Assembly (NCBI RefSeq): GCF_021484805.1
Contig: NZ_CP090557.1
Span: forward strand, 1,810,001-1,874,000
DNA from: Tellurirhabdus bombi
GTDB lineage: Bacteria; Bacteroidota; Bacteroidia; Cytophagales; Spirosomataceae
DNA length: 64,000 bases
Reading direction: 5' to 3'
Part shown: positions 1 to 64,000 of the stretch, in pieces
How positions within the stretch are numbered: position 1 is the first letter of the stretch
Layout of the letters: each line of letters opens with the position of its first letter
The notes under the pieces: generated by a model
Databases searched by the model: none
The model's input: the letters and a program-made list of their open reading frames with translations, nothing else
Told to the model about the DNA's origin: nothing
Program-made: the position numbers and the translations under genes

Positions 1-558
1 GAAGTGCAGACTGGAATTGGCCGAACGGGTCGTCGACTGGCCTGCGATCACGAAGACGTAAAGCCTGATATTTTAATTCTGGGTAAATCGTTGTCGGGTG
101 GCACCATGCCCGTGTCGGCGGTTTTAGCCAGCGATGAAATTATGCTGACCATTAAGCCCGGCGAACATGGTTCTACCTACGGTGGAAACCCGCTGGCTTG
201 TGCCGTTACGATGGCCGCTTTGCAGGTAACGCAGGATGAGCAGCTGGCTGAAAATGCAGAGGCAATGGGGCAGGTTTTCCGTGCCCGCATGACGGCTCTT
301 GCGCAAAAAACGAGCTTTGTCAAGTTGGTTCGTGGCAAAGGTCTTTTGAATGCAATTGTGATTGATAGCCTGCCTGCGTATGGGGATGAAACCGCCTGGG
401 AGTTGTGTCTGCGCTTCAAGGATGCGGGCCTGCTTTGCAAGCCAACCCAGGGAGACAAGATTCGCTTTGCGCCGCCTTTGGTAATCACCGAAGAGCAAAT
501 GCACGAAGCGTGTGATCTAATCGAGGCAACCGTTTTGGCTTTTGTATCAGAAAATTAA
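1..558 (+). CDS. rocD: Ornithine--oxo-acid aminotransferase, C-terminal part (5' end outside window)
   Basis: Reading frame is open from base 1 to the TAA at 556-558; the start lies upstream of the window. The encoded 185 residues match the C-terminal half of class III PLP-dependent aminotransferases of the ornithine aminotransferase type: the segment [11 protein letters not shown], then [12 protein letters not shown] with the Schiff-base lysine (codon 85-87), then [13 protein letters not shown]. The enzyme transfers the delta-amino group of ornithine to 2-oxoglutarate, giving glutamate semialdehyde, and links arginine and proline metabolism in the cytoplasm. A strong intrinsic terminator follows about 90 bp downstream, so it ends its transcription unit. 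Other class III aminotransferases (acetylornithine aminotransferase) are less likely because the GKSLSGG and [10 protein letters not shown] motifs fit OAT best. Confidence 0.9.
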
Positions 559-648
559 GACATATAAATAAGTTAGTTTCCTGATAGCTTAACTGGTCTT
601 CTATGTCGTAAAGTGTTAGTTATCAGACTACTTTATTGTCCTTTTGTC

Positions 649-686
649 AGCCTCTGGCACCGTTTAACGGCCAGAGGCTTTTTTTC
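649..686 (+). terminator. Intrinsic terminator after rocD
   Basis: Ten-base perfect arms AGCCTCTGGC (649-658) and GCCAGAGGCT (670-679) with an 11-nt loop, followed by a run of seven T. Ends the rocD transcript before the sigma factor gene. Confidence 0.88.
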
Positions 687-752
687 TTATGCGGTTAGCC
701 CGAAATTTTTGAAGCACCATGCAACATTGACCAATTAGCTGATGTCTTTACT

Positions 753-1358
753 ATGAATTTCTGGCGATCCGACTCCTCAGCCCATTTGGAAACGAAATTG
801 TACATCGACCGACATGTCGAACTAGTTGAACGTTGCAAACAAGGTGATCGAAAGGCGCAGTACGACTTGTACAAGCACTACTCGAAAGCAATGTTTAACG
901 TTTGTATGCGCATCCTTAACCACGTGGGCGAGGCTGAAGATGTATTGCAGGAAGCATTCATTGACGCGTTTAGTAATTTACACACGTTCCGTAGTCAATC
1001 GACATTTGGGGCGTGGCTGAAACAGATTGTCGTTAATCGGTCAATTAATCACCTGCGGAGCCGTCGGGGGCGTCAAACGGAACAATGGGTCGATATCGAT
1101 TCGTATCGCGTTGGCGAAGAGGATGGGCTGGATATTGCTGATACGGAATCATTCGACGAGGAAGCAATTCAAATGGAGGTTGATCGGGTAAGGCTGGCCA
1201 TGCAGGGGCTGCCAGAAGGGTACCGGGTAGTTTTATCGCTTTATTTGTTTGAGGGGTATGATCATGAAGAAATTGGCGCTGTATTGGGAATCAGTGAAAC
1301 AACATCGCGAACTCAGTACATGCGGGCAAAAAAACGGCTGTTGGAATTACTAAAATAA
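753..1358 (+). CDS. ECF-type RNA polymerase sigma factor
   Basis: A 201-residue sigma-70 family protein of the extracytoplasmic function class. Region 2 (about residues 28-105) contains the AEDVLQEAFIDAF core-binding/-10 helix and the FGAWLKQIVVNRSINHLR stretch; region 4 (about residues 145-200) contains GLPEGYRVVLSLYLFEGY followed by the helix-turn-helix HEEIGAVLGISETT. It lacks regions 1 and 3, as expected of the class. The gene is followed 77 bp later by a single-pass membrane protein with anti-sigma character and then by a secreted protein, which suggests an envelope-responsive regulatory unit that may control its own operon. The start is the first ATG of the frame; a second ATG lies within region 2 and would be too late. 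Confidence 0.93.
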   Translation: MNFWRSDSSAHLETKLYIDRHVELVERCKQGDRKAQYDLYKHYSKAMFNVCMRILNHVGEAEDVLQEAFIDAFSNLHTFRSQSTFGAWLKQIVVNRSINHLRSRRGRQTEQWVDIDSYRVGEEDGLDIADTESFDEEAIQMEVDRVRLAMQGLPEGYRVVLSLYLFEGYDHEEIGAVLGISETTSRTQYMRAKKRLLELLK

Positions 1359-1435
1359 ACGTTGAGTAGGGAATGTGAGGATAGTAAAAGAATCTAAACG
1401 GGCTTTATTCTCTCATTCATTCAATCATTGAGAAA

Positions 1436-2008
1436 ATGAAAGGAAATCTTGAACGATTCATCCGGGATAACCGGGAAGACTTCGATGTACTGGAACCGCG
1501 CGCTGACCTCTGGGGAGCCATTGAGCAGGGGATGGGCCATAAACCCCAGCGCCGCTGGCTGAATTCCAGATCATCGGCGAGCTGGTCTACCCGGGCCGTC
1601 TGGCAGGTAGCCGCATCCGTTGTTCTTTTGATCGGGTTAGCGGCGGGGTTTATGTACTTTAATAATCAATATGGCTTTACGAAGCAACCCGAAATGGTGG
1701 CCTTGGCACCTGCCTATGCGGGTCAATTTAAGCAGTATGTTCGCTTAATCGACGAAAAACGAATTGAACTGCAGAATTTGACGGCTAGCAATCCAGCCTT
1801 GTATAAGGAGTTTGCCACCGAATTAACCGAGCTAGAAAAAAATTACACCAACCTGAAAAAAGACCTGCCCAAAGCACCGAATCAGGAAGCGTTGATCCAG
1901 GCGATGGTACAGAATCTGCAATTGCAAATCGACATGCTCAACCAGCAATTGATGATTATTCAACGAATCAAACAACAAACGAATGAACCGAAAAAAGCAC
2001 TTATATAG
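1436..2008 (+). CDS. Putative anti-sigma factor, single-pass membrane protein
   Basis: A 190-residue protein. Residues 1-30 (LERFIRDNREDFDVLEPRADLW) resemble the short cytoplasmic sigma-binding segment that I recall in many Bacteroidota anti-sigma proteins; residues 55-75 (AVWQVAASVVLLIGLAAGF) form one membrane helix; the remainder is a charged, helical extracytoplasmic part ending in a Gln-rich stretch, plausibly coiled coil. No zinc-binding HxxxCxxC motif is present, so it is not a ZAS-type anti-sigma factor. Its place directly after the ECF sigma gene is the main argument for the role. The stop lies 23 bp inside the following gene, so translation of the two is probably coupled. Function is inferred, not shown. 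Confidence 0.65.
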   Translation: MKGNLERFIRDNREDFDVLEPRADLWGAIEQGMGHKPQRRWLNSRSSASWSTRAVWQVAASVVLLIGLAAGFMYFNNQYGFTKQPEMVALAPAYAGQFKQYVRLIDEKRIELQNLTASNPALYKEFATELTELEKNYTNLKKDLPKAPNQEALIQAMVQNLQLQIDMLNQQLMIIQRIKQQTNEPKKALI

Positions 2009-3065
2009 CCTTCTGCTCGTTTGCCTGCTACCCATGCAGCGGGCATTGGCGGAGGAACAACAACTTGTTGTTGAAAAACGCAAGACCATTGTTAAAGTAT
2101 ACGATGTAAATTCCCGGGACAACCTCGCCATCGATAATCAGTTCGGTGATGTAAAGGTAAATCTCTGGGACCGCAACGAAATTCGGGTGGATATTTCGGT
2201 GAAAGCAAACGCGCCCTCAGACGAGGGTGCCGAGCGATATCTCAGTGCCGTGGATATAACGGAACGCCGGAACGGTGATCAGATTAGCCTGAAAACGCTC
2301 ATCAATCGGGGTTCTTATAATGGGCAGAACCGGGCTATAACGATCATCAGAAACGTACGGGACGGAAGTAATAAAAGTGGCGTACAGGTTGATTATCAGA
2401 TCTCAATGCCGCGTAACAATGCCCTGATTGTTAAAAACCAGTTTGGCAATACGCATATTCCCAACTTCCGGGCACCACTGACCATCGTCAACGAACACGG
2501 TAACTTTTACGCCACTGACCTGCGGGGCGATAAAATAGACATTGATGTTAAATTTGGAACAGCTGAAATAGGCGCTTTGGAAAGTGCCAAACTCGATTTT
2601 CAACACTCGAAGCTGGTGCTGGACAAGGTCAATGTGCTGAATTTAACGAACAAACACGGCAACATGCAGATTGGCGATGTAGGTACCCTGAACGCAACGA
2701 TTGGCTATTCACCCGTTCAGATTGGAACCTTGCGGGAGTCCTGCAAAATAAACGTCGAGTTCTCGAATGTATTTAAAATCGACCAATTTAACCGGTCTGC
2801 CGAAAATATTGATATTCAGGCAGCTTACTCGTCGGTGGCACTTCCGGCACTGGCCGAAGGTAATCTCCAGTTTGATGTTACCGTTCAACATGGGGGCTTT
2901 CGGTATCCAAGCGATAACAGCAAAATTATCCTGAAAACGCAACCAAATCAAGAAAGCAACCGCTATCACTATCAGTCGACTAAGCAATATACGGGTCAGG
3001 TTGGTAAAGGTTCGGGGGCTAAGGTACGCGTGGTTTCGCGCTTCAGTGATGTGAAGTTTCAATAG
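1983..3065 (+). CDS. Secreted DUF4097-like adhesin-type beta protein
   Basis: A 360-residue protein with an N-terminal signal peptide (basic MNRKKHLY, hydrophobic core SLLLVCLLPMQ, AxA-like region LALAE). The mature part is made of repeated short beta strands with the pattern 'NxFGN', 'NEHGNF', 'NKHGNM' (around residues 150-230), typical of the parallel-beta putative adhesin family DUF4097. Such proteins commonly follow ECF sigma/anti-sigma pairs; the exact role is unknown. The ATG lies inside the last codons of the preceding anti-sigma-like gene, a 26-bp overlap, which argues that the three genes from the sigma factor onward form one operon. It may be the periplasmic or surface sensor partner, or simply an output of the sigma factor. 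Confidence 0.7.
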   Translation: MNRKKHLYSLLLVCLLPMQRALAEEQQLVVEKRKTIVKVYDVNSRDNLAIDNQFGDVKVNLWDRNEIRVDISVKANAPSDEGAERYLSAVDITERRNGDQISLKTLINRGSYNGQNRAITIIRNVRDGSNKSGVQVDYQISMPRNNALIVKNQFGNTHIPNFRAPLTIVNEHGNFYATDLRGDKIDIDVKFGTAEIGALESAKLDFQHSKLVLDKVNVLNLTNKHGNMQIGDVGTLNATIGYSPVQIGTLRESCKINVEFSNVFKIDQFNRSAENIDIQAAYSSVALPALAEGNLQFDVTVQHGGFRYPSDNSKIILKTQPNQESNRYHYQSTKQYTGQVGKGSGAKVRVVSRFSDVKFQ

Positions 3066-3087
3066 CTAAAGAACCCATTCAATAGCG

Positions 3088-3122
3088 GAAAGGCCCGGCA
3101 ATTTGCCGGGCCTTTCTTTTTT
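3088..3122 (+). terminator. Intrinsic terminator between convergent genes
   Basis: Arms GAAAGGCCCGGC (3088-3099) and GCCGGGCCTTTC (3105-3116), loop of 5 nt, followed by six T on the plus strand running into the stop codon of the convergent macroglobulin gene. Confidence 0.9.
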
Positions 3123-6100
3123 AATGCACCCGAATCTTTCCTCCACCCGAATAACTGCGCAGGCTGCCGTCGTACATCGCATCAGCCGAAACTGGTCCAA
3201 GTGTAAACGAGCCTTTCGAGACGACCCGAACGAGGTAATAGAAAGTCTGTTCCTTGTTGTGGACATTCGTAAAAAAGTGAATCCGGTCGTCGCGGACGTC
3301 AAAATGATCAGGTTTGGTTGTTTCCTTTATCCAGGGCATTTCGCGCGGCTCGGTCAGGCGCGGATTTTCGATTTCAAAGCTGGCAGGCAGCACGTCAGTT
3401 AGTACCACATTCTGGACCGGAAGGCCGTTTTCGCTGGCTAATGTGAGCCGTACAACAACCAGATCATTTTGCTTGAAAGAAGTCATCGGATTGCCGTCAC
3501 GATCCAGAAACTGCCGCCGCACCCGCAGTCCGGCGTCTTCTTCCGTATACGTATTGGTTGCACTCAAGCCTTCTGTTTGCGCAAACCAATATAGGCTACC
3601 GGTACCTTTTGCGGCGATACTTACTTTCTGATTCGCAATTCCGTTGGTAAGCTTTAGGTTTGGACCGGTAAACTGCCCAATTACTTTGCCTCCTGCGGAA
3701 AGGGTAGCCGTAGCTGTTGAGGTTGCGGCTTTTTTAGCAATCTTGCCCAAAGCCAAAGTAGCGAAAACCGATTCCTGCGTATTCAGGTACGATGAGGCAT
3801 TTAGCGCTTGCGACAGTTGGCGAGCCAGCCCTGGAATCTGTAAATTATCCGCGTCCGTTTCAAGCAACGTATTTAAAATCAAGGCCAGATTCCGGATGGG
3901 CGATGCGTAACTGCCGCCCGACTGCCGCTCCGTTGAGGCGTCGCTATAGCGTTTGGGAAGGAGTGCGTTGTAACTGCGGCTATCGCCCGTTAGATAATAA
4001 GCCGACGCCAGTACGTAACGGCTGTCAGGAGTAAGCAGCTTGGAATTGCTCTTGTAATAGTTCATGGCCGAACGGTTGGGTTGCCCGTTGAGCGCTAAAA
4101 CGTACAAGCCATACAAAGCCGCGCGGCTGGCTGCTTTTCGAACAATTCGGTTGCCTGTTTCTTCGTATGTAACCACGTCTTCCAAGGCAGGCGTGCTGGT
4201 TTGCGATTCCAGGAAAGAAATCGCTTTACTCAAAGTTTTAGGACTAACCTCAAACCCTGCCTGATTGGCTTCCCGCATGAAATGAACGGCGTAAGCGGTT
4301 GCCCAAAGATCTTCTTTCGCGGTACCCGGCCACATCCCAAACCCGCCGCTAAAAAGCTGGAGTGATTCAATGCGCCGGATGGCTTCCTGTACCGCAAAGG
4401 CTGGGTTCAGGTTACTTTCGCCCCGGCTAACAAAATAAGTGCTTGATTTACCAATGGTTTTCACCACATCGGCAAAGTGAAGCTGCGGAAACGCTTTCGA
4501 GATTGTTTGCTCAATACAACCGTAGGGATAGCCTAGTAAGTCAGACAGGGGCTTGCCTAACTGAACCATCGGGGAGCGGCTAACAACCAGACTACTCTGA
4601 GCCGTGCCAGGCAGGAAGGCATGAGTTAAATCAATAACCTGCGACTGTCCACCGGCCAGCACACCCGATTGCGCTTTTTTCAGCAAAGAAGTGGCGGGAC
4701 GCACGGTAAGGTCTGTGGTTTCGCTGAACGTTTCATTTAGACCGCGCACCGAAACCGTAATGCTGCCTGTTCCAATTGCCGATTTGGCACGCAAAGCAAA
4801 CGTTGCTCTGGCTTCCTGGCCCGGCTGGATGGTCAGTTTTTGCGCGGAAGAACTACTTGTAAGAGAACCTTTAACGGACAGAGCGGCCGTAACAGTAGCC
4901 GGATTTTTGGTAGTGTTGCTAATGGTGACGGGTAAGCTAAGCGAATCAGTGGGACTAAGAAAACGCGGTACACCGGTGCTAATCACCAGCGGATCGGCGA
5001 CTTTCATGTTTGTGGCCGATGAGCCAAACGCTTTGCCTTTATAAGCAACCGCCATCACGCGCAAATCACCGGAAAACTGCGGAATGGCGACGATAAACTG
5101 CGCTTCACCGCTACTATTGGCTTTCAGCGGACCGCTCCAGAATGTCACCAGCTTTACCCGACCATTACTCAATGGATTAATGCGTTTACCCAAATTGTAA
5201 CCATCACCACCAAAAGACGAACTTCCCGACAAAGAGAGTTCAGGAAACAAAAAGGCGTATAAGTCGTGGCTGTTTACTTCCAAAGCGCGTTTTTGGTAGA
5301 AGTAACCATGAATATCGGGCGTCTGGAAGTTTTTGATCTGCAAAATCCCCTCATCAACCACGGCAACAGTTAACTCGGCATTGGGTTCGGTCTTGATGGT
5401 AATGCGCTGGCTGGTTTTGGACCGCGATTGCGCGAGAGCAGTTATAACAACCGGTATTTTGGTAGCCGAGTCAGTAACCTTAATCGGAGCGAAGCCGTGG
5501 GCAACGGTCAGTGGGAGGTTAGAATTATCAAGGGGACGAATGAGCGTTGCCGTGACGTAAACATTGGGTAAGTGTTCTTTGCCCAGCGAAAAAGTAAGCT
5601 CAGCAGATTTATTATCAGTGTCTAAGACGTGCGTTTCCAGAATGCGGTTGCGCTCCAACGTAACCAGGAGTTTGCCAGCGAAGGGCGTTTTGAAAAGCAC
5701 TTTTGCTTTATCACCAGTTTGGTACTCCGGTTTATCAAATTCCATCAGCACCTGTCCTTCCGTGCTTACCTCAAAGGACGAACTTTCAGTCGATCCATAC
5801 CCATAAGCATAAAAAGGAATGGCCGTAAAAGACGCCGCTTCCGGGCGGCGAACGCGAACCTCGTATTCACCGGACACGGTTGGCACATAGCGAAACTCAC
5901 CTTTCCCAGTTGAGAGCGTCAAGGTATTGGCATAAACTATCTTTTCGCGTTTTTTCGAGACATAGCGAAGCTGGCCATTCTGTTTTTCAATAACGGTCTG
6001 GTAATCAAAACGCACTACTTCGGCGCGGGCGGTAACGTTGCTGCGTAAAGCCCCCGCCCGATCCAGCGCCACGATTTCGACCGGTAAGGGAGCGTTCGTA

Positions 6101-8535
6101 CCCACATAATGGTCGGCCAGCCGAATGCCGTAAAATGTCTCCTGCGTAAATACCTCAAATTGCTTCAACCGGTTGACCGGGCGGCTATTTTCATCAAAAA
6201 CCGTGACAAACAATTTCCCTTCCAGCACCCCAATATCGCGGTAGGCCGTCGAGATCGGAAAGCGCTCAATGGCCTGGCCGTTGGCGTTGGTGACGCCTTG
6301 CCGAAGCTGTTTTTCAAAAGAAGTTGTGTTCTGAATGGCGAACGTATATTCCGGGAATTGTTTCGGCGCAAAGACTTTCCGGGCCAGTTGCAGGTCCATT
6401 TCATACGTTCGGTTGGTCGCTGGTGGCCCAAAAAGGTTGGTAGCGGTGGCCGTCATGGTAATGGTTTCACCGGAGCGGTAAGCATCGCGCTCGGTTTTGG
6501 TATCAACCTTGATGCGGTCTGGAATAAACTCCTCAATGCTGATGTTGCGTGAAGCCAGCAAAACCTCATTGGCGTTATACACTTCCAGGACATAGGTTCC
6601 GGTTACCGCCGCCGCGTCCATTGCAATGTCTGTACTGACCGCGCCCTGTTCGTTGGTAGCCTTCCGAAGCACGCGGTATTCTTTGCCGTTGGGCGCCACC
6701 ACACGGATTTTTAGCGGAATTTCACCCACGCTTTCCCAATCTGGTTTACGAATAACGGTGTTAAAATGAATCGTTTCGCCGGGGCGGTAAATGTCGCGGT
6801 CGCCGTAAACGAAGGCATCGAAGCCGGTTAGATTGTCTCTTTTGCCGTCTACTTCGAAGCGGGAAGTTTCCACATGCGTGTCTTCCAGTAACAGGTAGTT
6901 AAAATCATCTTCCCTCTTGGCGGTAACCAGCGCTATTTTAAAACCTGGTGCTTTTTCGGTCAGTTTCTCGAAATGGGCGACGCCTTTTCCGTCGGTTTTC
7001 AGGGTCGCAACAGCTTGGTTATTGCTGCTCACCAGGGTTACTTCAAGGTCAGCAATAGGCTCGGCGGTGCGGATAGAATTCGCAAAAATCCAGACGTCGT
7101 CCGCTCCCTGTTTCGCAATCAGGCCAATGTCGGAGATAGACACCAGTTTCGTGGCCCGCATGTACATTTCCTCTTTTGAGCCGATGGTGACCAGATACAC
7201 CCCCCGGAAATTATTCGTAGGGTCGGGAAGAGCCACGTTCAAGGCCGAGATGCCTTTTGTTTTGGGTAAATTGCTGGTTTCTATTGTTTTATCGACTACA
7301 ATGTCGCTGTAAGCCTGTTGTTCATCGTCGTTATATGTGTACAATCCAGTTGGTTTCCATTCGCCGCCCACTTCGCCATATTCTTCGTAGCGGCCCGAAC
7401 GCGTGTAAGCCAGAATGTTGTTTTCGTAGACTTTAGCAATCTTCACGGTTACTTCGGGTACATTGGTGATACGTACACCTATGTTGCGGTTACCTTTTGA
7501 CGATAAGTACTGAGCGCGTTTGTTCGCAAACGAGATTCCGGCGGGTATTTTCCCGAAAAACAAATCCTTGCTAACTACTTCTTCCAAACGAGCGCCCAAA
7601 ACGCCCTGCATCTGGTCGGTGAGCGTCAGAGCATACGTATCCGTTTCGTTGAACGCGCCACGTAGGATAAAACCATTTTCCGTGAGTTCGGCGCGCACGT
7701 CAAGGGCAGGTTCAATGGTGTAATAGTCATTTAGCTTTTCCGGTTTCAGTTCCTGCGTGGTGACGACTCGGACGATTCCTTCGTTGTTTTCGTAGCCGGT
7801 TTTGATATCAACCACGTCTAATCGGGCCGAGGAAGGCAAGGCCACGCTTTGCTCAAAAGCCTCTTTGGTAACGAAGGCGGTATTGGGCACTTTCAAGCCT
7901 TTTTCGAGGCGAATAGTTAGTGGCTGCTCGTTGCGGGTAGCGGGCGCATCGGTTAGCGTAATCGGAATGGTTTCTGCCTGGGCGGTCTGGTCTATTTGCG
8001 TGGCTAGTGCCTTAGCACCCTCCGTTTGTATTTTCAGTAAGCCAGCGAGTTCAGCGCTGTTGACGGGATAATTAAACGCTAATTTGGCTTTAGAAATGGC
8101 TTTGCCGCTCTCGCTTCGGGTCCACCAGATTTCTGTGTTGGTCAATTGGAGGTAGGGGGTATGAAACGCAATAGCTTCGCTCGACACATCAAGCTTCTTG
8201 TCCTCAAGCTGGTGAATAAGCTGGTCGGTTAAAGCGGCTTTGTAATCCGTGGCGGGGCGCAGGGAGGTAGCGGGCGAAAAAACGAGCTCATTCTCATCAA
8301 CCCATTTGAATTTTCCGCGAATAGCCGGTTCGAAATGAATGTATTGCGTTGAGTCCCAGACACCGATGCGGCCTTTGGACACCAGATCTTTATTGAAAGT
8401 AAAAACCAGATTTTGAGTCTGCGAAACTTCGTCTTCAAAATTGCGCCCGACAACGTGCACAGAGTTTAAATGTGAGCAGGTTGTTAGCAATAGCAACAGA
8501 CCCAGAGCATAAAGAACGTGGGGAAATGATTTCAT
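3121..8535 (-). CDS. Alpha-2-macroglobulin family lipoprotein
   Basis: A 1804-residue envelope protein. The N-terminus carries a lipoprotein signal with lipobox LTTC (acylated Cys20), so it is expected to be membrane anchored. The body is a chain of macroglobulin beta domains; the MG2-like signature around residue 580 reads DRDIYRPGETIHF. The internal thioester motif is present as GCIEQ with Cys1340 and Gln1343, followed by the alpha/alpha toroid of the thioester domain and a C-terminal receptor-binding-like beta domain. Family members trap attacking proteases through the thioester and a bait region, protecting the periplasm. In many bacteria the gene is next to pbpC (penicillin-binding protein 1C); here the upstream neighbour is an acyl-CoA dehydrogenase gene and no pbpC is in the window. 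Length is normal for the family (1500-2000 residues). It appears monocistronic. Confidence 0.93.
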   Translation of the reverse strand: MKSFPHVLYALGLLLLLTTCSHLNSVHVVGRNFEDEVSQTQNLVFTFNKDLVSKGRIGVWDSTQYIHFEPAIRGKFKWVDENELVFSPATSLRPATDYKAALTDQLIHQLEDKKLDVSSEAIAFHTPYLQLTNTEIWWTRSESGKAISKAKLAFNYPVNSAELAGLLKIQTEGAKALATQIDQTAQAETIPITLTDAPATRNEQPLTIRLEKGLKVPNTAFVTKEAFEQSVALPSSARLDVVDIKTGYENNEGIVRVVTTQELKPEKLNDYYTIEPALDVRAELTENGFILRGAFNETDTYALTLTDQMQGVLGARLEEVVSKDLFFGKIPAGISFANKRAQYLSSKGNRNIGVRITNVPEVTVKIAKVYENNILAYTRSGRYEEYGEVGGEWKPTGLYTYNDDEQQAYSDIVVDKTIETSNLPKTKGISALNVALPDPTNNFRGVYLVTIGSKEEMYMRATKLVSISDIGLIAKQGADDVWIFANSIRTAEPIADLEVTLVSSNNQAVATLKTDGKGVAHFEKLTEKAPGFKIALVTAKREDDFNYLLLEDTHVETSRFEVDGKRDNLTGFDAFVYGDRDIYRPGETIHFNTVIRKPDWESVGEIPLKIRVVAPNGKEYRVLRKATNEQGAVSTDIAMDAAAVTGTYVLEVYNANEVLLASRNISIEEFIPDRIKVDTKTERDAYRSGETITMTATATNLFGPPATNRTYEMDLQLARKVFAPKQFPEYTFAIQNTTSFEKQLRQGVTNANGQAIERFPISTAYRDIGVLEGKLFVTVFDENSRPVNRLKQFEVFTQETFYGIRLADHYVGTNAPLPVEIVALDRAGALRSNVTARAEVVRFDYQTVIEKQNGQLRYVSKKREKIVYANTLTLSTGKGEFRYVPTVSGEYEVRVRRPEAASFTAIPFYAYGYGSTESSSFEVSTEGQVLMEFDKPEYQTGDKAKVLFKTPFAGKLLVTLERNRILETHVLDTDNKSAELTFSLGKEHLPNVYVTATLIRPLDNSNLPLTVAHGFAPIKVTDSATKIPVVITALAQSRSKTSQRITIKTEPNAELTVAVVDEGILQIKNFQTPDIHGYFYQKRALEVNSHDLYAFLFPELSLSGSSSFGGDGYNLGKRINPLSNGRVKLVTFWSGPLKANSSGEAQFIVAIPQFSGDLRVMAVAYKGKAFGSSATNMKVADPLVISTGVPRFLSPTDSLSLPVTISNTTKNPATVTAALSVKGSLTSSSSAQKLTIQPGQEARATFALRAKSAIGTGSITVSVRGLNETFSETTDLTVRPATSLLKKAQSGVLAGGQSQVIDLTHAFLPGTAQSSLVVSRSPMVQLGKPLSDLLGYPYGCIEQTISKAFPQLHFADVVKTIGKSSTYFVSRGESNLNPAFAVQEAIRRIESLQLFSGGFGMWPGTAKEDLWATAYAVHFMREANQAGFEVSPKTLSKAISFLESQTSTPALEDVVTYEETGNRIVRKAASRAALYGLYVLALNGQPNRSAMNYYKSNSKLLTPDSRYVLASAYYLTGDSRSYNALLPKRYSDASTERQSGGSYASPIRNLALILNTLLETDADNLQIPGLARQLSQALNASSYLNTQESVFATLALGKIAKKAATSTATATLSAGGKVIGQFTGPNLKLTNGIANQKVSIAAKGTGSLYWFAQTEGLSATNTYTEEDAGLRVRRQFLDRDGNPMTSFKQNDLVVVRLTLASENGLPVQNVVLTDVLPASFEIENPRLTEPREMPWIKETTKPDHFDVRDDRIHFFTNVHNKEQTFYYLVRVVSKGSFTLGPVSADAMYDGSLRSYSGGGKIRVH

Positions 8536-8658
8536 GCGTTAATGCGGATACGGTCGAAAAACGCTGAAAGGTCAGAAAATTATACGAATGCAGGCAACAA
8601 AAAACAGGCTCTTTCGCAAACGGCGTGAAACTATAGTCAGCCAGAGCAATGCACTAGA

Positions 8659-8711
8659 ATGCCGCAACGGCATGAAAACGATAAAGCCAGCCACGAATCC
8701 GCGGCTGGCTT
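8659..8711 (-). terminator. Probable terminator (two hairpins) after the acyl-CoA dehydrogenase gene
   Basis: ATGCCG/CGGCAT (8659-8673) and AAGCCAGCC/GGCTGGCTT (8684-8692 and 8703-8711) lie between the dehydrogenase stop (8793) and the macroglobulin start. No long T run follows on the minus strand, so the call rests on the second stem's strength. Confidence 0.5.
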
Positions 8712-8792
8712 ATACATACTTGATCTTTAGTTGTGAAGTTAGTCTTTAGGGAGCGAAATTTTTGTGGGACTTATTTCGCTCTTGCTCAGTGC

Positions 8793-10592
8793 TTAAAAAA
8801 TATATTTGTTTTCTGCGATCATAGCGTCAGCAATGCGGCGGCGGATCACTTTCAGGTTAATCGGCTCAATCTTGGTAAAGCGCTTCAAGCCCATCAGCAT
8901 AACGCGCAGTTCGTCGCCTTCGGCAAAAGACGTGATGGCTGCCCGTCCGGCAATGTTCACTTTTTCGACGGCTTCGTGCAGGTAAGCAATCGCTATATCT
9001 TTTTGAAGCTCGACCGCCGGTTCGCCTTTGGTGTTGATCAGTTTTTCGACGCGTAATAGCGCCGATTCGGCGGCATAGATTTCGATGGCCATATCGGCAA
9101 TGCTCATCAAAATCTCCTGCTCTTCCGACAGCTTCATCATGAATTTCTGAACGGCGGCACCGGCTACCATGAGGGCGGCTTTCTTCAGGTTACGCAGCAC
9201 CTTTTTCTCCGCTACGAACAACCCTTCGTCTTCGTCGGCACCAAAATCGGGAATCGACATAATCTCTTTGGCCACGGCCATTGCTGGCCCCATGAGGTCA
9301 AGCTCCCCTTTCATGGCGCGTTTCAGCAGCATATCCACCACCAGCATCCGGTTGATTTCGTTGGTGCCTTCGAAAATCCGATTGATCCGGGCATCGCGGT
9401 AGTTGCGATCCATCGGGGCGTCGGCCGAATAACCCATCCCTCCATAGATCTGCACACCTTCATCCACCACATAATCAAGGGCTTCCGAGCCGTGTACTTT
9501 CATGATGGCGCACTCAATGGCGAATTGTTCCAGCGCTTTGAGTTTGGCGTCAGCATCAGACATGCCCTTTGCTTTCAGGTCTTCAATCAGATCGTCGATG
9601 TTTTGACCAGCGCGGTAACTTGCCGATTCGGCCGTAAACACCTTGATGGCCATTTCGCCGAGCTTGTGTTTGATGGCTCCGAAAGTCGCAATCGGCGTTC
9701 CGAACTGGCGGCGTTCGTTAGCGTATTGAACCGACTGCGTGATGACTTCTTTGGCGCCACCGGCGGCGGCAACACCCAGCTTGATCCGTCCAACATTCAG
9801 AATATTAACGGCAATCTTAAAGCCATTTCCCGGCGTGGATAAGAGGTTTTCGACGGGTACTTTGCAATCGTTAAAGAAAACCTGGCGGGTGTCAGATCCT
9901 TTGATGCCCATTTTATGCTCTGGCTCGTTCATGGTAATGCCGCCAAAGCCTTTCTCGATAATGAAAGCAGATAGATTTTTATCCGAATCTATTTTGGCAA
10001 AAACGATGAATACATCGGCAAAACCACCGTTGGTAATCCACATTTTTTGCCCATTAATGATATAATGCTGGCCGTCTTCCGAGAGTGTTGCCCGGGTTTT
10101 GCCCGAGTTGGCATCAGAGCCAGAATCGGGTTCGGTCAGGCAATACGCTGCTTTCCATTCGCCCGTTGCCAGCTTGGGTAAGTATTTCGCTTTTTGCTCT
10201 TCGTTGCCGTAATAAACGATGGGTAGAGTTCCAATCCCGGTATGCGCCGATAGGGCCACCGAGAACGAGTGTCCAGCGCCCGTTACTTCCGTAACCAGCA
10301 TGGACGTATTGAAATTCATACCAAAACCGCCGTATTCTTCCGGAACCGAAGTGCCCAGAAGACCGAGTTCGCCGGCTTTGTCCATCAGCGACGAAATCAA
10401 CTCGGGAGACTTTGCATGATCGATTTCTTCTAATCGTGGCCAGATTTCACGCTCTAGAAATTCGCGGCAGGTAGCGGCAATCATTTGCTGCTCTTCCGTA
10501 AATTCTTCCGGAATAAAGACCTGCGAAGCGTCCGTTTCTTTGATCAGAAATTCACCACCTTTGAGTGAGGCTTTAGGCTCCGTAGCTATCAT
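8793..10592 (-). CDS. Acyl-CoA dehydrogenase, long-form (VLCAD-like)
   Basis: A 599-residue FAD-dependent acyl-CoA dehydrogenase catalysing the first step of fatty-acid beta-oxidation. Seen: the FAD/substrate signature AYCLTEPDSGSDA, the MWITNGGFADVFIVFAK strand, and the C-terminal signature IYGGMGYSADAPMDRNYRD followed by IFEGTNEINR; the likely catalytic base is Glu408 in IFEGT. About 170 residues extend past the usual 380-residue core and resemble the C-terminal helical domain of very-long-chain acyl-CoA dehydrogenases, suggesting membrane association and long-chain substrates. It is the divergent partner of the LysM gene, and two copies of the palindrome GTATGC(A/T)(A/T)GCATAC lie 41-104 bp upstream. 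The same palindrome precedes the marR gene of the thiolase operon, so joint control by that regulator is expected. Confidence 0.94.
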   Translation of the reverse strand: MIATEPKASLKGGEFLIKETDASQVFIPEEFTEEQQMIAATCREFLEREIWPRLEEIDHAKSPELISSLMDKAGELGLLGTSVPEEYGGFGMNFNTSMLVTEVTGAGHSFSVALSAHTGIGTLPIVYYGNEEQKAKYLPKLATGEWKAAYCLTEPDSGSDANSGKTRATLSEDGQHYIINGQKMWITNGGFADVFIVFAKIDSDKNLSAFIIEKGFGGITMNEPEHKMGIKGSDTRQVFFNDCKVPVENLLSTPGNGFKIAVNILNVGRIKLGVAAAGGAKEVITQSVQYANERRQFGTPIATFGAIKHKLGEMAIKVFTAESASYRAGQNIDDLIEDLKAKGMSDADAKLKALEQFAIECAIMKVHGSEALDYVVDEGVQIYGGMGYSADAPMDRNYRDARINRIFEGTNEINRMLVVDMLLKRAMKGELDLMGPAMAVAKEIMSIPDFGADEDEGLFVAEKKVLRNLKKAALMVAGAAVQKFMMKLSEEQEILMSIADMAIEIYAAESALLRVEKLINTKGEPAVELQKDIAIAYLHEAVEKVNIAGRAAITSFAEGDELRVMLMGLKRFTKIEPINLKVIRRRIADAMIAENKYIF

Positions 10593-10632
10593 ATGGGTTA
10601 GATTATTTATGGCTTAATTGGCTTTCTCTTTC

Positions 10633-10646
10633 GTATGCTTGCATAC
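10633..10646. promoter_or_regulatory. MarR-family operator 1 upstream of acyl-CoA dehydrogenase gene
   Basis: Perfect 14-bp palindrome GTATGCTTGCATAC, 41 bp before the dehydrogenase ATG. Identical (as its reverse complement) to the copy at 10683-10696 and differing by one base from the copy before the marR gene at 17337-17350. Confidence 0.8.
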
Positions 10647-10682
10647 TACTACTGTTGTGTAAAAATAGGTTTTTCAATAATA

Positions 10683-10696
10683 GTATGCAAGCATAC
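10683..10696. promoter_or_regulatory. MarR-family operator 2 upstream of acyl-CoA dehydrogenase gene
   Basis: Perfect 14-bp palindrome GTATGCAAGCATAC. Its centre is exactly 50 bp from that of operator 1, close to five helical turns, so two dimers would sit on about the same DNA face and bracket the likely promoter. Confidence 0.8.
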
Positions 10697-10970
10697 GGCT
10701 TCTAAAATTTACTTAATTCAAGATTTATTTACGTTATTAGGTTTTTTCAGGATGGCATGATAGTTGGAGTGGAAAAAGAGAATACAAGTCTCTATGTTAC
10801 TGACTGATCATAGTGGTATACTAAGGAAAAATATTTTCGGGCCTTATGGGTAATTGATAACTTTCAAGCCTATATTGTTCATCATAGCTAGTAAGTTGAT
10901 TTTGTGTCTAATACGTAAAGAGCCGGGGAACTTGGCGCAAAAGCAGGGAAGGAAGGACAAACGCTATAGT

Positions 10971-13061
10971 ATGCTTAAGGATTGGATTTTGATAAGAAAC
11001 GCCGTTGCTCTGGTAAGTACATTATTACTGAGTGGAAGCGGCTTATCCAGTCAGGCCCAGGGCGTTCCGCAGGTAGGGGAGCGCGTGGAGTTTGCCGGCG
11101 TAACAATCTATATTTCGCAGACTAATCGGCAGTTTTTGCAGCAGGAAGTCGAGATGCTGTACATCAATCGTCCGCTGGTTTCTACCAAAGTAGAGCAGAT
11201 GGTGATGTACTTCCCGATCATTGAACCCATGTTGAATCAGGCGGGTATACCTGACGATTTTAAGTATCTGGCGCTTGAAGATAGTTCGCTGGTCACGTCG
11301 GCGGACCGATCCGTTGGCTTATGGAGCATTACGAAAGCCAATCCGCTGGGCTTGCAGGTAACGCCAACTGTCGATGAGCGATTGCACCTTTTGCTAGCCA
11401 CGGAAACCGCTACCCAGCGTTTAAAAAGCCTGCATCAGCAAACCGATAACTGGATCGAAGCACTGCACTTATACAATCATCCGGCCACCCAATCGACCAA
11501 TTCAACCGCCGTACCTAAGGCCGATAGTCCAACCGCCTATGCCCTCAATGAAGCAACGGATGAGCAGCTTATTCGCTTGCTAGCGCATAAACTCGTTCTG
11601 GAACGGGCGTTGCCGGTATATCGGCCACAGCGCCCTTTGGTACTTTATCCCTACGCGGATACAAAGAATAAAACACTCACGCAACTCGCTGATTTTTTTC
11701 GCGTTACGCCCGCCGATGTCGTGCTACTGAATCGCTGGGTCAAATCGGACCGGGTGCCGGCGGATAAAGAGTATACTGTTTTTATTTCAACGCCGCTGGA
11801 GCAATACATCGAAGTCAAGCGCCGGGCTGGGATTGTAGAAGGAAACCAAACCGCCTGGCAGGACATGGGTTTTCCGGTACTACGTAAGCTTACTAAAACA
11901 ACGGGGTTTCGCGAGCCGGTTTTTTACCAGATAAATAATAAGAAAGGCATTCAGGCTCAGCTATATGACAACAAGATCACGCTGGCTTATAAGGCAGATA
12001 TCAAGGTAAAAAATTTCCAGAAGTATAATGATTTAAAAGAGGAACAGGTCCTTTACGCAGGCGATATTTTCTATATTGAGAAAAAAGATAAGCGCGGAAA
12101 AGTGCCCTACCATGTGGTCCGACGAGGGCAGACGTTGTGGGATGTTTCGCAGCAGTATGGTATTCAAATGCAAGCTCTGGCTAAAAACAACGAGATTGGG
12201 CCTACCGAGCGGTTGCTACCGGGGCGGGTGCTCTGGTTGCAGCAGAAACGACCGCGAAGCAAACCCGTTGAATATTATCGTTTGCCTGCCGTACAAACCC
12301 CGGAGCCCGTTATAAAAGAAGAAACAACCACGCTTGCTCAGGCTCCCCCCAAGCCAGACACCACAAGAACGGTATCCCAAAAAATAGACAGCACTTCGGT
12401 AACATCCAGAGCTACGCGCATCCTGGATTCTATTCTTGTTGCCAGCAGCAACGCGACCAAAACCATCAAGCCAGCCAGTAGTACACCGCCCGCTGCCGTA
12501 ACCGTCACCAAGAAGGCCGTGGCTCCCAAAAAGGCTCCTGAACAACCTTTATTAATTCATACGATTGAGCGTGGTGAGACGTATTTGATGATTGCCAACC
12601 GGTACGGCGTTACTGTTCAGCAGCTTTTTGACTGGAATAACCTGACGTGGCAGGATCGTCTTCAGGCAGGTAAGCAGCTGATGATTGATCTATCGAAAAA
12701 AACAAATCTGGTGGGTACTTTTCCGACAACGCGTCCTGCCGTAAATACGCCCAAAAAGGCAGTTCCTAACGTAAAACCAGCACCCAGTGTCAAGCCAGCA
12801 ACTGCACCAGTTACCAGGCCCACGCCAACACCCAGCGCCAGACCAGCAGCTGCGCCAGCCGTCAAACCCGTACCGGTAGCGCCGCCAGTAGCCCCAAAAG
12901 CGATCAAGGAGCCGCTAATTCACATTGTTCAGCCCGGGGAAAACCTGTACCGAATTGGGCTGCGGTATAAAGTGAGTCCGGCTTTGGTGGCCAAATGGAA
13001 TTCCATTCAGAACAACGTCATTGAAGTGGGCCAGCGGATCATTATCTACCAGAAACAGTAA
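10971..13061 (+). CDS. LysM protein with degenerate lytic transglycosylase-like domain
   Basis: Taken from the ATG at 10971 (696 residues), because this start gives a signal peptide (NAVALVSTLLLSGSGLSSQAQG). Residues about 50-160 resemble the MltD/SLT fold: YFPIIEPMLNQAGIPDDFKYLAL, then DRSVGLWSIT. In catalytic members the motif is 'KYLAxxES' with Glu as the acid; here it is KYLALEDSSL, so Asp104 sits where Glu is expected. A weak LysM-like stretch lies near residues 225-265, and three clear LysM modules follow: YHVVRRGQTLWDVSQQYG (about 379-425), HTIERGETYLMIANRYG (about 529-575) and HIVQPGENLYRIGLRY (about 650-696). A Pro/Ala/Lys-rich linker (about 580-645) separates the last two. It should bind peptidoglycan; whether it cleaves it is doubtful. 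Confidence 0.82.
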   Translation: MLKDWILIRNAVALVSTLLLSGSGLSSQAQGVPQVGERVEFAGVTIYISQTNRQFLQQEVEMLYINRPLVSTKVEQMVMYFPIIEPMLNQAGIPDDFKYLALEDSSLVTSADRSVGLWSITKANPLGLQVTPTVDERLHLLLATETATQRLKSLHQQTDNWIEALHLYNHPATQSTNSTAVPKADSPTAYALNEATDEQLIRLLAHKLVLERALPVYRPQRPLVLYPYADTKNKTLTQLADFFRVTPADVVLLNRWVKSDRVPADKEYTVFISTPLEQYIEVKRRAGIVEGNQTAWQDMGFPVLRKLTKTTGFREPVFYQINNKKGIQAQLYDNKITLAYKADIKVKNFQKYNDLKEEQVLYAGDIFYIEKKDKRGKVPYHVVRRGQTLWDVSQQYGIQMQALAKNNEIGPTERLLPGRVLWLQQKRPRSKPVEYYRLPAVQTPEPVIKEETTTLAQAPPKPDTTRTVSQKIDSTSVTSRATRILDSILVASSNATKTIKPASSTPPAAVTVTKKAVAPKKAPEQPLLIHTIERGETYLMIANRYGVTVQQLFDWNNLTWQDRLQAGKQLMIDLSKKTNLVGTFPTTRPAVNTPKKAVPNVKPAPSVKPATAPVTRPTPTPSARPAAAPAVKPVPVAPPVAPKAIKEPLIHIVQPGENLYRIGLRYKVSPALVAKWNSIQNNVIEVGQRIIIYQKQ

Positions 13062-13089
13062 AAAAGTGAGCCCGTCGTTCAACGGGCTC
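13061..13089 (-). terminator. Intrinsic terminator of the thiolase operon
   Basis: Stem GAGCCCGT (13068-13075)/ACGGGCTC (13082-13089), loop CGTTCA. Read on the minus strand it is followed by ACTTTTTTACTG, a proper U tract, 7 bp after the thiolase stop. It also separates the convergent LysM gene. Confidence 0.85.
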
Positions 13090-13095
13090 GTACGA

Positions 13096-14271
13096 TTATA
13101 AGCGTTCAAACACCCCAGCAACGCCCTGGCCACCACCCACGCAGGCGGTAACGAGTCCGTAACGTTGGCTTTCCCGCTCCATTTCGTTGATGAGTTGCAC
13201 CGATAGCCTGGCTCCCGTTGAGCCAAGCGCGTGACCAAGCGCGATGGCCCCTCCGTTGGGATTAACTTTGGTACGATCAAGACCAAGCTCCTGAATCACA
13301 GCCAGCGACTGTGCCGCAAAGGCTTCGTTTAGCTCAATGACATCAATATCGTCCTGCTTCAAACCAGCAATTTTCAGCGCTTGTGGAATGGCATTGACGG
13401 GACCGATACCCATGATGCGCGGCTCTACCCCAGCGGTCGCGTACGACATTAGGCGGGCTTTGGGCTTAAGTCCCAGTTCGTTGACCAGTCGCTCGGACAT
13501 TACAATGACAAAGGCGGCTCCGTCGGAGGTTTGCGATGAATTTCCGGCGGTGACAGACCCCCCCGCCGCAAAAACGGGTTTTAATCGGGCTAAGGCCTCG
13601 GCATTCGTATCGGCACGCGGGCCTTCGTCTTTGCTAACGCTCCATTCCCGGTTCTTTTTCTTGCCGGCGTTGGCGTCGAAATACGTTTCTTTCACCGAAA
13701 TCGGTACGATTTCAGCATCAAATTTGCCCGCTGCCTGGGCTGCTAGGGCTTTTTGGTGCGATTCGTAGGCAAACTCATCCTGTGCGTCCCGGCTAATGTT
13801 GAACTGCTCGGCTACCTGCTCCGCCGTTAAACCCATGCCAATGTAGTAGTCGGGGTGCGCTTTGGCAATTTCATAATTCAGAGCCGTCTTCCAGCCCATA
13901 ACCGGTACCATCGACATGGATTCAGTGCCGCCCGCTATCATGCAATCCGCCAGTCCGGCGTGAATTTTTGCTGAAGCAATGGCAATGGCTTCCAGACCCG
14001 AACCGCAATACCGGTTGATTGTCATGCCTGGTACGCTGTTTGGCAAGGACAAAAGGGCAATATAGCGCGCAATCTGCATGCCTTGTTCGGCTTCCGGCAC
14101 CGCGTTTCCGACAATAAGGTCTTCAACGCGGACGGGGTCCAACTGGGGAACCTGCGCCAGCAGGTGTTTAATGACTTCAGCCGCCATGTCGTCGGGGCGA
14201 GTGAAGCGCAGCCCACCGCGCGGTGCTTTCCCAACGGCGGTGCGGTATCCGGCTACAATGTATGCGTTCAT
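13096..14271 (-). CDS. fadA: Acetyl-CoA C-acyltransferase (3-ketoacyl-CoA thiolase)
   Basis: A 391-residue type II thiolase. All catalytic residues are visible: Cys89 in INRYCGSGLEAI (acyl-enzyme), His347 in ALGHALGSTGAR, and Cys377 in TACVGGGQG near the C-terminus. It cleaves 3-ketoacyl-CoA to acetyl-CoA and a shortened acyl-CoA, the last step of beta-oxidation. It lies 53 bp downstream of the hydroxyacyl-CoA dehydrogenase/enoyl-CoA hydratase gene on the same strand, forming the usual fadB-fadA pair, with marR first in the operon. Biosynthetic acetoacetyl-CoA thiolase is the alternative, but the partner gene and the shared operators favour degradation. Confidence 0.93.
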   Translation of the reverse strand: MNAYIVAGYRTAVGKAPRGGLRFTRPDDMAAEVIKHLLAQVPQLDPVRVEDLIVGNAVPEAEQGMQIARYIALLSLPNSVPGMTINRYCGSGLEAIAIASAKIHAGLADCMIAGGTESMSMVPVMGWKTALNYEIAKAHPDYYIGMGLTAEQVAEQFNISRDAQDEFAYESHQKALAAQAAGKFDAEIVPISVKETYFDANAGKKKNREWSVSKDEGPRADTNAEALARLKPVFAAGGSVTAGNSSQTSDGAAFVIVMSERLVNELGLKPKARLMSYATAGVEPRIMGIGPVNAIPQALKIAGLKQDDIDVIELNEAFAAQSLAVIQELGLDRTKVNPNGGAIALGHALGSTGARLSVQLINEMERESQRYGLVTACVGGGQGVAGVFERL

Positions 14272-14286
14272 AGTGAATATTTTTAG

Positions 14287-14305
14287 TAAGTAGCCGTGCT
14301 ACTTA
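14287..14305 (-). other. Perfect stem-loop between fadB-like and thiolase genes
   Basis: TAAGTAGC (14287-14294) and GCTACTTA (14298-14305) with a 3-nt loop, 16-34 nt before the thiolase ATG. No U tract follows, so it is not a normal terminator; it could be an mRNA processing or stability element, or a DNA site. Confidence 0.5.
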
Positions 14306-14324
14306 GGTAGAGACTAAAGTTTAC

Positions 14325-16775
14325 TTAATTCCGCAGTGGCTTACCGCCTTGTAACAAACTCTGAATGCGTTCGAGCGTTTTTTTCTCGCCCGTTAGCGAC
14401 AGGAAAGCTTCGCGTTCGAGATCCAGAAGGTACTGTTCCGTTACGTTTTGTGGCGAACTCAAATCGCCACCGCAAATAACGTAAGCCAGTTTTTCGGCAA
14501 TTTTCTGATCATGCTCCGAAATGAAACGTCCCATGCGCATGGCTGTAATTCCCGCTCTGAACAAGGCAATGCCGGTTTTCCCCTGTACCTTGATGTCTTT
14601 TCGCTGTTTGGGCTGCGTATAGCCATTTTCAGCCAGTGTAAGCGCTGCCTGTTTCGCTTCGGCAATCTGGCGGCTTCGGTTCAGAACGATCTGGCTGTCA
14701 GGGTGCAAATAATTCATCTCCTTGGCTTCCTGGGCCGACGTCGAAACTTTGGCCGTGGCGATGTTCATGAAGATGTTTTGCAGGATATTCAGTTCTGGGT
14801 CGCCGGTTTGGTAAAGGTCCGAAGCGCGCGCGGCCATTTCTTTCGTTCCGCCACCCGCCGGAATCAAGCCGACGCCTACTTCAACCAGACCCATGTAGGT
14901 TTCGGCGTGCGCCACGGTTGTATCGCAGTGCAGGTTCAACTCGCAGCCGCCACCCAGCGCCAGCGTGTGCGGCGCCCCGACAACCGGAATCGCCGAGTAA
15001 CGCGCCCGCATCATCGTTTGCTGGAACTGAGCGATCATGAGATTGATCTCGTCGTATTCCTGCTCAATGGCAAACATAAACAGCATGGCCAGATTGGCTC
15101 CCGCCGAGAACGCCTCATTCGACTCATTCCCAATGACAAGCCCCTGAAAATCTTTTTCGGCAATCGCAATTCCTTTGTTTAGTCCTTCAATGACTTCGGA
15201 GCCAAACGTGTTCATTTTCGAATGGAAAGCCAGATTCAGAATGCCATCGCCAAGGTCGTAGAGGGTTGAACCCGCATTTTTCCAGACAATGTTGTTGGAG
15301 AAATTTTCGAGCAGAATAAAGTTCTCCGTGCCCGGAACCGCCTTGTAGCTTTTGGTTGGAATGTCGTAGTACTTCCGTACGCCACCGTCTGTCTTATAAA
15401 AACTGTCAAAACCGGCAGTGGCCATTTCATACACCCAGGGGGCGGGTTTCTGGCCCTGCGATTCGATCAGTTCGATGCCCTTCTGAAGACCGATAGCATC
15501 CCAGGTCTCAAACAGACCCAATTGCCAGCCGAAGCCAGCCGTTATAGCAGCATCAATGCGGTAGAGTTCGTCGGAAATTTCGGGAATGCGGTACGTCGCG
15601 TAGCGGAACTCATCGGCAAAGGTTTGCCGGTAAAATTCGCCCGCCTCGTCTTTTCCCGCCAGCAAAACCGGGAACCGTTTCTTCAGATTATCAATGCTTT
15701 TGGTGCCTTCCAGCGTAGCAAATTTGACTTTTTCGGAAGGCTTATATTCGTAAGTTTTTAGGTCCAGCGCCAGAATAACCGACTTGCCTTTTTCGTCCTT
15801 AATTTTCTTGTAATACCCTTGCCCCGTTTTATCGCCCAGCCACTTGTTTTCCATCAACTTTTGCATGGAAGTGGTTAATTGAAACGATTCGTGCGACTCG
15901 TCGTAGTCCAGTTTGGCCAGGTTGTTGGCTACGTTCACCGTCGTGTCCAGACCAACCACATCCGACAGCCGGAAGGTTCCCGATTTGGGCCGCCCAATTA
16001 CGGGGCCAGTCAGTTTATCAACGGCTTCCACCGAAAGCCCCAGGTTCTCGGCAATGCGAATGGTTTGAACCAGCGCCTGAATCCCCAAACGGTTTGCGAT
16101 GAAAGCAGGCGTATCCTTGCAAAGCACTGTCGTTTTTCCCAGATACAAATCGCCGTATTTCATCAAAAAGTCAATGATGACAGGATCGGTATCGGGCCCG
16201 GGAATAATCTCCAGGAGGCGCAGGTAGCGCGGAGGGTTGAAAAAGTGCGTGCCGCAGAAATGCCGCCGGAAATCCTCCGAACGACCTTCTGTGAGCAAGT
16301 GCATCGGAATTCCCGAGGTATTTGAAGTAATCAGCGTGCCCGGCTTACGGAATTGTTCAACGCGTTCGTACAGCGAGCGTTTGACGTCCAGCCGTTCAAC
16401 CACGACCTCGATAATCCAGTCGTAGCTACCGATTTCTTTCAGGTTATCGTCAAAATTTCCCAGCTTGACCCGTTCCGCAAATTTAGGGCTATACAGCGAC
16501 GCCGGAGAAGCTTTCAGCGTATTCTGAAAAGCCTCGTTGACCAGCCGGTTCCGAACCGCCGGATTTTCCAGGGTCAGGCCTTTGGCTTCTTCCGCCGCCG
16601 TCAGGGCATTGGGCACTATATCGAGCAGCAAGACCTCGACACCGATGTTGGCAAAGTGGGAGGCAATGCGTGAACCCATAATTCCTGATCCTAACACGGC
16701 TACGCGCCGGATCGTGCGGTTTCTGGTTTTCGTTTGGGGGCGATTGCCCGCCGATGTTGAAAGGGTAGCTTCCAT
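14325..16775 (-). CDS. 3-hydroxyacyl-CoA dehydrogenase / enoyl-CoA hydratase fusion
   Basis: An 816-residue bifunctional beta-oxidation enzyme. The N-terminal half is an NAD-dependent 3-hydroxyacyl-CoA dehydrogenase: dinucleotide motif AVLGSGIMGSRIASHFAN near residue 28, the HFFNPPRYLRLLEII stretch with the catalytic-region His near residue 175, and the second dehydrogenase domain with DVVGLDTTVNVANNL. The C-terminal half is a crotonase fold (FSAGANLAMLF oxyanion-hole strand; HTLALGGGCELNLHCD). This domain order is the reverse of E. coli FadB, where the hydratase is N-terminal; the reversed form is common in Bacteroidota and many other bacteria. The gene lies 21 bp after marR and before the thiolase gene, so all three should be on one transcript. 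Confidence 0.93.
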   Translation of the reverse strand: MEATLSTSAGNRPQTKTRNRTIRRVAVLGSGIMGSRIASHFANIGVEVLLLDIVPNALTAAEEAKGLTLENPAVRNRLVNEAFQNTLKASPASLYSPKFAERVKLGNFDDNLKEIGSYDWIIEVVVERLDVKRSLYERVEQFRKPGTLITSNTSGIPMHLLTEGRSEDFRRHFCGTHFFNPPRYLRLLEIIPGPDTDPVIIDFLMKYGDLYLGKTTVLCKDTPAFIANRLGIQALVQTIRIAENLGLSVEAVDKLTGPVIGRPKSGTFRLSDVVGLDTTVNVANNLAKLDYDESHESFQLTTSMQKLMENKWLGDKTGQGYYKKIKDEKGKSVILALDLKTYEYKPSEKVKFATLEGTKSIDNLKKRFPVLLAGKDEAGEFYRQTFADEFRYATYRIPEISDELYRIDAAITAGFGWQLGLFETWDAIGLQKGIELIESQGQKPAPWVYEMATAGFDSFYKTDGGVRKYYDIPTKSYKAVPGTENFILLENFSNNIVWKNAGSTLYDLGDGILNLAFHSKMNTFGSEVIEGLNKGIAIAEKDFQGLVIGNESNEAFSAGANLAMLFMFAIEQEYDEINLMIAQFQQTMMRARYSAIPVVGAPHTLALGGGCELNLHCDTTVAHAETYMGLVEVGVGLIPAGGGTKEMAARASDLYQTGDPELNILQNIFMNIATAKVSTSAQEAKEMNYLHPDSQIVLNRSRQIAEAKQAALTLAENGYTQPKQRKDIKVQGKTGIALFRAGITAMRMGRFISEHDQKIAEKLAYVICGGDLSSPQNVTEQYLLDLEREAFLSLTGEKKTLERIQSLLQGGKPLRN

Positions 16776-16796
16776 AAGTAGGATTGAGGTCTTTAA

Positions 16797-17273
16797 TTAC
16801 TCCAGGGTTAGTTCTTCCGTTTCGCTTTCGTTTGCTTTGAGTTTCGCGTTTTCTTCGTCCACCAGACGGTTAATATCTTTCATAACCTCAAAGAATATCA
16901 CCAGTTTATCCAGCGGAATTTGCTCCCGCACAACCTGATTAAAGAGTAGGACGCCTTCGCGGGCCATCTCCCGTTTCTTTTTACCTTCTTCGGTCAGCAG
17001 AATCCGAACAAAACGTTTGTCGCTGCCATCGACCTCCCGGCGAATGAGGCCGCGCTCTTCCAGATTTTTCAGCATCCGAACCAGGCTGCGCGGCTCCATG
17101 CCCAGCAACGGGCCGATTTTGGTGGCTGGCGTACCTTGTTCCAGGTCAATATTTAGCAAAACATAGCCAATGGACATGGTAATGCCGAAGCGAGCGGCAT
17201 AGGCATTGTACATTCGGGAAATTGAATGCCATGCCCATTTAATGTGAAAGTCAACGGTTTTTTCCTTCTTCAT
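16797..17273 (-). CDS. MarR family transcriptional regulator of the beta-oxidation genes
   Basis: A 158-residue winged-helix regulator. Residues about 45-110 form the DNA-binding domain: the recognition region GPLLGMEPRSLVRMLKNLEERG and the wing IRREVDGSDKRFVRILLTEEG. It is the first gene of an operon with the fadB-like and thiolase genes (21 bp gap). A 14-bp palindrome, TTATGCAAGCATAC, lies 64-77 bp before its start, and two near-identical copies precede the acyl-CoA dehydrogenase gene 6.6 kb away. I infer that it represses its own operon and the dehydrogenase gene and is released by an acyl-CoA or related ligand; the ligand cannot be read from the sequence. Confidence 0.9.
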   Translation of the reverse strand: MKKEKTVDFHIKWAWHSISRMYNAYAARFGITMSIGYVLLNIDLEQGTPATKIGPLLGMEPRSLVRMLKNLEERGLIRREVDGSDKRFVRILLTEEGKKKREMAREGVLLFNQVVREQIPLDKLVIFFEVMKDINRLVDEENAKLKANESETEELTLE

Positions 17274-17320
17274 ATTTAGTGTCGCTCTGCTCTCCGTTTA
17301 ACTACGGTACTGTAAAGCTA

Positions 17321-17350
17321 CCAAAATAGAGAGATATTATGCAAGCATAC
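17321..17350 (-). promoter_or_regulatory. marR-fad operon promoter with overlapping operator
   Basis: Operator TTATGCAAGCATAC at 17337-17350 matches 13 of 14 bases of the palindromes at 10633 and 10683. On the minus strand a candidate -7 element TATTTTGG (17328-17321; consensus TAnnTTTG) begins 8 bp after it, so the operator falls in the promoter spacer, a position suited to repression. Confidence 0.7.
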
Positions 17351-17428
17351 TATTGAAGAAAAAAGGATAAAATATAGGAAAGGTAGGAGTAGAGTAAGAA
17401 GAATGGGTAGTTTAGGCCGGAATTTAGC

Positions 17429-20400
17429 TCAAGAAGTCAACTGCCGCAGGGAGCGTTCCAGCCGCTTGAGGGCATTGAGTCGGTCGTGGGGGCGGTAGGC
17501 TAATTCCACAACCGCGCGGGTGCCTCCCTTGGAACTCGTTTGCCATTCGATGTGCCCACCGATTAGGGCCACCCGCGATTCAATATTGCCAATGCCCAGT
17601 CCACGGCGGGCTTTTTCGTAGTCAAAACCATCGCCGTCATCTTCGTACAATAAGTGGAGTATTCCTCCTCTAAGCTGCAATAAAATCCTTACCTGCTGGG
17701 CGTTGGCGTGCTTGAGGGTATTGTTCAATAACTCCTGCGTAATTCGGTACAGCATCAATTCCGTTTCGGAGTCGAGGCGGGCCGGTAAGCTATCCGCTGA
17801 AAAACGAATCTTCAGGGTAGACTCATCGATGCGGGATAAAAGTTCTTCCACGGCGGCTTCGTAGCCATACTGTTCCAGGGTTCGGGGACTAAGCTCGCGG
17901 AGCAGGCTGCGAACATCGGTGATGATTTCGCTGATCAGTTGCCTCGCTTGATCGCCGAGCGAACCGGAGCGGTGCGGATTCGTAGGAGAATCGGTAGCAA
18001 TTCGGCTAATGTAAAGCTTCAACGTAGCCAGACGGGTACCAATTTCGTCGTGCAGATCCCGGGAAAGGTTCTTTTTAATCTGTTCCTGTAATTCAACGGC
18101 CAGTCGGACTTTCTGCTGCTGTTGCCAACGAATGCGGTTTTCGCGCCGGCGCAACCAGACGTATCCAATAGCGCCCAGAAAAAAAGAAACTAAACTAATA
18201 AACCAGATGGTTTGCCAGAAAGGAGGCTTGATGGTAATGTGGAGTTGGTGTGTTTTTTTGCTCCACTGCCCATCTTTATTTGCAGCCCGCACCTGAAAGG
18301 TATACGTCCCCGGTGGAAGGTTGGCGTACCGAACGTAGGTGTCAGAACCCGCCTTAACCCAATTTTTGTCGTAAGGCTCGAGCTTGTATTGATAATTGTT
18401 ATTGCCACTGCTATAAAAATCCAGAGCGGCATACTCAAGTGCAATTGTATTGCGGTTGTAGGGTAATTCAATCTGACTGGCTTCTCCGACGTACTGATCC
18501 AGGCGGTATGGCTCCTCATTAACGAGCAATTTATAGACATAAACGCTTGGTAAATACGGGCTATTTCGGAAATGCTCGGGATAAAAACGATTAAACCCGT
18601 TGACGCCACCAAAAAACAATTCACCATCGGTTGTTCGGCAATAAGCGTTGCCGTTAAACTCATAGCCCTGCAAACCATCCGACAAATCGAAGTTTTTAAA
18701 AGCAAGCGTCTGGGGGTCAAAACGGGCCAGACCACGGTTGGTACTAACCCATAATTTTTGCGTATGATCGGGAATGACGGCGTAGATAAACTCATTGGCT
18801 AAGCCATTTTGCTCGCCAAAAAGCTGTATTTTACCCGTCTTTAGGTTTAGTCCGGCCAAGCCTTTGTCCGTAGCCATCCATAAGATCTGACGGATTTTAT
18901 CTTCGTAAAAATGCAGGATAGAAAAGCCTTCAAGGCCCTTCAGAGCCCGCTGGGTAGTACCCTCTAGCGGAGGTTTTTCAAAGCAGAAGAAACCAGACAG
19001 GTACGTGCCCACCCAAAGCCGGCCCTTGCTGTCGCGGTAAAGGCTAAAAATATTTTTTTCTTTTAAAGCCGCAACTTGGGTCAGCTTTCTCTCTGGAATA
19101 TTAAGCTGGAACATGCCGTCTTCGGTGGCCGCCATCAAGGTGTTTGCATCGACCGTGACCAGCCCACGCACGAAGTTTTCCATGACCTGGCTATCATGCT
19201 TATCGGGAAGCCAAATCTTGTCAAACTGCTCCGTGTTTGGGTTAAAAGCAAAGACGCCTCCAACCGTTCCAACCCAGATGCGTCCCGTTGGATCTTTGTG
19301 GAGCGATTTGATGAGATTGCGAGAGGGAAGGTTCCCACCCTGAATTTGGGTCAAATAACGCTTGGTGATTTGGTTATTCACCCGATCTAGAACATCAATT
19401 CCCCGCTCGGTGGCGATCCAGATTTCTTTAGAAGACGTTTCGAGAAAGCTTCGAATTACGTTGCTACTCAGCACGGCCTGTGTCTGGTTGCGCTGCGTTT
19501 GCTGGCGGTTATAAATGCCATCGAAGCGGTAATGTTCCGGCAAAATCCGGGCTAATCCATCGGGGTCGGTATTGGCCCAGACCATGCCTGCTTTATCAAC
19601 GTATACTTTACTGATTTCGTAATCCGTAAGATGCTTTGGAATGTTGGTAAAATCCGTCAGCTGCGTAAAGGCGCCCGAACTTTTGTCGTAAAGCCAGATG
19701 CCGGTTCGTTGTGTGCCAATCCAGAGCCGTCCCTGTTGATCTTCTTCGATGGAATAAATAGTGCCCAGCGGTTTTTGACCGGGAGGAGCGATATTTTGCA
19801 GTTTTTTGGTTGACGGTTCGAATCGGAGCAGTCCATCGGTAGTGCCAAGCCAGACAACATCCAGGAGGGGTTCGGGGTAAAACGAGAATATAGTTTGCGG
19901 AATCCCAAATTCATTGCTCGGATAATCGCTGAAGTAGCGGTGTACTTTCCTGGTATGCTGGTTGTAGCAGACTATTCCTTTGGGCGCATGAAGCCAAACC
20001 ATCCCGGAAGGCGTTCGAATGGTTGAGTTTGGCTGGTCGTATTCGTGGGGCGGCTTAAGATCCGGGTGAAGGATCTGCTTCTTTTTGGTTTTCAGATCAT
20101 AAGAAACCAGGCCATCCAGTTCACTGAGGTAGAGCAGTTCGCGGGCATCAGCGTAAAAAGGCAGTGCATTTTCTTTGATGGCTTTTCCATTTTTATCGTA
20201 TACGTGCAAGTGGGAAAAGCGGTTACTAGCGCGGTCGTATCGATTAAGGCCATTTTCCGTACCCAGCCAAAGGTTGCCGCCACCATCTTCGACAATTCCG
20301 AAAATGTTGATTCCTGTGATGGATGTTGTATCATTATGAGCCGGGCGGTAATGCTGAAAACGGTGGCCGTCGAAGCGATTAAGCCCGTCCTGAGTACCCA

Positions 20401-20590
20401 GCCAGAGAAAGCCCCGACTGTCGTGCAGCATGTGGTAGACAGAACCCTGGGTCAGCCCGTTATCGACGCCAATGTGATCAATGCGAAAAGCCTGCGATGA
20501 CCGGGGTTGAGCAAAAGCAGAAATCAATGGGCCTGTTAGCAAGTAAATCGCCAGTAAAGCGAGCCCAATTGATCTCCAGCATAGTTTCAT
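17429..20590 (-). CDS. Two-component propeller-domain sensor histidine kinase
   Basis: A 1053-residue periplasmic-sensing kinase. It has a signal peptide, then beta-propeller repeats (about residues 40-680) with the recurring 'GxLWLGTxxGLNRYD' pattern, for example SRGFLWLGTQDGLNRFDGH and GGNLWLGTENGLNRYD. A Y_Y_Y-type beta domain (about 690-770, ending PPGTYTFQVRAANKDG) leads to one membrane helix (about 775-795, FWQTIWFISLVSFFLGAIGYV). The cytoplasmic part is of the HisKA_3 (NarL-type) class with phospho-acceptor His847 in LSRDLHDEIGTRLA and a HATPase domain with NNTLKHA, DDGDGF and RRGLGIGNIESR. Such kinases pair with LuxR-type response regulators; none is next to it, the flanks being marR and a prolyl oligopeptidase gene. 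Signal unknown. Confidence 0.92.
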   Translation of the reverse strand: MKLCWRSIGLALLAIYLLTGPLISAFAQPRSSQAFRIDHIGVDNGLTQGSVYHMLHDSRGFLWLGTQDGLNRFDGHRFQHYRPAHNDTTSITGINIFGIVEDGGGNLWLGTENGLNRYDRASNRFSHLHVYDKNGKAIKENALPFYADARELLYLSELDGLVSYDLKTKKKQILHPDLKPPHEYDQPNSTIRTPSGMVWLHAPKGIVCYNQHTRKVHRYFSDYPSNEFGIPQTIFSFYPEPLLDVVWLGTTDGLLRFEPSTKKLQNIAPPGQKPLGTIYSIEEDQQGRLWIGTQRTGIWLYDKSSGAFTQLTDFTNIPKHLTDYEISKVYVDKAGMVWANTDPDGLARILPEHYRFDGIYNRQQTQRNQTQAVLSSNVIRSFLETSSKEIWIATERGIDVLDRVNNQITKRYLTQIQGGNLPSRNLIKSLHKDPTGRIWVGTVGGVFAFNPNTEQFDKIWLPDKHDSQVMENFVRGLVTVDANTLMAATEDGMFQLNIPERKLTQVAALKEKNIFSLYRDSKGRLWVGTYLSGFFCFEKPPLEGTTQRALKGLEGFSILHFYEDKIRQILWMATDKGLAGLNLKTGKIQLFGEQNGLANEFIYAVIPDHTQKLWVSTNRGLARFDPQTLAFKNFDLSDGLQGYEFNGNAYCRTTDGELFFGGVNGFNRFYPEHFRNSPYLPSVYVYKLLVNEEPYRLDQYVGEASQIELPYNRNTIALEYAALDFYSSGNNNYQYKLEPYDKNWVKAGSDTYVRYANLPPGTYTFQVRAANKDGQWSKKTHQLHITIKPPFWQTIWFISLVSFFLGAIGYVWLRRRENRIRWQQQQKVRLAVELQEQIKKNLSRDLHDEIGTRLATLKLYISRIATDSPTNPHRSGSLGDQARQLISEIITDVRSLLRELSPRTLEQYGYEAAVEELLSRIDESTLKIRFSADSLPARLDSETELMLYRITQELLNNTLKHANAQQVRILLQLRGGILHLLYEDDGDGFDYEKARRGLGIGNIESRVALIGGHIEWQTSSKGGTRAVVELAYRPHDRLNALKRLERSLRQLTS

Positions 20591-20600
20591 GATTTATTTA

Positions 20601-20637
20601 ATCGGTAAAGGACTGGTAAGTTAACAGTTTTACCGAT
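20601..20637. promoter_or_regulatory. Inverted repeat upstream of the histidine kinase gene
   Basis: ATCGGTAAA (20601-20609) and TTTACCGAT (20629-20637), 19-nt spacer, beginning 10 bp before the kinase ATG. It could be a leader hairpin or a regulator binding site. Confidence 0.4.
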
Positions 20638-20761
20638 TACCTACAAATCAAACCTTGGTTAGAGTCAGTCTATTCCAGTTAGTTATGGGCAGTTAGGCTT
20701 GTAATCGCTTCTATTTATAACGAACTTTATAGCCTGATTTTACCTTACTACCATCAGCAAT

Positions 20762-22888
20762 ATGCTAAAACCAACGCTAATTGGATTGTCCCTTATGTTG
20801 ACAGCCTCGCTTGCTCAAGCTCAGTTGAAATACCCCCAGACCCGCCAGGTAGACCAGACAGATGATTACCACGGTACCAAGATTACCGACCCTTATCGTT
20901 GGCTCGAGGATGATCGGTCGGCGGAAACGGGCGCGTGGGTAAAGGCCCAGAATGAAGTTACCTTCGGTTATCTGGAACAAATTCCCTACCGCAGGCAGTT
21001 GCAGGAGCGCCTCGAGAAAGTTTATAATTACCCGAAGTATTCAGCTCCATCGCGAAAAGGAGAGTGGTTCTATTTTTACAAAAATGATGGCTTGCAAAAT
21101 CAATCGGTTTTGTACCGCCAGAAAGGATTGAACGGAGCGCCGGAAGTGGTGATTGATCCGAATAAACTCTCGGCGGATGGCACCACCCGACTTACGGTAT
21201 TTAGTCTGTCAAAAGACGGTCGTCACTCCATCGTTGGATTCTCTAAATCGGGTTCCGACTGGCAGGAATACCAAGTGATGGACATGGCAACCAAAGCGTA
21301 TTTGTCCGACAAAATTGAGTGGGTAAAAGTATCGGGTGCGGCCTGGCAGGGCGATGGGTTTTATTATAGCCGGTACCCCAAGCCCGAAGGTTCGGCGTTA
21401 GCAGCTAAAAACGAAAACCACCAGGTTTATTTCCATAAAATGAACACGCCCCAGTCGGCAGACCGGCTGGTATTTGAAGACAAAGCGAATCCGCAGCGGT
21501 TTAATGTTGCCTATACATCCGAAGACGAACGATTTGTTTTTCTAAGCGTTAGTGATCGCGGTAAGGGGCTGGATGGCAACGCTTTATTCATGCTGGATGC
21601 AAAGGCTGGACAAAAAGATTTTACGCCCGTCGTAGCCGAAATTACGAATTTTAGCTACAGCGTAGTGGATAACGACGGCGACCAACTGATTGTGTCGACC
21701 AATGAGAAAGCGCCCAATAGCAAAGTGCTTTCGTACGATCCTAAGCAAAAGAAATTTTCGGTTTTGATTCCTGAAAAGCCTGAACCGATCACCGAAGGCG
21801 GTGTTGGTTCGGCAGGGGGCAAGTTATTCGTTGAGTACTCGAAGGACGTAACCTCACGCGTATATGTATACGATCTGAAAGGAAAACTGGAAAACGAGAT
21901 TCAGTTGCCCGGCGTCGGAACAGCAGGTGGTTTCGGCGGTCAACGCGATGATAAATTTGTCTTTTTTACGTTTTCGTCCTTTACGTTCCCGCCAACGATT
22001 TACCGCTACGACCTAGCTACCAAAAAAGCGACCGTGTTCCGCAACCCGGAAGTCGATTTCAAGCCCACGGACTACGAAACAAAGCAGGTATTCTACTCCA
22101 GCAAGGACGGTACTAAAGTGCCGATGTTCATCACGTACCGGAAAGGGTTGCAACTAGACGGGAACAATCCGACGTTGCTGTACGGCTACGGTGGGTTTAA
22201 TGTTAGTTTACCGCCTTCCTTCAATCCGCTGTTGATTCCGTTCCTGGAGCAGGGTGGCGTTTATGCCCAAGCCAACCTGCGTGGGGGCAGCGAATACGGG
22301 GAGAAATGGCACGAGCAAGGCATGAAGCTTAAAAAGCAGAATGTTTTCGATGATTTTATTACGGCCGGTGAATACCTAATTGCCCAAAAATACACGTCCT
22401 CGCAAAAACTGGCCATTCGGGGCGGCTCCAACGGTGGTTTGTTGGTGGGGGCCGTGATGAACCAGCGCCCGGATTTGTTTCGGGTAGCTATTCCGCAGGT
22501 GGGCGTGATGGACATGCTTCGGTTTCATAAGTTCACCATCGGCTGGAACTGGATTGCTGATTATGGCAGCAGCGATAATGCGGAAGAATTTAAGGCGCTT
22601 TATGCGTATTCGCCCATTCACAACATCAAGCCCGGCTTGAATTATCCGGCAACGCTGATCACGACGGCTGACCACGACGACCGGGTGGTGCCCGCGCATT
22701 CGTTTAAATACGCCGCTACGTTGCAGGCTGCCTACCAAGGCCCAAACCCGGCCCTGATTCGGATTGAAACGAACTCGGGACACGGCGCGAGCAATACGAA
22801 AAAGAACATTGAAACGATGGCCGACATCTATGCTTTTACGCTCTGGAACATGGGTGTGAAAAGCCTGCGGGAAGTCGCCAGTAAATAA
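20762..22888 (+). CDS. Prolyl oligopeptidase family serine peptidase
   Basis: A 708-residue secreted peptidase of family S9A, cleaving short peptides after proline. A signal peptide (MLKPTLIGLSLMLTASLAQAQ) sends it to the periplasm. The N-terminal lid is the seven-bladed propeller starting at YPQTRQVDQTDDYHGT and DPYRWLEDD; the alpha/beta hydrolase domain is C-terminal. Catalytic triad: Ser556 in RGGSNGG, Asp in the DHDDRVVP motif (residues 637-644) and His674 in NSGHGASN. All key elements are intact and the length is typical (about 700). It is transcribed alone, divergent from the propeller kinase, and ends at a shared terminator. Confidence 0.95.
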   Translation: MLKPTLIGLSLMLTASLAQAQLKYPQTRQVDQTDDYHGTKITDPYRWLEDDRSAETGAWVKAQNEVTFGYLEQIPYRRQLQERLEKVYNYPKYSAPSRKGEWFYFYKNDGLQNQSVLYRQKGLNGAPEVVIDPNKLSADGTTRLTVFSLSKDGRHSIVGFSKSGSDWQEYQVMDMATKAYLSDKIEWVKVSGAAWQGDGFYYSRYPKPEGSALAAKNENHQVYFHKMNTPQSADRLVFEDKANPQRFNVAYTSEDERFVFLSVSDRGKGLDGNALFMLDAKAGQKDFTPVVAEITNFSYSVVDNDGDQLIVSTNEKAPNSKVLSYDPKQKKFSVLIPEKPEPITEGGVGSAGGKLFVEYSKDVTSRVYVYDLKGKLENEIQLPGVGTAGGFGGQRDDKFVFFTFSSFTFPPTIYRYDLATKKATVFRNPEVDFKPTDYETKQVFYSSKDGTKVPMFITYRKGLQLDGNNPTLLYGYGGFNVSLPPSFNPLLIPFLEQGGVYAQANLRGGSEYGEKWHEQGMKLKKQNVFDDFITAGEYLIAQKYTSSQKLAIRGGSNGGLLVGAVMNQRPDLFRVAIPQVGVMDMLRFHKFTIGWNWIADYGSSDNAEEFKALYAYSPIHNIKPGLNYPATLITTADHDDRVVPAHSFKYAATLQAAYQGPNPALIRIETNSGHGASNTKKNIETMADIYAFTLWNMGVKSLREVASK

Positions 22889-22906
22889 ACGTTAGCTACT
22901 AAAAAC

Positions 22907-22938
22907 AAAAACGCTCCGGCAGACTGTCGGAGCGTTTT
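22907..22938. terminator. Bidirectional intrinsic terminator
   Basis: AAAACGCTCCG (22907-22917 region) and CGGAGCGTTTT (22928-22938) flank a short loop; A and T runs on either side serve the peptidase gene on the plus strand and the small beta-barrel gene on the minus strand. Confidence 0.88.
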
Positions 22939-22965
22939 GCATTGGTACAAAAAAGCATCTATTGG

Positions 22966-23469
22966 TTACTGACCCAGCTTGAACGTTAAGCCTACTTTCA
23001 GGATTGAAATCGAAGAACCGAGTTCTGCAAAGCCACCAAGATTGTCGGAGAAGAAATAACGCCCCCCAATGTGGACAGGAACAGTAACGAATGAAGAATT
23101 ATAAAAGCTTGAGTACGGACCTGTGTATTTGAAAAAAGTAACACCTAATCCAGCGTACAAGTCGGCCTTATCGGTCGTCAAGTTTAGTAGATCATTAAAG
23201 TGATAGGAGCCACGAGCACCAATATCAAATCCACCAAACCCGTCACCGAAGCTTCTGAAACCACCAGCAGCACCTACTGTTATATCTTTGACAACGCCAA
23301 TGTCGATAGCGCCATTGAAGCCTACGCCTGCACTGTAAAAATAATTGCCGCCGACACCGACACCAACATTAATAAACTTAGTCCCTTTATCGACAGCTAA
23401 CTGGGCAAAAGATTGAACACTGGTAAGCAGTAAAACTGCTACAAATAATGATGCGAGAGCCTTTTTCAT
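22966..23469 (-). CDS. Small outer-membrane beta-barrel protein
   Basis: A 167-residue protein with a clear signal peptide (MKKALASLFVAVLLLTSVQSFAQ). The mature 144 residues are rich in Gly, Phe and Tyr and alternate polar and hydrophobic positions (for example FINVGVGVGGNYFYSAGVGF), predicting about eight transmembrane beta strands. The last strand ends KVGLTFKLGQ, similar to OmpA/OmpW-like barrels whose C-terminal strand is recognised by the BAM complex. No catalytic or binding motif is visible, so function is unknown. It is a single gene with its own promoter (next entry) and the shared terminator downstream. Confidence 0.75.
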   Translation of the reverse strand: MKKALASLFVAVLLLTSVQSFAQLAVDKGTKFINVGVGVGGNYFYSAGVGFNGAIDIGVVKDITVGAAGGFRSFGDGFGGFDIGARGSYHFNDLLNLTTDKADLYAGLGVTFFKYTGPYSSFYNSSFVTVPVHIGGRYFFSDNLGGFAELGSSISILKVGLTFKLGQ

Positions 23470-23792
23470 CTTTGTGTGGATTGATTAGTTGTTGTTAACG
23501 ATGCAAAGTTAATTGGATTTTTTGTGGTAGCGCAAGCGTAGTTTTACTCGAAAACGGATGGCTGCCGGAAAATAGGTATTTTCCCGTATTATCTTAGGAT
23601 GAAGTGTACATTTCAGGTATAAACGGTAACACTAATTTATCTGGCGGTCAGCGAAAGTTAGAAAGCAGGACCTTTCCCTTATTTTGTCGGACGATTATAA
23701 CTATAGTTTAGGTAAAGTAAGTTGAAGCATTAAACAGATCACAGAGCGTTTAAGTTATTCTAAGATCGATTAAAATAATGAAAGTGTAATAT
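23470..23792. other. Divergent intergenic region
   Basis: 323 bp between the beta-barrel gene and the cysteine hydrolase gene. Near the barrel gene it holds a good Bacteroidota promoter (separate entry). In the half near the hydrolase gene I see only AT-rich sequence without a clear promoter or repeat. Confidence 0.5.
23504..23535 (-). promoter_or_regulatory. Bacteroidota-type promoter of the beta-barrel gene
   Basis: On the minus strand: TTG (23535-23533), 21 bp, then TAACTTTG (23511-23504), an exact match to the -7 consensus TAnnTTTG. Predicted leader is about 30 nt. Confidence 0.65.
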
Positions 23793-24413
23793 ATGGGACA
23801 GCAAAGTGACGATTTACATGGTAGTGCACCGGATGCCTGCCCGGTGGCTTTGTTGATTATTGATATGATCAATGACCTGGAATTTCCAGAAGGGCCTGAA
23901 TTCTTAGATCCAACCCTGGATGCAGCCCGAAAAATTGCTGTGCTTAAAGAGCGGGCAAAAGCGCTGAAAATCCCGGTTATTTACGTAAATGATAATTTTG
24001 GCCGCTGGCGTTCAGACTTTAAAGAAGTCATCAAACAATCGTTTCGGGACGAGGCGCGTGGACAGGTTTTATCAAAATACATCCATCTTGAAAAAGACGA
24101 TTATTTCATGATAAAGCCTAAACATTCGGCTTTCTACGAGACAACCCTCGATACCTTGCTAAAGTATCTGAAGGTAGAGCGGTTAATTCTGACGGGGATT
24201 AGCGCAGATGTTTGTGTGCTCTTCTCAGCCAATGATGCCTATATGCGCGACTTTGGTCTTTATGTTCCGGCTGATTGTGTAGCTGCCGGGACGACAGCCC
24301 ATACGCAAGCGTCGCTGGATTACATGGAGCGGGTACTGGGTGCCGATGTAACCCCATCGGAGCAACTGGACCTTCAGGAATTGACGGTCCAGACGGCCCC
24401 AGCAGCCACGTAG
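23793..24413 (+). CDS. Isochorismatase-like cysteine hydrolase
   Basis: A 206-residue protein of the isochorismatase-like fold. The usual Asp-Lys-Cys triad is present: Asp24 in LLIIDMINDLEF, a Lys in FMIKPKHSAF (Lys108 or Lys110), and Cys141 in TGISADVCVLFSA. The cis-peptide-like 'TGIsADVCV' pattern is typical of amidohydrolase-type members (nicotinamidase, ureidoacrylate hydrolase, N-carbamoylsarcosine amidase); absence of the nicotinamidase metal-site pattern DxHxxxH makes nicotinamidase unlikely. Substrate is therefore open. It is a cytoplasmic protein without signal peptide and ends 9 bp before the convergent MBOAT gene. Confidence 0.85.
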   Translation: MGQQSDDLHGSAPDACPVALLIIDMINDLEFPEGPEFLDPTLDAARKIAVLKERAKALKIPVIYVNDNFGRWRSDFKEVIKQSFRDEARGQVLSKYIHLEKDDYFMIKPKHSAFYETTLDTLLKYLKVERLILTGISADVCVLFSANDAYMRDFGLYVPADCVAAGTTAHTQASLDYMERVLGADVTPSEQLDLQELTVQTAPAAT

Positions 24414-24422
24414 CAAACCAAC

Positions 24423-25919
24423 TTAAAATTGGAAATAGATAAACTGGTTTGAGGTAAAGACGCCAAATAAATAGCACAGAAAGCACAGCAGCGGGAATAC
24501 CACAAAAAAGGCCAGGTTGCTGCGCGTTGGAATCGTAAAGTAGAACTTTTCTTTCCAGAACAAGGCCGCTACCAGCAGAAGACAGAACCAGAGTTCAGTC
24601 GTGTTTAGCGGCGAGCTTAGCGGACCTTCGAAAGGGGAAAACACAATTTTACTGATGATTTCCAATGCGTTGCCAACTGGCGCAAACCGGTTTCGGAAAA
24701 ATACCCACGTCAGCATCACCAGGATAAACGTTAGCGAAAGCTGGAAAAATTGATACGCTTTGTTTTCTTCCGGAAACTTGATGCCCCATTGGCTCAGAGC
24801 CTTGTCACGCCAGCCTGCCATTAACTGGTAAGCGCCGTGCAAGCCGCCCCAGACAATATAATTCCAGCTCGCGCCGTGCCACAAGCCGCTGACTAAAAAG
24901 ACGATAAATACATTCAGGTAGCGTCGGCTCTGGCTGACGCGGTTTCCCCCTAAAGGAATATATAAATAATCCCGGAACCAGGTGGAAAGTGAAATGTGCC
25001 AGCGCCGCCAGAATTCAGCGATGGAACGGGAAAAGTAAGGCGTTCTGAAATTCTCCATGAGCGTAAAACCCATGGTTCGGGCAGAGCCGATGGCAATGTC
25101 GGAGTAGCCCGAAAAGTCGCAATAAATCTGAATGGTGAAAGCCAGGGTGGCTACCAGCAGTGTCAGACCATTGTGTTCGCTGGAGTTATTGTAAGCATGA
25201 TCGACGATCAGGCCCAGCCGGTCGCCAATGACTACTTTCTTGAAAAAGCCAAACGCCATCTGCATCAATCCAGCCTTGACATTTTCGAAATCGTATTTGA
25301 AATACGTGTGAAACTGGTGCAGTACGTTTTGTGGCCGTTCGATGGGTCCCGCTACCAATTGCGGGTAAAACATGACATACAGCGCATAAATCCCGAAATG
25401 GGACTCTGCTTTCTGATTACCCCGGTAAACTTCAATCGTGTAGCTCATGGCCTGGAACGTATGAAACGACAGGCCAATCGGTAGAAAGGCTTCGACAAGG
25501 GCAAATGACGTAGCGGGTTGCTGGCCAAACAGCAGCAGAACTTTGTTCAGAATTTGCAGACCCGCGCTGTTGGTTCGCTGGGCAGCCGCATCCAGACCTA
25601 GCTGATCAAGAAAAGTAACAGCAATGTCGGTAAAGAACCCGAAATATTTAAAAAAAGCCAGAATCCCGATGTTAGAAATCAGGCTGATAATCAGCAACCA
25701 CTTGCGGTTGGAGCCCTGCGTTCGCTCAATCCACAGGCCAGCGTAGTAGTCAATGACAATGGTCAGGAAAAGAATGAGGATGTAGGCTGGCTTGAAAACG
25801 AGGTAAAAATAGCAACTCGCTAACAAAAGTAGCACCCAGCGTCCTTTCCACGACAGACTGTAATACGCTAGCGTAACAACCAGGAAGAAAAGCAGGAACT
25901 GTAATGAATTAAACAGCAT
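24423..25919 (-). CDS. MBOAT family membrane O-acyltransferase
   Basis: A 498-residue polytopic protein of the AlgI/DltB branch. About ten hydrophobic helices; the conserved active-site region reads GLWHGASWNYIVWGGLHG with the invariant His348 and second His361, and the family motif QYxDFSGYSDIAIGSAR appears as IYCDFSGYSDIAIG. It moves an acyl group (often acetyl) across the membrane onto a surface polymer or lipid. AlgI-type enzymes usually work with an SGNH-fold periplasmic partner (AlgJ/AlgX/DltD type); none is nearby. It is last in a long minus-strand gene set, with its ATG overlapping the end of the glycosyltransferase gene by 11 bp, so its acceptor is probably the glycan made there. Alginate itself is not implied. 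Confidence 0.92.
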   Translation of the reverse strand: MLFNSLQFLLFFLVVTLAYYSLSWKGRWVLLLLASCYFYLVFKPAYILILFLTIVIDYYAGLWIERTQGSNRKWLLIISLISNIGILAFFKYFGFFTDIAVTFLDQLGLDAAAQRTNSAGLQILNKVLLLFGQQPATSFALVEAFLPIGLSFHTFQAMSYTIEVYRGNQKAESHFGIYALYVMFYPQLVAGPIERPQNVLHQFHTYFKYDFENVKAGLMQMAFGFFKKVVIGDRLGLIVDHAYNNSSEHNGLTLLVATLAFTIQIYCDFSGYSDIAIGSARTMGFTLMENFRTPYFSRSIAEFWRRWHISLSTWFRDYLYIPLGGNRVSQSRRYLNVFIVFLVSGLWHGASWNYIVWGGLHGAYQLMAGWRDKALSQWGIKFPEENKAYQFFQLSLTFILVMLTWVFFRNRFAPVGNALEIISKIVFSPFEGPLSSPLNTTELWFCLLLVAALFWKEKFYFTIPTRSNLAFFVVFPLLCFLCYLFGVFTSNQFIYFQF

Positions 25920-26898
25920 TTTTCTGCTCGTCCGGTATCAAAAAATTTCTATCTAACTGGCGTTCCTGCTCGCAAATCACCTCTCGAACGACATACAAAG
26001 GCCGCCCTTTTGTCTGGAAGAAAATACGCAGCACGTATTCACCAATCAATCCCAAGGCAATTAGTTGAACCCCGCTGAAGAGGATCAGCAGAAAAATCAT
26101 AGCCGTGAAGCCTTCGGGGACATCGTTAAAGACATATTTTTTAATCAATGTCTGGATGAAGTAAATGACCGCAATACCAATAGAAGCCACCCCAAGTTGC
26201 GTAACAAATTTGATCGGAAATTCACTGAAGTTGAAAATCCCGTTGTATGCCAACTTACGCAGCATTTTGAACGTGTATTTTGCCTCTCCGGCTGCGCGGG
26301 CATCGCGTTCGTACTCAACACCGACCTGCTTGAAACCAATCCAGGTCCGCATTCCCCGAATAAATCGGCTTTCTTCCGGCATTTTATTCAGTACATCAGC
26401 GACGCGGCGGCTAATTAGGGAAAAATCACCGCTATCAAGGGGAATATCGACGTAGGAAATAGACTTCATGAAGCGGTAGAACAGAAAATAAGCAGTTTTC
26501 TTCAAAAAGCCTTCTTTCCGTTTTTTGCGAACGGCATAGACTACATCATAGCCTTGTTTGTACTTTTCGTAGAACTGTGGTAGAAGCTCCGGGGGGTCCT
26601 GCAAGTCTCCGTCAATAACAAATAAGGCTTCCGTGCCCCGGGCCGTGGCCATGCCAGCCGTCAGGGCAATCTGGTGACCGTAATTACGCGAGAGGAAGAT
26701 ACAGTGGTAACGCGCATCGGTCAGGGCAACCTGCTGCATGAGCTGTGCCGTGTTATCTCGGCTGCCGTCGTCGATCAAAACTACCTCAATTGAAAGCGGT
26801 GACGTGTCCATTAGGGCATTTAAACGAGCAACCAGAAGCGGAAACGTTTCACGCTCGTTATAGAGGGGCGCTACGATGGAAATCTGTGGTGCAGACAA
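25909..26898 (-). CDS. Polyprenyl-phosphate glycosyltransferase, GtrB/DPM1-like
   Basis: A 329-residue family 2 glycosyltransferase. The GT-A domain (residues 1-235) shows ISIVAPLYNERE, the nucleotide-binding VVLIDDGSRDNT, and DGDLQDPPE, the DxD-containing signature of enzymes that put a sugar on a polyprenyl phosphate carrier (GtrB, ArnC, dolichyl-phosphate mannose synthase). Two C-terminal membrane helices (about 230-255 and 270-295) are typical of GtrB. The product, a lipid-linked monosaccharide, would be flipped and used as donor by GT-C enzymes outside the membrane. Its neighbours include polytopic proteins of GT-C appearance and a DMT-type transporter, which fits this scheme. It overlaps the MBOAT gene by 11 bp and is 109 bp after the 584-residue protein gene. 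Confidence 0.9.
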   Translation of the reverse strand: MSAPQISIVAPLYNERETFPLLVARLNALMDTSPLSIEVVLIDDGSRDNTAQLMQQVALTDARYHCIFLSRNYGHQIALTAGMATARGTEALFVIDGDLQDPPELLPQFYEKYKQGYDVVYAVRKKRKEGFLKKTAYFLFYRFMKSISYVDIPLDSGDFSLISRRVADVLNKMPEESRFIRGMRTWIGFKQVGVEYERDARAAGEAKYTFKMLRKLAYNGIFNFSEFPIKFVTQLGVASIGIAVIYFIQTLIKKYVFNDVPEGFTAMIFLLILFSGVQLIALGLIGEYVLRIFFQTKGRPLYVVREVICEQERQLDRNFLIPDEQKNAV

Positions 26899-27007
26899 AG
26901 TTAGTCGATGGTTGGTCTTATACTGAGCTCAAAATTACACCTTTTCGCTAACGCCTCCATACCAAATTGGGTTTTATTAGGAAACGTATACTTTATGGCG
27001 CTGATAC

Positions 27008-28762
27008 TCACTGGTTCAATTGGACATTTTTAGTACTTACGCGCAACTTCCAGTTGCTATAAATAACCTCTCGCTGGGGCTCCCGGACAACCAGCGTGCC
27101 AACGCGGTAGGTTCCTGGCCGAAGCGATTTTAACAGAATGGGCGTTGATTCATAGCCCGGCGCAAAATAGCGACCCTGGGTCAGGAAAAGGCGAATCCCA
27201 TTGCGGTTTTGCAGCGTAGGAAAAAGATAAGTTAATGAATCTGAGTGCAGAACGGTATAAGCACCGTCATCGAGACCGGAACCGCGCTCAAAACGCTCAT
27301 CCAGAATAGTTAAATAATTGGAATCAGGTGAAATCTGGGCAATCAGGCTCTGCCGAGCAGCTGTGTCCTGTTTGGCCAATGCGGCTAAACCGGTGTAAAT
27401 TCCTTCCGGAAAACGGTACGTTTTGGCTTCCAGTGCCATCAGAACGAACTTATCAACCGCCTCGCGGAATGACAAATAAATAGGAGACGAAGGTAAAGTC
27501 CGGGTATATTGCCAGGAGTAGGCATCGACCAGCAGAGTCCGCCGGAAATTAACCATGTGTTCGAAATACTGAAAATACCCCGACGTGAAAAAAAGAAGCC
27601 CAATACCAACAAAAACGCCAGCTACGTATCGACGCAACCGTTGGGGCACCCCCGCCAGCACCAGACCATACAAAACAAGCAAAGTTAGACTGGATATAAG
27701 TTTGTAGCGGCTGATGTAAATATCCTCGATGCCGTCGCCCGCCCGCGCTGTTGCGTAGGCCAGCATCGTAAGAAGCAGAATCAAAGCGCCTCCGGTCAGG
27801 AACAAAACCGGCTGCGGGAACCGACGAACGCGCTCGGCCGGAATGAGCAAGGCCATGGGCCAGCGAATAATTTTGTACTGACTTAAAAGGCCCAACAGCC
27901 AATAAGCTGCTCCCAGAAAAAGAGGAACGCCCACCACCGTTGTGACCAGCAAGCGTAGTTTCAGCGAGAATTTGAAGCCAGGATCGGCAGGCATTCCCAG
28001 AAAAGCGAAAAACTCCTGGATGACCACGCCCGGAAGTTGAATCAGGTTGTCGGTTAGTTTGGGGCGGTAAGCCGGAATTTCCAGGCGGTAATAGTATAGC
28101 CCAAGGAACGGCAGTATGCTGACTACCCAGATGATAAGTGCCCGATAGCGTTGCTGATAAAGCAAAATCAAAATGCCTATTGCCCAGGCAAAAGAGCCGT
28201 TGCTGTCGGTGCCGATGGCTATAATTCCCGTAATGATTGCCGCAATGAATGCCCAGCGCTGCGGTTTTGCGACCAGATAAAGCGTACAAAAAATTAGAAA
28301 ATAGACACTGAGGTGCTGCGTTGGCAGCATGCTCCACAGCACCGCTTCGTAATAACGCGGTTGAAACAGAATCAGGGAAACCGGAACGACAGCCCACCAC
28401 GCCATTCCTAACCGCCTAATGGTTTTAGCAAACAGCAACCACAAACCCGGTAGCGCCAGACAGCCCACAAAAATCTGGATCCGGTGGTCGTGAATCCCGT
28501 TAACCAGATAAATCAGGTACGCGATAAGGCGGGCAACAATGATGCGGCGTTCATCGTCCTGCACGTACAGAATATGCAGACTTTTCCAGAATCCGGGCCC
28601 TTTCGACAGCTCGGCTACCGGTCCCATAATCGCGTCAAAATCATCCTGATACGGCATGTTCACGGCGTAGCGAACCGTCCACCACGCAAAAAGCAGAATG
28701 GGAGCGAGCAAGATTGGCCAGATGAGCGCAGGGTGTTGGATGAGGCGGTAGCGATTTTTCAT
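27008..28762 (-). CDS. Polytopic membrane protein with GT-C-like architecture, paralogue A
   Basis: 584 residues. One N-terminal helix is followed at once by YAVNMPYQDDFD (Asp40-Asp41 at the start of the first outer loop), then about ten more helices up to residue 410, and a soluble C-terminal part ending in a beta-rich segment LRPGTYRVGTLVVREP. An acidic pair in the first periplasmic loop is the catalytic hallmark of GT-C enzymes that use lipid-linked sugars, though I cannot show glycosyltransferase activity. It is a diverged copy of the next gene upstream: shared elements include YAVN(M/V)P, 'SNG(S/L)F(A/G)W', 'LxLxQPxx' and the C-terminal 'PGTY(R/Q)VG'. Nine bp separate the two genes. I do not recognise a named family. 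Confidence 0.7.
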   Translation of the reverse strand: MKNRYRLIQHPALIWPILLAPILLFAWWTVRYAVNMPYQDDFDAIMGPVAELSKGPGFWKSLHILYVQDDERRIIVARLIAYLIYLVNGIHDHRIQIFVGCLALPGLWLLFAKTIRRLGMAWWAVVPVSLILFQPRYYEAVLWSMLPTQHLSVYFLIFCTLYLVAKPQRWAFIAAIITGIIAIGTDSNGSFAWAIGILILLYQQRYRALIIWVVSILPFLGLYYYRLEIPAYRPKLTDNLIQLPGVVIQEFFAFLGMPADPGFKFSLKLRLLVTTVVGVPLFLGAAYWLLGLLSQYKIIRWPMALLIPAERVRRFPQPVLFLTGGALILLLTMLAYATARAGDGIEDIYISRYKLISSLTLLVLYGLVLAGVPQRLRRYVAGVFVGIGLLFFTSGYFQYFEHMVNFRRTLLVDAYSWQYTRTLPSSPIYLSFREAVDKFVLMALEAKTYRFPEGIYTGLAALAKQDTAARQSLIAQISPDSNYLTILDERFERGSGLDDGAYTVLHSDSLTYLFPTLQNRNGIRLFLTQGRYFAPGYESTPILLKSLRPGTYRVGTLVVREPQREVIYSNWKLRVSTKNVQLNQ

Positions 28763-28771
28763 GGACGGTGG

Positions 28772-30466
28772 TTATGGAATGGTAATTTGCTGAGATGAAT
28801 AAACAATGCCCGACGGATCGGGAGCAATGTATAACCCAACTTGGTAGGTACCCGGATACAGCGCTGACTTCAGCACCTCGGCAGCTAGACCGCTGGCAGG
28901 GCCATTCAGGTAGAAAGGCCGCGGACGAAACTGAGTGATAATCGGAAAAAGATACGTATGCGCTGCCGACTTTACAATGACGCAGGCGCGTTGCGAACCG
29001 CGCACAACTGGTCCATCAAAGGAGCTAACCCAGAAACTATCGCCTTGCTCTTCGACTTTGAACTGCAAGTTTTTGTCCAGCTTAGTCGGAATCGGAGCCA
29101 GGAGCGCTTTCTCCGCCGAGGATGTAAACATATTATCGGGATAGCGGTAAAATCCTTGGCTAACAGCGCCTTCCATCCATTGCTTCATGAAGGTGCCGTA
29201 CGTAGTACCTACCATAGCGCCGAGGCCATTGCCGTTGTGTTTTTGGTTAAAAGCAAACGCTTCGATGCGCTGTTTACGCTCGGCCAGAGCGGGCAAGTGC
29301 CAGAAATACATGACTCCCCAGACAAGCGTACCGATACCGATTCCGCCCCAAACATAGCGTTTTAGCCACTTGCTGTTTTTGGCTTCACTCAGCAGGTTCA
29401 GGTAAATTAGACACACCAATAGCGACGGATACAGCATGTAATTGCTAATAAGCATGACACTGTAGCCAAATCGCGGACGCAAAAAGGCTACAACCACCGC
29501 ATTCACGAGTAAGAAACCATATCCGCCAACGAAGAAGTAACGCCGTTTTGCCAGGTCGATAGGGGCGTGGAGGACTGATTTAGGCCAGGGCCACAGCATT
29601 TTCCAAAGCAGGAAAAGAAGGGTTGGCAGCAGGGCGAAACCCGCCAGTGTGGGCAAAATACTCCGTCGGAAAATTTCGGCTTCCGGGAAAAAATCGAATT
29701 GGCCGCCGAGAAATGTGAAAAAGCCGAAGAAAACCAGGTGCGGATTTTTTAGAAAAAAGCCGATGCTACTTTCATTGCCCTGGGGATTGGCAAAATCGTG
29801 GAAATAGAAAAAGATCGCTGCGGCACCAATACCCAACCAGAACGCCAGTTTTTTAAACTCGCGCTGAACCAGCAAAACCCCGGCCCCCGCTACCCAGCCA
29901 AACAATCCGTTACTCATGGAAAAGGAGGCCAGTAACTGAACCAGCAACGCGCCGCCGAAGCGTTTAGACGTCTGCTCCGCCAGCAAATAAAGGCTGCTAA
30001 AAACCAGAAAAGCGGCAGCTTCGTGCTGGAGGGCCGTGATCGCCCAATTGCTGGTCAGGTGAAACTGAGGCTGAAGCAATAAGAGCGGAACGGGTAGAAA
30101 CGCCAACAGGGGCAGGCGTAGCGATTGAAAAATGCGGAAGAAATAAAAAAGCAGCCCGAGCAAACAGCCGAAAGCAATAAAAATCAATCCGCGAAAGTTG
30201 ACTTCACCCGTTAGGCTGTGCATTCCGACGGTGGCGAGTTTGGCAAACAGAATGCGGTGTTCATTATTGGGCTTGAACAACCAGTAAATCTTGTCGGAAA
30301 GCTGATCCGTTTTAAGATACGTCAGCATAAAGCCGATAAACGACTCGACGTCATCCATCCACGGAACGTTGACGGCATAGTTTAGCAAAAGCCCCGTAAA
30401 ACAAACGATGGGTAGGGCGATCAAAACCGGAGAAATCCGTTTGAGCGGCTCCGAAACGTGCATCAT
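28772..30466 (-). CDS. Polytopic membrane protein with GT-C-like architecture, paralogue B
   Basis: 564 residues, about eleven hydrophobic helices and a C-terminal soluble segment. After the first helix it reads YAVNVPWMDDVES, placing Asp38-Asp39 at the same spot as the acidic pair of paralogue A; then NNEHRILFAKL corresponds to DDERRIIVARL in A, LLLLQPQFH to LILFQPRYY, SNGLFGWVAGAGVLLVQ to SNGSFAWAIGILILLYQ, and LYPGTYQVGLYI to LRPGTYRVGTLV. The two are thus tandem duplicates that have diverged strongly. It starts 2 bp after the stop of the DUF6056-like gene, indicating one operon. Glycosyl transfer from a polyprenyl-linked donor is a reasonable guess, not a demonstrated role. Confidence 0.7.
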   Translation of the reverse strand: MMHVSEPLKRISPVLIALPIVCFTGLLLNYAVNVPWMDDVESFIGFMLTYLKTDQLSDKIYWLFKPNNEHRILFAKLATVGMHSLTGEVNFRGLIFIAFGCLLGLLFYFFRIFQSLRLPLLAFLPVPLLLLQPQFHLTSNWAITALQHEAAAFLVFSSLYLLAEQTSKRFGGALLVQLLASFSMSNGLFGWVAGAGVLLVQREFKKLAFWLGIGAAAIFFYFHDFANPQGNESSIGFFLKNPHLVFFGFFTFLGGQFDFFPEAEIFRRSILPTLAGFALLPTLLFLLWKMLWPWPKSVLHAPIDLAKRRYFFVGGYGFLLVNAVVVAFLRPRFGYSVMLISNYMLYPSLLVCLIYLNLLSEAKNSKWLKRYVWGGIGIGTLVWGVMYFWHLPALAERKQRIEAFAFNQKHNGNGLGAMVGTTYGTFMKQWMEGAVSQGFYRYPDNMFTSSAEKALLAPIPTKLDKNLQFKVEEQGDSFWVSSFDGPVVRGSQRACVIVKSAAHTYLFPIITQFRPRPFYLNGPASGLAAEVLKSALYPGTYQVGLYIAPDPSGIVYSSQQITIP

Positions 30467-30468
30467 GG

Positions 30469-31932
30469 TTATTTTGTCTGAAGTTGGGTGGTGCTGTCTC
30501 CAACGGCCTGTGCGTTGACTTCGCCTAGACGCACCCCATTTTTGTGATAATAACTAGCCCAGCATTTGTTCCAGAGATGCTGCGGATTTGGGGTGATGTC
30601 TTCCAGCACCAAAGAGGCGGGAAAAGCGGCCAAAGGAGCCAGAACCACCGTATCGGCAGGACTAGCGGCCATTTGCTGGTAACGCGCTTTCATGGCCAGA
30701 TCATACTGAGCAGCCCGACCGGACCGCCAGTCGCTGTACATCATTTTCAGGTTTGAATTGGCATAGGTAGTGAAAAGAAGCCCTAAACCAGCCACGGCAA
30801 CCAGGGGCCAATTATAGTCAGTCAAGAGAGAAACGTCGCCGATGCGCTGCCGAAACACCCGGACCCAGATAATGAGGTTGTAGAACCAGCCAAGGATAAA
30901 AACGATATTAACGGCGTTCATCAAGCGCGCAACCGGTGGAATTCCAACCGCCCAGAAGTGCAGGAACGTCAAGGCAAACAAGGTTGAACCAAAATAAAGC
31001 AAGGCCAGTAACGGATGCACGAAAAAATAAGGCCGCACCACGCTCCGTCCTTCCGTAAGCCGAAAAGCCAAAGGCAGGAAAAGCAGCGATAAGGGCAGAA
31101 TAGGTGTTTTGACCAGCAGTTTTGGAAAATAACCTAAGCTGTATTTAAGCGTCTCCACCACCGAAAAAACCAGGTTCTGATTCTGTGGATTTCCTGACAT
31201 TCGTACAGCATTACCGGGTGCCTGAAGCAGAAAAAAGCAGCAGATCACGGCCCAAACCAGCAAAGAAATAAACGAAACCGGAATCTTACGTCGGTACAGC
31301 ACCATGCAAAGCAGCAGCATGGCCAACAGGGACATGGCCATAACCATGCTGGTTTCGCTGGAACCGATAATTCCCATGACCAAAAAAGCCTCCGCAATGA
31401 ACAGGGGCGTTGAAAACTGGAACTTATGGCGGTCATGAATAATGAACACGCCTAGCAACAGAATGAGAAAAATGCAGGAGAGCGAATAACAGGCTAGTCC
31501 GGTATACCAGTAAAAAAATTCCGCAATGGTCGCCAGACTCGTTATGGTCAAAAAAGTGCCGCCGGAAGCCATAACCAACTGATCAACGGGCGATAAAATG
31601 TGGCGGGTGAGCTGGCGGGCCAATACGTAAAAGCTGGACCACAGCAAGCCTAGCACCAGAATCGGAAAAACATGGTACCCGTCAATCCAGCCCCACACCA
31701 TGGGATTGGTGTGGACAATGAAGTTATGGAAAAAACGCCCGGTCCAACCGTTGTAATAAAAAACCTGTGCCTGCCAGAATCCGAACTTGATTACGGTATC
31801 CGTAAAACAGTAATCATCGGTGGGGGAGGGATGATTGTAGAAAGCCAGAACGACTAACAGAAAACCCGCCAGAAACAGGCAGCCCGTCAGAATAATTCCA
31901 ACGATCAGCCGTGGTAAGAAAGCTACATTCAT
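30469..31932 (-). CDS. DUF6056-like polytopic membrane protein
   Basis: 487 residues with about eleven membrane helices. The N-terminal helix is followed by NHPSPTDDYCFTDTVIKFG (Asp39-Asp40), then YYNGWTGRFFHNF, the pattern I associate with the DUF6056 family of bacterial membrane proteins found in surface-polysaccharide clusters. The C-terminus (about residues 395-487) is soluble and includes MMYSDWRSGRAAQYD and a region with NPQHLWNKCWASYYHKNGV. Like its two downstream neighbours it has the acidic pair directly after helix 1, but it shares no other obvious similarity with them. Its ATG overlaps the stop of the EamA gene (TAATG), so translation is coupled. Confidence 0.75.
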   Translation of the reverse strand: MNVAFLPRLIVGIILTGCLFLAGFLLVVLAFYNHPSPTDDYCFTDTVIKFGFWQAQVFYYNGWTGRFFHNFIVHTNPMVWGWIDGYHVFPILVLGLLWSSFYVLARQLTRHILSPVDQLVMASGGTFLTITSLATIAEFFYWYTGLACYSLSCIFLILLLGVFIIHDRHKFQFSTPLFIAEAFLVMGIIGSSETSMVMAMSLLAMLLLCMVLYRRKIPVSFISLLVWAVICCFFLLQAPGNAVRMSGNPQNQNLVFSVVETLKYSLGYFPKLLVKTPILPLSLLFLPLAFRLTEGRSVVRPYFFVHPLLALLYFGSTLFALTFLHFWAVGIPPVARLMNAVNIVFILGWFYNLIIWVRVFRQRIGDVSLLTDYNWPLVAVAGLGLLFTTYANSNLKMMYSDWRSGRAAQYDLAMKARYQQMAASPADTVVLAPLAAFPASLVLEDITPNPQHLWNKCWASYYHKNGVRLGEVNAQAVGDSTTQLQTK

Positions 31933-32855
31933 TACTCAACAATTACCTTATTAAAATGCCGACTCAGCACTGGATAGGCGAGTACAGCCAGTAAGATGAC
32001 CAGTGTTCCGGCGTAAAATCCTGTTGTCATGCGTTCGCTTTCGCCAAAAACCAGGTAAGCCAGCAGGATGCCATAAACCGGCTCCAGATTGACCGTCAGG
32101 TTGATCGCAAAGGCTGTAAACTTACGCATGAGTTTAACAGAAGCAGCGTAGGCATAAACAGTACATACTAGAGCCAGAATGACAATCCAGATCCAGTCGT
32201 TGGGAGCCGGGATTATGGCCATCGGTTCATTCGAAAGTCCCAAATATAACCCCAGCCCTAGCAATGAACCCAGAAAAGCACCGCCCATTTCGTAAAAGGT
32301 TATTATCTGAGCCGGATAGCGGTGCGTAAATTGACTGTTAATGATGGAAAAAACAGCGGCTAACATGGCCGAGAAAATAGCAACCGATAGCCCCAGGGCT
32401 TTATCAAATTCAAACCGAAAAATCATGTAAAGTCCGGCAATAATAACCAGACCCAGTCCAACTTCCAGCGTTTGAATGCGGCGTCTAACAACCAGTGGCT
32501 CAAGCAAACTCGTCCAGAGCGAGCAGGTGGCCATACCGGCCAGACAGACCGAAGCGTTGGCAATGCGGGCCGCTCCGAAAAAAGCCACCCAATGCACCGC
32601 AATGATAACACCGGTTCCCAAGAGCTTGAAACGATCTGCTGTCGGAACGGCAAAGGATTTCTTTTGCAGAAGCAACAACGCACCCAAGCCGAGCGTGGCC
32701 AGCAAGGTCCGGTACATGACCAGAGGAAGCGAAGAAACACTGATCAGCAATCCCAGAATGGCCGTAAACCCCCAAATCAGCACAATAAAATGCAGGTGCA
32801 GGTAATCTTTAAGCGTTGGTTTTGTGCGCATGGAGCGTTGGCTACGGTCGGCCAA
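31932..32855 (-). CDS. EamA/DMT family transporter
   Basis: A 307-residue protein with ten predicted helices in two five-helix EamA repeats; the second repeat carries the YxLxxxxVxG-type pattern NLEPVYGILLAYLVFGE. Drug/metabolite transporter superfamily members export amino acids or metabolites, and relatives in the same superfamily (ArnE/ArnF) flip lipid-linked sugars. In this gene set either role is possible. It lies 3 bp after the LptF/G gene and overlaps the DUF6056-like gene by one base. The most likely start is the ATG at 32855, giving MADRSQRSMRTKPT before helix 1; a second ATG nine codons later would also serve. Confidence 0.85.
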   Translation of the reverse strand: MADRSQRSMRTKPTLKDYLHLHFIVLIWGFTAILGLLISVSSLPLVMYRTLLATLGLGALLLLQKKSFAVPTADRFKLLGTGVIIAVHWVAFFGAARIANASVCLAGMATCSLWTSLLEPLVVRRRIQTLEVGLGLVIIAGLYMIFRFEFDKALGLSVAIFSAMLAAVFSIINSQFTHRYPAQIITFYEMGGAFLGSLLGLGLYLGLSNEPMAIIPAPNDWIWIVILALVCTVYAYAASVKLMRKFTAFAINLTVNLEPVYGILLAYLVFGESERMTTGFYAGTLVILLAVLAYPVLSRHFNKVIVE

Positions 32856-32858
32856 TTT

Positions 32859-33935
32859 TTATCTTGGAATCGTATGGTACAGGATTAAGCCAATGGCCGC
32901 AAAAATAGCATTTGGCAGCCAGACCGCCACTAACGGATTCATATTCCCGGATTCGGCAATGCCTTTGGCCATCATGAAAAACAAGAGGTACACAAAAGCC
33001 AGAATAAAGCCCAGTGCCACCTGCCAGCCTACACCCCGGCGGCTTTTCCGGGCCGACATAATGACGCCAATGGCGGTGAGAATGATAATGGCGAAAGGCC
33101 GGGTCTGGCGGGCATATTTTTCGAGCAGGTAGGTCTCGACGCCATCGGCCCCCCGACTTTGCAGGAGTTCAATGTAACTGTTCAGCTCTGGAAATGTAAA
33201 GGTTTCGTAGAGGTTGTAATGATTGTCGAAATCCGACGGATACATATTCAGAAGCGTATCCACTTTCGGGCCGCGCGTGATGGTTTCCTGCAAGCCATTG
33301 ATGGTACGGATCGAATAATCATAAATGGTCCACTTCTTTTTTTGCATGTTCCACTCAATCCGGTCGCTGGAAAGTTTTTGCTGCAACTGGTTGTCTTTGA
33401 CTTTCTCCAGCGTGAACTTATAGCCCGTATTAACCTGATTGTTGTAGCTTTCCAGATAGGCATAAACGTCCGGAGCCACTTTCAGGTGAACATTGCGGCC
33501 AGAATACGTAAACTGATCTTTGATGTATTTCAGCTCGAAAGCGATCCGGGTTTTGTTGGCGCGCGGAATAATCCAGCCCACCAGAAAATACGTAGCTACC
33601 CCCAGCATAAGCGCCCCAATAAAATAAGGAACCAGAAAGCGAATAAAGCTAACGCCCGAACTCAGAATAGCGATAACCTCTGATTTGGCCGCCATGCGGG
33701 ACGTCATGAAAACTGCCGCAATAAAGACCATGAGTGGGCTGATGGTATTGGCCCAATACGGAATAAAGTTGAGGTAATAATCAAACAGAATTTTATCCGT
33801 GGGAGCGTTGTGTTTGTAAAAATCATCCACTTTCTCCGTGTAATCGATCATGACAACAACCAGCACGATCATCAAAACCACGAAAAGATACGTCAGGAGA
33901 AATTGCTTAAGAATATATTTGTCTAAGAGCTTCAT
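32859..33935 (-). CDS. LptF/LptG family lipopolysaccharide export permease
   Basis: A 358-residue protein of the YjgP/YjgQ family. Three N-terminal helices (starting LLDKYILKQFLLTYLFVVLMIVLV), a large periplasmic beta-jellyroll segment (about residues 130-275) and three C-terminal helices match the LptF/G layout. These proteins form the inner-membrane channel of the LptB2FG transporter that pulls lipopolysaccharide from the membrane toward the outer surface. The N-terminal MKLLDKYILKQFL is a typical LptG start. It is 34 bp downstream of the DtxR gene and 3 bp upstream of the EamA gene. Position at the head of a set with glycosyltransferase-like genes supports a surface-lipid theme. Confidence 0.92.
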   Translation of the reverse strand: MKLLDKYILKQFLLTYLFVVLMIVLVVVMIDYTEKVDDFYKHNAPTDKILFDYYLNFIPYWANTISPLMVFIAAVFMTSRMAAKSEVIAILSSGVSFIRFLVPYFIGALMLGVATYFLVGWIIPRANKTRIAFELKYIKDQFTYSGRNVHLKVAPDVYAYLESYNNQVNTGYKFTLEKVKDNQLQQKLSSDRIEWNMQKKKWTIYDYSIRTINGLQETITRGPKVDTLLNMYPSDFDNHYNLYETFTFPELNSYIELLQSRGADGVETYLLEKYARQTRPFAIIILTAIGVIMSARKSRRGVGWQVALGFILAFVYLLFFMMAKGIAESGNMNPLVAVWLPNAIFAAIGLILYHTIPR

Positions 33936-33969
33936 AATTGGCTTGCCAGTGTCAGTTACTGCCTTTCTA

Positions 33970-34626
33970 CTAACGACTGACTAAAAGATTTCGAGCTACT
34001 TCGTTACTAACAAATAACAATTTTTCACCATTGATCTGCACGGAGATCGATTTGTCGAACGAATTAGCGTCCTGGACATTAAGCTTACAACCCAAATTCA
34101 GGCCAGTTTTGTCCAGATGCTGTAAAAATTCCGTCGAATGCTCCAGTACGCCCATCACCTGCACTTCCTGACCAACCGGAATCTCCGATAATTTACGGTA
34201 TTCTACTTCCGGCATCTGACCCGCCGGGCTGGGAATTGGGTCGCCGTGGGGATCAAATTGCGGATAATCCAGGTAGGCATCCAGGCGCTCTACCAGTTCC
34301 TCCGACCGAATGTGTTCCAAATCTTCGGCCATCTCGTGTACTTCGTCCCAGCCAAAACCCAGCTTTTCGACCAGAAAAACTTCCCACAACCGATGGCGCC
34401 GGATTACTTTCAACGCAAGCCGTTTGCCTTCTTCAGTCAGGCGAACACCCTGGTACTTTTTGTAATGAATAAGGCTTTTTTCGGATAATTTACGCAGCAT
34501 GTCCGACACCGACGCGGCCTTTGTCGATGTCATTTCGGCCAGCGAATTGGTGGTTACCTCGCCCTCTTGCCGGGTAGAAAGGTAATAAATCGTTTTTAAA
34601 TAATTCTCCTCAGTGAATGAATGCAT
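33970..34626 (-). CDS. DtxR/MntR family metal-dependent repressor
   Basis: A 218-residue regulator. The N-terminal winged helix (residues 1-70: SFTEENYLKTIYYL, then VSDMLRKLSEKSLIHYKKYQGVRLTEEG) binds DNA; residues 75-140 form the dimerisation domain with metal-site candidates in HEMAEDLEHIRSEELVERLD and YPQFDPHGDPIP; residues 145-218 are a FeoA/SH3-like domain. Bound Mn or Fe turns such proteins into repressors of metal uptake. The gene is divergent from an Nramp transporter gene 228 bp away, and a palindrome matching the DtxR-type box lies between them. A -7 element TAAATTTG is at 34693-34686. The combination strongly suggests that it controls the Nramp gene and itself. Confidence 0.93.
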   Translation of the reverse strand: MHSFTEENYLKTIYYLSTRQEGEVTTNSLAEMTSTKAASVSDMLRKLSEKSLIHYKKYQGVRLTEEGKRLALKVIRRHRLWEVFLVEKLGFGWDEVHEMAEDLEHIRSEELVERLDAYLDYPQFDPHGDPIPSPAGQMPEVEYRKLSEIPVGQEVQVMGVLEHSTEFLQHLDKTGLNLGCKLNVQDANSFDKSISVQINGEKLLFVSNEVARNLLVSR

Positions 34627-34685
34627 AAGTCACATTACCAGCTAAGTATTCAGCTAATCGGCAGGTTAACAAATCGGTCTCCCAA

Positions 34686-34693
34686 CAAATTTA
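34686..34693 (-). promoter_or_regulatory. -7 element of the dtxR-type gene
   Basis: TAAATTTG on the minus strand, exact match to TAnnTTTG, 60 bp before the ATG. No good -33 TTTG is seen at the expected distance. Confidence 0.55.
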
Positions 34694-34718
34694 CATTTTT
34701 ATTACACAATTATTATTT

Positions 34719-34734
34719 TTTAGATTAGTCTAAA
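34719..34734. promoter_or_regulatory. DtxR-type operator between dtxR and Nramp genes
   Basis: TTTAGATTAGTCTAAA: all pairs but one are symmetric, and it resembles the classical DtxR box core TTAGGTTAGCCTAA. It falls 25 bp beyond the dtxR -7 element and 22 bp before the Nramp -7 element, so it covers the -33 region of both. Confidence 0.75.
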
Positions 34735-34756
34735 TTTTTATTTAGAAAACATTTTA

Positions 34757-34764
34757 TATATTTG
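34757..34764 (+). promoter_or_regulatory. -7 element of the Nramp gene
   Basis: TATATTTG, exact match to TAnnTTTG; the ATG follows 90 bp later. The 16-bp operator lies directly upstream. Confidence 0.55.
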
Positions 34765-34854
34765 TCTTGTTACACTTAAGCTGTTATATAAGCAAGTCAA
34801 AATAGTGAATTGGTAGCCTAAAAAATTGGATAGAGGTCTTCCGCACAAAATATT

Positions 34855-36204
34855 ATGGGGGCATCAGTACTTTCAACCACCGAATCGAATCGCCAGGATA
34901 AATCGAAAAATGTAGACAATTCTCTTCCGGAAGTACACGCTAGTGTGCCGGTATTTGAGACTGGGTCTTTTTGGAAGCGTTTGATGGCCTTTATCGGGCC
35001 AGGAATGATGGTTGCCGTGGGGTATATGGATCCGGGAAACTGGGCAACCGACATTGCTGGCGGGTCTAGTTTTGGGTATACGTTACTTTCTGTGATCCTG
35101 ATTTCCAACGTGTTTGCTATCCTGTTGCAACACCTGGCTTTGAAACTGGGCATTGCCACGGACCGCGATTTGGCCCAGGCTTGCCGGGATCATTACAGCC
35201 GACCAACGGCCATTGTCTTGTGGGTTTTGAGCGAAGTAGCGATTGCTGCCTGCGATTTGGCCGAAGTCATCGGTTCGGCTATCGCCTTAAATTTACTTTT
35301 TCAGATTCCGCTCACCGTTGGGGTATGCATCACGGCAGTAGACGTGCTGCTGTTGCTATATCTGCAAAACAAAGGATTTCGCTGGCTGGAACGACTAGTG
35401 GCGGGGCTCATTTTCATTATCTTGGGCTGTTTTGCCTACGAAGTGATCGTGGCTAGTCCCGACTGGAGCGCTGTTGCGGGTGGGTTGATTCCGAAGCGTG
35501 AAATCATTACCAATCCGGCAATGTTGTACGTGGCCATTGGAATTTTGGGCGCTACCGTAATGCCACACAACCTGTATTTGCATTCCAGCATTGTACAAAC
35601 CCGCAACTACACGCGCAGCGAAGAAGGCCGACGAAATGCCATTAAGTTCGCAACCATTGATTCCACAGTATCGCTGTTTCTCGCGTTTTTCATCAACGCT
35701 GCCATTCTGGTGTTAGCCGCGGCGGCTTTTCACTTCTCAGGGAATCAGCACGTTGCCGATATTACCGACGCGCATGCCTTGCTCAATCCAGTGTTGGGTG
35801 CTACGATGGCCAGTACACTTTTTGCCATCGCTTTACTCGCATCCGGCCAGAACTCAACGCTGACCGGGACCTTGGCGGGGCAAATTGTGATGGAAGGTTT
35901 TCTGCACATTCGACTAAAACCCTGGTTACGCCGCTTGATTACGCGCTTGATTGCCATTGTGCCCGCCCTGATTGTAACCATTCTTTACGGCGAAAAAGGA
36001 ACCGCTGATCTGCTGGTGTTTAGTCAGGTGATTTTGTCTATTCAGCTAAGTTTCGCGGTGGTGCCTTTGGTTCAGTTCACCAGCGACCGTTTGAAAATGG
36101 GTCCTTTTGTAAATCCGAAGTGGATAAAGGTAATTAGCTGGGTGGTAGCCGTGCTTATAATCGGTTTGAATGGCGTTCTTCTGGCTCAGATAATCGGTTT
36201 CTAA
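34855..36204 (+). CDS. mntH: Nramp family Mn/Fe transporter
   Basis: A 449-residue divalent metal transporter with about eleven helices. Metal-coordinating motifs are intact: [16 protein letters not shown] in helix 1 (Asp and Asn of DPGN) and [18 protein letters not shown] in helix 6 (Met and His of MPH). Proton-coupled import of Mn(II) or Fe(II) across the inner membrane is expected. An N-terminal polar tail of about 35 residues precedes helix 1. It is transcribed away from the DtxR-type gene with a candidate operator in between. It ends 31 bp before the convergent 634-residue protein gene. Confidence 0.95.
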
Positions 36205-36235
36205 ATCAATCAAAACCAGCAGCGCTCGTACGGGC

Positions 36236-38140
36236 TTAGTCAAGGCGATAATACCGTTTGGTCAGGCTCATTTTTTCCTTGTATCCGAAACGGGAAACGC
36301 CCTCGGTTAGTAGGCGCACCTTCGTGACGTAATTATTGGTTCTCCCTTTTTTACTGAAATACTGCGCAAATTCCGCCAGACTGCGGGGGTGCGCTGGAAA
36401 TAGCAAGCCAGCTTTTAGCAAAGGCAACGCCGTTCTAACCGTATCCCGATTCCCTTCTTTATAGGTAAGCTCTAGTTTCAGGTGTGGCGGTTGCCAAAGC
36501 AGACGCGAAGTGTGACCTGCCAGGTTATAGTGACCCTGTAGTTGCCAAAGCTGTAGAGTATTAGCGCTATCCTGAACAGGCAATGTCTGGTTTAGTAAAC
36601 AGGACTGGGTTTCTGTCTTGACAGGCTCAAGCTTCAAAGGATTTGGGCGCTTCTGGAGAAAGAGCCACCCATTACTGGTATCAGCTACGGCGTAGGTTTG
36701 CAAGAGCGCCAGCTTTGTTACTGTCTCATCCGAAAAGGGAGAGCGGTCATCTGTAGAGGACCAATTAATGAGCAGTGCATCAGGTGCCCGTTCAGATAAG
36801 AAATGATTGGCGTTCAGCGAGTCCAGATAAGCGTTGGTTACCTGATAGGTTTGAATAACGGGGCGGGGCGCATAAGTAAGCCGATGGGCGTAAATAGCCG
36901 CAATGTCATACGGAATGCAATCGACCCGTTTACCCCGCAACTGAGTAAGCCAGCGCTCAGGCCAGTGGCTATGGCTAGGCGTTAGGCTTGGCTTCTGAGG
37001 ATTAACCACATCCTGAATATAAGCGGACCACTGGGGTACCCAGCGATACCAAAAGTTGCTTTCCCAGTGATAAGGAACACAGATTGGCGCTAGGCCAGTT
37101 ATGAGAGCGATGGGCAAGAAGGCCAACTGCCGAAGCAAAGGAGTGGCGGCGAAGAGCGCTAATAGCCCATAAGGCAGTAAGGCATATTTAAAGAACAAGC
37201 CAATATGCGACAAGTCGGCCCGTACGAAAGACTCTTTGAAGAGTACAAAGCACTGCAATAAAACCAGGAGTAAAAGGGTTCCATCCTGTTGCCGCGCTTG
37301 TTTTAGGGTACCTGATTTCCAGATTCGCCAGATTACGTAAAAAAGCACCCCCACTGACAAAGCGGTGATGCCAAGCCCGACCAGTAAAATTCGTCGGTCC
37401 GTTATCAGATACATAACATCGTTATAGGAATCGATAATCTGCCAACTAGCTAAGAGATAAGGACCTAACTTCACAGGTAAGAACCAGGCACTTACTCCCA
37501 AAAGGCCGAATGTACCCAGCAAGGCAGCGGCACAGGTGACGAGCTTGATGCGCCCTGAAAGGGTTTCGGCAACTACATAGAACAAGACGCTCAGGACGGT
37601 TACCAGACCAACATTTACCTTTAAATAAAATGTTAAGATAGACAGGCTTATGGCAACCGGCAAGAGCCATCGCTGGCCCGTTCTACGGTGGCAGGCCAGT
37701 GCGGCTAAAATCAAAAAATACAGTACGAAAGGATGCTCCTCGCCAGATGTTTGCCGGTGAATAACCGCCAAAACGAAAAGAACCAGATAGCGAATCAGCT
37801 GCGGACGGGAGCCTAGCGCCCACCAAACTACCAGTCCCATTCCTGCAAATCGAACGAAATCCAGCGCGACAATTCCCCAACTGGGAGCGGCAATGGGTAG
37901 GCGAGTAATCAGCCAACTCATTGGGCCGTAGGTAAATACAAATTCAGTGCCGTGGATCAAGCCAAGCTGCCGGGCCAGGTGTAGGCCGATTGTCCAGGAG
38001 CCATCCAGTCCGTTCTGCGGTTGGTTATAAACAGACCAACGATCAAAAAGTAAAGCAATTAAGAGAAAAGTGCCTGCCAAACGAATGAATGGAAATGGAT
38101 AAACTTGCCGCTGAGAAAAGCGACCGTTAGCAGGAATCAT
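36236..38140 (-). CDS. Polytopic membrane protein, GT-C-like, unknown function
   Basis: 634 residues, about ten to twelve helices followed by a soluble C-terminal third (from about residue 380). After helix 1 it reads NGLDGSWTIGLHLARQ, then GTEFVFTYGPMSWL, a pattern I associate with large membrane proteins resembling ArnT/PMT-type GT-C enzymes but without a named family. The C-terminal domain has a VDCIPYDIAAIYAH stretch and many short beta strands. It is a single gene, convergent with mntH and divergent from kup. Two 14-bp direct repeats flank its candidate promoter (separate entry). It shares the general layout, not clear sequence identity, with the three polytopic proteins at 27-32 kb. Confidence 0.65.
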   Translation of the reverse strand: MIPANGRFSQRQVYPFPFIRLAGTFLLIALLFDRWSVYNQPQNGLDGSWTIGLHLARQLGLIHGTEFVFTYGPMSWLITRLPIAAPSWGIVALDFVRFAGMGLVVWWALGSRPQLIRYLVLFVLAVIHRQTSGEEHPFVLYFLILAALACHRRTGQRWLLPVAISLSILTFYLKVNVGLVTVLSVLFYVVAETLSGRIKLVTCAAALLGTFGLLGVSAWFLPVKLGPYLLASWQIIDSYNDVMYLITDRRILLVGLGITALSVGVLFYVIWRIWKSGTLKQARQQDGTLLLLVLLQCFVLFKESFVRADLSHIGLFFKYALLPYGLLALFAATPLLRQLAFLPIALITGLAPICVPYHWESNFWYRWVPQWSAYIQDVVNPQKPSLTPSHSHWPERWLTQLRGKRVDCIPYDIAAIYAHRLTYAPRPVIQTYQVTNAYLDSLNANHFLSERAPDALLINWSSTDDRSPFSDETVTKLALLQTYAVADTSNGWLFLQKRPNPLKLEPVKTETQSCLLNQTLPVQDSANTLQLWQLQGHYNLAGHTSRLLWQPPHLKLELTYKEGNRDTVRTALPLLKAGLLFPAHPRSLAEFAQYFSKKGRTNNYVTKVRLLTEGVSRFGYKEKMSLTKRYYRLD

Positions 38141-38156
38141 TTTCTATATTTTTATG

Positions 38157-38201
38157 GATAGCTACATTCTGAGAAAGATAGGTTTAAGATAGCTTCATTC
38201 T
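38157..38201 (-). promoter_or_regulatory. Direct repeats around a candidate promoter
   Basis: GATAGCTACATTCT (38157-38170) and GATAGCTTCATTCT (38188-38201) differ by one base and are 31 bp apart, about three helical turns. On the minus strand the sequence between them contains TATCTTTC (38180-38173), seven of eight matches to a -7 element, 33 bp before the 634-residue protein's ATG. Confidence 0.5.
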
Positions 38202-38325
38202 CTAAAATATAAAAATAATTATAAGCCTTCATTGTTATGTGAAAGATTTAAAAGGCCCTAAATGCCTACTTTTTGCCCGGGCGCAAATTTAATTAACCCC
38301 CACCTTACAGAACGATTTTAGCTGT

Positions 38326-38333
38326 TATCTTTG
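38326..38333 (+). promoter_or_regulatory. -7 element of kup
   Basis: TATCTTTG, exact match to TAnnTTTG. Transcription should start near 38339, which excludes a TTG start at 38331 and leaves a leader of only about 4 nt for the ATG at 38343; the ATG at 38376 is favoured. Confidence 0.6.
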
Positions 38334-38375
38334 CCGAACTTTATGAAGCCGTGCTTGCTACTAAGCACATTCAGT

Positions 38376-40319
38376 ATGGAAGATAAAAGGCAGATGGACA
38401 AGGCCACGGCAGCTGGTATACTCGTGGCATTCGGTATCATCTTCGGCGACATTGGGACATCACCTCTGTACGTTCTCAAAGGGGTCACTGGTACAAATAC
38501 TCCAATTGATGCCAACGTCATTTACGGCGCACTCTCCTGCATTATCTGGACCCTCACTCTACAAACAACCGTTAAGTATGTCATACTAATTCTTCGGGCT
38601 GACAACCGGGGTGAAGGTGGGATTTTTGCGTTGTATGCGCTGGTTCGGAGGCATGCGCGTTGGCTGACTGTTCCGGCTATCATTGGTGGCTCGGCGCTGT
38701 TGGCCGATGGAATTATTACACCGCCGATTTCGGTTGCTTCGGCCGTCGAAGGGTTGCGCATTATCTACCCTAATATTCCGACTGTTCCCATTGTTATTGG
38801 CATCCTGACCTTTATTTTTCTGGTACAGGCGCTGGGGACAAGCACGGTTGGGCGGGCTTTTGGGCCTATCATGGTGATCTGGTTCTCCATGCTGGGCACA
38901 CTGGGGCTGATTCATATTTTTGATGATCCCTCGATTCTCAAATCAGTTAATCCTTATTATGCCTGGTGGCTGCTGGCGCAGCATCCGGGTGGATTTTGGC
39001 TATTGGGGTCTGTTTTCCTTTGTACGAGTGGGGCTGAAGCACTGTATTCAGACTTGGGCCACTGCGGACGGGGTAACATTCGGGTGAGCTGGGTGTTTGT
39101 AAAAACCTGTTTACTGCTAAATTATCTGGGCCAGGGCGCCTGGTATCTGGGCATTCAGGGACAAACGTTAGGCGAACGCATTCCTTTTTATGAACTGATG
39201 CCTAACTGGTTTCTGATCATAGGAATTACCATTGCTACCGCTGCAGCAATCATTGCGAGCCAGGCCCTGATTAGTGGTTCATTTACACTTGTCAGCGAAG
39301 GCATCCGGCTTAATTTCTGGCCTAAAGTGCGGTTGGTTTATCCATCGCTACAGAAAGGTCAATTGTACGTGCCTAGCGTTAACCTGCTACTCTGGTTGGG
39401 CTGCGTTGGCGTAGTGCTGTACTTCCAGGAATCGGCGCGGATGGAAGCTGCGTATGGTCTGGCCATCACGCTGACCATGCTGATGACGACCATGTTGATG
39501 GCCTATTACCTCTATATCAAAAAGTACCAGGCTTGGGGTGTAGTTTTGTTTCTGTTGGTTTATCTGGGCTTCGAAAGCTCTTTTCTGGTTGCCAATCTGA
39601 TTAAGTTCACGCACGGAGGCTATGTTACTTTGCTGATTGCCATTGCGATTGCTACGTTGATGTATATCTGGCTGAGGTCTTTCCAGATCAAGTTACGCCT
39701 GACGGAATACGTGAAAATTGACCAGTATATTCAGCCTTTTAAGGAATTGAGCCGCGACATTAGTATTCCAAAATACGCCACGCACCTGGTCTTTATGAGT
39801 AATGCGGCCCGCGCCTCGGAAATTGAATCAAAAATTATTTATTCTATTTTCCAGAAGCGGCCCAAGCGCGCTGATATCTACTGGTTTGTCCATGTCGATA
39901 TTACCGATGATCCGTATACCATGGAATACAAAGTAAACACCATCGCACCCGATGACGTTTACAAAGTAACCTTCCGGCTTGGTTTCCGGATGGAACAGCG
40001 GATTAATCTTTACTTCCGCAAAGTGATCGAGGACCTGGTGAAAAACAAGGAGGTGGATATTACGAGCCGTTACGAATCCCTGAGCCGTCAGAATGTGATT
40101 GGTGATTTTCGGTTTGTCGTGCTCGAAAAATTCCTTTCTTACGAAAATGATTTGCCGTTTAGCGAGCGGATCATTATGGATATCTATTTCTACGTCAAAG
40201 GATTTACAACGCCCGAAGACCGTTGGTTTGGCCTTGACAGTAGCTCGGTGAAAATCGAAAAAGTACCGCTTGTTATTCGCCCGGTCGAAAATGTCAAACT
40301 GAAGCGGATTTATAGTTGA
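38376..40319 (+). CDS. kup: KUP-type potassium uptake protein
   Basis: A 647-residue potassium/proton symporter (start taken at 38376). Twelve hydrophobic helices; family signatures FGDIGTSPLYVL in helix 1, RADNRGEGGIFALYALV after helix 3 and ADGIITPPISVASAVEGL are intact. The C-terminal 170 residues are cytoplasmic, as usual. The protein imports K+ under low-potassium conditions. The candidate -7 element at 38326-38333 lies too close for the earlier in-frame starts. An epimerase gene follows after 21 bp and may be cotranscribed. No c-di-AMP riboswitch-like structure was recognised in the short leader. Confidence 0.95.
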   Translation: MEDKRQMDKATAAGILVAFGIIFGDIGTSPLYVLKGVTGTNTPIDANVIYGALSCIIWTLTLQTTVKYVILILRADNRGEGGIFALYALVRRHARWLTVPAIIGGSALLADGIITPPISVASAVEGLRIIYPNIPTVPIVIGILTFIFLVQALGTSTVGRAFGPIMVIWFSMLGTLGLIHIFDDPSILKSVNPYYAWWLLAQHPGGFWLLGSVFLCTSGAEALYSDLGHCGRGNIRVSWVFVKTCLLLNYLGQGAWYLGIQGQTLGERIPFYELMPNWFLIIGITIATAAAIIASQALISGSFTLVSEGIRLNFWPKVRLVYPSLQKGQLYVPSVNLLLWLGCVGVVLYFQESARMEAAYGLAITLTMLMTTMLMAYYLYIKKYQAWGVVLFLLVYLGFESSFLVANLIKFTHGGYVTLLIAIAIATLMYIWLRSFQIKLRLTEYVKIDQYIQPFKELSRDISIPKYATHLVFMSNAARASEIESKIIYSIFQKRPKRADIYWFVHVDITDDPYTMEYKVNTIAPDDVYKVTFRLGFRMEQRINLYFRKVIEDLVKNKEVDITSRYESLSRQNVIGDFRFVVLEKFLSYENDLPFSERIIMDIYFYVKGFTTPEDRWFGLDSSSVKIEKVPLVIRPVENVKLKRIYS

Positions 40320-40340
40320 GTTTGAAAATCACCCATTTTT

Positions 40341-41402
40341 ATGAAGCTATTAATTACCGGCGGAGCCGGATTTGTCGGCTCTTCGCTGGCACTTTCCCTG
40401 AAAAGGGACTATCCACACTACGAAATTTACGTACTCGACAACCTGAAGCGGAAGGGTTCTGAACTAAATGTTGCCCGTCTGAGCAGCGCAGGAGTCAACT
40501 TTGTGCATGGTGACATTCGGAACAAAGAAGACTTTGACTCCCTGCCGCTGGTTGATGCACTCATTGAAGCCTCTGCCGAACCTTCTGTGTTGGCTGGGCT
40601 TGACGGAACGCCTGACTACCTGATCAATACCAACCTGGTTGGGACTATCAACTGCTTAAACTACGCGAAGAAATCGAAAGCAAACGTCGTTTTTCTCTCG
40701 ACGAGCCGGGTTTATCCGATCAAAGCCATCGAGACGCTGAACTACGAGGAAGCCGACACCCGCTTTGTATTGACCGACGACCAACCTGTACCGGGCGTAT
40801 CATCAAAAGGAATTGCTGAAAACTTTCCGCTGGACGGAGCCCGGTCGCTTTACGGCGCGACAAAGCTGGCGTCGGAACTGATGATTCAGGAATACAATGA
40901 GTTCTACGGCCTGAAAACGGTTATCAATCGTTGCGGTGTTATTACAGGACCGTGGCAGATGGGTAAGGTCGATCAGGGCGTTATGGTCCTTTGGATCGCG
41001 AAGCATTATTTCCAGCAGCAGCTGGCTTATATTGGTTACGGCGGAACAGGCAAGCAAACCCGCGACATGCTCCATATCGCTGATCTTTACCGCTTAATCG
41101 ATTGGGAGCTGCACAACATGGATAAAGTAAACGGCCAGATTCTCAACGCGGGGGGCGGTGTCGAAAGCAGCGCTTCTTTGCAGGAATTGACCAAAATCTG
41201 TCAGGAAGTAACAGGCAAAACCATTCCAATCAACCAGGTTTCGGAAAACCGGGCGGCTGACATTCGGCTGTACGTTACCGATAACACCAAAGTAACCAAC
41301 CTAACGGGCTGGAAGCCGGAATTAGGTATCAAAGAAATCGTGTCTGATATTACGAAGTGGCTAGACGAAAATCGGGCCGCCTTAGAGCCGATTCTTAAGT
41401 AA
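40341..41402 (+). CDS. NAD-dependent sugar epimerase/dehydratase (CDP-tyvelose/paratose epimerase-like)
   Basis: A 353-residue extended short-chain dehydrogenase. The N-terminus has the Rossmann signature LITGGAGFVGSSLA; the catalytic Tyr/Lys pair is in SLYGATKLASE and the Ser/Thr in FLSTSRVYP. The segment DNLKRKGSELNVARL is typical of RfbE-like CDP-tyvelose 2-epimerases rather than of UDP-glucose 4-epimerases. A role in making a nucleotide sugar for surface polysaccharide is likely; the exact substrate is not fixed by the sequence. It is 21 bp after kup and stops at an intrinsic terminator that overlaps the 3' end of the convergent TVP38-type gene. Confidence 0.88.
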   Translation: MKLLITGGAGFVGSSLALSLKRDYPHYEIYVLDNLKRKGSELNVARLSSAGVNFVHGDIRNKEDFDSLPLVDALIEASAEPSVLAGLDGTPDYLINTNLVGTINCLNYAKKSKANVVFLSTSRVYPIKAIETLNYEEADTRFVLTDDQPVPGVSSKGIAENFPLDGARSLYGATKLASELMIQEYNEFYGLKTVINRCGVITGPWQMGKVDQGVMVLWIAKHYFQQQLAYIGYGGTGKQTRDMLHIADLYRLIDWELHNMDKVNGQILNAGGGVESSASLQELTKICQEVTGKTIPINQVSENRAADIRLYVTDNTKVTNLTGWKPELGIKEIVSDITKWLDENRAALEPILK

Positions 41403-41404
41403 GA

Positions 41405-42139
41405 TCAGGGACGAGCTTCGGTTCGTCCCTTTTTTCTTTTCCGTTGATAAAGCAAATAGCCTACAAAAATTAATCCGCTGGCGACAGAAAGCCAGATAAA
41501 ACCTTCTTTTAGTCGGCTTGTATTTTCCCCAAAAAAGCCAATGGCAACCGCTAGGGGCGTAACACCTACCAGCGTGGCAGTAATGAATTGAAAGAATTTC
41601 ATCTCCGTTAGTCCGCTGACCAGGCTGATGGCGTCGCCGGAAACAATAGGAGAAACCCGGGCTAAGACTACGGCCCAGAAACCATGTTCTTTCACCCAGT
41701 TTTCTATTTTCTCCTCGGTTTTGTCACCGACTAATTTCTTGACAGCCACATTGCCAACGTATTTCCCAACTGAATAGGCAACCGCCGCTGCGATAACAAC
41801 CGATAACAGCGAAAGCAGGGTCCCCCAAACAGGGCCATAGGCCAGTACTGCTACGACCATCAGCGCCCAGGAAGGAATGACGATCATGAAAATTTGCGCA
41901 ATCATGGCAAACACAAGCAGGAGTGGCCCCAGCCAGCCAAACTGCGAAACCCATTTCGTAATTCGCTGTTCGTCATCGCTGGTAAGAACGGTGAAAGCCT
42001 CGCTTAAAAACTGTCGAAAGTCGGGAATCGCGGCATAGCTAATACCAATACCTAACGCTAAGGCGCCGGTTACAAACAAAGGTAGGTGCTTGAGAAAATC
42101 AGAATTGGTTGAATCGCTGGAACTTGTCATCTTACGCAA
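41405..42139 (-). CDS. TVP38/TMEM64 (VTT/DedA-like) membrane protein
   Basis: A 244-residue protein with about six helices. The VTT domain signature spans roughly residues 60-190, including WALMVVAVLAYGPVWGTLLSL, AYSVGKYVG and VVLARVSPIVSGDAISLVSGLT. These proteins of the DedA superfamily are linked to lipid scrambling or flipping and to membrane homeostasis; the exact function here is unknown. The N-terminus offers two close starts, MRKMTSSSD; the second would shorten it by three residues. It is a single gene, convergent with the epimerase gene. Confidence 0.88.
   Translation of the reverse strand: MRKMTSSSDSTNSDFLKHLPLFVTGALALGIGISYAAIPDFRQFLSEAFTVLTSDDEQRITKWVSQFGWLGPLLLVFAMIAQIFMIVIPSWALMVVAVLAYGPVWGTLLSLLSVVIAAAVAYSVGKYVGNVAVKKLVGDKTEEKIENWVKEHGFWAVVLARVSPIVSGDAISLVSGLTEMKFFQFITATLVGVTPLAVAIGFFGENTSRLKEGFIWLSVASGLIFVGYLLYQRKRKKGRTEARP
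41408..41436 (+). terminator. Intrinsic terminator of the kup-epimerase unit
   Basis: GGGACGA (41408-41414)/TCGTCCC (41423-41429) then six T. It lies within the last codons of the convergent TVP38-type gene. Confidence 0.85.
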
Positions 42140-42190
42140 ACTAGTATTTATATAATAACCAGTCCGGTAGGCAGAAGTTAGTTTAAATGA

Positions 42191-42220
42191 GGAAGGCTGC
42201 CCCTCGAGGGGCAGCCTTCC
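42191..42220. terminator. Perfect 30-bp palindrome, terminator of RNase G gene
   Basis: A fully self-complementary 30-mer (starts GGAAGGCTGCCCC, centre TCGA). It lies 20 bp after the RNase G stop on the minus strand, followed there by an AT-rich stretch without a long T run. Confidence 0.7.
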
Positions 42221-42239
42221 AAAAGGAGTGTATTTGTAG

Positions 42240-43799
42240 TTAACTCGCTGTTATTTCAATTTCCTCACCATTTTTATGGTAGAACTTAAATTCATTGATG
42301 CCAAACGAGCTATCTTTTACCACTGTTACCCATGTTTTGTATTTGAAATACCAGTTCATGCGGCGTGAAGGAAAGCCCTTCGTATAATATGCGTGCAGAA
42401 ATGGATGCATAGTAATGATCACGCCCCGTTCATTCTGCTTGGTCAAAATATACTCTAAGTTATTTTCAATAACATCGGTAATCAGAATGCTGGCCTGAAT
42501 GGTGCCGGTGCCGCCACAGGATGGGCAGACTTCGCGGGTTACAACATTCATTTCAGGACGTACGCGTTGCCGCGTAATCTGCATGAGGCCAAACTTGGTC
42601 AGTGGTAAAATCGTGAATTTCGAGCGATCTGTGGTCATTTCTTCCCGCATCACGTCAAAAATCATCTTTTTATTTTCGGGCTTTTTCATGTCAATGAAGT
42701 CAATGACAATGATACCGCCCATATCGCGCAGCCGAAGCTGGCGGGCAATTTCTTTGGCCGCCTCCTTGTTAACACTGACGGCCGTAGCCTCCTGGTCTTC
42801 TTCGGAGTTCGACTTGTTTCCGCTATTGACGTCAATGACGTGCAACGCCTCGGTGTGTTCAATAATCAGATAGCCTCCGCCTGGCAGACTGACCGAACGG
42901 CCAAACAGCGACTTGATCTGTTTTTCCAATCCCAAATGCTCGAATACTTTCGTTTTGCCATTATGCAGCTTAACGATCTTTTCTTTATCCGGAGCAATTT
43001 CCTGGATGTACGTTCTAATTTCATCGAACATCTCGCGGGTATCAACGACAATGCTGTCGAACGACTCGTTCAGCATGTCACGCAGGATGGACGAAGCCCG
43101 GTTCATCTCACCAATCACACGGTCGCGGGGTTTTGCGTCGCGTAGTGTTGCAATTCCTTTTTCCCACTTTTCGAGGGAGTTGGTCAAATCGCGGTCAAGC
43201 TCTTCAACACTTTTGCCCTGGGCCACAGTACGGACAATAACGCCAAAATTTTGCGGTTTAATGGACGACATTAAACGCAAAAGGCGAGTCCGTTCGGTTT
43301 TATCTGTAATTTTTTTGGAGATATTGACCGAACTGGCAAAGGGCACTAGTACCAGATACCGACCCGCAATCGAAATGTCGCACGACAGTCGTGGTCCTTT
43401 GGTCGAGATGGGTTCTTTTACTACTTGCACCAAAATCGGTGCATTTTTAGCTAATACCTTGTCAATTTTCCCGTGTTTTTCAATTTCGGGTTCCAGCTTG
43501 AAACTATTAAGCCGGCCGGTATTAGCCCGTTTAGCGATAACATCTTTGGTGAATTTGTTCAGCGAATTAATATTCGGGCCGAGGTCGAGGTAATGCAGAA
43601 AAGCATCCTTTTCATACCCAATGTCTACAAAAGCAGCATTGAGTCCCGTCACTAATTTCTTTACAGTTCCTAAGTAAATATCGCCAACGGTGAAGCTGCT
43701 GTCAGACTCTTCAACGTGATACTCCAGCAGTCTTTTGTCCTGCAAAAGTGCTATCCGATCACCTTTCTGAGTCGAACTAATCACTAATTCGTTACTCAC
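42240..43799 (-). CDS. rng: Ribonuclease E/G family endoribonuclease
   Basis: A 519-residue single-strand-specific endoribonuclease for mRNA decay and rRNA processing. The S1 RNA-binding domain is at about residues 35-130 (VGDIYLGTVKKLVTGLNAAFVDIG), and the catalytic metal-binding Asp residues are in HVIDVNSGNK and IVIDFIDM (Asp367 and Asp370 in the latter). The zinc-link CPSCGGTG has Cys425 and Cys428. The C-terminal scaffold of RNase E is absent, so the length fits RNase G. Upstream there is a nested-stem structure ending in a T run (43871-43975), which may regulate it. Gene order RNase G, 29-residue protein, TPR protein, HU is typical of Bacteroidota. Confidence 0.95.
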   Translation of the reverse strand: MSNELVISSTQKGDRIALLQDKRLLEYHVEESDSSFTVGDIYLGTVKKLVTGLNAAFVDIGYEKDAFLHYLDLGPNINSLNKFTKDVIAKRANTGRLNSFKLEPEIEKHGKIDKVLAKNAPILVQVVKEPISTKGPRLSCDISIAGRYLVLVPFASSVNISKKITDKTERTRLLRLMSSIKPQNFGVIVRTVAQGKSVEELDRDLTNSLEKWEKGIATLRDAKPRDRVIGEMNRASSILRDMLNESFDSIVVDTREMFDEIRTYIQEIAPDKEKIVKLHNGKTKVFEHLGLEKQIKSLFGRSVSLPGGGYLIIEHTEALHVIDVNSGNKSNSEEDQEATAVSVNKEAAKEIARQLRLRDMGGIIVIDFIDMKKPENKKMIFDVMREEMTTDRSKFTILPLTKFGLMQITRQRVRPEMNVVTREVCPSCGGTGTIQASILITDVIENNLEYILTKQNERGVIITMHPFLHAYYTKGFPSRRMNWYFKYKTWVTVVKDSSFGINEFKFYHKNGEEIEITAS

Positions 43800-43866
43800 A
43801 AGATGAATATGCGGTTAAAATGCCGGTAAATTACTTATCGAAATAGTGCCAGAATAACCATAGAAT

Positions 43867-43975
43867 AAAAAAGCCGACCTATCGCGGCGGTGAAAAACAG
43901 CACTCCTACTCTGAGCTAGCTGGCAAAGTAACATTTGGCTATCAAATGTTACTCTTTCACCCGATTGGTCGGCTT
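43867..43975 (-). ncRNA. Candidate structured leader/attenuator upstream of RNase G gene
   Basis: Three nested perfect stems read on the minus strand: AAGCCGACC/GGTCGGCTT (43975-43967 with 43879-43871), GGTGAAA/TTTCACC (43961-43955 with 43895-43889) and inner hairpin AGTAACATTTG/CAAATGTTACT (43953-43943 with 43937-43927). The outer stem is followed by six T. It lies between the 29-residue protein gene and the RNase G ATG, 72 bp away from the latter. The T run points to a terminator or attenuator; the nested architecture is more complex than a plain terminator. Confidence 0.6.
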
Positions 43976-44013
43976 CTATCGGTTATTTCCGTCCCACAAG
44001 GACGATCCGACAA

Positions 44014-44103
44014 TTATTTCTTCTTGTGGCGATTTTTTCTCAGGCGTTTTTTCCGCTTGTGTGTAGCAATCTTGTGGCGTTTTCTTTTCTTTCCGCAAGG
44101 CAT
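44014..44103 (-). CDS. 29-residue basic AURKAIP1/COX24-domain (mS38-like) ribosomal protein
   Basis: A 90-bp frame (ATG at 44103, TAA at 44016-44014) encodes 29 residues, of which 18 are Lys, Arg or His: MPCGKKRKRHKIATHKRKKR, then LRKNRHKKK. The pattern 'KKRKRHKxxTHKRKKRxRKNRHKKK' is the hallmark of the AURKAIP1/COX24 domain, the conserved C-terminus of mitochondrial ribosomal protein mS38, also carried by tiny bacterial proteins, abundant in Bacteroidota. It likely binds the small ribosomal subunit. It lies between the TPR and RNase G genes on the same strand. Its very short length makes it easy for gene finders to miss. Confidence 0.88.
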   Translation of the reverse strand: MPCGKKRKRHKIATHKRKKRLRKNRHKKK

Positions 44104-44139
44104 AGTTGTAAATGTGTTTTTAATTAATAATTGATAGAG

Positions 44140-44196
44140 CACGAATGCGAACATTCGTGTAACCCAGTACGGCAAAAGCGGGCGTAAACGTCCGCG
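44140..44196 (-). terminator. Hairpins after the TPR gene
   Basis: GCGGGCG (44178-44184)/CGTCCGC (44189-44195) directly follows the TPR stop and is succeeded on the minus strand by TTTTGCC, a plausible terminator. A second stem CACGAATG/CATTCGTG (44140-44159) with a TTCG loop on the minus strand lies in the leader of the 29-residue protein gene. Confidence 0.55.
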
Positions 44197-45036
44197 TTAC
44201 AGTTCTTTTTCGAGTTCGCGGATGGCTTGCTGGATGGCAGGATCTTTTTCTGTTTGTTTCACCTGTGCCAGCAGTTGCCGCGCCTCGTCTTTTTTACCCA
44301 GCTCGCTCAGGCTGATAGCCAGATAAAACTGTGCTTTTGAATTGTCAGGATGCGTAGTCAGAATGGCCCGGAAGCGTTCCGCCGCCTTACTCCATTGACT
44401 CGATCTCATCGACAGAAGCCCCATGTTAAACAGAGCCAATTCGTTGGTTGGATCCTGTTCCAAAACTTCCCGCAACAGCATAATGCCCTGCATGGGCGTT
44501 TCAGTCGTCACATAGGTCATTGCCATGTTAGCCTTAGCGGTCAGCAGAGCGGGATTTTTATCAAGTGCTTTCTGATAAACTTCCCGGGTTTTCTGGCCTA
44601 GCGCCGATGCTTTTTTTGCATCGGCAGCAAACCCGTAGGCTTCGTAATAATGGTCACCTGCTTTCAATAAGTTCGCTTCGGTGGGAGCCAGGGTTGCCAG
44701 TTCTTCGGCAATTCGGGCGGCACTATCGAAGCGGCTAATCTTCCGGTAGGCTTCAATTAATTCGGCACCTGCTGGTGCTTTCTGATTAACGGTGGCAGTT
44801 GCAAAATTCTTTTTGAAGCGTTCCAACTCTTTCTGTTGGGCCGCATTCAGCGGTTGCTGGTGCATGGACGCACTATCGGGCAAGCTGGCCGCAGAGTCTG
44901 GCATAGCCGCTTGCGTGGTTGTCCGGTCGCTTACCAACTTCCGATCCTGGCTGCTCACCACTACCTTAGGTAGACTATACAGTCCAACCGTTAGCAGCGA
45001 GGCAACACCAATAACCAAAAGAATGGATTTGTTCAT
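44197..45036 (-). CDS. TPR-repeat membrane-anchored protein
   Basis: A 279-residue protein from the ATG at 45036, chosen because MNKSILLVIGVASLLTVGLY then forms the N-terminal signal anchor; the frame extends 16 codons further but adds only polar residues. After a Ser/Asp-rich linker, residues about 100-270 are tetratricopeptide repeats, for example LFNMGLLSMRSSQWSKAAERF and AQFYLAISLSELGKKDEARQ. TPR proteins scaffold protein complexes; the partner is unknown. Upstream lies the HU gene and downstream the 29-residue ribosomal protein and RNase G, an order well kept in Bacteroidota. An AGGAG sits only one or two bases before the ATG, too close to act as a normal Shine-Dalgarno site. Confidence 0.82.
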   Translation of the reverse strand: MNKSILLVIGVASLLTVGLYSLPKVVVSSQDRKLVSDRTTTQAAMPDSAASLPDSASMHQQPLNAAQQKELERFKKNFATATVNQKAPAGAELIEAYRKISRFDSAARIAEELATLAPTEANLLKAGDHYYEAYGFAADAKKASALGQKTREVYQKALDKNPALLTAKANMAMTYVTTETPMQGIMLLREVLEQDPTNELALFNMGLLSMRSSQWSKAAERFRAILTTHPDNSKAQFYLAISLSELGKKDEARQLLAQVKQTEKDPAIQQAIRELEKEL

Positions 45037-45115
45037 ACTCCTTTTGATTTTTGACTCTGACTTTTGGCACCGGCTGTTAACCAATTAATACCAAGAGCCA
45101 AAGTCAAAACTCATT

Positions 45116-45421
45116 TTAAGCCGAGACTTGCTCGTCGCGTTTTACCGCTGTTTTTACCTGCTCAACAAATACTTTGGCGGGCTTGAAGCTTGGAATGTAA
45201 TGCTCGTTGATGACCATCGCCGTGTTTTTGGAGATGTTACGTGCCACTTTCCGTGCGCGTTTTTTGTTAATGAAACTACCGAAACCTCTCACGTAGATGT
45301 TCTCGTCCTTCGCCAGATTATTTTTAATCACGGTGAAGAACGTTTCGATAGTGTGCTGAACATCTGCCTTGTCGATCCCTGTCTTCTCGGCAATTTCTGC
45401 GATTACGTCTGCTTTCGTCAC
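45116..45421 (-). CDS. hup: HU-type histone-like DNA-binding protein
   Basis: A 101-residue nucleoid protein. N-terminal helices TKADVIAEIAEKTGIDKADV, then the beta-arm region beginning VRGFGSFINKKRARKVARN, and INEHYIPSFKPAKVFVEQV near the end. It bends and compacts DNA as a dimer. The arm contains 'NISKNTAMVI' rather than the 'NPxTGE' of E. coli HU, which is common in Bacteroidota. Its promoter is divergent from mutY and is a good match to the phylum consensus (next entry). Confidence 0.93.
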   Translation of the reverse strand: MTKADVIAEIAEKTGIDKADVQHTIETFFTVIKNNLAKDENIYVRGFGSFINKKRARKVARNISKNTAMVINEHYIPSFKPAKVFVEQVKTAVKRDEQVSA

Positions 45422-45487
45422 GTTCTTACTAAACTTTAAGGTTCAATTAGTTGTTGGAATTTTAAATTCCTCTAAAAATTGGGAGTA

Positions 45488-45518
45488 CAAAGGTAGAGCA
45501 TTATCCCTAGAGATGAAA
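45488..45518 (-). promoter_or_regulatory. Bacteroidota-type promoter of hup
   Basis: Minus strand: TTTC (45518-45515), 19 bp, TACCTTTG (45495-45488). The -7 element is an exact TAnnTTTG match and the -33 element matches three of four bases. It is 67 bp before the ATG. Confidence 0.65.
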
Positions 45519-45566
45519 CACTAATTTTGGTTTTTTCTTCTCAACTACACCACATTACGAATTATT

Positions 45567-46658
45567 TTGGACTGGCAATCAGACCTTGACGCAGCTGCAA
45601 CGACTTTCGCCGACCTTTTAGCGGGCTGGTATGAACACCATAAACGAGACCTTCCCTGGCGCCATACGCGCGATCCTTATTCCATCTGGTTATCCGAAAT
45701 TATTCTGCAACAAACCCGCGTAGCACAGGGCTTGCCTTACTACGAACGGTTCGTTAAAGCCTACCCGACCGTGCAGGATATGGCCGCCGCCGAAGAGCAG
45801 GAACTGCTGCGGCTCTGGCAAGGCCTCGGCTACTATTCCCGCGCCCGGAATCTGCACCAGACGGCCCGGCAGATTGTGGCTACGCGAGGAGGAGCGTTTC
45901 CCGATAACTACCACGATTTGTTGGCGTTACGTGGAATCGGGACGTATACCGCTGCGGCGATTGCTTCCTTTGCTTTTGGGGAGCGAGTGGCCGTTGTTGA
46001 TGGCAATGTTTACCGGGTATTAGCCCGAATTTTTGGTATTGAAGAAGACATTACGACGACCAATGCTAAAAAAACCTTCTCGGCACTGGCCAATCGTCTG
46101 ATTCAACAGGCGGCAGATCCGGCAACGCATAACCAGGCCATGATGGAGTTTGGTGCCATCCAGTGCACGCCTGTCGCGCCGAATTGTTTGTTCTGTCCAT
46201 TTCAGCAAAATTGTCGGGCCTTTTTGACTGGCCGCCAGCATTTGTTGCCCGTAAAAAGCAAGAAACAGCCCGTTCGGGAACGCTATTTCAATTACATCGT
46301 TATTCAGCAGATTGATGCGGCGGGCAAGTTGCGGATCGCGATGAAGCAACGCCTTGAAAAAGATGTCTGGCAAAATCTGTATGATTTTGCGCTGATTGAA
46401 ACGGATGAGCCTGTCGATGCTTTCCGTTACTTAGCGGATGACGAGACGTCAAAGGAAGTGCTGAGACACGGCTTCTTCAGTGGCGTTGCAGAAGAGCGTA
46501 CCCAACTTTTATCGCATCAGCGCATCCGGGCAAAGTTCTGGCGGGTGACACTTCGACCGGATAGTAAGATGTCGTTAATAGGAGGGTTAAAATTCTACGA
46601 ACTCGCTGAAATTGAGCAGTTACCGAAGCCAATATTAATTGCTGACTATTTGAAATAG
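45567..46658 (+). CDS. mutY: A/G-specific adenine DNA glycosylase
   Basis: A 363-residue base-excision repair enzyme that removes adenine mispaired with 8-oxoguanine. The helix-hairpin-helix LRGIGTYTAAAIASFAFG is followed by VAVVDGNVYRVL with the catalytic Asp, and the catalytic Glu is in SEIILQQTRV. The 4Fe-4S cluster ligands are Cys200, 207, 210 and 216 (C-x6-C-x2-C-x5-C). The C-terminal third is the NUDIX-like domain that recognises 8-oxoguanine. No ATG fits the family N-terminus (residues before LPWRHTRDPY), so the TTG at 45567 is used as start. It is upstream of ssb and gldE, as in other Bacteroidota. Confidence 0.93.
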   Translation: MDWQSDLDAAATTFADLLAGWYEHHKRDLPWRHTRDPYSIWLSEIILQQTRVAQGLPYYERFVKAYPTVQDMAAAEEQELLRLWQGLGYYSRARNLHQTARQIVATRGGAFPDNYHDLLALRGIGTYTAAAIASFAFGERVAVVDGNVYRVLARIFGIEEDITTTNAKKTFSALANRLIQQAADPATHNQAMMEFGAIQCTPVAPNCLFCPFQQNCRAFLTGRQHLLPVKSKKQPVRERYFNYIVIQQIDAAGKLRIAMKQRLEKDVWQNLYDFALIETDEPVDAFRYLADDETSKEVLRHGFFSGVAEERTQLLSHQRIRAKFWRVTLRPDSKMSLIGGLKFYELAEIEQLPKPILIADYLK

Positions 46659-46725
46659 TCGCGTTTTTTGCTTAATTTTACTTACTTAAGTACCTTAACA
46701 ATTCACCATTTAACAGTAGTCAGCA

Positions 46726-47244
46726 ATGGCAGGAAGTGTGAACAAAGTGATCCTCGTCGGCAACTTAGGCGGAGACCCAGAAGTACGGTATCTAGACGGC
46801 GGCTCTGTAGTAGCCCGGTTCAATATTGCAACGAATGAATCGTACCGTAATCGCAGTGGTGAACTGGTTGAACAAACCGAATGGCATCGTATTGAGTTAT
46901 GGGAGAATCTGGCAAAGATTGCCGAACAATATTTGAAAAAAGGCAGTCAGGTGTATGTGGAAGGTCGTCTTCGTTCAGAAACCTGGCAGGATAAAGAAGG
47001 CGTTCAGCGGACAGGAGTTCGGATTCGCGCAACGGGTATGACGTTGCTGGGAGGTCGTCCGGGTGAAGGCGGTGGTGAGGCTTCGGAAGCGCCACAGGCA
47101 CAAGCAGTGGCTCGCCCGGCTGCGGCCGCGCAACCAGCTCCGCAGCCAGAAGCTCAACGTCCGGCTCAACAGCCAGTACGCCGCGAACCAGACCCGGTTC
47201 CGTCGTTTGACAATGCCGGTGGGGACGACGATCTACCGTTCTAA
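46726..47244 (+). CDS. ssb: Single-stranded DNA-binding protein
   Basis: A 172-residue SSB. The OB fold covers residues 1-110 (NKVILVGNLGGDPEVRYLDGG, TEWHRIELWENLAKIAEQYL, KGSQVYVEGRLRSETWQDKEG), followed by an unstructured Ala/Pro/Gln-rich linker and the conserved acidic tip DDDLPF that recruits replication and repair proteins. It protects ssDNA in replication and repair as a tetramer. It is 67 bp after mutY and 37 bp before the gldE-type gene, a repair-plus-gliding locus order typical of the phylum. Confidence 0.96.
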   Translation: MAGSVNKVILVGNLGGDPEVRYLDGGSVVARFNIATNESYRNRSGELVEQTEWHRIELWENLAKIAEQYLKKGSQVYVEGRLRSETWQDKEGVQRTGVRIRATGMTLLGGRPGEGGGEASEAPQAQAVARPAAAAQPAPQPEAQRPAQQPVRREPDPVPSFDNAGGDDDLPF

Positions 47245-47281
47245 ACCCTCCCCGGTGTAGTGTTTACCAACACGCAATTAC

Positions 47282-48634
47282 ATGGATAGTGACCCGCTTT
47301 TACATAAGGTGCTCCTGGCTGATGTCTGGAGCACCTATTTTGGTTTTTACGGCCCTTATGCCGCAGTGCTGCTCGTTTTATTAATTCTGGCGGCCGTTAT
47401 TTCTGCTGCCGAAGCCGCATTCTTCACCCTTTCACCCGACGACCGGGCCCTGTGCCGGGTTAGCGAAGGCAAGCCGGAAAGCCGGATCATTCAACTTCTT
47501 GATCGACCCCGTCGTTTGTTAGCCTCCCTGTTGATTTTCAATAATTTGCTCAATCTGGCAATTGTTGTTATCGTCACTTATCTCGTTTGGGAGCTCTATC
47601 AATTTAAAACTATTTCGGGACTAATGCTGGCCGGTGTTACTACTGCCGTTACCCTCATTATTGTCTTGTTTGGCGAGATTATCCCCAAAGTATACGCCAG
47701 CCAGAATAACCTCGCCGTAGCCAAATGGACCGCCCCACTTGTTGCCGTTGCCTTGGTTTTGTTCCGACCCTTTTCGGCAATGCTCGTGAGTTTGAGTAAC
47801 GTTGTTGATAAGCGCATTCAACGCCGGGGCTACAAAGTATCGCTCGAAGAACTCAGCCAGGCAGTTGAACTGACTAGCAGCGAATCGACGCACGAAGAGC
47901 GGGAGCTAATCAAAGGGATTGTTAATTTTGGAAACCTGACGGCTCGGCAGGTGATGCGTTCAAGGGGAGACATTTCAGCCGTTTGCGATGACCTTACCTT
48001 CGACGAATTGCTGGAACAAATCAATCAGTCGGGGTATTCTCGGATACCGGTTTACAAAGAATCAGTAGATCAAATTGATGGAATTCTTTACATAAAAGAT
48101 CTTTTGCCGCACATCGACAAGGATGATTCGTTCCATTGGCAAGTTCTGCTCCGGCCCGTGTTTTTTATTCCGGAGACCAAAAAGATTGATGATCTTTTGC
48201 AGGATTTTCAGAAGCGGCGGGTGCATTTAGCCATTGTTGTGGATGAATACGGCGGAACGCGTGGTCTGGTTACTATGGAAGATATCATTGAAGAAATCTT
48301 TGGCGATATCAACGACGAATTTGACGATGATGAGGCGGTTCCATTCCAGCGCATTGATGAAAAAACCATTGTCATAGAAGGAAAAACGTTGCTGGTAGAT
48401 CTCTGCCGTGTTCTGCAAGTAGATGCTTCCTTTTTTGACGCTGCTAAAGGCGAAAGTGAATCCCTGGCCGGACTGCTTCTCGAACTATTTACCCGGGTGC
48501 CGGAGAATGACGAAGAGATTAGTTACCAGCCATTTGTTTTTAAAATTTTATCCGCAGACGACAAGCGGATTAACCATGTTCAGATAACGCGGCAGGATGT
48601 ATCTGAAGAAGTCGAAGTAAATTCCGAGGCATGA
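47282..48634 (+). CDS. gldE: GldE-type hemolysin/CorC family membrane protein
   Basis: A 450-residue protein with an N-terminal CNNM/DUF21 membrane domain (about residues 20-205; AAEAAFFTLSPDDRALC; four helices), a pair of CBS domains (about 215-350, IPVYKESVDQIDGILYIKDLL and VDEYGGTRGLVTMEDIIEEIFGDI) and a C-terminal CorC/HlyC transporter-associated domain. The position right after mutY and ssb marks it as the gliding-motility-associated GldE of Bacteroidota rather than a general hemolysin-like protein. In Flavobacterium, gldE is followed by the lipoprotein gene gldD; here the next genes encode organic-acid transporters and no gldD is present in the window. Confidence 0.88.
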   Translation: MDSDPLLHKVLLADVWSTYFGFYGPYAAVLLVLLILAAVISAAEAAFFTLSPDDRALCRVSEGKPESRIIQLLDRPRRLLASLLIFNNLLNLAIVVIVTYLVWELYQFKTISGLMLAGVTTAVTLIIVLFGEIIPKVYASQNNLAVAKWTAPLVAVALVLFRPFSAMLVSLSNVVDKRIQRRGYKVSLEELSQAVELTSSESTHEERELIKGIVNFGNLTARQVMRSRGDISAVCDDLTFDELLEQINQSGYSRIPVYKESVDQIDGILYIKDLLPHIDKDDSFHWQVLLRPVFFIPETKKIDDLLQDFQKRRVHLAIVVDEYGGTRGLVTMEDIIEEIFGDINDEFDDDEAVPFQRIDEKTIVIEGKTLLVDLCRVLQVDASFFDAAKGESESLAGLLLELFTRVPENDEEISYQPFVFKILSADDKRINHVQITRQDVSEEVEVNSEA

Positions 48635-48691
48635 GATCGGCTTTATTGATGCGGTTTGGCCATTCGGATTAGCCCTAAACCCCATCGCTCC

Positions 48692-50041
48692 ATGAGCCCT
48701 GCCTTTCTGCTGGCCGTCAGCATTATTGCCATTATTCTGCTTAGCTCCCGCTATAAGCTGCATACATTTATTGTGCTGTTTGTGCTGTCGCTGCTGGTTG
48801 GTTTGTCGGCTGGGCTGTCCGGCGACGTCCTTTTGAAGTCTATACGCGAAGGCTTCGGGCACACGCTGGAAAAAATTGGCCTGCTGGTTGTTTTAGGAAC
48901 CCTATTAGGTAGCTTGCTAGATCGTAGCAAAGCTACGTTGAGCCTGGCCAATGCCATTCTCCACCGAACTGGCAGAAAGCGGGCACCACTGGCTGTTATC
49001 CTGATGGCCTTTTTGGTCGGCCTACCCATCTTTTGCGATTCAGGTTTTATAGTGCTAAGTGGCCTAGTGCTGACGCTGGCGTATCAACTGATCCACCAAG
49101 GTTCTTCTTCAGGGAATATACATTTACGGCTGGTTCTTTGTCTGGCTGGAGGCTTGTATTCAGTGCATTGCCTGGTGCCGCCACATCCGGGAATTACAGC
49201 GGCAGTGGGTATTTTGAACGTTGATACGGGCCGCATGATTCTGCTCGGAACGGCACTGTCTGTTCCCGGCACCGTGATTGCCTATATCTGGGCAAAATAT
49301 GCTGGACAGCGCTTCGGTCCTTCGGTGCATTTGGACGCTTTAGCCGAACAACCTGTTTTAGAGGCAGACCACTCACTACCATCCGCCAAGGGCGCCTTAG
49401 CTGCTATTTTGGTTCCCATAGGACTCATTGCACTAAAGTCAATCGTCTCACTATCACCGGCTTTTTATCCTGAGGCCGTCCTGGCAGTTTTAGGTTTTAT
49501 AGGCGATCCGCTGGTTGCGCTTTGTGTTGGAATTTGCATTGCATTGGGTTTATTTCAAAAGTTGAGTAAGCCGTTGGTCAACGAACTGACTGAAGAAGCC
49601 ATCGTTAAAGCGGGGCCGGTGCTGGTCATTGTTGGCGCAGGGGGAGCCTTTGGCGAAATCATCCGGCAATTAGGTTTAGAACGCGAGTTAGAAACAGTGG
49701 CTCAAAATGCTTCGTTGGGACTTCTTGTTCCTTTTCTGCTGGCGGCCCTATTCAAGACGGCGCAAGGCTCCTCGACAGTGGCGGTCATGTCGGCAGCTTC
49801 CATCTTACAGCCCCTGTTGCCCAAATTAGGCTTTGCCACGGAGTGGGAACAGTTGTTAGCTCTAGCTGCAATGGGAGCGGGGTCGATGACGGTTTCTCAT
49901 GCCAATGACGCTTATTTTTGGGTTGTTTCTCGGTTTGGTCGCATCGAAGCGCCGGTCATGTTTCGCTCGTATACGGTTTTAACGTTACTAATGGGCTTAA
50001 CAACCTTCTTTTTCATTTGCCTGCTGCATGTTTTTACATAG
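48692..50041 (+). CDS. GntP family gluconate/organic acid permease
   Basis: A 449-residue permease with about twelve helices, started at ATG 48692; an upstream in-frame TTG at 48656 would add only a polar MAIRISPKPHRS. Family signatures include LVVLGTLLGSLLDRSKATLSL, FLVGLPIFCDSGFIVLSGLV and LVPPHPGITAAVGI in the first half, and GAGGAFGEIIRQLGLE and TAQGSSTVAVM in the second. It likely imports gluconate or a related hydroxy acid with protons. It lies 57 bp after gldE and 92 bp before another carboxylate symporter gene. Confidence 0.9.
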   Translation: MSPAFLLAVSIIAIILLSSRYKLHTFIVLFVLSLLVGLSAGLSGDVLLKSIREGFGHTLEKIGLLVVLGTLLGSLLDRSKATLSLANAILHRTGRKRAPLAVILMAFLVGLPIFCDSGFIVLSGLVLTLAYQLIHQGSSSGNIHLRLVLCLAGGLYSVHCLVPPHPGITAAVGILNVDTGRMILLGTALSVPGTVIAYIWAKYAGQRFGPSVHLDALAEQPVLEADHSLPSAKGALAAILVPIGLIALKSIVSLSPAFYPEAVLAVLGFIGDPLVALCVGICIALGLFQKLSKPLVNELTEEAIVKAGPVLVIVGAGGAFGEIIRQLGLERELETVAQNASLGLLVPFLLAALFKTAQGSSTVAVMSAASILQPLLPKLGFATEWEQLLALAAMGAGSMTVSHANDAYFWVVSRFGRIEAPVMFRSYTVLTLLMGLTTFFFICLLHVFT

Positions 50042-50133
50042 AAATTCCACCGTATTCATTAAATTCAGCGTTTCTACAAAATTGTTCTGAATCAATTTCG
50101 CTTTTATTCAACCCGCTTGCTTCGCTTTTTAGC

Positions 50134-51387
50134 ATGAAAAAAATCTTTTCCAACCTTACTTTTTGGGTATTAACTGCGATTACTGCTGGTGCCTTGCTGG
50201 GCCATTTTGCTCCCGAAACGGCCGTAAAAATGGAAGTACTTGGGAAAGGGTTCATCTGGGTAGTAAAGCGATTTATTGAGCCCATCATTTTCTTGACCAT
50301 TACGCTGGGAATTGTTGGGATGAATGACCTCAAGAAAGTAGGTCGGGTTGGTGGGAAAGCACTGCTTTATTTTGAAGTAGTGACAACAATAGCTTTACTA
50401 ATTGGCGTTGCCGTGGCGAATATCATCCGGCCTGGCGATGGCGTAGTCACCAACGTAGCAAGTGGCGGAGACGTATCGAAATATACAAAAGGGGCAACCG
50501 AGTTTAGCTGGTGGGACTTCTTCGCCAGCAACTTAACCATTCAGGTTCTCTTGTTTGCCATCGTTTTTGGGATGTTACTGGGGCGGTATTCGGGTAAAGA
50601 TAAAGTAATCAATTGGTTGTCAATTGCGTCGAAATGGGTATTCAAAGCCTTGCATTTGGTCATGCTTTTTGCACCCATTGGGGCGTTTGGTGGCATGGCC
50701 TATACCATTGGGAAATACGGTTTAAAAACCCTTTGGCCTCTGGCGAAGCTCATGGGGACCGTTTACACAACAATGGCTCTGTTCATTTTTGTAGTGCTTT
50801 ATCTGATCCTGCGTTCGTATAAAGTAAGCTTGTTAGGCTACCTAAAATACATCCGGGAAGAACTTCTAATTGTGCTGGGTACATCTTCCTCAGAAGCTGG
50901 TTTGCCTTCTCTCATGGAAAAACTTGAGCGTATGGGCTGCTCGAAACCGGTTGTTGGGTTGGTCGTTCCGGCGGGGTATTCGTTCAATCTGGACGGGACA
51001 ACCATCTATTTGTCTATGGCCACTATCTTTCTGGCGCAGGTTTTTAATGTGCACCTGGATTGGAGCCAGATGCTAACCATTATCGGAGTGCTCATGGTCA
51101 CCTCAAAAGGAGCCGCGGGTGTAACCGGGAGCGGTTTTATCGTGTTAGCGAGTACGTTACAGGCCGTGCAGGTCATTCCGATAGAAGGGTTGGCTTTGTT
51201 GCTGGGTGTAGATCGCTTCATGTCGGAGGCGCGTTCTATCACCAACTTTATTGGCAATGGGGTCGCCACCATCTGGTTGGCCAATAACGAACGTGAATTT
51301 GACCGTCAGAAAATGGAAAAGGCGTTTGGGAATGTAGACGAAACCGAAAACATCCAAAAAGACAACATCGATTATCTGAGCAAATAA
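50134..51387 (+). CDS. Dicarboxylate/amino acid:cation symporter (DAACS)
   Basis: A 417-residue transporter of the glutamate/aspartate symporter family. The ATG at 50134 gives the usual N-terminus MKKIFSNLTFWVLTAITAG; the frame is open upstream but overlaps the 3' end of the GntP gene, so the longer form is rejected. Family motifs are intact: the serine-rich hairpin GTSSSEAGLPSLMEKLE, PAGYSFNLDGTTIYLSMATIF with substrate-binding residues, and GVDRFMSEARSITNFIGNG. It imports acidic amino acids or C4-dicarboxylates with Na+ or H+. Stops 3 bp from the convergent esterase gene. Confidence 0.93.
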   Translation: MKKIFSNLTFWVLTAITAGALLGHFAPETAVKMEVLGKGFIWVVKRFIEPIIFLTITLGIVGMNDLKKVGRVGGKALLYFEVVTTIALLIGVAVANIIRPGDGVVTNVASGGDVSKYTKGATEFSWWDFFASNLTIQVLLFAIVFGMLLGRYSGKDKVINWLSIASKWVFKALHLVMLFAPIGAFGGMAYTIGKYGLKTLWPLAKLMGTVYTTMALFIFVVLYLILRSYKVSLLGYLKYIREELLIVLGTSSSEAGLPSLMEKLERMGCSKPVVGLVVPAGYSFNLDGTTIYLSMATIFLAQVFNVHLDWSQMLTIIGVLMVTSKGAAGVTGSGFIVLASTLQAVQVIPIEGLALLLGVDRFMSEARSITNFIGNGVATIWLANNEREFDRQKMEKAFGNVDETENIQKDNIDYLSK

Positions 51388-51390
51388 CTT

Positions 51391-53448
51391 TCAGGAACTA
51401 ACAACCATTCGAACGACGAAGCGGCCAGCGCCCGTATGGATTTCAACCAGGTAACCGCCTGGCGGCAGGGGAGCCGATGGTGTCACTTTCAGCCGGTTAT
51501 CTTGCGGCACTTCGTGCGTTTGCGTTAGGATATGACGACCTGAAAAATCGCTAATTCGAAGAGTGATGGTGCCCGTGATGCCCCGTAAAAGTAGATTAAT
51601 CTCCTGACCATTGCCGGGATTTGGGTACAGAATAGGCTTGGGATTTGCTTGTATGGCGCTTCGTTCGCCCAGCGAAAGTGCTTCGGCCAGCCCACTAAAC
51701 GCTTCGCCTCCCCCCGGGTTGATCTGTTTAATTCGGTAACTGTGCCTCCCGGAATCCGGCTCAATAATGGTATGGCGGTAAAGGTGGGAGTCAGCGCCGT
51801 CATTTTCGGAAGTAACCAAAGAAATATCGATAAAAGAGCCATCCGCTAAGGCTTTCTGAACAACAAACTGTCCGCGTCCATTTTCGACCGACGTAAGCCA
51901 CGACAGTTCAATCTGCTCTCCCGATGACAAAGCCTGCACGTCAATAATGGAAAGCTCCGGCGTTCCGCGTTGGGTGACCGTAAACGGCAGCGAGACAGTG
52001 CCGGTCGAAATCGGTTGGAGCGAAGCAAACAGGCGGATCGAATATGTTCCGGTGGCAAGCGTGTCGGGAAGATGAAAACGAATGTGCCGGGCGTCGGTAT
52101 TGGCTAGTTCAGCCACATAATACCCCTTGCTATTTAGCAACTGAACCACATAAGATTGGTAGCCACTTTCACCAACCCAATCGTGCGGAATCGTAATGTC
52201 AGTTCCACGAGCTATCTGCTTCGGCATCAGACCTGTAACTAAGGTTTGCTGTGGCTGATAAGGGCGTGATTGCCGGAAAAAATTATCGTCCATGCTCTCG
52301 TTCCAGGCCTGGGCTACCTGCGTCAGACCCTGCACGCCCCCCGGAATATTCTCGAAATGACTATGAATTGGCCGTGGAACCTGAATGAAGTCCAAATTAG
52401 GTCCTGGGAAAACGTTATTTCCCGGTGTATTAATAATCTCATTTTGGGCTCCAACAATAGCAGCACTAGGATTAGAGAGGGTATAACTCACCGAATTTCG
52501 GGCTACCATCCAGGTGAGATCACGTCCAAAATGCTGCCGTGAATTTTTAATAAGATTCTGAAGATGATGCTTGTACGCCTCTTGTGGAGTTTGAAGTGGC
52601 ACCGCATCCGACTCGCCCTGGTGCCATAGAACAGACCGAATCCCAAACAGGGAGTGGTAGTAAAGCAGTGAATTTCTAAAATTAGAATAAGGCTGTAAAT
52701 TTGGCCATTGCTTGCTGATGAAAATATTGGTTGTAGGAATATTATCGGAAGTCTGGCTCCAATTCTGCGCGACGGTTGCGGGAAAGCTCGCGTTAAAAAA
52801 CGTAACCGGAACGCCAAAGCGGTCGGCCAGGTGATCGCCTAACTGGCCAAAATACCAGGACGTCTCACCCATTGGAAAAGCCAGACCCGTGGCACTCATT
52901 TGGGCAAAAGTTGGCTTTGGAAAAGGTTTGCTGGAGGAAACCAACACATTTTCGTCATTCAGGTATTTGTTCAGGGCTGGGAAAGCATTCACCCGGTCGG
53001 AAGCACCGACGGACCCGAGCTCAGGCACCCCCATTGCATTGGATTGGCCGGCAACCAGAAAAACCTCGCCGACACCGACGCGCTCCACAGTGGAAAGAGC
53101 CGCCAACTGGCCTTCTCGCACCCCCCGTACTTCCATCTTGTACCAACCGCCTTTGATAACCAATCCGCCGCGAAAAGTGCCTTGTTCTGGAAAATGAGGG
53201 ACTACCTGCCAGTCTGTAGCCGTGCCCATTCCGTTCTGAACAGGCAGAAAACGGGCTTCTATCCGGTCAACAGGCAGAGAAAAATACCCGGCAATGGGTA
53301 CGGTGGCTTCGTTCTGCTGGTTGCGCTGGATAACCGTCCGAAGAAATGGATAAGCGATGATTATCTGAGCCTGAGCAAGATGACCAGATAGCCAAAAAAC
53401 CAGGAACAGGAAGGGAAATCGTCGTAAAGCGCAGTAATTGTCGTTCAT
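51391..53448 (-). CDS. Sialate O-acetylesterase-like SGNH protein with T9SS C-terminal domain
   Basis: A 685-residue secreted protein. After a signal peptide (FPFLFLVFWLSGHLAQAQ) comes an SGNH-hydrolase domain with the family motif FLVAGQSNAMG (nucleophile Ser136) and VLWHQGESDAVP (residues 275-281 carry WHQGESD). These are the signatures of sialate O-acetylesterase-type carbohydrate esterases. A beta-rich middle part (about 400-600) leads to a type A sorting domain at about 610-685, beginning PILYPNPGNGQEINL and ending with the beta strand RFVVRMVVSS, used by the type IX secretion system. The protein is thus sent to the surface or medium to deacetylate glycans. Monocistronic, with a -7 element TAAATTTG at 53475-53468. 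Confidence 0.9.
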   Translation of the reverse strand: MNDNYCALRRFPFLFLVFWLSGHLAQAQIIIAYPFLRTVIQRNQQNEATVPIAGYFSLPVDRIEARFLPVQNGMGTATDWQVVPHFPEQGTFRGGLVIKGGWYKMEVRGVREGQLAALSTVERVGVGEVFLVAGQSNAMGVPELGSVGASDRVNAFPALNKYLNDENVLVSSSKPFPKPTFAQMSATGLAFPMGETSWYFGQLGDHLADRFGVPVTFFNASFPATVAQNWSQTSDNIPTTNIFISKQWPNLQPYSNFRNSLLYYHSLFGIRSVLWHQGESDAVPLQTPQEAYKHHLQNLIKNSRQHFGRDLTWMVARNSVSYTLSNPSAAIVGAQNEIINTPGNNVFPGPNLDFIQVPRPIHSHFENIPGGVQGLTQVAQAWNESMDDNFFRQSRPYQPQQTLVTGLMPKQIARGTDITIPHDWVGESGYQSYVVQLLNSKGYYVAELANTDARHIRFHLPDTLATGTYSIRLFASLQPISTGTVSLPFTVTQRGTPELSIIDVQALSSGEQIELSWLTSVENGRGQFVVQKALADGSFIDISLVTSENDGADSHLYRHTIIEPDSGRHSYRIKQINPGGGEAFSGLAEALSLGERSAIQANPKPILYPNPGNGQEINLLLRGITGTITLRISDFSGRHILTQTHEVPQDNRLKVTPSAPLPPGGYLVEIHTGAGRFVVRMVVSS

Positions 53449-53467
53449 TAGATTACTGGATGAAAGA

Positions 53468-53475
53468 CAAATTTA
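53468..53475 (-). promoter_or_regulatory. -7 element of the esterase gene
   Basis: TAAATTTG on the minus strand, exact TAnnTTTG match 20 bp before the ATG. No -33 element seen at the expected spacing. Confidence 0.45.
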
Positions 53476-53494
53476 CAAACGAAAGCGGTAGTTA

Positions 53495-54505
53495 TCAGCG
53501 ACTAACGTTTTTTCTATTTACGGGCTGGTGCCGCATCAGCGTTTCAATTAATTCGGTAACCTGCGCTACCGGCATGGCTTCGGTTAAGTAAGTATGAGGG
53601 CCTTTGGGATCATCCTGCCAGGTGTTGTTACCGCCCTGAAGCTGGATTCGACCACGCCGAAGTCCATAGTAAGGCGCGACGCCGCGAACGGCGACCAATA
53701 CCGCCGTTTGATCCCAACTCATGCGACCCGCATAATCGCTTTGCGCTTTAGGCAGACACAACGCATAAACATCTTTCACAGGGCCGTTGAGCGAGGAGTC
53801 AGCGACCAGTCGCAAGCCAGTTTTAATTTCTTTCCCAATTTCAAAACCGCTGAAAATAATGGGCGTTGGCCAGCGACTAAAAACCTGTTCGGACGCTAAA
53901 GAGTCTTTATAGACATTAAATTCGCGGCCTTTAGGAAATTCGCCAGCCATTGCAACCAAATGCTTTACTTTCTGCTTTACCAATTCCTGACCTGACAGTT
54001 TTGAAAGCTGGTCTGGTTTTGAGTTAAGCAAATCGGCCAGATTGGTTAGAAAACCAATGGTAACAAGGGTAACGCTTTGATCGGGTTGGCGGGCCAAAAC
54101 CTGGCGATAGGTATAGACGGCGTCGGGAGCGTTGGCTGTAGATTTAAGCCGATGCGGGTATTTTGCCACGAGCATTTCCGGCCATTTTTGCCAGGCGCCG
54201 TCAGTAACGGCCTTGCCTTTGGGGGCTCCTGCGGGTAGGTCAGGGCGGCCAAAGTAGGTATTCAGAACATCAATGGTAGGGACAACCAGATCATTTTTGT
54301 TGCAGGAAATAACGGCCAACGGGTGAACTTCCCCCTGGTCGGCTAGGGCGTGAAGCAAGGCCATAGCGCCCACATCGTCATAGTCAGGCCCAATGTCGGT
54401 ATCAAGAATAAGCGGAATGGGTTTTTTAGAGGCCTTTTGGGCGTGAATCTTGCTTTCAAAGCCAGCACTGAGCAAAAGGCAAGTAAGGATAAGAAAACGT
54501 TTCAT
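53495..54505 (-). CDS. Nucleoside hydrolase-family protein, secreted
   Basis: A 336-residue protein of the inosine-uridine nucleoside hydrolase fold. The calcium-binding signature ILDTDIGPDYDDVGAM (DTDxGxDxDD) is complete at about residues 34-49. A signal peptide (RFLILTCLLLSAGFESKIHAQ) sends it to the periplasm, so it probably acts on nucleosides or related ribosides outside the cytoplasm. The family usually cleaves the N-glycosidic bond of ribonucleosides; the C-terminal His of the catalytic site cannot be assigned without an alignment. The gene is alone on its strand between the esterase and a membrane protein gene. Confidence 0.88.
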   Translation of the reverse strand: MKRFLILTCLLLSAGFESKIHAQKASKKPIPLILDTDIGPDYDDVGAMALLHALADQGEVHPLAVISCNKNDLVVPTIDVLNTYFGRPDLPAGAPKGKAVTDGAWQKWPEMLVAKYPHRLKSTANAPDAVYTYRQVLARQPDQSVTLVTIGFLTNLADLLNSKPDQLSKLSGQELVKQKVKHLVAMAGEFPKGREFNVYKDSLASEQVFSRWPTPIIFSGFEIGKEIKTGLRLVADSSLNGPVKDVYALCLPKAQSDYAGRMSWDQTAVLVAVRGVAPYYGLRRGRIQLQGGNNTWQDDPKGPHTYLTEAMPVAQVTELIETLMRHQPVNRKNVSR

Positions 54506-54549
54506 GCAGACCGACGATCTATTTCTCTAAAAAGCCCTGCCAACCATTA

Positions 54550-55623
54550 TTATACCCACAATCCTCGCCCTTTTATATAATCGCGGTGGAGTGTTTTAAT
54601 GTCCTGTAAGGAAACATTGAGCCATTTTTTGGTACTTAACGTCTGCAACAGGGGTACTTCAGTTGGCTGAAGGTTACCATCAATCAAGGTGCTAAAAAGA
54701 AGTAAACGGGCAATTCCGTCGCGAAATGAAGACGGGCAACTCCACAAATCCCGATCAGAAGGCCGAGTCATGGTTTCCGGTCTGATATTAAAGCGATTAC
54801 CCAGGGCTTTGACCAGCACTAAATTGGGGTAATTCGTTTGATTCTGGGCCACGGAAGCGGCTTGTAAGGTGGTCGGTATCCAATCCCGAAAGTTGTTCTC
54901 GCGCCCGTATTCTTCCATAAGTTCGTTGACGAACTGGCGAATAGTCAACGGGGCTAGAATACGTATTTGGGCGTCATGCATGATGCGGTAGGAGGCCCAG
55001 CCATTCCAGCCAGCGAAGCTCAAACCAATCAGCCAAAGCAGGCCATCGGGCAAAGTACTCGCTAAAGCGAATCGGAATAGAACGATAAATACAAGAGCTG
55101 TCAGCAGGGCTTTGACTGTGGAAATCCACAAGAAAACCGGAACCGTATGCGGAACAATGGGTGCCGCGCTAAATACCTGTCGTAATGTTCCTTTCTGAAC
55201 GACCTGCTCGGTCACCGCCGCCATGTTTTTGTTGTATTCTGCGTCGTGATAACGCGGAAACTGACAGATCAGCGAAATGAATTTAATGGCGAGCGTATGC
55301 AAAACATGCAGCAGATACACTTCGATGTAGATCAGTAAAAGAGCGTACAGAATGCTGATAAAAGGCCAATCCCAATTGCCGAAGTGAGTCCAGGAAAAGT
55401 ATTGTGGCCAGAATCGCTGGGGCAAAAAGAAAGCCGTTGACAACAGCACCCCTAGGCCAATCGCTACGAGAAAAGTAGTGAGCCGTCCCCACCGAATCAG
55501 GCGCTGCTCTGTTCGGTTAAGTACAAATGGCTCGTCGGATGGATGGTCAGTCTCAAACACGCGAGCGAGGTATCGTAACGACGCACGGTCGAGGCGGCCA
55601 GTAGAATCAGGAGAGTCAGACAT
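54550..55623 (-). CDS. Uncharacterised membrane protein
   Basis: A 357-residue protein from the ATG at 55623; the frame stays open to a TTG at 55665, but those codons lie inside a terminator-like hairpin. Residues about 1-40 are polar (SDSPDSTGRLDRASLRYLARV), followed by four hydrophobic segments (around FLVAIGLGVLLSTAFFL, FISILYALLLIYIEVYLL, FLWISTVKALLTALVFIVLF and LLWLIGLSFAGWNG), then a 120-residue soluble C-terminus with SLQDIKTLHRDYIKGRG at the end. I recognise no family. It follows the oxidoreductase-dipeptidase pair on the same strand but is separated from it by the terminator (next entry). Confidence 0.6.
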   Translation of the reverse strand: MSDSPDSTGRLDRASLRYLARVFETDHPSDEPFVLNRTEQRLIRWGRLTTFLVAIGLGVLLSTAFFLPQRFWPQYFSWTHFGNWDWPFISILYALLLIYIEVYLLHVLHTLAIKFISLICQFPRYHDAEYNKNMAAVTEQVVQKGTLRQVFSAAPIVPHTVPVFLWISTVKALLTALVFIVLFRFALASTLPDGLLWLIGLSFAGWNGWASYRIMHDAQIRILAPLTIRQFVNELMEEYGRENNFRDWIPTTLQAASVAQNQTNYPNLVLVKALGNRFNIRPETMTRPSDRDLWSCPSSFRDGIARLLLFSTLIDGNLQPTEVPLLQTLSTKKWLNVSLQDIKTLHRDYIKGRGLWV

Positions 55624-55624
55624 G

Positions 55625-55672
55625 AACAAAACAGCTTGCCTTCTTACAACTCGGTAAGGGGGCAAGCTGTTT
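55625..55672 (-). terminator. Intrinsic terminator of the dipeptidase-oxidoreductase unit
   Basis: AAACAGCTTGCC (55672-55661 on the minus strand) pairs with GGCAAGCTGTTT (55640-55629), loop of 20 nt, followed by TTTTGTTC. The tract ends two bases before the ATG of the next gene at 55623. Confidence 0.75.
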
Positions 55673-55761
55673 GCTAATCGATGATAATCAAATTAGATCA
55701 TTAAGCTATAAACAGCTTTCATCGGCTAAATAAAGACTTTCCAAAGGGCTTTTGAGGCCTG

Positions 55762-57060
55762 TTAAACCGGGTATTTCCATTCGCCCCGGTAGTCACGACG
55801 GAGCAGTTTATTAGCTTCTGGATCGTTTAGTATCTGTTCTTTTTCTCCGTCCCAGGCTACGCTACGGCCTAACTTATACGAAAGCATTCCGAGAAGGCTC
55901 ACGTTGGTTGAGCGGTGGCCAATCTCAATGTCGCAAATGGGCGTACGCTTGGTGTTGATGGCGTCCAGAAAGTCCGTCCAGAGCGCTGCAATGTTTTGAT
56001 CATCTGGTTTATCCAGCTTGGCGTCCTGGTGGATGACGGGTTTATTTTTACTAGCCGGATAAAAGGTCCAGCCATCCAGCCAACCCATGTGAAACGTGCC
56101 TTCGGTCCCATAAAAATAGACGCCAACTGCCTGATCGGGGTGGGTTTTTTCGGCGGTGTTGCCGGCAAAATTCCGGTGTTCCCATACCGCCGTAAAATCC
56201 TCGAATTCAAACGTAGCTACCTGGTGGTCGGGCGCATCGCCATTATCCCGTTTGATGGCTCGCCCGCCGGTGGAGTAGATTTTTTTTGGATATTTTTCTT
56301 CACTCCACCATAAAATCTGGTCCATCCAGTGGATTCCCCAATCGCCCAGGGTACCGTTAGCGAAGTTCAGGTAGTTTCGGAAGCCGCGTGGATGAATGGT
56401 TTTGTTGTAGGGAACCAGTGGGGCGGGGCCGCAGTAAAAATTCCAGTCGAGTTCTTTCGGCGCTTCTTCATCGGCAACCATCTGGCCGGGGCCGCCGCCG
56501 TAGTATACAAACGCCCGCACCATCCCGATTTTGCCCGCTTTGCCAGATTTCAGAAAATCCATTCCCGAAATATTATGCGGCGAGACGCGTCGGTGGGTGC
56601 CAACCTGACAAACTTTTCCCGTTTGCCGCGCCGTCCGCACCATCGCGCGTCCTTCGTTGACCGTGTGGCCGATGGGCTTCTCGACGTAGACATGCGCGCC
56701 TTGTTCCATCGCCGCAATGGCAATCAGGGGGTGCCAGTGGTCGGGAGTGGCTACGATGACAACCTCGGGTTTCTCCTTCGCCAGCAACTCGCGGTAATCG
56801 CGGTATAGTTTGGGGCGGTCGCTGGTTAATTTGCTGATTTCTTCGCTGGCTTTAGTAAGCTGCCGCTGATCAACGTCGCACAGAGCAATTACCTTCGACT
56901 GGCCCGCCTGGATGGCGCAGCGCAAAATGTTGGTACCCCACCAGCCCGACCCGATTAAAGCCGTGCGGTAGGTCGATTGCTTGGCATACGTAATCAAGGG
57001 TCGTGTGGCGATCGCTGCTCCTGCCAGGGCCGATGTTTTAATAAATTCTGAACGATTCAT
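55762..57060 (-). CDS. Gfo/Idh/MocA family oxidoreductase
   Basis: A 432-residue NAD(P)-dependent oxidoreductase, started at the ATG 57060 (MNRSEFIKTSALAGAAIAT), which gives an export signal of the Tat style but with RS in place of RR. The Rossmann fold begins TALIGSGWWGTNILRCAIQ; the conserved VEKPIGHTVNEG motif holds the catalytic-region Lys of the 'EKP' signature. These enzymes oxidise or reduce sugars and inositols. The C-terminal part has HRNFAGNTAEKTHPDQ and SVAWDGEKEQILNDP, common in the exported Bacteroidota members acting on glycans. The gene is 28 bp after the dipeptidase gene, so both are in one operon. Confidence 0.9.
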   Translation of the reverse strand: MNRSEFIKTSALAGAAIATRPLITYAKQSTYRTALIGSGWWGTNILRCAIQAGQSKVIALCDVDQRQLTKASEEISKLTSDRPKLYRDYRELLAKEKPEVVIVATPDHWHPLIAIAAMEQGAHVYVEKPIGHTVNEGRAMVRTARQTGKVCQVGTHRRVSPHNISGMDFLKSGKAGKIGMVRAFVYYGGGPGQMVADEEAPKELDWNFYCGPAPLVPYNKTIHPRGFRNYLNFANGTLGDWGIHWMDQILWWSEEKYPKKIYSTGGRAIKRDNGDAPDHQVATFEFEDFTAVWEHRNFAGNTAEKTHPDQAVGVYFYGTEGTFHMGWLDGWTFYPASKNKPVIHQDAKLDKPDDQNIAALWTDFLDAINTKRTPICDIEIGHRSTNVSLLGMLSYKLGRSVAWDGEKEQILNDPEANKLLRRDYRGEWKYPV

Positions 57061-57088
57061 GGAAAGGTAAAGGGTATTAATGAACAAC

Positions 57089-58264
57089 TTACTTTTTGGC
57101 TTGGCTTAGTACCCGTAGCAGGTTGCCGCCCCATATTTTAGCAATGTCTTTTTCGTTGTAGCCTCGCTTTAAAAGCTCGCGGGTTAGGTTTTCAATTTGG
57201 GTGACATCTTCCAGCCCATTGACGCCGCCGCCACCATCAAAATCACTTCCGATGCCAACGTGGTCGATTCCAACTAATTTGACGATGTGGTCGATGTGGT
57301 TGACAATGTCGGCGAGGGTGGCTCGCTCGTGGGCGTAACGTTGCGCCACCGAGTCGGTTTGGGCTTTTTGGCGGGCTTCCAGCGCGGGAGTAACGGCCTT
57401 GCCAACCGTTGCCATGCGGATGGTAGTCAAAGCCTGGCGGTGTTGGTCGGAGGGTTTTCGCAAATAATCGCTTACAAAATTAACCTGAATGACACCTCCC
57501 TTGGCGGCCAGTGCTTTAATCATGTCGTCGGTCATATTCCGGGGAAAATCGCAAAGCGCCCGGGCGTTTGAGTGCGAAGCGATCACGGGTGCTTTCGACA
57601 GGGCCAGAATGTCGTAAAATGATTTATCAGAAACGTGCGACACATCGATCAGCATCCCGAGCCGGTTCATTTCCCGAACAACGTCTTTACCAAAAGCACT
57701 CAATCCATTATGCAGAGGGCCATCGGGGTCGGTTGCTGAGTCGCAAATAACGTTGTTGGCAAAGTGAGACAGGGTAATATACCGACAGCCCAGATCGTAA
57801 TACTTTTTCAAAAGCGACAAATCTTCGCCAACGGGATAGCCATTTTCCATACCAATAAAAATGGCTCGTTTACCCGCTTTTTGCAGTCGGTAGGCGTCGG
57901 CGGGTGTGGTAGCCAGTTCGGCTTGGTCGGGGTGCTTTTTCAGGGCTTTGTGAATGCGGTCAAAAATATCCAGGGCGTCGGCTTTGGCTTTCGCGTGTCC
58001 TGCGGCCGTTCGGGGGCCCTGCGCCAGATAAACCGCAAAAAACATCGCGTCCATACCGCCTTCTTTCATCCGCGGAAAGTCAATCTGAGATTCATCCTTA
58101 AGCCTGTCATGCCGTACGCCAATGTCAAAATCATCCTTCTGCATGCTGATCGGAGCGTCGGCGTGGGTGTCAAGGGTAAGAATACGTTGGTGAAGCAGAT
58201 GAGCCGAATCCTGTGAAAATGCCAGTGGAAATAAGAATAAGGAAAAACGGAGTAGTGCGTTCAT
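57089..58264 (-). CDS. Membrane dipeptidase (peptidase family M19)
   Basis: A 391-residue renal-dipeptidase-type metalloenzyme. The ATG at 58264 gives a signal peptide (MNALLRFSLFLFPLAFSQD), preferred over in-frame starts further upstream which add an unusual polar stretch. Zinc ligands are visible: the HxD of LTLDTHADAPI, Glu in IGMENGYPVGEDL, His in LIDVSHVSD and in PVIASHSNARALC, followed by GIDHVGIGSDFDGG near the C-terminus. It hydrolyses dipeptides, probably in the periplasm. It precedes the Gfo/Idh gene by 28 bp and is divergent from ubiE. Confidence 0.92.
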   Translation of the reverse strand: MNALLRFSLFLFPLAFSQDSAHLLHQRILTLDTHADAPISMQKDDFDIGVRHDRLKDESQIDFPRMKEGGMDAMFFAVYLAQGPRTAAGHAKAKADALDIFDRIHKALKKHPDQAELATTPADAYRLQKAGKRAIFIGMENGYPVGEDLSLLKKYYDLGCRYITLSHFANNVICDSATDPDGPLHNGLSAFGKDVVREMNRLGMLIDVSHVSDKSFYDILALSKAPVIASHSNARALCDFPRNMTDDMIKALAAKGGVIQVNFVSDYLRKPSDQHRQALTTIRMATVGKAVTPALEARQKAQTDSVAQRYAHERATLADIVNHIDHIVKLVGIDHVGIGSDFDGGGGVNGLEDVTQIENLTRELLKRGYNEKDIAKIWGGNLLRVLSQAKK

Positions 58265-58398
58265 AAACTTTCTAATTCTCAACCAAGTTATGAAATCACC
58301 GCCGTACTTTTGTTGATTGAATAGTGAATAATAAAACCTGTTTGTCATTAAAATGACCGAGTTGCCCATTATTCATTGTAACTTATTCGTTTAAGATT

Positions 58399-59127
58399 AT
58401 GGCCGTTGTTCCTTATAAAGAAAAAGATACGAGTAAGCGTGAGCAGGTAGCGGAGATGTTTGATAACATTTCGCCCAAATATGACCTGCTTAATCACGTG
58501 CTGAGCGCCGGGATCGATATTTACTGGCGTAAAAAGGCTATTCGGTTGCTAAAGCCGGAGCAGCCGAAAAAAATACTGGATATCGCGACGGGTACTGGCG
58601 ATTTTGCGATTGAAGCACTGGCGCTTAAGCCCGACAAAGTGATTGGCGTGGATATTTCGGAAGGAATGCTGGCCATTGGTCGCGAAAAAATGAAAAAGCT
58701 GGGCCACGATGCGGTAATTGAACTGCGGACCGGCGATTCGGAAAAGTTGTTATTTCCAGACAATGAATTCGATGCGGTGATCGTTTCGTTTGGGGTGCGT
58801 AACTTCGAGAATCTGCTTCGCGGACTAACGGATATGTACCGCGTGACGCGGCCGGGCGGGACTTGTGTGGTTTTGGAGTTCTCCAAACCCCGACGTTCTC
58901 CGTTCAAGCAGTTGTACGCTTTTTACTCAAATACGGTAATGCCGATGATTGGCCGTTTGATTTCAAAGGATCAATCGGCTTATACGTACCTGCCAGAATC
59001 GGTGCAGGCATTTCCCGACGGCCCTGATTTTATACGCATATTTGAGCAGGCAGGATTTACAAAGACAAGATGGATATCTCTAACATTTGGAATTTGTTCT
59101 ATTTACATCGGCAAAAAAGGCTCCTGA
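58399..59127 (+). CDS. ubiE: Demethylmenaquinone methyltransferase
   Basis: A 242-residue SAM-dependent methyltransferase of the UbiE/MenG family, catalysing the last step of menaquinone synthesis. Seen: the N-terminal signature VAEMFDNISPKYDLLNHVLS, motif I LDIATGTGDFAIEAL, VIVSFGVRNFENL and the MYRVTRPGGTCVVLEFSKP region. Menaquinone is the usual respiratory quinone of Bacteroidota. The stop lies 58 nt inside the downstream porT gene, so the two are translated from one mRNA. It is divergent from the dipeptidase gene. Confidence 0.95.
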   Translation: MAVVPYKEKDTSKREQVAEMFDNISPKYDLLNHVLSAGIDIYWRKKAIRLLKPEQPKKILDIATGTGDFAIEALALKPDKVIGVDISEGMLAIGREKMKKLGHDAVIELRTGDSEKLLFPDNEFDAVIVSFGVRNFENLLRGLTDMYRVTRPGGTCVVLEFSKPRRSPFKQLYAFYSNTVMPMIGRLISKDQSAYTYLPESVQAFPDGPDFIRIFEQAGFTKTRWISLTFGICSIYIGKKGS

Positions 59128-59816
59128 TTATCGGACTTTTGCTGATTTTAGTAAGTCAACTCGGCCAGGCTCAGTCAACCATGCGTTATCGGCGTGTCCA
59201 TCTTGAGGGCTATGACGATAAGGTTATGCATTATGGCTTTTTGTTTGCCGCGCCCATGACCAAATTCAATATTCGCTATAGCGATGCCTACGTAAGCCAG
59301 GATTCGTCCTATCAGCTCTTTTCGCCCAGAAAAACTGGTTTTCGGGTAGGCTTTGTTGCGAATGTCAATCTGACGGAGCATTTCGATTTCCGAATGACGC
59401 CTTCGGTTTCGCTTTACGGGCGCTCGGTGGAGTATCGTTATCCGAATACAAAGGTAGCCCGTACCGAACTTCGGGAATCGACCTGGGTTGATTTGCCGCT
59501 ATTGGTCAAATATAAATCGCAGCGCCGCCACAACACGCGAATGTATGTGATTGGGGGTATTTCGTTAGGCATCGAGGCAAACGTGCGGCGAGGCGAAACG
59601 ACGGGAGCAAGCCGATTATTGACCAAAAATACTGATTTGTCCGTGGAGTATGGAGTAGGATTGGAGCAGTTTTTCGAGTACTTCAAGTTTGCGCCGGAAC
59701 TTCGCTTTTCGCACGGCTTGGTAAATGTGCTCGAATCGCAGCAAGTAAGTGGGCAAAATTCTGGAATCCGTCGGCTAAATACCCATACGGTTTCGCTTTA
59801 CTTAAACTTTGAGTAG
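59070..59816 (+). CDS. porT: PorT-type outer-membrane protein of the type IX secretion system
   Basis: A 248-residue protein with a long signal sequence (KRLLIIGLLLILVSQLGQAQ) and a predicted outer-membrane beta-barrel. The stretch EGYDDKVMHYGFLFAAPM and later RVGFVANVNLTEHFDFRMTPSVSLYGR with VDLPLLVKYKS match the PorT/SprT family required for type IX secretion and gliding. The synteny ubiE-porT, shared with Porphyromonas, Cytophaga and Flavobacterium relatives, supports the call. The ATG at 59070 lies 58 nt inside ubiE in another frame; no other ATG gives a signal peptide, the next one (after the QAQ cleavage site) being too late. Confidence 0.85.
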   Translation: MDISNIWNLFYLHRQKRLLIIGLLLILVSQLGQAQSTMRYRRVHLEGYDDKVMHYGFLFAAPMTKFNIRYSDAYVSQDSSYQLFSPRKTGFRVGFVANVNLTEHFDFRMTPSVSLYGRSVEYRYPNTKVARTELRESTWVDLPLLVKYKSQRRHNTRMYVIGGISLGIEANVRRGETTGASRLLTKNTDLSVEYGVGLEQFFEYFKFAPELRFSHGLVNVLESQQVSGQNSGIRRLNTHTVSLYLNFE

Positions 59817-59941
59817 GGTTGTGTAAGCTAGATTCAAAAAATTGGATTGAACTTTTACAAAGTAAGCTATTGATAGTAAATAAGTTGCTGCTGGTAGATG
59901 GGTTTTGATTAGAATTTTTTCAACTTTTTTTTGCCAAACAC

Positions 59942-59973
59942 TTGCGAAAAGGCCTTTTCTCCTGCTATATTTG
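59942..59973 (+). promoter_or_regulatory. Bacteroidota-type promoter of tRNA-Val gene
   Basis: TTG (59942-59944), 21 bp, TATATTTG (59966-59973), exact -7 match; the tRNA begins 44 bp later. Confidence 0.65.
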
Positions 59974-60016
59974 CATTCCCAAACGACGACAAAAAGACGG
60001 AAGGGAAAGAGAAAAA

Positions 60017-60091
60017 GGGAGTTTAGCTCAGCTGGTTCAGAGCATCTGCCTTACAAGCAGAGGGTCGGCGGTTCGAACCCGTCAACTCCCA
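60017..60091 (+). tRNA. tRNA-Val (anticodon TAC)
   Basis: Seventy-five bases. Acceptor GGGAGTT (60017-60023) pairs with AACTCCC (60084-60090), discriminator A at 60091. D arm TAGCTCAG...GAGC, anticodon stem TCTGC/GCAGA with loop CTTACAA giving anticodon TAC (reads GUA and GUG), T arm GGCGG TTCGAAC CCGTC. CCA is not encoded. A strong terminator follows. Confidence 0.96.
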
Positions 60092-60093
60092 CT

Positions 60094-60138
60094 AAAAAAG
60101 GAAAGGGCTACAGTATTACTGTAGCCCTTTCCTTTTTT
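60094..60138 (+). terminator. Intrinsic terminator of tRNA-Val
   Basis: Twenty-base complementary arms at 60094-60113 and 60119-60138 around TATTA; it starts with a run of A and ends with a run of six T, so it can act in both directions. Confidence 0.9.
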
Positions 60139-60150
60139 AGTCTAAAAGTC

Positions 60151-60339
60151 TTAATATTCTAATTCTAGCTTCTTCAGTACTGAAATTGCACCATATAGCC
60201 AAGCCGGGAACTGATCATAGCTCGCGTTAGGCCGTACAAGCGTTTGAGTCGCCGTTTAAGTACCTCCCGCTAGGAAAAACCCAATTGCCAGTGCTGTAAG
60301 CTGTATTAGAGATGCAGGAAATAGCTTAAAAATTGGTTT
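60151..60339 (-). pseudogene. Possible decayed reading frame
   Basis: One minus-strand frame is open over 60339-60151 apart from one internal TAA (60258-60256) and has no start codon. Both halves look like protein: LIQLTALAIGFFLAGGT before the stop and TLVRPNASYDQFPAWLYG after it. I do not recognise a family. The 3' end of the neighbouring small membrane protein gene overlaps it by 34 bp in another frame. Confidence 0.3.
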
Positions 60340-60584
60340 TTAATTGAAGTCATCGACGTGGCTCGTGGTACATTGAACAGGGTTGGCAATCGATTAAGGA
60401 TCCGATCCGTCAGACTTAGGGCAAAAATGGCAATAGTCGCTCCAAGGCTTAATCCTGCCATTACGCAGATAATCACGCATATCCACTGGGGTGTCCAGGT
60501 AGGCCACCAATCCAAGCGAAGCAAATAATAGGTTATAAAAGACCAGGCGGTCAGAAAAAGAATAACAATGAGGTTGTTCTTCAT
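60306..60584 (-). CDS. Small hypothetical membrane protein
   Basis: A 92-residue protein with two membrane helices: MKNNLIVILFLTAWSFITYY and WICVIICVMAGLSLGATIAI. The C-terminal third is polar. No family is recognised. It lies in an AT-richer stretch with zinc-ribbon proteins and decayed frames. An overlapping frame on the same strand (60394-60708) is rejected as the weaker candidate because it lacks a coherent domain. Confidence 0.4.
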   Translation of the reverse strand: MKNNLIVILFLTAWSFITYYLLRLDWWPTWTPQWICVIICVMAGLSLGATIAIFALSLTDRILNRLPTLFNVPRATSMTSIKNQFLSYFLHL

Positions 60585-60673
60585 AAAGGTAACTTATAGA
60601 GTAATAATTTTTCCAGAGAAATCGAGCTTCGTATCCCAGTTTTAAGGAATTAAGGCCTTGGAAATCTGCGACA

Positions 60674-61027
60674 TTAGGTTTCTGGGGACTCAGCCCACAC
60701 CTTTGCACATGGCTGACAGAGTCTGGCCCCTTCAGTTGGAGGTATCCAAAAAAACCTGTTAAAAGTAGTTGGCTTTATAAGCCTAATTAGTTTAAGGGCA
60801 TTCTCATTGTAAAAAGTCGGCGAGGGCTGGCCCGTATACCACTGATCACTATTGTCCTGAAAAAAGTAAGGAAACTGCTTGATTCTATAGATGCCTGGCT
60901 TCGGCACGCCTGTGATACATAAAATAAGATCAGACTGGTTATTTTGATGAACTTTTTGGCTGCAGCAGGGACAATAAGTACCCTGTATTCTATTGAGCCA
61001 TCTTGAGAAAATAGTACTAAGTGTCAC
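60674..61027 (-). CDS. Small Cys-rich hypothetical protein
   Basis: A 117-residue protein started at GTG 61027. It has a CPCC-type motif near the N-terminus (GTYCPCCSQKVHQ, about residues 17-29) and a CxxC pair near the C-terminus (ARLCQPCAKVW), a split-zinc-site pattern. The centre is Tyr, Phe and Asn rich. I know no homologue. The separated cysteine pairs at both ends suggest a zinc-binding fold, but the reading frame could still be fortuitous. Confidence 0.45.
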   Translation of the reverse strand: MTLSTIFSRWLNRIQGTYCPCCSQKVHQNNQSDLILCITGVPKPGIYRIKQFPYFFQDNSDQWYTGQPSPTFYNENALKLIRLIKPTTFNRFFWIPPTEGARLCQPCAKVWAESPET

Positions 61028-61366
61028 GAGTAACTATTGTTTCATATATTTTGATGTTGTGAGTGCGTTACCCACCTTTATAAAGGCGAAAAACCTTTGT
61101 TAATGCAACGATAGCTTTTCTTTTTGCTGAGTCAATATAAATGGATTGAGAAGCAAGCAAGCGCTACATAGGCTTTGGAAAGTACTCTCCATCCATATAT
61201 AGGTGTTGTTGCGGGCTTATTCCATGTTCATGCCGTTGCACAGGTAGCTGAGCCGCCAGAATCAATTCCGCGCTTTTTCTCGATACTGCCCGCTTTGGCC
61301 TGGTAACTGTAAATCTTCTTAATGTCAGCCAGACCTAGGCCTTCTTCATATTACGATTGGCTCGAA
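61028..61366. other. Gap with a possible gene relic
   Basis: 339 bp without an intact gene. The stretch 61228-61350 keeps a protein-like minus-strand frame (separate entry). Nothing else recognised. Confidence 0.5.
61228..61350 (-). pseudogene. Possible gene fragment
   Basis: Minus-strand frame of 40 codons closed by TAA (61353-61351) upstream and TGA (61230-61228) downstream, with no start: YEEGLGLADIKKIYSY then AKAGSIEKKRGIDSGGSAT. Its codons are G/C richer than the flanks, resembling ordinary genes of this genome. An alternative frame just upstream (IRANRNMKKA) would join by a frameshift. Family not recognised. Confidence 0.3.
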
Positions 61367-61573
61367 TTAGTCTTCGACAATCTTAATATAAGTTCGCCAA
61401 CAGGCGCAACAACGATAAGCTTGAGTAGACACGAAAAACAAGACGTTCTTAACAAGTGAACTTCGCCGAACGCGGTCTGAAGAGTGAAATCGTCCGCAAT
61501 GAGGGCACGCCTTTTCTGTAGTAAAACTTCGGGAAAGAGTCAGAACATTTAAAAGAGTAGAAATGGTTTTCAT
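61367..61573 (-). CDS. Small zinc-ribbon protein
   Basis: A 68-residue protein with cysteines in two knuckles: KACPHCGRFHS (Cys23, Cys26) and AYRCCACWRTY (Cys55, Cys58), giving CxxC-x28-CxxC, a zinc-ribbon layout. The section between has RVRRSSLVKNVLFF, basic, as in nucleic-acid or protein-binding ribbons. I recall similar short proteins in Cytophagales but cannot assign a function. Start ATG at 61573. Confidence 0.6.
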   Translation of the reverse strand: MKTISTLLNVLTLSRSFTTEKACPHCGRFHSSDRVRRSSLVKNVLFFVSTQAYRCCACWRTYIKIVED

Positions 61574-61873
61574 ACTATTTACGGAGGTTTACTAAGTAAA
61601 TTAAATAATCAGGCAACAGTGCATGTATACCTTCCAGGCAACTCGTTACAACTAAATTATCCTCCAATAAATACTTTACTTAGACACACATTCTGCCTGT
61701 TTTCCCAAACCCGAAAATAATGCTTACAAACCCGGCTTTTTATCCGTTAAAATACCTTCACAACAAGGCAGCCAGAAACTGACGCAATACGTTTAATCTA
61801 ATCATTAGTTATAAATAGACTTTTTACGTAGATTTTGCCTATGTTTATCCGGTATTATTAAGATTTTAATGAT
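61574..61873. other. AT-rich intergenic region upstream of sensor kinase
   Basis: 300 bp. A 9-bp inverted repeat CTAAGTAAA (61592-61600)/TTTACTTAG (61675-61683) is present at 74-bp spacing. Promoter-like bases TAGATTTTG appear upstream of the kinase but do not match the consensus exactly. No gene seen. Confidence 0.4.
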
Positions 61874-63646
61874 ATGTCTGTTCCTTATCACTGGGTAAAA
61901 AGAAGTTTTTTTGTTTTTATTTTAATATGTAGTAATGGTTTACTTATATACGCTCAGAACATAGATAAAAAGCCTAAAATGGCTGGTGGTTTCCTATATG
62001 AAAGACTATTGAAAACCCAAAAAGAATACGAAGAAGCAATGGCTACCGGTGACTCTCTAGAGGTAGCTGAAATGTGTTATCGAATGGGCAAGCGCTATGT
62101 TGGTATTGGCGATTATAAAACGGCTCAGAAATGGTTTATTCGTTCATTACGCATCCGGGAACCTCTAGGCCCATCCGTAGGGCTTGGTAAACTGTATTTA
62201 TTTCTGGGTGATTACCACCTCAAACAAGGTCACCTTAAGGAAGGCGCGGTTGCTATTCACAAAGCAGTTGATAACTTCAAGAAAACAGGAACCCAGCATA
62301 ACGTAATGGGAGGGTATATAGCTATGGCAGGTGTATATCAACAAGGGTACCTATTGGATCAAAAAGAACCTGGCCGCGCTCCTCAGTATTCAATTGATAG
62401 TACATTGTATTACCTCCAGCAGGCAGAGAATATTGCTTTATCATTGAAAGCTCCTTATGATATCGCTAACGTATGTTTTCTCAAAGGCTCCTTTTTTTTA
62501 CAGTCTGATTACCAGCGCGGAATTACCTATTTAAAAAAAGCGAATACTATCTTTTTAAAGGAGAAAGTAACTTTCGGAATTATTAATGTGTCTTTGGCGC
62601 TGGCTAGAGGTTATTTAAAGCTGCAACAACCTCGTAAAGCCAAAATTTGGTTAGAGCAGGCTAGCTATGTTGCCGATACAGCCAGATTCGGCGATCACCA
62701 GCAATTGGGAGAGATGTATCGGATTTATTCAATAGTGCACCAGCGACTAGGAAGTTGGAAAGAAGCCTTAAAAACTCACGAAAAATATCATAATCTTATT
62801 GCGCAAACACTCATTGCAGAGCGGGAGGGAGCAATTGCAAAAATTGAGATTGAATATCAGACTCAGCAGAAAGAAGCTCAATTAAAAGCGCAGAAACAAG
62901 AGTTAATGCTCAAGACGCAAGATCTGAATTATCAGAAAAAACTGATTGGAATAGCTATAGGTATTGGACTTCTTACAACGATAGCAAGTATCATTTTTTA
63001 TCGCTTTTTTCGGAGATATAAATTTATCAGTAAACAAAATGAGCTCCTAATTAAAGAACAAAATCACAGGGTAAAAAATCACTTTCAAGAAATTACTAGT
63101 ATGCTCACCATGCAGGCCGGCTATTTAAAAGATGAAGGAACCCGCAAGGCGATAACAGAAGTTCTGCTACGCATGGAAGCCATGGCCCTGCTCCATCAAC
63201 AGCTTCACAATAGTGAGCAACAGCTTGATATCGATCTCGCCAAATTTATTCCAGAATTAGTGGAGGGAGGATTAAGAACTTATAATTATTTTCAGCTTAA
63301 ACCCACTTATCATTTAGATGTTATTCACCTTCACATTGATCAGGCATTGTCATTAGGATTAATTATTAATGAATTAATTACTAATTCGTGCAAGTATGCA
63401 TTCCCCACTCAATTAAATCCTGCCCTGGATATAACCTGTCAACAAAGCAGGAATACAATTATTTTGAAGGTAGATGATCACGGGCCTGGTTTTGATCCAC
63501 AGATACAACGGGATAGTCTTGGTCTCAAGTTGATTGATGCGTTTGCACAAGCGTTAAAAGGACAAGCTAATTTTAAGTCCCCCGGTAATGTGTATCAATT
63601 ATCGTTTGCTAAGAAGAATGTTTCAATTGTTCAGTACATCGACTAG
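61874..63646 (+). CDS. TPR-domain sensor histidine kinase (HisKA_2 type)
   Basis: A 590-residue kinase. A signal sequence (RSFFVFILICSNGLLIYAQ) is followed by an extracytoplasmic TPR region (about residues 35-320: GDYKTAQKWFIRSLRIREP, YLFLGDYHLKQGHLKEGAVA), a coiled coil (about 315-355), one membrane helix (LIGIAIGIGLLTTIASIIF) and the kinase. The dimerisation helix reads EQNHRVKNHFQEITSMLTMQ with the phospho-acceptor His398, as in HisKA_2 kinases; the ATPase domain has INELITNSCKYAFP and DDHGPGFD. A response-regulator gene starts 9 bp downstream. Signal not known. Confidence 0.9.
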   Translation: MSVPYHWVKRSFFVFILICSNGLLIYAQNIDKKPKMAGGFLYERLLKTQKEYEEAMATGDSLEVAEMCYRMGKRYVGIGDYKTAQKWFIRSLRIREPLGPSVGLGKLYLFLGDYHLKQGHLKEGAVAIHKAVDNFKKTGTQHNVMGGYIAMAGVYQQGYLLDQKEPGRAPQYSIDSTLYYLQQAENIALSLKAPYDIANVCFLKGSFFLQSDYQRGITYLKKANTIFLKEKVTFGIINVSLALARGYLKLQQPRKAKIWLEQASYVADTARFGDHQQLGEMYRIYSIVHQRLGSWKEALKTHEKYHNLIAQTLIAEREGAIAKIEIEYQTQQKEAQLKAQKQELMLKTQDLNYQKKLIGIAIGIGLLTTIASIIFYRFFRRYKFISKQNELLIKEQNHRVKNHFQEITSMLTMQAGYLKDEGTRKAITEVLLRMEAMALLHQQLHNSEQQLDIDLAKFIPELVEGGLRTYNYFQLKPTYHLDVIHLHIDQALSLGLIINELITNSCKYAFPTQLNPALDITCQQSRNTIILKVDDHGPGFDPQIQRDSLGLKLIDAFAQALKGQANFKSPGNVYQLSFAKKNVSIVQYID

Positions 63647-63655
63647 TTAAACCTT

Positions 63656-64000
63656 ATGAAAGTACCTCTACGCATTCTCATTGTGGAAGACGTACCACTA
63701 ACGGCCATTTCGCTTGAAGAACATTTGACTCAGGCAGGCTATATCGTCTGCGGCAAGGCAACGGATTATGAATCAGCTATTCGCCTTATGAAAAAAGAGT
63801 CTCCGGACTTGGCATTGATTGATATTCAACTTGATGGCCAGCCCGACGGGATTGTAACGGCTCAGGAATTACTACGCATCAAACCCATACCTATAATTTA
63901 CCTTACAGGACATCCTGAATCCGAGTATTTCGCTAGAGCTAAAAAAACGAAACCAGCGGCTTTTCTACACAAGCCCATACGCCTCAGGGAGTTAGCCATG
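63656..64000 (+). CDS. Response regulator receiver protein (3' end outside window)
   Basis: ATG at 63656, open to the window edge (115 codons). The receiver domain is clear: LRILIVEDVPLTAI with acidic residues Glu11-Asp12, phospho-acceptor Asp56 in LALIDIQLDG, the Thr of YLTG and the Lys of FLHKP. It is 9 bp after the TPR kinase gene, which makes it its cognate regulator. The output domain lies outside the window; LytTR-type outputs often partner with HisKA_2-like kinases in Bacteroidota, but this is not visible. Confidence 0.92.
   Translation, partial: MKVPLRILIVEDVPLTAISLEEHLTQAGYIVCGKATDYESAIRLMKKESPDLALIDIQLDGQPDGIVTAQELLRIKPIPIIYLTGHPESEYFARAKKTKPAAFLHKPIRLRELAM

Follow-up and report, generated by a model that had tools for sequence, protein, structure and literature searches.

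A conserved gene cluster downstream of mntR, lptG and eamA in Tellurirhabdus bombi and other Spirosomataceae, with a probable role in surface glycosylation and acylation

The window (64,000 nucleotides of T. bombi contig NZ_CP090557.1, positions 1,810,001 to 1,874,000) carries seven minus-strand genes at positions 24423-33935 in its list of open reading frames (ORFs). In the direction of transcription these are lptG (32859..33935; Pfam PF03739 LptF_LptG, 4e-70), encoding an LPS-export permease of the LptF/G family; an EamA transporter gene (31932..32855; PF00892, 4.6e-18); a gene for a DUF6056 protein, a glycosyltransferase of modelled GT-C fold (30469..31932; PF19528, 3.9e-13); PolyA, a probable GT-C glycosyltransferase (28772..30466); PolyB, a polytopic, GT-C-like paralog of PolyA (27008..28762); GT2a, a polyprenyl-phosphate glycosyltransferase of the GtrB/PgfS type with two C-terminal transmembrane helices (25909..26898); and an MBOAT O-acyltransferase (24423..25919; PF03062, 5e-30). 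The junctions from lptG to the MBOAT gene are +3, -1, +2, +9, +109 and -11 bp. An earlier note on this DNA listed these genes with the same coordinates and the same six junction lengths, and its family calls (LptF/G, EamA, DUF6056, GT2 and MBOAT) are upheld in Pfam, with GT2 at 7.9e-27; PolyA and PolyB matched no Pfam family. LptG also matches NCBIfam TIGR04408 at 1.3e-51, below the cut-off. The manganese-responsive DtxR-family regulator gene mntR (33970..34626, minus strand; PF02742, 4e-33) lies 34 bp upstream of lptG in the same orientation and forms part of one unit with the seven genes. The divergent mntH (34855..36204, plus strand; NCBIfam PRK00701 MntH, 1.5e-195), encoding an Nramp manganese transporter, is given for context only.

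Between mntR and mntH lies a palindromic predicted MntR operator, TTTAGATTAGTCTAAA (34719..34734), present with at most one mismatch in 55 of 56 loci. It is flanked at fixed spacing by divergent TAnnTTTG elements of the -7 type in 52 of 53 loci, namely TAAATTTG (34686..34693, minus strand) for the mntR operon and TAnnTTTG (34757..34764, plus strand) for mntH. The operator is absent at LptG-only loci and missing in four MntR loci (L047, L068-L070), at which mntH is not adjacent; it could serve mainly mntH. The genome has four operator matches, two of which were treated as chance: one falls within coding sequence, and the other, immediately beyond an ORF, has no obvious target. The gap from MntR to LptG has a median of 20 bp (56 loci) and TAnnTTTG precedes lptG in none of 56 loci; since the element is conserved at mntR, the sequence suggests that mntR is probably the true head of an operon that includes lptG. 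The element is likewise absent before DUF6056 where this follows EamA (0/22) and before PolyA (0/52), and is found before GT2b, a second GT2 gene, in 29 of 29 loci. Upstream of GT2a it occurs in 55 of 64 loci from ten genera, mostly at a distance of 34-40 nt (shuffled expectation 3.6); in the window it is TAATTTTG (26930..26937, minus strand), 39 nt upstream. As GT2a-MBOAT has a conserved promoter element of its own, the proposal that the genes form nearly a single operon is unsupported. Two transcripts are predicted in the window, an MntR-controlled mntR-lptG-eamA-DUF6056-PolyA-PolyB and GT2a-MBOAT from its own promoter. No matching conserved -33 TTG was found for the -7 elements in the conserved loci compared, and a sigma-70 promoter and terminator scan gave results near background, as expected for Bacteroidota.

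Among 66 long related loci, at least ten genera of Spirosomataceae, a bacterial family of soil and water, share the order MntR-LptG-EamA-(GT2b)-DUF6056-PolyA-GT2a-MBOAT, and MntR-LptG-EamA-DUF6056-PolyA-(GT2)-MBOAT is kept in 48 of these 66, in other species. The cluster is therefore a real conserved unit, far from chance; its gene order, on which the earlier note had made the cluster depend, holds well beyond close strains. The distribution of the gene set is essentially limited to this one family. Among 37 family genomes, with unlinked genes included and without correction for phylogeny, the counts for both genes, first only, second only and neither are 26-0-1-10 for PolyA/DUF6056, 22-4-0-11 for PolyA/MBOAT and 20-3-2-12 for GT2a/MBOAT. 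Genomes in which the genes are scattered still show the co-occurrence (e.g. G003, G007 and G009). GT2a-MBOAT on the one hand and GT2b-DUF6056-PolyA on the other behave as separate modules, and overlaps of start and stop codons recur at the DUF6056-PolyA and GT2b-DUF6056 junctions. In Runella an intact five-gene core sits elsewhere, away from lptG, and EamA is unlinked to it.

The first two of the seven genes are neighbours rather than members of the core. LptG, a housekeeping gene, is universal (59 of 59 genomes), and EamA is present in 25 genomes without the core, adjoining LptG in 11 of these; it is an older partner of LptG. The LptG-EamA pair without the cluster, the universality of LptG and the separate core of Runella together place both outside the core. 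An LPS-export component had been set at the head of the cluster; the head is mntR, and LptG a housekeeping gene. The same EamA distribution speaks against EamA as a dedicated flippase. An apparent natural EamA-DUF6056 fusion in locus L043 (an 808-aa ORF) was rejected, the first ~330 residues being an out-of-frame reading of the EamA region.

GT2a matches the GtrB structure sll0501 in the PDB at 9e-67 and the PHROG family of GtrB-like O-antigen conversion proteins at 1.4e-88; matches to PgfS (2.9e-75, below the cut-off), to ArnC structures (1.7e-44) and to PRK10714 (3.7e-47) were also obtained. By sequence, it is classed as a GtrB-type polyprenyl-phosphate sugar synthase. GT2b is a member of the set in most species. 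In T. bombi GT2b has not been lost but has moved: an ortholog at about 395 kb, 1.44 Mb from the cluster, is 77.6% identical to the in-cluster gene of its sister. The earlier note had overlooked both GT2b and the shuttle motif of the MBOAT. A dedicated flippase of the GtrA or Wzx type is not encoded in the cluster; the statement that no GtrA-type protein is present holds for the cluster and fails for the genome, which has two GtrA-family loci.

The AlphaFold model of DUF6056 (pLDDT 93.6) shows a GT-C fold, with Foldseek matches to PglB/STT3 below 1e-3 (E 4.8e-4 to 9.4e-4, probability 1.0), and D39/D40 follow the first transmembrane helix. PolyA (model pLDDT 94) has D38/D39 after the first helix, invariant residues and a C-terminal periplasmic beta domain; its top membrane matches are AftA, STT3, PimE and Pmt4, all weak (best E 0.06), and on this model it is probably a GT-C glycosyltransferase, a weaker case than DUF6056. 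Profiles of both matched nothing useful among sequences of solved structures. That the two form one family was rejected, as profile comparison shows no homology (probability 1.9). The PolyA family is expanded in Spirosomataceae, with up to ten copies in a genome. The two polytopic proteins had been described as duplicated: paralogy stands (28% identity), a recent tandem duplication does not, for the tree places PolyB outside the PolyA ortholog clade (SH-aLRT 100) and they are old paralogs. PolyB at the cluster site is specific to the genus of the window.

The MBOAT matches DltB structures at 2.8e-35, and its His308 and His348 are invariant among the homologues compared. The sequence FIYFQF forms the C-terminal end of 62 of 62 cluster MBOATs and fits FXYXXF, the motif of the acyl-tyrosine shuttle in MBOAT-SGNH acylation (PMC12148441). 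No SGNH partner is encoded in the window, and none is conserved beside cluster MBOATs; among the neighbours tested, one Larkinella ORF alone encodes a twin-GDSL protein. Both MBOAT paralogs elsewhere in the T. bombi genome are followed by an SGNH-like ORF.

The preferred reading, held at a probability of roughly two in three, is that the locus encodes a Spirosomataceae-specific multi-component transmembrane glycosylation and acylation system, inserted behind the housekeeping pair lptG-eamA within an mntR-headed operon. From its family, GT2a, together with GT2b in most species, would load a sugar onto polyprenyl phosphate on the inner side of the membrane. The carrier would then be turned over by a flippase, for which GtrA-type proteins or EamA are candidates, and DUF6056 and PolyA (here also PolyB) would then add the sugars, on the periplasmic side, to a putative surface glycan acceptor. 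The MBOAT would load an acyl group onto Tyr495 of the FIYFQF tail and pass it outward, probably via an SGNH protein encoded elsewhere; the motif is observed and the partner presumed. The association of the locus with lptG makes LPS the likeliest acceptor, though this link is positional only, given the Runella core.

It is unlikely that the GT-C enzymes instead glycosylate secreted or outer-membrane proteins, with the MBOAT acylating that glycan. The best fold matches of DUF6056 are oligosaccharyltransferases (PglB and STT3), and GT2a is also near PgfS of a protein glycosylation system; transferases acting on LPS, on glycolipids and on proteins all share the GT-C fold, however, which leaves the match unable to distinguish acceptor classes, and most species have the locus downstream of lptG. 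Modification of lipid A or a glycolipid of the Arn type, with GT2a as ArnC, EamA as the ArnE/ArnF flippase and DUF6056/PolyA as ArnT, is rather more doubtful. GT2a does match ArnC structures and PRK10714, Arn systems include EamA-family flippases, and LptG adjoins; but GT2a fits GtrB much better, genomes that lack the core have inherited EamA together with LptG, and Arn sugar genes are absent from the cluster.

Mere co-inheritance without joint function, in which the conserved order would stem from shared ancestry within one family, is improbable. The narrow distribution and the two modules speak for it, but the genes co-occur even where scattered, and start/stop overlaps recur. Least credible is the single seven-gene operon of the earlier note with LptG and EamA as working parts of one machine: the junctions in the window are short and MntR-LptG-EamA are adjacent in most loci, but LptG is universal, 11 genomes have LptG-EamA without the core, the Runella core is intact away from lptG, and a conserved promoter element precedes GT2a. 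What is supported in that note is an undescribed conserved glycosylation-acylation set with a GtrB-type GT2 and GT-C transferases.

A GtrB-type synthase encoded with GT-C membrane transferases is shared with GtrA/GtrB/Gtr serotype conversion, CsbB-GtcA-YfhO and GtlA-GtcA-GtlB. Unlike these Gtr-type multi-component transmembrane glycosylation systems, the cluster lacks a GtrA-type flippase, has adjacent genes from two unrelated GT-C families and up to three GT2 genes, adds an MBOAT and has a chromosomal core location behind mntR-lptG. In three-component pentofuranose addition (ORF15/ORF14/GT136) a polyprenyl phosphoribose synthase, a MATE-type flippase and a GT-C enzyme act, the last from a new GT-C family found through structure prediction (PMC11127046). 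The cluster likewise pairs a donor synthase with a GT-C family recognized from predicted structure, but its synthase is GtrB-type and no MATE-type flippase is assigned. As in PatA-PatB, AlgI-AlgJ-AlgX and DltB-DltX-DltD, the MBOAT has a catalytic His and the C-terminal FXYXXF shuttle; unlike in those systems, it has no conserved adjacent SGNH gene and is encoded with glycosyltransferases. ArnC-ArnE/F-ArnT also combines a related GT2, an EamA-family protein and a GT-C transferase, whereas here GT2a is closer to GtrB, EamA goes with LptG, and neither GT-C family is ArnT at the sequence level; no Pfam or NCBIfam matches to ArnT-type GT-C or Arn sugar-nucleotide genes occur in the cluster.

The chemistry resembles known systems, but neither the enzymes for sugar transfer nor their genetic arrangement is described in the literature searched, which contained no mention of DUF6056 and nothing relevant on MntR together with LptG or on the LPS of genera carrying the locus. 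DUF6056 gains a structure-based putative function as a GT-C glycosyltransferase, and the unnamed PolyA family likewise a predicted one. An MBOAT with a shuttle tail and no adjacent SGNH partner raises the biochemical question of its acyl acceptor, and the sharply defined operator makes it possible to test whether manganese sensing is linked to LPS export or surface glycosylation. A tentative and rather unlikely extension is that manganese controls LPS export and decoration in Spirosomataceae, mntR heading an operon that also contains the essential lptG and genes of two new GT-C families, and that the MBOAT works without a dedicated SGNH partner, together with the GT-C enzymes or an SGNH protein in trans. 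If so, manganese starvation would remodel the cell surface.

The earlier note had placed seven minus-strand genes (LptG, EamA, DUF6056, PolyA, PolyB, the glycosyltransferase GT2a and MBOAT) at 24423-33935 of the window, and ORF calling recovered them there with identical junctions (+3, -1, +2, +9, +109 and -11). Pfam supported the families it had proposed: LptF/G, EamA, DUF6056, GT2 and MBOAT. The polytopic, GT-C-like proteins PolyA (28772-30466, minus strand) and PolyB (27008-28762, minus strand) received no Pfam or NCBIfam assignment above cut-off. A gene for an MntR-type regulator (mntR) lies 34 bp upstream of the cluster on the same strand, with an Nramp transporter gene (mntH) divergent from it. 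A 634-aa polytopic protein without Pfam family (36236-38140, minus strand), encoded between mntH and the gene for a KUP potassium transporter, may be another GT-C-like protein. The genome is a single contig of 4.94 Mb.

A scan of 84,980 species genomes with a PolyA profile gave 110 relatives, and the 80 listed all belong to Spirosomataceae or close kin, including Larkinella, Spirosoma, Fibrisoma, Fibrella, Fibrivirga, Dyadobacter, Arcicella, Runella, Telluribacter, Arundinibacter, Persicitalea, Rhabdobacter, Siphonobacter and others, with up to ten family copies per genome. Gene order was established from 66 loci, each 19 kb or longer. The order MntR-LptG-EamA-GT2b-DUF6056-PolyA-GT2a-MBOAT, where GT2b is a second GT2, occurs in 31 of them, and the same order minus a recognised GT2b in 14, some of which carry another GT2 of ~245 or ~320 residues at that position. 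Four loci, all from Runella, have the five-gene core (GT2b-DUF6056-PolyA-GT2a-MBOAT) but neither LptG nor EamA.

LptG is present in 59/59 relatives, mostly as one clear copy; second, weaker matches are LptF-sized (500 aa in the window's genome). EamA was found in 50 genomes, 25 of them without the core, and adjoins LptG in 11 of these 25; in five core-bearing genomes it lies apart from LptG. LptG-EamA is therefore regarded as an older pair. Across 37 genomes of the family, co-occurrence of PolyA, DUF6056, GT2a and MBOAT holds also where the genes are dispersed (Fisher p 1e-4 to 3e-8, phylogeny ignored). PolyB is an old paralog, located at the cluster site only in the window's genus; Arcicella and Pseudarcicella have other PolyA-like paralogs there. 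The window genome's GT2b ortholog lies at ~395 kb and is 77.6% identical to the in-cluster gene of a sister genome; relocated out of the cluster, this ortholog immediately follows a polytopic ORF of 722 aa that has no Pfam match (L164:5258-8434, ~393-396 kb).

Operator and promoter elements are conserved across loci. The palindrome TTTAGR-N4-YCTAAA upstream of mntR is exact in 53/56 loci and has at most one mismatch in 55/56 (shuffles, 0.6%); loci without LptG behind MntR lack it. The -7 element of Bacteroidota promoters, TAnnTTTG, stands at a fixed distance on both sides of this operator, 25-26 nt away towards mntR and ~20 nt towards mntH, each in 52/53 loci (shuffled expectation ~3); no conserved -33 TTG was found to accompany the elements. 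TAnnTTTG also precedes GT2a in 55/64 loci across ten genera and GT2b after EamA in 29/29. It was not found before lptG (0/56), DUF6056 after EamA (0/22) or after GT2b (0/38), or PolyA (0/52). Because the element precedes mntR and GT2a and not lptG, DUF6056 or PolyA, two transcripts are predicted in the window, mntR-lptG-eamA-DUF6056-PolyA-PolyB and GT2a-MBOAT. The operator may serve mainly mntH. It is missing in loci L047 and L068-L070, where MntR is present without an mntH neighbour, and present in L055 (also no mntH) and in L071 and L072 (mntH present, core absent). A second genomic match, the pattern expected of a metal regulon, precedes an ORF of 122 aa and a TonB-dependent receptor of 820 aa that may be a manganese receptor (L177:3400-6348, ~147-150 kb).

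GT2a belongs to the GtrB family, matching the structures of sll0501 GtrB (9e-67) and ArnC (1.7e-44) and the PHROG 'GtrB-like O-antigen conversion' (1.4e-88). In its AlphaFold model (pLDDT 93.6), DUF6056 has a GT-C fold, with Foldseek matches to PglB and yeast STT3 (E 4.8e-4 to 9.4e-4, probability 1.0). The best membrane matches of the PolyA model (pLDDT 94) are AftA, STT3, PimE, Pmt4 and PglB, all weak (E ≥0.06); PolyA also carries a C-terminal beta domain. The catalytic acid of GT-C enzymes sits just after TM1, and an invariant acidic pair follows TM1 directly in DUF6056 (D39/D40) and PolyA (D38/D39). Profile comparison detected no similarity between these two proteins. Paired polytopic proteins of 419-437 aa without Pfam match adjoin GT2a and MBOAT in two other loci (L100:12936-15521, L172:3798-6448), possibly as alternative GT-C partners. 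A second locus of the same logic (3822-3833 kb of C1 in the window's genome, L169:2128-12688) encodes a PMT_2 GT-C, a split transketolase, an epimerase-GT2 fusion (666 aa), two PolyA-family GT-Cs and Acyl_transf_3; an epimerase-fused GT2 beside PolyA-family genes recurs in many related genomes.

The window MBOAT is a DltB homolog by structure search, with His308 and His348 invariant. At the sequence level the acyl-shuttle motif is present, all 62 cluster MBOATs having a C-terminal FIYFQF; the motif was defined as FXYXXF, and an acyl-tyrosine intermediate demonstrated for PatA (PMC12148441). FIYFQF also ends the genome's two other MBOATs (L167:6923-9324, within a polysaccharide cluster that also has a flippase-like gene, and L168:6467-8763). 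Each is followed by an ORF (316 and 295 aa, respectively) called SGNH-like by motif alone, without Pfam match; unlike these paralogs, the window MBOAT has no SGNH-like ORF after it. In Larkinella, the cluster MBOAT is followed at a short distance by a twin-GDSL (SGNH) ORF (L084:15056-16528), a candidate acyl-transfer partner.

In the proposed mechanism, a donor sugar would be loaded on polyprenyl phosphate, flipped across the membrane, transferred to a surface glycan and acylated through acyl-Tyr495 of MBOAT. LPS is favoured as the acceptor by position only; its rivals are protein O-glycosylation, with proteins as the target in place of LPS, and an Arn-like modification of lipid A. As usually encoded, multi-component transmembrane glycosylation systems (PMC8035078; PMC11127046) have a dedicated flippase and MBOAT-SGNH acylation systems an adjacent SGNH gene, defining features that the cluster lacks; in its manner of working, decoration of a surface glycan by the cluster would resemble the former with MBOAT-SGNH acylation added.
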